Below are positions 1 to 27,594 of a stretch of DNA of 27,594 nucleotides, one piece after another. Made by a program: the position numbers and the translations under genes. The notes beneath the pieces were generated by a model. The model worked only from the letters and a program-made list of their open reading frames with translations. It made no database searches and was not told where the DNA came from. This DNA comes from Bolinopsis microptera (Eukaryota > Ctenophora > Tentaculata > Lobata > Bolinopsidae): positions 1-27,594 of the forward strand of contig NW_026971859.1 of NCBI RefSeq assembly GCF_026151205.1, read 5' to 3'. Position 1 is the stretch's first letter. Every line of letters starts with the position of its first letter.

Positions 1-1064
1 GTGTTTCTAGAGCAAAACGCACAGTTTTACTAGTACCTCAGTTAAGTTTTACAAAATTGTCCTACATTCAAACAATGATTTGGCCCCCCCCCCCCCCCTA
101 AAATGGCACCCCCGCACAGCGAGGTCAGCGGGGCCCTTCGTTACGTCACTGACACAATGGCCGCATATCCTGAAGAGCTAAGGTACATGTATATTTCCAG
201 ATTTATTGGTACCCTGCACTTGAGCATGATAATCAAAATTTATATTGCCATGGAAACAAAACTTCACTGCAACTGTGGAGTCTCAATTCCATTTCTATGA
301 TCAGGAATACAGTAATTTGTGACATTTATGTCTCGAAATGAAATGCCAGGGCCAACATGTAAAGTTATGCCACTTTTAAGTAACTTTAACATAATCATTA
401 ATCACTTGTTTCATAATTTCCCTCCCAACTTTGTCAGCTGTCACTTCTACGTCAAAATTAAAGACACTGAAGTCTTCGCCAAAATTAACCGTATTTATGA
501 AACAAACTGAGCTGATGTATTTAAAGAAAGACTTGACTACATGTTTTACGTAAACACGGAAACTCAGTTAGCAGCTCCATCTTGAAGGGACTAGCTCGTG
601 ATCAGAAGGTTACAGATTTTATACCTGCTTGTGCCATCAATCACAGAGAATGCGCTAAGGATTTCTGTGCAAATTCCTCCGGTCGACTCAGTACAGACGA
701 ATGATCGGGAAATCGGTGATTGAGGGTTAAATGAGGAGGGGCTCCAAATGAGGAGGGACATCTAAAAGTGATCGATGCTTTACATCTATTATCAAGACTT
801 TTCAATTTTACCCAGGCCCAGCATGAGCAGACATATTTCACAGCAGACATTTCTCTGGTATGGAGTGCAGATGATAATTAATAACATTTACGGTCGTTCT
901 AAAAGCTGTATTAATATAATATAAGTTTATTTGCATATTTTGGCGATCAATTTGTGCAAGTGCTGCTTTAACTCATCAATACATTTTAAATAGGCATTTA
1001 TGAGGCATTAACCACAATCAATTTCTTAAACGTTTTATATACTGCTCATGTTCTTGCAAATTAT
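1..1064. other. Non-coding stretch, no gene recognised
   Basis: I see no exon, RNA gene or transposon coding remnant here. Open frames are short, without recognisable motifs, and scattered over both strands. The only compositional features are a run of C near position 90 followed by about 80 bases that are richer in CpG than the surroundings. Confidence 0.5.
84..98 (+). repeat. Poly-C tract (15 C)
   Basis: An uninterrupted run of fifteen cytosines follows TTTGG. The opposite strand is a G-run able to form quadruplex-type structures. It may be a plain mononucleotide repeat, and its exact length could be a sequencing or assembly approximation. Confidence 0.9.
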
Positions 1065-1074
1065 AAGTTTAATG

Positions 1075-1131
1075 TTGATTGACGATGTCAACCCATCGAT
1101 ATCGTTGCTCTGCGAAGCGGCGAAGTCCTCC
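1075..1131. mobile_element. Very short inserted sequence, copy 1 (57 bp), flanked by 10-bp direct repeats
   Basis: The segment begins TTGATTGACGATGTCAA and is bounded by a perfect direct repeat, AAGTTTAATG, at 1065-1074 and 1132-1141. Its first 20 or so bases match the starts of the insertions at 1674 and 4514, which have their own flanking duplications. The right end differs from the other copies, so this copy looks truncated on that side. I infer a non-autonomous sequence moved by a retrotransposon-type mechanism, because the duplications vary in length. No terminal inverted repeats are visible, and I do not recognise the family. Confidence 0.6.
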
Positions 1132-1141
1132 AAGTTTAATG

Positions 1142-1660
1142 CTTAAATTGGCAAAGATTATAATTGCAGTCTCAAAGTTTCGTGAATTTTTTTTTCTAAC
1201 CTTCATAAATGATATTTTTACCTCTTTATAGATAATTTTGTTTTGTGAAATAATGCATGCAATGTATTTATTAATCATGTAATAAATATTGGTAAAGAGG
1301 GTCGCAATTATATTTTGAATGTTTATAACCTACCAATTAGACGCGCAACGGGTTGGACTCGTCGACGGTCTAATATTTGAAACAAATATTTTATGAGTAT
1401 CACCTGTTAAAATTATATTTTGATCATTCTGTGTACATTTGTAAATTGGAAATGCTGATTTCGATTTTAATGGTAAGTATTTAAAGTTAAAGTGCACAAA
1501 TTTGTATTGATACAATCTTCACGAATACTTTAAAACCAAAACTAACTTGAATCCTAAAGCATAAACAGCTCAACTACCGTTTAACAAGCTTGTCACGTGC
1601 GCGCGTCTGACAAAAATGGTTATTTGCTCGCACTCATAACTCGTTAAAAAAATAATTTTT
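1142..1660. other. Non-coding stretch containing one copy of an old repeat
   Basis: No coding remnant is recognised. Bases about 1313-1425 resemble 1655-1673 joined to 1801-1885: both have GTTTRTAACCTACCAA, then GACGCGC, then an ATATTTTAYGAGTAT block followed by CACC and GTTAA. The copy here is uninterrupted, while the other is split by the short insertion at 1674-1796. The copy here therefore represents the unoccupied form of that site. Confidence 0.5.
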
Positions 1661-1673
1661 GTATGTTTATAAC

Positions 1674-1796
1674 TTGATTCACGATGTCAATCCTTCGCAG
1701 CTCGGTGAGGCACAGTGGTGCATCTCGCCGATCTACCGAAGAAGCATTATTTGATGCATTATTTGATGCGCGCGCGACCCAGTAGTGCATCGCGCT
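1674..1796. mobile_element. Very short inserted sequence, copy 2 (about 123 bp)
   Basis: It starts TTGATTCACGATGTCAATCC, like the copy at 4514, and both end in the same GCGCGACCCAGTAGTGCATC block followed by GCGCT. Relative to the 4514 copy it has about 23 extra bases after the first 25 and a tandem duplication of ATTATTTGATGC. The left flank GTTTATAAC and right flank GTTTGTAAC form an imperfect direct repeat. The related sequence near 1320 reads straight through this point, which supports a genuine insertion. The insert plus one flank repeat is missing from that sequence. Confidence 0.6.
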
Positions 1797-2049
1797 ACAA
1801 GTTTGTAACCTACCAAGACGCGCGCCGAGTTAAAAAAATATTTTACGAGTATTCACCCGTTAATCAAAATCTAATCGCCATCGGCGAAAAAATAATTTGT
1901 AGTGCGATTTTACTTGACGGACGAGACCAATCACTGATCGTCTGATCACCAATGCGCCGCGCAGCGCTCTTTTCGAGCTAGTAGTGAGCAATAAGCTAGC
2001 AAGCTAGGCCCGGTAATATTGTAATAGTTTACCTGGGGACCCCAGGCTA
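1797..2049. repeat. Old dispersed-repeat mosaic
   Basis: Bases 1801-1885 are the right half of the repeat also present near 1320. The block at about 1950-2010 (ATGCGC, then CTCTTTTCGAGCT, then AGCAATAAGCTAGCAAG) has relatives at about 4105-4160 and 7853-7915, which share the AAGCAANAAACTAGCAAG core. CCTGGGGACCCCAGG at 2032-2046 is a perfect inverted repeat just before the LINE. No family name can be assigned. Confidence 0.4.
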
Positions 2050-2061
2050 TTATGTTCATAA

Positions 2062-3550
2062 ACATGGAAGCTTGCTTCTGTTGTTCCGGTACACAAGAAG
2101 GGTGAAAAAGGATCTGTTGAAAATTACAGACCCATCTCACTGACATGCTTAGTTATGAAAGTTTTTGAACGTTGTATTTCGAAAGAGTTGCTCGCAGCTT
2201 GTGAAGGGTTAATCGACTGTAGACAACACGGTTTTGTGAATGGGAAGTCTTGCACTACCCAGATGGTCCCATTCACAGACAACCTTGCGCTGGCCCTGAA
2301 CAATAAGTCAAGATCCGACATTGTTTATTTTGATTTTGCTAAGGCATTTGACAGTGTATCACATGACTTAATCCTTCGCAAGCTAAAAAATTTATATGGT
2401 ATTGATGGTCTGATGCTTAGATTTTTAAAGTCGTATTTACAAGACAGACGACAGCAGGTTGTTGTAGGCGGAGCTGTCTCAAGCATGCTTCCCGTGCAAT
2501 CAGGAGTGCCCCAGGGATCTATTCTGGGACCACTTCTGTTTGTTCTATTCATCAACGACATGTTCTCGTGTGTTTCGGAGGATACAAATGTAGCATTGTA
2601 TGCAGATGACACCAAAATTTGGAGGGTCATCGAATGCTTTGAAGACCACTATATTCTCCAAGGAGATATAGACAGGTTGTTTGCCTGGTCAATCGATAAC
2701 AAAATGACTTTTCACCCTTCAAAGTGTAAGGTGTTATCTGTAACTCTGCAAAGAAATGTATTAGACAATCTTCCTTTTAATATTTATTGGTATAATCTTA
2801 ATGAAGTCATAATTGATTATGTGGCATCCCATACAGATCTTGGTGTAATAATGAACAACAGATTTCTGTGGGGTGCACATTGTGATCAATTGATATCTAA
2901 AGCAAGCTCAAAGCTTGGGCTCTTAAAGAGAACCTGTCATTTTACCATGGATAAACGCCAAAAGAGGGCTTTCTACCTTACCATTGTAAGATCAATCTTT
3001 GAACATTGCTCAGTTATATGGTGTCCTCAGCGATCGACACACATGTCGAAGTTTGAGGCAATCCAGAAAAGAGCGATCAAATGGATCAATGGACAACAGT
3101 TTGATCATTATAGTGATATTGAGTAAAATACAATTTTTTTAAGTAAAATAAAAAAAATAAAAAATAAAATAAAAAAAATTCTATGAGAAGCAGAAGGAGC
3201 TTAAAATTCTACCCATTAGATCTAAGTTCATCCATAATTCAATTACGCTCTTCTATAAAATAGTAAATGATTTGGTAAGTATATCTCTACCTGAATATAT
3301 TACTGTTGTTGAAGCTGGAACAATGAGGTACACAAGGAGCACGGCATCAGTCATTGAAGGACTTGACACCAGCACATATACCTGCTCTATTGTACCAAAC
3401 TGCGATAGTTTCAGAAACAGCTTCTTTTATAGAACAATGCTTCTGTGGAATGCACTGCCAGCCTATGTTAGACAGACTGAGAAAATTTCTATTTTCAAAA
3501 CAAAGCTAACTGAATTTCTCTGGTCTTCTGACGTATGCTGGCCTGATTAG
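2062..3550 (+). pseudogene. LINE reverse transcriptase remnant, frame broken by an A-rich insertion
   Basis: The open part starts before the first ATG (2155): codons from 2062 read WKLASVVPVHKKG and then NYRPISL, the first RT block. Motif A is FDFAKAFDS (about 2329), motif B is SGVPQGSILGPLLF (about 2500) and motif C is YADD (about 2599), so all three catalytic aspartates are present. The frame stops at 3124-3126, inside about 55 bases of A/T-rich sequence (3124-3178). It resumes in another frame at 3182 with YEKQKELKILPIRSKF and runs to WNALPAYVRQT and a stop near 3550, the normal C-terminal tail of these proteins. The RT belongs to the CR1/L2/Jockey assemblage, and I cannot name the clade. 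It is not functional as it stands: it lacks the N-terminus and is frameshifted. Confidence 0.85.
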
Positions 3551-3668
3551 ATGGCCCATCATGGAATATTATTATATATATATTTTACTTTATGAATGTC
3601 ATACTCTCTATAATTTGCCCCTCGCACCTGCAGTAGAACGCGCCGTTTTTTCTTTTATGAAACAACCC

Positions 3669-3692
3669 GAAACAAGCGCGTCACGCAGTACG
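3669..3692 (+). repeat. 24-bp perfect repeat, copy 1
   Basis: A 24-base segment starting GAAACAAGCGCG and ending CAGTACG recurs perfectly at 4223-4246, in the same orientation. Both copies sit in GC-richer islands beside the LINEs. This suggests fragments of one older dispersed repeat. Confidence 0.7.
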
Positions 3693-3905
3693 TGAGTGGC
3701 TAGATTGTAGATTGTTTTATTATAATATTATTTAATTATGTTATTTTGTTGTTATGTCGTGTAAGTTTGTGGAGTAGTAGCAAGAAGGTATCGTATACAT
3801 TTAAATTTGTTCTCTTGATTATTTATTAATGATTTTATGTAGGGTCGGCACCAATGTTATTATGGTCTTACCACCGTGTTTTGGTTCAGCCGAAATAAAT
3901 TTTAC

Positions 3906-4344
3906 GTTGATGTTTTTACAATTTGTTTCTCACTCCAGCTGAGTCTGGTAGTGTTGAGTATCATGAATATTTTTCTAGCTCTCTTTTTCCATGTTTTTGC
4001 TTCACAGGAGATATTGTGGTCTTTTTATTGAATATAACTGTAATACATTGATGTAAAGTTTATTTGAATTTTGAAATTATATAAAGATTCGGCGGAATGA
4101 CAGGCTGAGCGCCGCCCAGGCCCAGTAATGTAATAGTATAAAGCAATAAACTAGCAAGCACTGTATTAATAGCGTGCAAGGCACTCTATTGCTCTAACCA
4201 GAGCCCTCTAGCTTGCAGTTGTGAAACAAGCGCGTCACGCAGTACGCGTAGGCACATGGCTATGTGAAAGCTTTCTATAATAACCACCTTTACCGAAATC
4301 ATAGTTCACTTATCTTGGGTACAGTTTTAAATTAGCGCGGCGTA
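3906..4344. other. Intergenic stretch between two LINEs with repeat fragments
   Basis: No gene is seen. The stretch holds the block at about 4105-4160 related to 1950-2010 and 7853-7915 (AAGCAATAAACTAGCAAG) and the second copy of the 24-bp repeat at 4223-4246. The rest is AT-rich sequence without recognisable features. Confidence 0.45.
4223..4246 (+). repeat. 24-bp perfect repeat, copy 2
   Basis: This is identical to 3669-3692 over 24 bases and in the same orientation. The flanks diverge at once on the left and after a few bases on the right. Confidence 0.7.
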
Positions 4345-6500
4345 ATAACTGGAAAAAATTATTTGGATTGAACATGACAGTAAAAAAAACCTGACAGTTA
4401 ATTAATAAAGTGCGAGGAAAGCAAAATAAGCAAATGAAACCGTCATTCATGATAAACAATGAGCGTGTTATTTGTCGACGAGTTATTGCTTATGAATTTA
4501 ACAAGTACTTTGTTTGATTCACGATGTCAATCCTTCGCATCTCGCCAATCTGCATACGTTGTGGTTGCGAGAAGCATTATTTGATGCGCGCGCGACCCAG
4601 TAGTGCATCGCGCTACAAGTACTTTGTGTCAATCGCCTCCAATCTGAACGAGGTCTATGAGAGGAGGATTGATGAAGATCCTATAATTGCTAAATCATTC
4701 ACTGACTACTTGCCACAGTCCTGTCCGTCAAGTATTTATCTCGCTGAATGTACAAGCTCTGAAATAATACAAATTATAAGTGAATTTAATAATGGTAAAG
4801 CTAGCGACATACCGGCACATGTAATGAAGCAGTGTAGTCAAACTATATCAGAACATCTTGCCAGAATTTATAACAACTGCATGAATGAAGGTGTCTTCCT
4901 TGATCAACTGAAAACGGGTAAGATAACCCCGATATATAAAAAAGAAGATGAGGAATTACTCGAGAATTACAGGCCAGTATCAACATTACCAGTATTTGGC
5001 AAAATATTTGAAAAAATTATTTACAGTAGATTATACAACTTTTTCTTATCTCGAGGAATAATATTCGAAAATCAGTTCGGCTTTCGAAAAAACCACTCGA
5101 CAAGTCATGCTCTTAATTACTCCGTAAATCATGTCGAAGAAAAACGGAATAATAAAAACCACGTATTAGGAATATTTATCGATCTCTCTAAAGCATTTGA
5201 TACCTTACCATTTGATATGCTACTTAAGAAACTTAGTAATTACGGAGTTAGAGGAAACGCACTAAAGCTGCTCTCCAGCTATCTAAATAATAGATACCAG
5301 TATGTTAGTGTACTTGGTGAAGAATCAGAGCCTCTTCCAGTTAAACTAGGCGTACCACAAGGATCCGTTTTGGGCCCCTTGCTCTTTCTTATCTATATAA
5401 ATGACATCTATAGATGTAGTACATTAGGAAAGTTTGTACTATTTGCAGATGACACAAACATCTTTGTAGCTGCTGAAACTAAGGAACTAGCATACAAAAT
5501 AGCGAATGAAATTCTTGACTCTGTGTGCCAATATATGCGCCATAATCTACTGCACATTAATGTTAAAAAATCTTGTTACATGTACTTCTCGCCTACTAAA
5601 CGTAAGACAATTGATAATACTGAAAATGACTTGAATCTAGAAATTGATGGAATCCCGATCAAACAGGTTACTGAAACGAAATTTCTAGGTGTTATTATAG
5701 ATGACAAACTGAGTTGGACACCTCATATCGAGAAACTAACTAAGAAATTAAACAGTATATGTGGCCGTATTTATCGAATAAAAAACTCCCTCCCCAGCCA
5801 GCTGTACAAACAGATATACCACACTCTTTTTGAATCTCATCTAGGATACGGTATAACTGTATGGGGTGGTGTATCAATTAATAAGCTTTCACCGCTATTC
5901 CTTGCACAGAAGAAATGTGTCCGAATCTTATTTGGGGACTCGGAAGCATTTAGCGACAAGTTTAAAACGTGTTCTCGTAGCAGGCCAATCCAGTGCAGTA
6001 TAAACAAGAAAGGTCAAATATCCAATGAATCAACTATACCTCACATTAAACCGTGTTCTATATGTATCAGCTTGAGGAAGACTGGTAATAGACAAGTAAG
6101 GCCACATCGCTGCCAAATACTTGGGGCAGAATTCCACTCTAGAGAATCAACAAAACCGATTTTCCAATCTAAGGAACTAATGACAGTACATAACATATAT
6201 AGATACAGATGCATTACTGAAACAATGAAGATAGTGAAGAGTCATCAGCCCATATCCATGTATTCTCTATTTAAGAAGTCTCAGCTCAGAGATAACAGAT
6301 TTGTGACACCACACTCATCTCACAATTTCGCATATAAAGGGGCAAATCTATGGAATACGTTTCTTGAACAGTCAAATGCACGTGGTAAAATAGGTTCTCT
6401 AGGCTCAATTAAATCCCAATTGAAGTATTCTATCATAAAGGCTCAACACCAACCTAACAATATTAACTGGCAGGACTTAAACTTCAACACTTTCCTATGA
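4345..6500 (+). pseudogene. CR1-like LINE reverse transcriptase, 5'-truncated and interrupted by a short insert
   Basis: LINE coding similarity is visible from about 4345. The frame is open from 4395 (QLINKVRGKQNKQ, then EFNKYFV). It is preceded by an in-frame TGA where the family normally has Trp, and by a probable slip in an A-run. The 101-bp insert plus duplicated target (4514-4627) adds 114 bases, a multiple of three, so the frame resumes unchanged at YFVSIASNLNE and stays open to 6500. The first ATG of the open frame (4524) lies inside the insert, so its first 30 or so residues are not LINE sequence. Motifs: NYRPVSTLPVFGKIFEK, motif A FIDLSKAFDT, motif B LGVPQGSVLGPLLF, motif C FADD at about 5442, then the C-terminal region ending LWNTF. 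The endonuclease domain is missing. A Cys-containing segment (C near 5994, CSIC near 6054, C near 6111) interrupts the usual RSRP...LGAEF stretch. Confidence 0.85.
4514..4614. mobile_element. Very short inserted sequence, copy 3 (101 bp), inside the LINE frame
   Basis: It is bounded by a perfect 13-bp direct repeat, ACAAGTACTTTGT, at 4501-4513 and 4615-4627. Both flanks encode the same LINE residues (NKYFV), so the pre-insertion sequence can be read directly. The insert begins TTGATTCACGATGTCAATCC and ends in GCATCGCGCT, as does the copy at 1674. Internally, CTCGCCAA and TTGCGAG can pair, as can GCGCG and CGCGC near the right end. ACAAGT after the insert also follows copy 2. The true duplication may therefore be the shorter TACTTTGT plus 5 bases of junction microhomology. 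Confidence 0.75.
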
Positions 6501-7983
6501 AAAGACCCCCATTTATATTTATATCTTTTACATTTTACACCTGTCACTCACATCATATATACACCACAAAAGAAAAAGATTCATTCAATCATTACATTAT
6601 ACACTCACTCCACCAAACACGCACACAACCCATTGAAGAAGGTTACACGCGGGTGTACCGTTCGCTTTATCCGAAGGGAAAAATGATACTTTACGTAACG
6701 CGCGATTTACGTCTTGGTAGCTAAATTATTCAAGCGCTATTTGTCAGAGCGACACAAATGCGCGCTTGCGCGGCTTTCTTATCCACCACTCATGTTTACA
6801 TCGTACCAGGCAATGGTTCAGTTTAATTATGGTAAGGGCACAGCCTGTCAAAAACCCTTTTCGGATGATCCGTCGACACCGCCTGAAGGTGACTGCATAA
6901 TAACGGATCATCGTGGAATCAAACGTTAATAAGCTTGCAGCTTCCGATGTCAATGTATTCATCCTGGTGTCGCATGCTTGAACTGGTTTTGGACCTCTTC
7001 ATGCTTTTAATTAATTTATTATTGTTATTTAGTATTATGAGCTGATGTGTACATATACATACGGTATCTAAAAATTAAGCGTATAGGGAGCATATTTCAA
7101 TAATTTTTAAGCAATAATGTATTGCAAGCAGCTTCAACTTAAATATCCAATATCGCATAAAAATCATTTAACTCAAAACTAAAATTTTATTGGAATATAG
7201 GGAAAACTAAAATAAAATTAATGTCATACCCGTCGCCACTCTCAGCAGTCAACCAGGGCTCATAAAAGCTTAACAGCGCCTGGGTCCGTTCACCAACTGT
7301 GCTAATGTGAGTGGCGGTGTGGTAAGACCCATTTTTAACAGCGTGAATATTTATTAAATACAAGCGCGCTAGCTGCTAGCATACTTGTATCATTTAATTT
7401 TAAATCAAATTCATTCGGATATATATTTATTGATTATGTATTGAATTGGTGATAAATAATAAAATTGTCTTTTCTCAAAAAATTGTCTTTTCTCAAAGTA
7501 AAAATATTTTGACTTTTTTTAAATTATTTAGTTTTGGGTTTTTTATGCTCACTAGGAATAAATATTTTAAAAGCGATATGATTTATGATTTGAAAAACGG
7601 TGCCGCTTTGACGTGCCGCACAAATTATTATGTTTGCTCTGCACTTCGATTTACGAAATCGCGCGCACTGGGTCAGTTTTAGTTTAATAACAATGATCAT
7701 GACAATGTTGCATTTATATTTTAAAACTTTTCTGCTAACGTTTATAAACGTTGGTTTTTTAATCGACAAAAGTTTTAGCAGTTGATGCACAAAAATTTAT
7801 TTTAATGTTAATTCTTTCTTAATTAGAAATCTTAACAAGTGAGCTTATCCCTATGCGCGGCACTCTTTTCGAGCTTTTGTATATGTGAAGGGAACCAAGC
7901 AAGAAACTAGCAAGATAGGTTATGCTTGGTCAGCTCAGATGATTTCATGCTTGATACGAATTTGTTCTAGCTACTATTTGATG
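6501..7983. other. Non-coding stretch after the second LINE
   Basis: The beginning is probably 3' UTR of the LINE, but no clear tail is seen. An open frame at 6714-6929 (near YQAMVQFNYGKG and DDPSTPPEGD) has no motif I recognise and is probably chance. Bases 7447-7498 contain a direct repeat of about 18 bp (AAATTGTCTTTTCTCAAA). Bases about 7853-7915 belong to the repeat also seen near 1950 and 4105. Otherwise it is AT-rich sequence without features. Confidence 0.45.
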
Positions 7984-8001
7984 TAATAATAATAATAATA
8001 A
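7984..8001 (+). repeat. (TAA)6 microsatellite at the 5' junction of the R4/Dong-like element
   Basis: Six perfect TAA units lead directly into GGCCCCC, the first bases of the element's ribozyme fold. The 3' end at 13140 is followed by (TAA)3. The element therefore lies inside a TAA repeat, the target known for Dong elements. Confidence 0.9.
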
Positions 8002-8124
8002 GGCCCCCGCTCAGAACACCAGAGCTAGTGAGTAGTGGGTCCGAGGCTGATACTCGTGGTCAGCACCCCCGGGGTCGGTAACGGCAGCAGTCCATTGGAT
8101 GGCTGCCGGCTAGAGCTACTCACT
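8002..8124 (+). ncRNA. HDV-like self-cleaving ribozyme at the element's 5' end
   Basis: The double-pseudoknot fold can be drawn by hand. P1: 8002-8007 (GGCCCC) with 8071-8076 (GGGGUC). P2: 8027-8035 (AGUGAGUAG) with 8116-8124 (CUACUCACU), nine pairs. P3: GGG 8037-8039 with CCC 8068-8070, adjoining P1. P4: GGCAGC 8083-8088 with GCUGCC 8102-8107. GGUAAC at 8077-8082 matches the usual strand after P1, and its GG can pair with CC at 8041-8042 (P1.1). J4/2 is GGCUAGAG, with the candidate catalytic C at 8110. The P1-P2 linker forms its own GCUC/GAGC hairpin (8009-8025), and L3 carries GCUGA/UCAGC (8046-8064). Ribozymes of this type are known at the 5' ends of R2, R4 and other LINEs, where they trim the element RNA from the upstream transcript. 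Cleavage before G8002 would release the element exactly at the TAA junction. Confidence 0.85.
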
Positions 8125-8149
8125 CCCTGGCATTGCCAGATGTCTTCTT

Positions 8150-8278
8150 CCTGAGGTTCAGTTATAGCACAAAGTTTAAACTATTAACACTGTTAGTTCC
8201 CCCGTTACTAGTCCAAGTAACGGGCTAGAACTTGATCAAACAGCTGGTGAAACACCTGTAGACCACCAGAACCTCAGG
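8150..8278 (+). promoter_or_regulatory. Structured 5' UTR domain of the LINE (multi-branch fold)
   Basis: CCTGAGGTTC (8150-8159) is fully complementary to GAACCTCAGG (8269-8278), closing a domain. Inside it are a perfect eight-pair hairpin, CCCGTTAC/GTAACGGG (8201-8224), and a GGTG-AAA-CACC hairpin near 8246. I infer a role in translation initiation or in binding the element's own protein, as for structured 5' regions of R2. Nothing here proves either. Confidence 0.5.
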
Positions 8279-8947
8279 CTCTTATGTCCCTTCTCAACAT
8301 CACTTAATGTTATCATGAGATTTTGTACTTGCTTAATATTCATGTTTAGGAGGGAAAAAAGAAAAGAAAATTACAAAAAAAGTTAAAAAGAAAAAAAAAA
8401 AAAGAAAAAAAAAAGCACAAAATGGAAAAACCAAGAAAAATATCTGTAACTGAGAAAGCAGTATTTTAAGATAATATATCCCCTGATTTTTATTCCATAT
8501 CATAGCAGCACAGACTGCTGGTACTGAAAGAATATCATTCCTTTGGAAATATTACTATCTATAATGTTACTATACTCGAGTAATTATAACATTGTAATCA
8601 TTCTATATTTCATTGTATTGTTTGTTAATTGTCCCCCGGTTAATTCCCTTTCTTGCCTCTCGTTGGTTAAATTCTTGTATCCTTCTGCTCTAGCTCTTGG
8701 TTTGTTGACTAGGTGCAATTGACACCTAGTGGTTTTCTTATCGGGCATGGACTGACCCGCAGAAGTCCCCCAATCTTAAGTTGTGGACTCGTGACAAAAG
8801 GATGCGTGGCCATGGGTTAAATGGTTACTAACGGGTCTACTACCCAGGAGGTAGCTACCTGGGGAGCTGGGCGACGCGGGGCAACGCTCAGTGCTCTGTT
8901 TTCCCTGCCAACTCTCTAGGGGGTATACTAAGTCCCCCAGTTATGAT

Positions 8948-11900
8948 ATGAATTCTCTCTCAAATTTTTCAAACTCTCCTACTCTCCCTACTAATGGGTC
9001 AGAGCAGGATCAACAACCTAACATCATCCCTCCAGCTCGACGTGAGAGGAAGGCTCGCACGGAGACTTCCACTCGGCACACGTGGAGCAAGGAGGACAAC
9101 ATACAGCTCATGACGCTGTATTACCAGAGCCAACCATCCCGCTCTGGTTACAGGAGAAGACTCCGATCACTGTGGGATGATGCCGGACTCTTCACTTGTA
9201 CGGAACAAAGATTGGCAGACCAAGCAAGGTCAATCAGAAATAATAATCTCCTTTCAGACATAGAACTACTGGAGATTCGAGGTACTCTTCCACCTAGCGT
9301 AGTGGAAGAGGCTCCAACAACGACAACTCAAGCTTTACCCACAGTCTCCCAAGCAATCAGGACGTTGAGGGATGCAACTATCCCAACTGTCGCCGCCGAA
9401 GAACTCACCCCCACCACAACGGTACCTGATTTTGACAAGGAGGCAATCATTGAACGGCTAAAAAGGCTCCTAGAAGACCCTTCAGTGATAGAAACCAAGC
9501 CCCTGAGACATGTGAACAGAAAGAAGCTTATGGAGGAAACATCTCTCATCAACTCATGTATAGCAGAGATTCCAACTTCTTCAATCACTGAAACCAACAC
9601 CCTATTGCTTGCAGGGGCACATTTAGTCAGCGAAAAACTTGGTGAAAAACCTGCAAATAAGAATACAGGGAAACGGAAAACTCCACTATGGAAAAGAAGA
9701 ATCGAAGATAAGATTACCCAGGTTAGGAAAGACATCTCCTACCTTGAGGAGAAGAAGAAAGGTACTACCCTTAAACAAAAAATACTAGAAGGGCTCAACA
9801 GACGTCACCCTCTGTTGAAGAAAAAGGGTATACCATGCATCATTGAGGAGCTCAAGCAACGTCTTCGCGCAAAAGCAGCTAAGATAAAGAGATTTAATAA
9901 AAGATGCGAACGATACCACCAGAACAAGTTGTTTGGAAACAACCAGAGGCAGTTCTACAGAAACCTTCAAACAAACCCTGAAGAACAGGATATCTCCCAC
10001 CCTGAGGCTGACAAGGATTCTTGTCTGAAGTTCTGGAAGAACATATGGGAGCAGCCGGTTGAACACAACAGTGATGCTGAATGGTTACCGGATGTCAGAA
10101 CAGCACTAGCCTCAGCAGATGAACAGAGACAGTTTGTTATAACTAACACCCTGGTTGCAGATAGAGTGAAGAAAATGACTAATTGGTCCTCTCCTGGTAC
10201 AGACGGACTGCATGCTTATTGGATAAAGCACTTTAAAGAACTCCACAATAGGATTGCAGATCAACTTATGAATTGCCTAACCAACGCTGATATCCCAGAC
10301 TGGATGACATTGGGACGCACGTACCTGCTCATCAAGGACCACTCGAAAGGACCCATCCCAGGCAATTTCAGACCGATTACTTGCTTATCAGCTATGTGGA
10401 AACTGTTCACTGGTCTAATCTCAGATTCCATTTACCACCATTTAGACCAGCAAAAGCTCCTCCCCCCTGAGCAGAAAGGGTGCAAGAAGAAGAGTAGAGG
10501 ATGTAAAGAACAGTTAATGATAGACAAACTCATCCTGAAGAACTGTAAACGAAGGAAGCGGAACCTGAACATGACGTTTATAGACTACAAGAAGGCGTAT
10601 GATAGCGTCCCACACTCTTGGATTCTATCTTGTTTGACCATGTGTGGCATCTCTTCATGCATCATAGACCTGTTTGAAGCCTCCTTCAAACAATCGTATG
10701 TTAACCTGATGCTTGGTAAAGTTTCCCTTGGGAGAATTAAAATTAATAGAGGTCTATTCCAAGGAGACTCAGTCTCACCTATCCACTTTATCATTAGTCT
10801 TATACCCCTGTCCATTCTTTTGAATAAGCATGACATAGGATACTCTCTGGAGAGAGGAGGTCAACCGAAAGTGTCGCATAGGCTATATATGGACGACCTC
10901 AAGTTGTATGCCGAGAGTGAAGACGAAATGCACACACTGGTTAATACCACAGCAGAGTTCAGCAGTGACATAAAAATGGAATTTGGGCTAGAGAAATGTG
11001 CCGTGGTGAAGGTGAAGAAGGGAGCAAGAGCCGTTTTTGAAGGCATCTCCCTACCCACAGGTGAACAGATCCATGAGTTGGAGGACGACGGCTATAAGTA
11101 TCTCGGAATACTAGAAGCTAATGATATACTACACAAAGAGATGAAAGCACTGGTTACAAAAGAGTATATCAGAAGAGTTAAAAAGGTTTTGAAATCCCAG
11201 CTTCATGGCAGGAATAGTATACAAGCGATTAACACCTGGGCTGTACCTGTGATAAGATATGGAGCTGGAATTCTCTCATGGAATGCTGGGGAGACCAAAG
11301 CCTTAGATGTCAAGACCCGGAAACTGATGAGGATACATGGAGCTCACCACCCCCAAGGAGATGTTGATCGGTTATACGTCAGCCGTCAACTGGGTGGCCG
11401 TGGGCTACATAGTATAGAGGAAGTCGTTAAGAGAGAGGAGAATGCACTCACCACTTATGTGGTGAGAAGTAGAGACCCAGAACTGATTGCTCTGAAGGAC
11501 TACTTTGTCAAAGACAAGATACTCTTGGGTGAAGAGATAGAGAAAGATATTGACCGAACACAACGCGAGGAAATCCGCAAGGAGAAATGGACTGCTAAAG
11601 TGATGCACGGACAGTTCCCAAGGCAGATGATGGGTACAGCAGACCCGTTAACCTCTTGGAACTGGCTCACCCAACAAGATTTGAAGAAGGAGACAGAAGG
11701 ATTGTTGATAGCAGCCCAAGACCAAGCACTTAGGACTAATTACGTGAAGCACAGGATTGACAAAACACCTGGCTCTTCTCCCCTCTGCAGACTCTGCAGA
11801 AATCATTACGAGACAATAGATCACATACTGAATGGGTGCCCAAAACTTTCACAGACAGAATATAAGTGTCGGCATGACAAAGTAGCTGCCGCATTGCACT

Positions 11901-12355
11901 GGAGTCTGTGCAAGGAATACGGCTTCCCACGCAGTAAAAGGTGGTACGAACACCGGGCAGAGAAGGTGCTGGAGAACGGACAAGTCAAGATATTGTGGGA
12001 CTTCCATGTCCAGTCGGACCACGTTATCGAACACTGTAGACCGGATCTCCTCCTGGTAGACAAGGTAACCAACGCAGCAACCATCATTGACGTTGCAGTC
12101 CCAGGAGATACCCGGATCTTGGATAGAGAACAAGAAAAGATTCTGAAATATCAAGACCTGAAAAGAGAAATTAAGAAGAACTGGAATTTACGAAAGGTCA
12201 CAATCGTCCCTGTGGTGATAGGCGCATTAGGAACTATCACCATAAACTTTCGTAAACACCTCGACGCAGTCCACTGCAATCTGAGCATCTCTAATCTCCA
12301 GAAGACAGCTCTGCTTGGATCAGCCAGGATTCTCAGGATGGTCTTAGACATATAA
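8948..12355 (+). CDS. R4/Dong-like LINE polyprotein: Myb-like domain, reverse transcriptase, restriction-like endonuclease
   Basis: The protein of about 1135 residues would nick its DNA target and reverse-transcribe its own RNA there. The open frame extends up to a GTG at 8891, but the first ATG (8948) is the likelier start. In order: a Myb-like segment around residues 42-75 (TWSKEDNIQLMTLYY, then RRLRSLWDDAG); a basic, coiled-coil-prone region of about 230-320; RT block RPITCLSAMWKLF near 474; motif A FIDYKKAYDS near 543; motif B RGLFQGDSVSPIHF near 600; motif C YMDD near 646; a CCHC knuckle (CRLCRNHYETIDHILNGC) near 946; and a nuclease with RHDK, RPDLLLVDK and IIDVAVPGD near 1030-1048, then EKILKYQDL. 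Catalytic acids are all present and there is no frameshift or stop. No C2H2 fingers of the R2 kind are seen upstream of the Myb-like segment. A CCCAGG...CCTGGG hairpin containing GGTAGCTACC lies about 100 bases upstream. Confidence 0.9.
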   Translation: MNSLSNFSNSPTLPTNGSEQDQQPNIIPPARRERKARTETSTRHTWSKEDNIQLMTLYYQSQPSRSGYRRRLRSLWDDAGLFTCTEQRLADQARSIRNNNLLSDIELLEIRGTLPPSVVEEAPTTTTQALPTVSQAIRTLRDATIPTVAAEELTPTTTVPDFDKEAIIERLKRLLEDPSVIETKPLRHVNRKKLMEETSLINSCIAEIPTSSITETNTLLLAGAHLVSEKLGEKPANKNTGKRKTPLWKRRIEDKITQVRKDISYLEEKKKGTTLKQKILEGLNRRHPLLKKKGIPCIIEELKQRLRAKAAKIKRFNKRCERYHQNKLFGNNQRQFYRNLQTNPEEQDISHPEADKDSCLKFWKNIWEQPVEHNSDAEWLPDVRTALASADEQRQFVITNTLVADRVKKMTNWSSPGTDGLHAYWIKHFKELHNRIADQLMNCLTNADIPDWMTLGRTYLLIKDHSKGPIPGNFRPITCLSAMWKLFTGLISDSIYHHLDQQKLLPPEQKGCKKKSRGCKEQLMIDKLILKNCKRRKRNLNMTFIDYKKAYDSVPHSWILSCLTMCGISSCIIDLFEASFKQSYVNLMLGKVSLGRIKINRGLFQGDSVSPIHFIISLIPLSILLNKHDIGYSLERGGQPKVSHRLYMDDLKLYAESEDEMHTLVNTTAEFSSDIKMEFGLEKCAVVKVKKGARAVFEGISLPTGEQIHELEDDGYKYLGILEANDILHKEMKALVTKEYIRRVKKVLKSQLHGRNSIQAINTWAVPVIRYGAGILSWNAGETKALDVKTRKLMRIHGAHHPQGDVDRLYVSRQLGGRGLHSIEEVVKREENALTTYVVRSRDPELIALKDYFVKDKILLGEEIEKDIDRTQREEIRKEKWTAKVMHGQFPRQMMGTADPLTSWNWLTQQDLKKETEGLLIAAQDQALRTNYVKHRIDKTPGSSPLCRLCRNHYETIDHILNGCPKLSQTEYKCRHDKVAAALHWSLCKEYGFPRSKRWYEHRAEKVLENGQVKILWDFHVQSDHVIEHCRPDLLLVDKVTNAATIIDVAVPGDTRILDREQEKILKYQDLKREIKKNWNLRKVTIVPVVIGALGTITINFRKHLDAVHCNLSISNLQKTALLGSARILRMVLDI

Positions 12356-12458
12356 TATATTTGAGTGTATAATACACTGTAAATACTCTTTTTTTTAGTT
12401 TAATTTTCACTGGGTACTCTAATAAACACTTTTTACCTGGTCCTCTTATTTTTCTTCC

Positions 12459-12990
12459 CTTGCTATGCAAGCCCTGTCTCTTGTTTATACAATTTTTAAC
12501 TCGTATATTGGGTAGATTGAGTATTTATTATGGATTTTATATTGTTGTTAGCCCTGCTGATTTGTGTATTAGTAATGATTACCTATCTGATGGACTACGG
12601 TATATACAGTTGATGGTAGTTTTCTCTTATTTTTCTTCTCTTGCTCTGCAAGCCCTGATTCTTGTATAAACATATTGTTTGATATAATATTGTATATTTT
12701 TGTATTGATTGTGGTATTTTGTGTGCCAGATTCAGCAATGGGTTCTTGCTGAATCACTGTATATTACACTCTGTGACTAGTCCCTTTGATCCATCTCTTG
12801 CCCTGCAAGCCCTGTTTCTTGTCTATACAGCATATAATTATCATGTATCACATTGTAGTATGTAATAAACATTTGTAGTAGTGTAGGATTGTTTGAATTT
12901 CTTTTTGCTATGTTTTATAATATTTATTTGTATAATTTGTGAGTGTCTCTCCCGCTTTTCTTCCCTTGCGCAGCAAGCCCTGTCTCTTGT
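12459..12990 (+). repeat. Four hairpin-bearing repeats in the LINE 3' UTR
   Basis: The motif CTTGC-NNN-GCAAGCCCTG followed by TCTTGT occurs at 12459, 12640, 12797 and 12965, spaced 181, 157 and 168 bases. Each forms a five-pair stem with a three-base loop (TAT, TCT, CCT, GCA in order). A pyrimidine-rich lead (TTTTCTTCCC-like) precedes most of them, and TATACA- or TAAACA-like sequence follows several. The sequence between motifs is AT-rich and only weakly alike. The inverted copy at 15901-16642 keeps four motifs with the same order and, mostly, the same loops. Confidence 0.8.
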
Positions 12991-13040
12991 AAAAACAACC
13001 TTGAAAGTTTTGTAGATACATATAGTTTCTACACCTTTAT

Positions 13041-13116
13041 CCTCTGGTCCCTAGGGTCAGCTGATCCCGGGCCAGAGGAAAACTACCGACTGCCAAGGTC
13101 TGACGCCTAGGCAGTC
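13041..13116 (+). promoter_or_regulatory. Two conserved hairpins at the LINE 3' end
   Basis: CCTCTGG (13041-13047) pairs with CCAGAGG (13072-13078) around a GGGTCAGCTGATCCC inner stem. GACTGCC (13088-13094) pairs with GGCAGTC (13110-13116). Both stems are kept in the inverted copy near 15925-16000. In RLE-type LINEs such as R2 the reverse transcriptase recognises 3' UTR structure, so these are candidates for that site; this is inference. Confidence 0.6.
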
Positions 13117-13140
13117 GAGACCTCTTATTGAGACCCTTTA

Positions 13141-13149
13141 TAATAATAA
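13141..13149 (+). repeat. (TAA)3 at the 3' junction of the LINE
   Basis: GAGACCCTTTA is followed directly by three TAA units. The inverted copy ends with the same bases and then a TTA tract, so the element boundary is set at 13140. Confidence 0.8.
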
Positions 13150-13378
13150 ACAGCACCAAAAGGTTAAATAATTTAAATTTAACCCTTATGCTCAGCTGTA
13201 AATGATACTTAAGTTAACGAGAGTGTGCATCTTTGCCTTAGGTGAAACAAGAAACTGTTCAGAAAACAGACGTAAAAAACTGTAAATAAAATCGTGACTA
13301 AATAAGGCAGATGCACCTAACAAGCAGGCTTAGCAGGTTTTCTAACAGAGGACTTGAGGAAAGGATGATGACTGCAAG

Positions 13379-13666
13379 AAATCACAGTATGAAACTCATC
13401 AGCCTATCAAATGTAAAAATCAGGATAATAAAAATGGAGGAATGGCAACTGAGGCTTCACAGTTCCTAAAACATCTCGCTGAAAAGATCAGCCTAAAGAA
13501 AGGCCAACGGTATTGTGATGTGATGTCATTTGTCAGACCCAGACTGCGTTTTGATCTACTCAGAACCTGTATAATCTCTATCAGGGGGTACAGAGGTACC
13601 AGAACCCTTCCACCCACGGCAATAAGTGATTTGGACCTTAACCTGATCAACACTCTTAAACCCTAA
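13379..13666 (+). pseudogene. C-terminal fragment of a mobile-element protein (unnamed)
   Basis: An open frame without an upstream start reads NGGMATEASQFLKHLAEKI, continues as KKGQRYCDVMSFVR, then RLRFDLLRTCIISIRGYRG, and stops at 13664-13666. From memory, tails of the form GGM.xEA..F.K.LA....K.G..Y...M...R.R..F.LLR..I..IRG recur at the C-terminus of many multicopy, uncharacterised invertebrate proteins. I take this as the 3' end of a truncated transposable element. The part before NGGM (about 13379-13432) is open but not clearly similar. No function is assigned. Confidence 0.4.
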
Positions 13667-14369
13667 AAGGTCATGGAGTGCTTGTTGGATGGGGGTCTAA
13701 ACTACTTTTTTTGTGATGTGATTTAGTGGATTTTATATATATTATTACAAAGGGTTTTATTTTTACCTCAGTTTTTAAATTTGTACCATTTTAACAGAAT
13801 TTTTATATAGGGTCATTGCTATATTATGTGTATATTGTTTGAATGTTTTATATTTTTCTAAAAATGAAATTCCCTAAAATATTAAAAATTCTATAAAAAT
13901 TCTATAGAAATTCTATAGACTCCAAATATACAAACAATCTGAATACTCCAATATACAATAAAAATTGATTGAATGAGATTACTGCAGAACAGTAACTGAC
14001 GATAAAAATTATATCTGAAGATCCAATACAGTCATACCAAACAATCTGGGCAACATAAAAGTAGAGACGGTGAAATAAAGAGAGGAAAAAAATGCTCTAG
14101 TACTTGAGACAAAATACAAAGAATAAGGTAGCTTTCTCCCGGGTGCCAACCCAAAAAATGTTGGTGTCCCAGGATAGAGCCTCCTCTTCTGACCTAGTAC
14201 AATACAATTTTGTTGGCAGACACAATGAAACGCAAAAAAGATTATTATCTTAAATGTTGCCCAAAAATCCTTGAAAATTAAATGCCTAAAATAATTTAAT
14301 TTAAAGCGTAAAAATGACCTGCTATAGATGTAAATTGTTTTTTAAAACCTTCTATAATGGATAAGTTAC
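13667..14369. other. Non-coding stretch between element fragments
   Basis: AT-rich sequence with a small run of related pieces near 13890-13918 (ATTCTATARAAATTCTATAGAA). The right part (about 14150-14369) is probably the 3' UTR of the minus-strand LINE fragment that follows. No gene or RNA is seen. Confidence 0.4.
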
Positions 14370-14895
14370 TCAGTACAAATCAAAGGACTTTCTAAACAGG
14401 TGAGCTTTAAGTTTTCCCTTAAAGTCCTTGATGTTTACACATTTCCTGATTTCTTGAGGAAGATTGTTCCATAATCTTGGAGCAGATGAAGAGAAGGCTC
14501 TGGGTGGACTGTTTATGGGGCAATGAAGAGACACATCTCTGCCACCACTGGAATTGTACTTGACAAGGTTTGACAGGTATGAAGGTGCTAGCCCATGGAG
14601 CAGTTTGAAAGTTAGCAGGAGTATTTTAAATTCAATACGTTCTTGTACCTTGAGCCAATGAAGTTCTTTTAAGTAGGGCTCAACTTCTTCTCTCATCTTT
14701 AGACCTTTAACTAAGCGGCATGCTCTTTTTTGCAGAGATTGTAGCTGTTTCAAAACAGAATGATTCGTTCCAAATTAAAGTACATTGCAGTAGTCAAGGG
14801 AACTGATAACAAGAGATTGTACGATGATTTGCATTTGGGCTTCAGAGAGGAATGGTTTCATCTTTGCAATGTTTCGCATCTTGTGGCACTGTAAG
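14370..14895 (-). pseudogene. C-terminal remnant of another CR1/L2-like LINE, minus strand
   Basis: Reading leftwards from about 14895, one frame gives CHKMRNIAKMKPFLSEAQMQ, then SLVISSLDYCNVL, an in-frame TAA, FGTNHSVLKQLQSLQKRACRLVKG, then LKELHWLKVQERIEFKILLL, FKLLHGLAPSYLSNL, APRLWNNLPQEIR and LKAHLF to a stop at 14370. This is the conserved tail after the RT domain of CR1/L2/Rex1-type LINEs. The RT core and everything upstream are absent, and one nonsense mutation is present. It is a different family from the two plus-strand LINEs. Confidence 0.8.
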
Positions 14896-15889
14896 AGTTA
14901 ATGTAGGGTTGATGACTGATCAATATATACATGTACACCTTACAGAGTCGCGATGGTGTTCCTTTGAAGATCTTTTTACGTTAAACACTTCGTAGGCCTT
15001 TGCAATATCCTGATGTGACGTAAGAAAGACAAAAAACGAGGAGGGATCCGGATCCATCCTCTTTTTTTTTGTTGGTAGGCCTACCAAGATTAAAGATTTT
15101 CGATCTTGTTGGGGTATCCTTTATATTAGTTATTTATACATTTTAGTTTACCACAACTTTATACAATAAAGTTATAACGCGAACGTATACTATCTAATTG
15201 TTGTACAGAGCTTTGTACAAGAATGCAAAAGACGTTTGGTTATACGATCTAACAAACATACTTTGAAGCCTCAGTTTATCGACCCCTGATTTGCTGTAAA
15301 CCCCATATTACTTCACCCCGGCCAAGCCCTTCCTTTAATGACCAACCATCATGGTCTATCTTAAGAGATGATAGTGATAACAGCATCACTGCCTTCCGCT
15401 CTCTAGCACAAATTGCCATTGGTGAACTATCATAAAGATGATTATTATAGTGCTCATCTCTTGTGACATTTATTCTTCTTCAGCCTCTACTACTCACTCT
15501 ACTGCCTCATCTTCTGAACATCATTATCTTTAGTATAGTTGAGGATTCTCAACACCCACTTTCAAGTTGAGTACTCTCGACCCACTTAGTCCACATGCCT
15601 TGCAAACTTACAGCACGGTATTTGTAATGGTCTAAGTTCCTAATACTCGCCAAAGATGGTTCCTCTAGTCAACCGTAGGAGAAGACAACAACAAATTAGA
15701 TGGCTGCATTTTGTTTTCATTTTATTAGGTCCTAGTATTTATTCCTATTGTCTTAAAGTTTTAAGAGAACTCACCTTAAATTATTTTAATGCAGTCACTC
15801 AGATAAGTTTATATCAGGACAATTCAATAAAGACACATACTCTGCCCACAATAAGGGGCCATAATTGTTTCAATTATGTAACTGTATAG
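14896..15889. other. Non-coding stretch left of the inverted LINE copy
   Basis: No gene is recognised. There are local palindromes: a near-perfect 24-bp one centred on GGATCCGGATCC (about 15038-15061), and GGTAGGCCTACC at about 15076. An open frame at 15656-15889 has no motif and is probably chance. Confidence 0.4.
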
Positions 15890-15900
15890 AATTATTATTA

Positions 15901-16642
15901 TAAAGGGTCTCAATAAGAGGTCTCGACTGCCTAGGCGTCAAACCTTGGCAGTCGGTAGTTTTCCTCTGGCCCGGGATCAGCTGACCCTAGGGACCAGAGG
16001 GTAAAGGTGTAGAGACTATGTGTATCTACAAATCTTTCGAGGTTGTTTTTACAAGAGACAGGGCTTGCTAAGCAAGGGAAGAAAACCGGGAGAAACAATC
16101 ACAAATTATACAAATAAATATTATAAAACCTAGCAAAAAGAAATTAAAACAATCCTACACTACTACAAATGTTTATTACATACTACAATGTAATACACGA
16201 TAAATAAATGCTGTATAATCAAGAAACAGGGCTTGCAGGGCAAGGGACGGAACACAGGGACTGGCTACAGAGTGTATAAAACAGTGATTCAGCAAGTATC
16301 CATTGGGTATTGCTGAATCTGACCCACAAAATACCACAATCAATACAAGAATATACAATATTTAAACAAACATCATGTTTATACAAGAATCAGGGCATGC
16401 AGAGCAAGAGAAGAAGAATAAGAGAAAAACTCCAACACATGTATACCCCTTAGTCCAGTAAATAACAATAATTACTTGTACACAAAACTGTATTTAATAT
16501 AAAATACATAACAAATACACAGTCTACCCAATATACGGGTTAAAAATTGTATAAACAAGAGACAGGGCTTGCATAGCAAGGGAAGAGATATAAGAGGACC
16601 AGGTAAAAAGAATTCTGGCTGATCCAAGCAGAGCTGTCTTCT
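15901..16642 (-). mobile_element. Short inverted copy of the R4/Dong-like element's 3' end
   Basis: On the minus strand it corresponds to bases 12300-13140 of the full element. It begins within the last codons of the ORF (AGAAGACAGCTCTGC) and runs through the 3' UTR repeats and terminal hairpins to GAGACCCTTTA. About 95 bases are missing internally (equivalent to 12335-12430), which removes the stop codon and the start of the 3' UTR. It is flanked by TTA/ATT tracts at 15890-15900 and 16643-16658, so it too inserted in a TAA-type microsatellite. It is 5'-truncated, non-coding, and differs from the other copy by scattered substitutions. Confidence 0.85.
16051..16580 (-). repeat. Four hairpin-bearing 3' UTR repeats in the inverted copy
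   Basis: Motifs lie at 16555-16580, 16383-16408, 16219-16244 and 16051-16076 in element order, spaced 172, 164 and 168 bases. The loops are TAT, TCT, CCT and TTA. The first three match the full-length copy position by position. One stem carries a mismatch (GCATG for GCAAG). Confidence 0.75.
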
Positions 16643-18134
16643 ATAATATTATTATTATTCCCTTCCCGCTAAAATGTTGGAAAAATGTCCTCCTTTTTAA
16701 TTTGATATCATAAGATCCTTCGAAATACGTCTCATAATCGATGCTGATGTCCAGTAAACTTGTCAGGCTCGTTAATTCTACTTTCTACCCCTTACCTAAG
16801 TGCTTGTGAACCATAATCCACAATTCACCATCTTGTTTTCCTTTGCCCAAACTGTACGATAGATAGGGGTTTTACTGTAATTGTTTTATCTGTTCTGTAG
16901 TTATTTCAAGATTTAAACAACAATTTCAAGATAACCACAATTCTATTTTAAAGTATCAATTAAAGCAAACAAAAATATATTTTATATATTAACTAGCACG
17001 ACCTTTAGACCAGATATCTTAGGGGACTTGGAATAGAAGAAAGTGGCTAGAAGGTATATACCTTTTACTAAAATACGTCGAAAAGAATCCAGGGTGATAC
17101 AGTATCGGAAAGTGCATACCGTGAAGTTTACGCACCCACCTTTGTCTTCTGAATTCTTGGTTTGGTAGACATTTATGTGAACTTGGTCGTTTATACTCCA
17201 AGTCCCTTTGTTAAAAAAGTAATATAATTTATCACTGGAGTTAACCTCATTCAATAATAACAATATCAATATCAATATCAAATTAACTAAATTATAAATA
17301 AAGATATTCAATATTTTAAAACATTACATCAAGTGGTTAAAAATGCCCAAAGTCGATCTGAGAGCTTTTCAGCCTATAGTACAATCATGATAGTAATTAT
17401 AGTAAGTGTGTGCCGCTGCAATTAGATAACTGCAATTGAAATTGTTTGGAGTCCAAGTATTTTTTAAGTCAGCTGCCTGTGATTGTATTAATAGTCAATG
17501 AAACAAGAAATTTCAATGAAACAAGAAATTTAATTTTAGAACATTTTACAGAATAAAAAGATGTAAAACAATTCATAAAATATAATGCCCATTTGGTGTG
17601 TAATAGTGCTTTGGTTCTCAATTTTATCAAGTTAATGGAAGTTTCTAGGCAATTGCTTGAAGTGAGAATTTTATGAACAGTGTTACAAAGGTTGTATTGG
17701 CTCCATTAAGCAAAAAGTTATTTTATTTATTTAGAAGAATAAACGTTAGACTCGTTGTCTGGTTGTTCTCGGAATTTCCAAGATGTCCTTTTTTAACACA
17801 GCACTGATGACACTGCTAGCGAAGTGTTGATCCATATCATAGTCCTACTTGTACTTGTGCAGTAAAAAGTATTGGTTATAATGTGGGTTTATCTCAACAT
17901 GCTAGTTTGTGAACACTTTGTGTTGGTTGTATGCCCTGAAGATTTTTTGTTTTTATTCTTGTAAATTATTTATTACCAAACTTATCATAGTGTGGTAGTG
18001 TCAAAAATATTATAAACCATTTTGTTATTATTTTTAAGTACAATTGATATTGGCTTTTATCTCCTCTGAGTAACACAAGTTATTGTTATTTTGTTATTAA
18101 GCTATAATCAAATAAACTCCAGTCCCCCTCCAGG
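16643..18134. other. Non-coding stretch upstream of the AP-3 mu gene
   Basis: This should hold the promoter and 5' UTR of the downstream gene, but I see no clear core element. The segment CAATGAAACAAGAAATTT is tandemly duplicated near 17497-17532. A minus-strand open frame at 16982-17311 has a hydrophobic, low-complexity start and no recognisable domain; I do not call it a gene. Confidence 0.4.
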
Positions 18135-20909
18135 ATGCTAATAAACAGCATATTTTTCATCAATCATTCTGGGTAAGTTATTAACATTGAATTATTCACA
18201 GTTATACCATTTTCGTCTTATATTTAATAGTTTTTTCTTGGAAATGTTTGAGCTGTGACAAGATGTGACATGACCAATGCTGTTGCTAAAAATGCATTGT
18301 TAGATACTAGTGCAACATTTCTGTTTATTCTATTATTGCTCTGCGCTAATATTGTAATGTCCATACTCACTCTTTTCCAGAGACATATTTCTTGAGAAAC
18401 ATTGGAGATCTATAGTAAGCAGATCAGTTTGTGACCAGTTCTTTGATGCCCAGACTAAGGCAGTCACACCTGAAGATGTTCCCCCTATCATAACTGCAAA
18501 CAAAAACTATTTGATTAGTATTTACAGAGAGAAGATTTATCTGGTCGCAGTTACTCAAATGGAAGGTTTGCTTTGTTGTGTCAACAATTTTTCTTGACTT
18601 AGATGTATTTTATGGGTGCTGTAACATTTGCATTTGGTGTATTACTATTATTAATCTAGTTTTAGTTGCGTTACTGACAGCCACTTAGATAAAATACTAA
18701 CCCATATATAACTCATCCGAACCCACTTTTCAGTTCAACCATTATTTGTGATAGAGTTTATGCACAGAGTCATGGACACTTTTACTGAATACTTCGATGA
18801 GTGCACAGAGAGCGCTATTAAAGACAATATAATTGTTGTTTACCAGGTATGTCTCTGATTATACTACTAGACACTGCAGTTAAATGGACCTTAATTCATT
18901 ATCAAACAGTCTCTCTCACTGTTGTGTCATTTTCAAAGATCATTCAATGAGACTCTATATCAGATCACTGCTGTATCAGGTTACTAAATAATGTCTTCGA
19001 TAATATGTTTAAAAAACTGTGAATATTTAAATGGTTTGTAACAACATCTCAGAAACCATTGTATAAACCGACACTGAATTTTCAGCTACTAGAAGAAATG
19101 CTGGATAACGGGTTTCCCTTGGCTACAGAGCTAAATATTCTAACAGAGTTGATAAAACCACCAACAATCATCAATAAGGCTGTTTCAATGGTCACCGGCA
19201 AAGAAGGGTAAGTTTTAACTAATTGACTTGTCTGATTTAAAGTTGTTACGATTTTCAGCCAATCAAATGTTATTCTACAACAATTAAATCATTAAAATGA
19301 AATAATTATGTTGCACTTTTCTATCACATAAACCTACAAATTAGCGCCATGACTAACCCCAAATATTTGCAGCGTGAGCTCAGTATTACCAGGCTCCCAA
19401 CTCTCCAATGTTCCCTGGAGAAGACAAGGAGTAAAGTATGCTAACAACGAGGCTTACTTTGATTGTATAGAGGATGTGGATGCTATTATTGATGCTAACG
19501 GCACTGTCGTTTCTGCTGAAATTCATGGAAATGTAAGAAACCCGTCACCAGTCTGGAATCGTTATAAATATATAAATGTACTTAAAAATGATAATTCACG
19601 TGATAATTTTTGGTTACAATATGACTCATTATTATTGCTACAGTAGTTTACGCTAGATTATTACGATAACTAAAATAAGATAACAATGTAATCCCCTGCC
19701 CAGATAAACTGCAATGTGCACTTGTCCGGTATGCCAGATCTCAGTATGTCCTTCATAAACCCCCGATTACTGGACGATGTCTCCTTCCACCCCTGTGTCA
19801 GGTTGAAACGCTGGGAGAACGAGAAGATACTCTCTTTTGTTCCTCCTGACGGCTCCTTCGTTCTCATGAGTTATCATATCAGTACTCAAAAGTAAGTTAC
19901 TTACTGGTATACAGATATATTATAACTTATACTGACTGCTATAAAAACAATAATAGATCTGCCTTTTATCACTTAAGTTTAGTAAATTTTACGAAAATGG
20001 CCGACCACAAGTATGACATCGTACTACGACTGTTTCTGAGTTGAAATCTGTACTTAATTTATGTTTAAGAGATCATGACGGGCTCCAGCTCTGACATATT
20101 TTTCAGTCAAGTTGCGATTCCAGTGTATGTTAGAGCAATGATAAACTTTAAAGATGGTCAAGGAAAAGTGGACATTACTGTTGGACCCAAACAGACACTT
20201 GGAAAAACTGTTAGTTTAATTAAACTGCGTCACCACGCTATTTCATTCGAATAACTTAAGTCATAAGTTAGAATCGAGTCAACAAATTGGCGTGTCACCA
20301 AACTGGTGTGTTGGTGTTTTACCCAATTTTAAAATAAAGTTTACTAGTTATATAACATATTTAAATCCAGGTAGATAACGTAGTTATAACAGTGCCGATG
20401 CCGAAGGATGTGACGGGCTGCTCCATGACCACCTCTGTGGGCTCCTACACTTTTGACCCTAGCTCAAAACAGCTGAGATGGGATATCGGAAAAATACAAC
20501 CTCTTAAAGTTCCTACCATGAGGGGCACTGTAAGTCTACTTTTCAGCTGGTCACTTGATTAAGTTGTTCAGTTTACCCCTCCAGGGTCAATCTCTTATCT
20601 ACATCATTTCACCATTCAACAAATTCTTCATATATCTTAGACCAATGAATTTGATATGACTGAACCTTTTTTCAACATAAAAGTGTTTGTCTAAGATTTG
20701 TATAACTCTGTCCCCATCTTCAGTGTACAGCTCCAGCAGGCTCCCAATGTAAAGACGCGCACCCAACAATCCACGTGGACTTTAAGATAATGCAGTTAGC
20801 TGTGAGTGGACTGAAGGTGAACAGGTTGGATATGTTCAACGAGAATTACAAGCCATTTAAGGGGGTCAAGTACATCACTAAAGCGGGCAACTTCCAAGTT
20901 AGAACCTAA
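18135..20909 (+). CDS. AP3M1: AP-3 complex subunit mu (complete, nine exons)
   Basis: The medium chain of the AP-3 adaptor binds tyrosine-based sorting signals and helps route membrane proteins from endosomes or trans-Golgi to lysosomes and related organelles. Exons: 18135-18172, 18381-18565, 18734-18846, 19086-19207, 19373-19532, 19704-19891, 20107-20209, 20371-20529 and 20724-20909. All introns are GT-AG and the phases agree. The spliced CDS is 1254 bases, giving 417 residues; the human protein has 418. The N-terminal longin-type part starts MLINSIFFINHSGDIFLEKHW and includes LLEEMLDNGFPLATE. The mu homology domain starts near VPWRRQGVKYANNEAYFD and includes HLSGMPDLS, FHPCVRLKRWE, ITVGPKQTLGKT, GSYTFDP and SGLKVNRLDM, ending ITKAGNFQVRT. 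The first AATAAA after the stop is at 21456. Invertebrates usually have one such gene, equivalent to vertebrate AP3M1 and AP3M2 together. Confidence 0.96.
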
Positions 20910-20968
20910 CGTTGCGTGTTTAGTAGTGAGTAACAGTGGCCAGTGCTGTATGATGTATCGTAAAAGGT

Positions 20969-20994
20969 CACGTGATATGACGTCATATCACGTG
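20969..20994. promoter_or_regulatory. Perfect 26-bp palindrome: CACGTG - TGACGTCA - CACGTG
   Basis: The sequence reads CACGTGATATGACG and then its exact complement. A full CRE/ATF octamer (20978-20985) is flanked symmetrically by two E-boxes, with GTCACGTGAT on the left close to the lysosomal-gene E-box (CLEAR) consensus. It lies in the 3' UTR of AP-3 mu and 1.2 kb before PAN2. As RNA it would be a strong hairpin; as DNA it is a potential bZIP/bHLH site. Which, if either, matters cannot be read from the sequence. Confidence 0.6.
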
Positions 20995-22146
20995 TTTTAT
21001 GAAGCAAACTACAAGTTATGACCTATGGTGACATGAACTGAAATTTCTAAGACCGAACAAATTTTGTTCCCATCAACTAACTTGCTGACTGATGCTAGTT
21101 TCTCTTAAATGTTTCAACTTTTAATCCTTTAAACACACGAGTTAAATTATTACGACGGCGAATTCAGGATACTTAAATGCAATGCGATTCTTTAATTGTC
21201 ATTAACCACTTTTAGCAGTCGAAGTTGTCAAGTCATTTTATTCTAGACGTAGAATATCGCTTTAAAACTTAGAATGAATAACTAACAGCAGATAAAGTTT
21301 GCGCTTAAAGTAGCGATCGATGATTTGGGGTGATTGGACAGTCTGATGAACTGTTAGCTTCGTAGAATGACATGATTGATATTGGGAATGGGGTACCGAT
21401 TTGAGGCTAGATTGAAATATGGTTTTAAGTTTAAATTGTTTTTGTGGGCAGTGGGAATAAAACGATTTTTTCGGCTTCTTTGATATCTCTATCCTTGAAA
21501 TTGGATAGTGGATACATCCTTGCGTTAAGGCTCTTACAAACGATTTTAAAATCACAAATTAAGTTTGTCCTATGTAAGTTGTGACTTTAAAATACGATTT
21601 TAGTTATTCAAATATTTCGATGCTGAAGTATGATTCCGTTTTGATGTTACTGTGATAAACAGTTAAATTTGTGTCAATATTATATAATTTAACAGCTACA
21701 TAATGTAATGAAATTAGTCGAAAATGTTTTATATTGTATTGTTGAATGACTTAGATATGATTTAAATTCAATTCTATCGTGAGAAATATTAATGAACTTT
21801 ATTTTTGTTTCCTCAGCTGGTCTAGGAATTTTTATCGAATTGTGTTTTTCTCGGCTGTTCACATTTTATAGTTCTGACTTTTGATCTCAAATTCGTCAAA
21901 ACGACCCATTGATAAATCGAATTGTATCCTCTTTGACATCTAGTTTAACATTTGAACTTACAAAAATAAAAAAGTTTCCAATCATATAACAATATTCAGG
22001 AATGTAATCTGATAACTAAGCCATTTTAAATAATTAATTAACTAACCACTACTATGGGATAGCCACCGGGCAATGTGACCCTAACAGGACACCCCACTTC
22101 ACAACGCGTACCAGAAGAGAACCACCCCTAGCTCGCACGCGACAAC

Positions 22147-22155
22147 ATGACGTGA
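22147..22155 (+). promoter_or_regulatory. Two-codon upstream ORF before PAN2
   Basis: ATGACGTGA encodes Met-Thr-stop. It is followed by TAG and then the PAN2 ATG, all in one frame, so only three bases separate it from the main start. Such minimal uORFs can lower translation of the main frame. It also shows that no in-frame start lies further upstream in this exon. Confidence 0.5.
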
Positions 22156-22158
22156 TAG

Positions 22159-24887
22159 ATGAGCGAGCGACTGTTTGGGTTCACGCGCAGTGAGCTGGTC
22201 GAGCACCACGGCTGGGTTTCTGACGTCGTCTTCGACAACCAGCAGGTACGCACGTGTGTGTGGCGCGAGCGCAGGTAGGAAGACGTGAACATTTTATTGC
22301 ATGAGGATTACTCCAGCAGCGATATTATACTGCTACTCTCAATGACAATTCCTTAAGTTCAGACTTTAGCCTTGCTTTTGATCAGCACACTGACTGACTT
22401 CACGTTATTTTTTCACATCACGTGACCTATCACATGATCTCAGGAGTTAGTATGGGTAGCAGGACAGAAAGGTTATGTGACCAGCTACTATTCGTGTGGC
22501 TTACAACTCTACACTAAGTTCTTTGCTAATGACGAGGTTGTTCAGCTGATGCCTGTCCAGGCTGGCATACTCAGCTTGTCCTCCAACAGGCTCAACCTAC
22601 ACACACGACAGGTAATCAGCTAATTACATAATTAGTCAGCTTCATGATTAATCAATTAACTATGCAATTAGTTTGAAAAACTGTATCCGGAAAACTCTCC
22701 TGTGCTGTGCAGTGTTCGACGTTTCAGTGCCATACAATATACAACCTTATAAAGTCATAACTAATCGCCTAATATCTTAACTAATTAGTCACCACCACTC
22801 ATCTTCAGGGGTTGTCCCAGCACTCGTTCACCTCTCCCAACATGACCAAGATGTGCTGCATGTGCACGAACTCTAACTCTAACGATGTTCTGATTGGTGG
22901 CCACACTAAACACGTGACTAAGTACGATCTGGGTAAACAGAAAGTGGTTAACGAGATCGTGCTGGGAGATGCTGGGTGTGTCATCATCAGAGAGACCACC
23001 AGTCTTTGTTGTTTTGGTGAGTAGAAGCAAGGGGTGGGTGGGTTGGTGGGGAGAGGGGATGCACTGACCACATCGGGGTGGTGAAGGGGGTGCACTGACC
23101 ACATCGGTAATCGTTTTACTGAAGTTGATATTATGATAAGAAGATTATCAGGATATTGTGGCACGCCTTATCATACAATGTTAAACTGATATTTCATGAC
23201 GATAATGGCAGTGAAAAGTTAGAACTTTTTACTGGACGAAATAACTAAATAACTTGATAAAGAGTACACTGTACAGTTGCAGTGGTGCTCTTACTAAGTT
23301 TATAATGATACACTGGTGGTTTCAGTGTTCATTTGTTCAACGTATCAATCGTTTGAGACTGTTCTAGCTTCGCTGAATTTGTATTGAATTGGAGTTTACT
23401 TGTAACTGAATAAGATACGTGTACAATGTACAATGTACACACAATATTGTAATCTGTGAAAAACATGAACTCTTTCTGGATTTTATCAAATTCCATAATT
23501 TACGTCATAACCAAAGTTAGTTTTCACTACATTCTAATACCGCTGATTCAGGTTGTCCTGATGGAGATATAGCCCTGTACGATAAGAACACCTACAAGAA
23601 AGCCAGCAACATCCCCGCACATTCGGGCACCATCTCCGACTTTGACATCTGCGACAATCTCCTTGTATCCTGTGGGTTTGCGTCGCGCGGGAACGACATG
23701 TCCGTGAAGCGCTCACTGCTTGTGTACGATCTGCGCATGATGCGCAGCCTCAACGCAGTGCACTGCTCAATAGATCCGGTTCAGCTGAGGTTCATGCCCA
23801 TGTACCACTCACAGGTGAAACTCATTTTAACAAGAATTGCGCCCGTTGTTTCGTTTTGGCGGACGCTAGATTTCCATTTCACATTTACTATAAATTTAAG
23901 TATAAGCTCCAATCAGCTCACTTCAGTCTTCATGATAATAATATTGATAAATTATGCATTAAGTACAGGAAACACTTGAAATTAAGTTCAATTGCCAAAG
24001 AACTTAACTTGTAAAGCAAAGAACTTAAATTGTAAGCAAAGGTAAACTATACTCGTGTACACATCAATATACACTACGCGTGCCACGTACAAATTGGGCT
24101 TATAACCTAATATTATACATTATATCGTATACATTAAAACACAGTTGCGCCGCGCATTCATAGATCACAGGCTATCTATACATCACATCTCCGCAAGCAA
24201 TTCTCGCGCGCTCAACTTTTATGTTGCATGGTTACTAACGGAAGGAACACGACATACTCAGACCCACCTACTGCAATCTCCAAAATCCACGTTTTTCTGC
24301 AAAAACGTCCATTCGTAACCTTTCACTATTGCCTTTTTTCAAAAGGGTGAAAAGGAAAAAATAGTTGTCAGTGGGATCGGACCGAAACGGTCACTCCCAA
24401 CTGGGATTCGAACTCAGGCCGACAAAACTTGAAGCTATTCTTTTAACAAGAATCTCGTACCAGATTAGAGTCTTTACACCTCTCCCAGTACACAATTTAG
24501 CAGATACTCTAGTTCTAATGATTATCCTGAACTTGGCTAGTATATATGAAATATTTGACATGGAGTTGTAGGGTGAGTTATGTGCCTCGCCGGGCTAAAG
24601 TAGTGGATGTCCTTGCTGTACGGCAAGTTAAACAAGGAACTGAAACTACTAGGTTCCGTACAGACTCAACTCTGCACCCATGTCAATATGTTCATTATAT
24701 GCAAGCCTCTTGATTTATAACCAAGTAATTTTGTTCAGGTCCTGATCGCATCACAGTCCGGGCAGTTCCAACAGCTGGAAGTAACAGCAACCCTTCCTCA
24801 GAACAAGTATTTGTTTGAGGTGGATTTAGCGGGTAGTTACTGTAATGCCATCGACCTTTCCTCCACATCTAAAGCTCTAGGTTAGTG

Positions 24888-24942
<55 letters not shown>

Positions 24943-27594
24943 AAGATTGAGTCAGTGACCCAAGTGAAATCAAAGATGGCTTCAAAGATGCTGTAAGTGT
25001 AATGCCAATTTCAATGATTCTGAATCTAAGATTAACATCAACTACAAAACCATTTCCCCTTTTCAGCAATCGGAGACTCATCAGGAGTGTTACACTTACT
25101 AGCGTCTCAAGAAGGAACAGCTTTTAACTCCTTCTCACAACCCACATACTTCCCTACAGAAAACATGCTCAACTTCCCCAAAGTCAATGTTAGTTTAAAT
25201 GTTCTTACAGTTCAGTCAGTTTCAAGGACAATCAAGGTTTACAATTATTTTAAAAGGGACTCTTAACTGTAGGCGGATTCGAAATTTAATCTAAATGGTA
25301 ACATGGCGCTTGATCTTAGATGACGTCACATCTCATCACGTGACGTCACTTAAACTCTTATAATCCTTCCGTTCAAGTAGTACCTTCTCTACAGATAGAC
25401 GACTACAATTTCCCGCTGGCAACTGTCCCGATGCCTCACGCAACAGAGAGACTATTGAGCGAATGGCCCCCAGAGTTCAACAGAACCGGAGATCGAAGGA
25501 CAAAACCCATTGACCCTGAGATACTCCGCAATATGAAGATGGTAAAATTTTATCTTTCACTTTTTCTTATCTTTATTTCCCTAAGTATCCTTATCTCTTT
25601 CTCTTCCCTCCTTTTGATAACATCAGTATGGAGCCAGACCAGAGTCTGTTATATATTTCAACCAATCTGCAAACATGAATAAAATCAGTTAACAATATAA
25701 TAGTCTGGTGAATATTGACGTTATAAATTTCAGGTTGGGTTTGTCGGTGGCTACTCACCCAATCCGCATAACATGTACAAGAACACTATACCATACGATC
25801 TAAACTTACAGCGGGTTGAAGAGCTGAAGAAGAGAGAGGAAGTTGTCACCAATATACCCAGGGTAACGTTATTTTTCACTTTCACTTTCACTTTGATTCC
25901 CAGAGCTTGTTCTACAGGACATAAAAGCTCTTTGGTACGGTTTCCATTCTAATATTGTATCGAAGTTTCCCCACGTGTTATAGCATAACTAAAGAATAAA
26001 GATCTAATTCCAATTTCTAGGTTTATCAGAGAATAGACGTAGATCCCACATCCCTGACGGACTCAGAACTCCACAATTACAACAGAACTAAATTTAGCGT
26101 CTTCTACAACAACAAGGGGAATACTTACATCTGTACTGTCTTACAGGTAACATTTTGTGGCGTCACTGCATGAATATGACGTCACTAATCGTACCGCGTG
26201 ACAGGTTATCGTTTGACATTAATACGTCTTAGCTAATAGTAATATTTAGAAAACAAACAAATACTATAGTACGAATTGAATTGGGTAATATTATGATCTA
26301 TTTATGGCGTAATATATTCGATAATAAATTACTAACATTATTAAATATTTCAGATGCTGTATTACCTGGAGCCGATAGCACTAGCCCTTAAATCCCACAT
26401 CTGCCAGAATACTGGATGCTTGGCTTGCGAGCTGGGGGTCCTCTTTTACACGCTTGATGTCTCTGATGATAAGATCACTGACATCGACAGTTTTATTCAG
26501 GTATCTCCACTCAATCTTCACTGAATCTGACCCAAAAGACGACTGTTAATTAATTTGACGTTCACAATTCACATTCTGATTTAATTTATTAAGATTAAAA
26601 ATGATATAATTAGCAGTACATGGTTTTTACGTTCCTCCCTCCCCACAACACTCCCTCCGCAGGCGTTTGAGCAGCAGCCAGCAGCGAAGTACCAGGACTG
26701 GCAGCTGTACGAACGTCACCACGAGAAGAAGGATTACTTACAACTGCCCCAGAGTTTACTAACTTTCTTACTCAGACACCTGCACGAGGAGATACTGAGA
26801 CCTCCCCAACCTACCAGCGCTATCTACCTTACTTTCGGCAGCAAGGTAAGAGGGCTGTGACGTCATGTCACGTGGTGTGTGACGTCATTTCACAAGGTGT
26901 GTGACGTCATGTCACTTGGTGTATGACGTCATGTCACTTGGTGTATGACGTTATGTCATGTCACATAATTGGTATGGGGTTGCGAAAGCGCCCAAGTCAG
27001 AGTTTTTCATCTTACTCATCGAAAATCGCAAATTTAATCCGTGTTTTTAATTTTGTTCTAATAAAACGTCTCTACAAATAATTTGACCTAATTTGGACAG
27101 CGGTAAACACTATATTTGAATCAAATCACCCAGTTTTTGTTTCCCTCATATTCATATTATAGATGACGTGAGTTAACCATGTTCCGTGCTACATACCAAT
27201 ATTACAGGTAGGACACAGGACAACATGTGCCACGTGTCAACAGTCTTGGTACAATAAACCGAGCATCAACCTCACCTACTCCCTCGATTATCCCAGAGAG
27301 GCTGGTGTCAAGATCACATTCGTTGACGTACGTTTATTTACTTTTAGTTAGTCGAAGATACGGTTTCAAGAAAGATTATCATGTCGAATTTTTAAATATT
27401 TATTTAATAATTATAAACATTTGGATACCCAAACTTCCTAAATGAGTGGAACTACCGAAGCTAAATTTGTAAAAAGATTAACATTAACGGTCACGTTTAA
27501 CCTTTGTGCAGTTGTTAAAGAGGACGATGCAAGCAGAGAACACAACACGACACATCCTTTGTAACCGTTGTGGCAACTACACACCCTGTAGGAC
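22159..27594 (+). CDS. PAN2: PAN2, poly(A)-specific ribonuclease subunit (5' part, thirteen exons, right end cut)
   Basis: PAN2 is the catalytic subunit of the cytoplasmic PAN2-PAN3 deadenylase, which starts shortening of mRNA poly(A) tails. Exons: 22159-22245, 22444-22611, 22809-23016, 23552-23814, 24739-24880, 25067-25188, 25395-25541, 25734-25862, 26021-26146, 26354-26500, 26663-26845, 27208-27327 and 27512 onward. All introns are GT-AG with consistent phases, giving about 641 residues. Exons 1-6 form the WD40 propeller (LVSCGFASR, VYDLRMMRSL, LRFMPMY). Exon 7 and the start of exon 8 match the linker (LLSEWPPEF, DPEILRNMKMVGFVGGYSPNP). Exons 9-13 start the pseudo-ubiquitin-hydrolase domain: GNTYICTVLQMLYYLEP aligns with the protease Cys box, with Thr at the catalytic Cys position, as expected for an inactive domain. 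Zinc-type Cys pairs are CATC and CNRC. The rest of this domain and the C-terminal DEDD nuclease lie beyond the window. In-frame stops just before 22159 support the start, unless a spliced upstream exon exists. Confidence 0.93.
24340..24487 (-). mobile_element. tRNA-derived SINE candidate in PAN2 intron 4
   Basis: On the minus strand, 24487 to about 24394 can be folded as a degenerate tRNA. The D-arm-like CTC...GAG has GG in its loop. The anticodon-arm stem is ATTCT/AGAAT, followed by a long variable region. The T arm is CTGAG-TTCGAAT-CCCAG with the invariant TTCGAAT loop (24401-24418), a good B box. The acceptor stem is not preserved. A non-tRNA body follows, with ACCGTTTCGGT and a T/C-rich stretch near 24340-24365. 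The long variable region suggests a Leu- or Ser-type ancestor. Boundaries are approximate and no second copy is in the window. Confidence 0.4.
24885..24944 (+). repeat. (GTGAAA)10 hexanucleotide repeat next to a splice donor
   Basis: Ten perfect units begin four bases into PAN2 intron 5, directly after the donor GTTA. Three units of the complement, (TTTCAC)3, occur at 25874-25891 in intron 8, again shortly after the donor (25863). Confidence 0.95.
25321..25348. promoter_or_regulatory. Paired TGACGTCA sites with an E-box in PAN2 intron 6
   Basis: Two perfect CRE/ATF octamers start at 25321 and 25341, exactly 20 bases apart, the second overlapping CACGTG (25337-25342). A further octamer lies at 26177 in intron 9. 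Function is unknown; the spacing of about two helical turns is noted as seen. Confidence 0.45.
26858..26967 (+). repeat. 22-bp tandem array, each full unit with TGACGTCA, in PAN2 intron 11
   Basis: Units start at 26858, 26880, 26902, 26924 and 26946. The first four each begin with a perfect TGACGTCA, followed by TTCAC or GTCAC, then GGTGT. The fifth is altered (TGACGTTA) and decays. The array starts 12 bases after the exon 11 donor. It could be a chance minisatellite or a cluster of bZIP sites. Confidence 0.85.

Follow-up and report, generated by a model that had tools for sequence, protein, structure and literature searches.

The window, i.e. the whole stretch of 27,594 nt analysed here, contains an R4/Dong-like non-LTR retrotransposon of about 5.1 kb, which extends from 8002 to 13139 or 13140 and is flanked on both sides by TAA arrays (Table 1). 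Its single ORF contains the Pfam domain RVT_1 and its top two hits in a comparison with solved structures are R2 retrotransposon proteins (residues 393-1096), whereas the endonuclease motifs were recognised by eye only. Judged from these resemblances, the ORF is predicted to encode a reverse transcriptase of the R2/R4 type. The label "R4/Dong" is the best reading of the target, architecture and resemblance of the element rather than the outcome of a tree; (TAA)n is the stated target of Dong-like elements in most insects, molluscs and cnidarians (PMC7998251, in excerpt). The four copies of the 49-nt repeat in the 3′ UTR are 73-100% alike, are spaced by 157-181 nt and each contain a short TTGC..GCAA stem, and the 3′ region (12380-13149) folds more stably than its 20 shuffles (z = -4.5). 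Elsewhere in the window there are two more reverse-transcriptase ORFs belonging to other retroelements (2062-3126 and 4518-6500), an ORF with a match to the N-terminal domain of PAN2 (23521-23979), probably a host-gene exon, an AGTGAA array of 10.3 copies (24884-24945) and a minisatellite with 4.7 copies of a 22-nt unit (26856-26958).

Table 1 Features of the retrotransposon and of its predicted 5′ ribozyme (positions in the window)
Feature	Position	Strand	Basis
(TAA)6, 5′ portion of target array	7984-8001	+	sequence, junction survey
HDV-like ribozyme, predicted cleavage before G8002	8002-8124	+	fold reading, descriptor, shuffles, copy comparison
P1 5′ strand, partner 8071-8076	8002-8007	+	fold reading, descriptor
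Hairpin in P1-P2 linker (P1.2-like), 4 pairs, 8009-8012 x 8022-8025	8009-8025	+	folding, covariation alignment
P2 5′ strand, 9 pairs with 8116-8124	8027-8035	+	folding, fold reading, covariation alignment
P3 5′ strand, partner 8066-8068 (or register one base on)	8037-8039	+	fold reading
L3 start: U8040/G8045 fit conserved L3 U/G pair; C8041-C8042 pair with G8077-G8078 (P1.1)	8040-8045	+	descriptor, copies
Hairpin inserted in L3, 5 pairs, 8046-8050 x 8060-8064	8046-8064	+	folding, covariation alignment
P3 3′ strand	8066-8068	+	fold reading
P1 3′ strand	8071-8076	+	fold reading, descriptor
P1.1 3′ strand, partner 8041-8042	8077-8078	+	fold reading, copies
P4 hairpin, 7 + 4 pairs; outer helix 8082-8088 x 8102-8108	8082-8108	+	folding, fold reading, covariation alignment
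J4/2 with candidate catalytic C8110	8109-8115	+	fold reading, descriptor, copies
P2 3′ strand	8116-8124	+	folding, fold reading, covariation alignment
Second structured domain of 5′ UTR, closed by CCTGAGGTTC/GAACCTCAGG	8150-8278	+	folding z = -3.9; covariation weak
Single ORF, 1135 codons from ATG 8948: reverse transcriptase, then Cys/His cluster, PD..D motif	8948-12355	+	ORF list, Pfam, structure matches; Cys/His and PD..D by eye
3′ UTR carrying four spaced copies of 49-nt repeat	12443-12997	+	repeat analysis
A(TAA)3, 3′ junction with target array	13140-13149	+	3′ junction comparison

The first 123 nt of the element can be arranged into the nested double pseudoknot of HDV-like ribozymes. Every helix announced by the original prediction (P1, P2, P3, P1.1 and P4) was recovered in the right order, as were the nine uninterrupted pairs of P2 and the extra hairpins in the P1-P2 linker and in L3. 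P1 is made up of six pairs, including one G-U, beyond which C8008 and C8070 form a C-C mismatch. C8110 is found one base after P4, the place expected for the catalytic C of HDV-like ribozymes, and may have that role here. The J4/2 position 8113, where an A is usual, is occupied by G in all of the 40 copies compared below. A U/G pair is conserved in the L3 of HDV-like ribozymes, and P1 mismatches lowered the activity of some published ones (PMC3774820, in excerpt).

The descriptor used to search for this fold consisted of a P1 of six pairs, a P2 of at least six, a P3 of three, a P1.1 of two, the U and G of L3, a P4 of at least five pairs and a C that follows P4 at once or after one base. Its only match in the 27.6-kb window, both strands searched, places the cut before G8002 and C8110 in J4/2, in agreement with the original prediction. 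When a single strand of the window was dinucleotide-shuffled 2000 times, 48 matches arose in 46 of the shuffles, and when the local 180 nt were shuffled 20000 times, one shuffle matched; the chance of a match is about 0.024 per window strand anywhere and far lower at the junction itself, but these rates are optimistic because the descriptor was drafted after the candidate was known. Applied to both strands of 104,452 bases of fetched loci, it recovered 5′ ends of the element and one unrelated place (L077). No Rfam family attained its gathering score in a scan of the whole window and no HDV family was retrieved by a permissive scan of 7960-8180, an Rfam match being a matter of database cut-off and not a defining trait of HDV-like ribozymes. 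With pseudoknots left out, the folding energy does not stand out from chance (z = -1.15; 30 of 200 shuffles were at least as stable).

The search for this 5′ end in the 265-Mb assembly returned 41 entries, two of which are pieces of one copy, i.e. at least 40 places with the window included (among the best 40 of 44 candidates), and the matching 5′ ends are 86-100% identical. The first 126 nt are identical in 19 of the 40 copies, so recently moved elements carry an intact motif. The first position of the element is reached in 38 copies, the other two being cut short; the first base is A instead of G in L038, the number of C after GG differs in L036, L044 and L045, and 22 nt of the 5′ end are duplicated in L033. 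The full descriptor is passed by 25 copies (L026 with its register one base off) and failed by 15, all of them truncated or diverged. The core bases are conserved: the L3 U (T8040) is present in all 40 copies, the L3 G (G8045) and C8110 in 38 each, and both P1.1 pairs, allowing G-U, in 39.

The co-variation of P1-P4 anticipated among the genomic copies was found weakly in P2 and P4 and not at all in P1 or P3. The alignment, in which the pseudoknot was written out, contained 13 of 21 distinct sequences: L029 (insertion), L031, L040 and L046 (truncated), L036 (near-duplicate of L032) and L042, L043 and L045 (indels) were dropped before the count, and the indel-rich L041, L044 and L047 were retained. 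In this alignment, 92.1% of 518 cells pair, versus 91.1% when shuffled and 28-46% with slid partners. Both-side changes occur in four pairs (shuffled mean 1.0; four reached by 3 of 500 shuffles), and the covariation score was reached by none of 500 shuffles. A second alignment was pairwise and took in all 40 copies; three both-side changes stay in it, one in P2 of L039 and two in P2 and P4 of L044, which is indel-rich and there has a base other than C at 8110. The fourth change, that of the L3 hairpin, hinges on how the gaps are placed and is lost in the second alignment. In neither alignment do the helices at the heart of the pseudoknot, P1, P3 and P1.1, contain compensatory pairs. The copies lend a little support to the nested helices, and the pseudoknot is the best reading of the sequence fit, the conserved core bases, the position and the precedent. 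Downstream of the ribozyme, 8138-8290 has a z of -3.9, a stability that no shuffle out of 200 attains; nevertheless, the 46 pairs of the 8150-8278 domain show one both-side change against 18 one-sided changes and 40 broken cells among 26 distinct rows, so covariation does not support this domain. The 5′ RNA of R2 contains a protein-binding structure and, by analogy, the domain could be one as well.

Among the 38 copies with a first position, 26 follow TAA directly (15 of 21 among the copies listed first) and the remaining 12 have variable junctions, in which bases such as G, CTA, AA or TAT precede the first G; the TAT of L020 matches the continuation found in the target repeat. Along with the descriptor match and the kept core bases, this survey bears out the claim that an HDV-like motif lies exactly at the TAA/element junction of an R4/Dong-like LINE. 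Exactly six TAA units are found directly upstream in 12 of the 40 copies and, with up to three extra bases allowed, more than six in only one of the 38 (L023, seven units and then an extra G). At the 3′ side, 2-5 units follow the element in the window and in 20 fetched 3′ ends out of 43 matches. Short TAA tails of host repeats are among the insertion targets: when 12 of 40 listed matches to one target repeat were cut out, the 10 that were uninserted had 5-8 units, once 11. Another host repeat ends in about five units in four uninserted copies, and in a fifth copy there follows what reads as a 5′-truncated piece of the element. Since uninserted targets are themselves short, the six upstream units most likely reflect target length, and the idea that (TAA)6 is a part of the element was rejected on the counts from the first of these repeats. 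Two insertions in the target repeat for which both sides are known (L015 with L053 and L026 with L062) have about ten TAA units in total each, which is compatible with a target duplication of about three units upon insertion. A long target-site duplication at L010 was also considered and rejected, its flanks being similar but not identical.

We consider it very probable that the first 123 nt are an HDV-like self-cleaving ribozyme of a non-LTR retrotransposon that is young, R4/Dong-like and targets short (TAA)n arrays. In that case, read-through transcripts coming from upstream would fold the ribozyme RNA while being made, and the nested double pseudoknot would cut before G8002 and leave the TAA leader behind, so that the element RNA would start exactly at G8002. 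Target-primed reverse transcription to the end of this RNA would recreate an identical 5′ end in each full-length copy, and precise joining may be due simply to the TAA array. The mosquito ribozyme drz-Agam-2-1 is accelerated by its linker hairpin together with its long P2 (PMC4908430, in excerpt); by analogy, the linker hairpin and 9-bp P2 described here may act like their mosquito counterparts and probably hold P1 and P2 together.

Other explanations have to be weighed against this one. The mismatch on top of P1, the atypical J4/2 and the failure of 15 of the 40 copies to match the descriptor could point to a decayed or weak HDV-like ribozyme that was kept by descent, the 5′ end being set by the transcription start or by something else. 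Yet the failing copies are the diverged or truncated ones and the 19 identical copies indicate that recent movers have the intact motif, which makes decay an improbable explanation. It is very improbable, too, that the nearly constant upstream (TAA)6 belongs to the element RNA and that the RNA used for insertion is uncut at the junction. The recurrence of exactly six units, the near lack of longer arrays and junctions more uniform than a junction cutter predicts would fit such a scenario, but target arrays are short in uninserted copies, the TAA tail of the other host repeat has about equal length, and other copies of the element show fewer units or different bases before the first G. Finally, the stem-loops could mainly serve in protein binding or translation start as a 5′-UTR structure, their likeness to HDV being due to chance. 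This is hardly credible, as the full pseudoknot was found at one place only in the window, that place is the junction, and such ribozymes are known from the clade (PMC3774820, in excerpt), even though the strongly folded second domain comes next and covariation is confined to the nested helices.

That HDV-like ribozymes at the 5′ ends of LINEs form a known class had been acknowledged by the original prediction. Ruminski et al. reportedly described them in 2011 (JBC) at the 5′ ends of Ascaris R4 and other non-LTR elements; Ascaris R4 thus likewise reportedly has its ribozyme at the 5′ end, but its target is the 28S rDNA and not TAA. In Bombyx mori Dong, an R4-clade element found in TAA repeats, an HDV-like ribozyme cleaves at the TAA/element junction in vitro and the 21-nt upstream product corresponds to seven TAA units (Eickbush, Burke and Eickbush 2013, PMC3774820, in excerpt). 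The present element resembles Dong in its R4-clade type, its TAA repeats, its HDV-like ribozyme and the cut at the junction (assayed in Dong, predicted here), whereas the first element bases differ between the Dong primer and the sequence from 8002 onward. The host probably differs as well: the assembly is rich in TTAGGG arrays (4273 overlapping matches against 0 in the control, those listed lying within contig C1), which speaks against most insects, and a search for COX1 gave no match. The R2 5′ ribozymes described in PMC3774820 are similar in fold, in a P1 of 6-7 bp (with a top mismatch in about a quarter of them) and in their role in 5′ processing; nevertheless, most of them cut upstream in the 28S, whereas the cut predicted here corresponds to the first base of the element. 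The P1-P2 linker hairpin and extended P2 are shared with drz-Agam-2-1, but P2 has 9 bp here and 12 in Agam (PMC4908430, in excerpt; the comparison covers the linker and P2). The present ribozyme also has a hairpin in L3. Class, clade and TAA setting alike had been published by 2013, so the pairing with a TAA-targeting element, suspected to be undescribed, has a published and assayed counterpart in Dong (PMC3774820, in excerpt). No paper on this lineage or on the L3 hairpin was found among the open-licence full texts listed. Apparently new are the lineage, the linker and L3 hairpins and a set of junctions that fits the published expectations only in part.

These junctions are the main use of the locus. 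The 2013 paper links cleavage at the element edge with variable 5′ junctions (PMC3774820, in excerpt), a link that 12 of the 38 junctions follow and the 26 precise ones do not; the R2 model predicts variable junctions with an edge cut, whereas here they are mostly uniform. One possibility, which we regard as tentative and rather doubtful, is that an enlarged ribozyme with linker and L3 hairpins operates in a junction-cutting element with mostly precise 5′ junctions. If true, second-strand priming at TAA would be precise without target sequence on the RNA, unlike in the R2-derived model. The multiple copies of this young R4/Dong-like lineage allow a ribozyme-defined 5′ end to be compared over many insertions.

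The assembly was also searched for relatives. An RT-motif pattern aimed at a second R4-like lineage gave 38 matches, all with the letters of this family bar one base, and the best 60 of 4661 candidates in a protein search were all 90-100% identical, so that more distant relatives may exist beyond these. A core pattern search gave 32 matches, against 15 in a reversed control: 24 are copies of the element, five are single places and three belong to one repeat (twice on C10 and once on C13). This repeat (L048-L050) was considered as a second TAA-linked ribozyme family and rejected as chance, as its flanks are common to the three places, the repeat itself resembles by eye a portion of some Cys-rich gene family, and it is not matched by the descriptor. 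Seven diverged 5′-end copies, several of them indel-rich, are found on one strand of C12:11422630-11456685 with a spacing of 5.5-5.7 kb; five have a 5′ flank that is common, by eye, also to a copy on C8 (L017), as if the element plus its flank had been amplified in tandem. In two other cases (L028 on C6 and L046 on C5), one copy of the element has inserted into the TAA tail of a second, forming head-to-tail pairs. Lastly, the 5′ and 3′ ends L020/L055 (C95:3781-4636) lie less than 1 kb apart and possibly represent an internally deleted, non-autonomous derivative.
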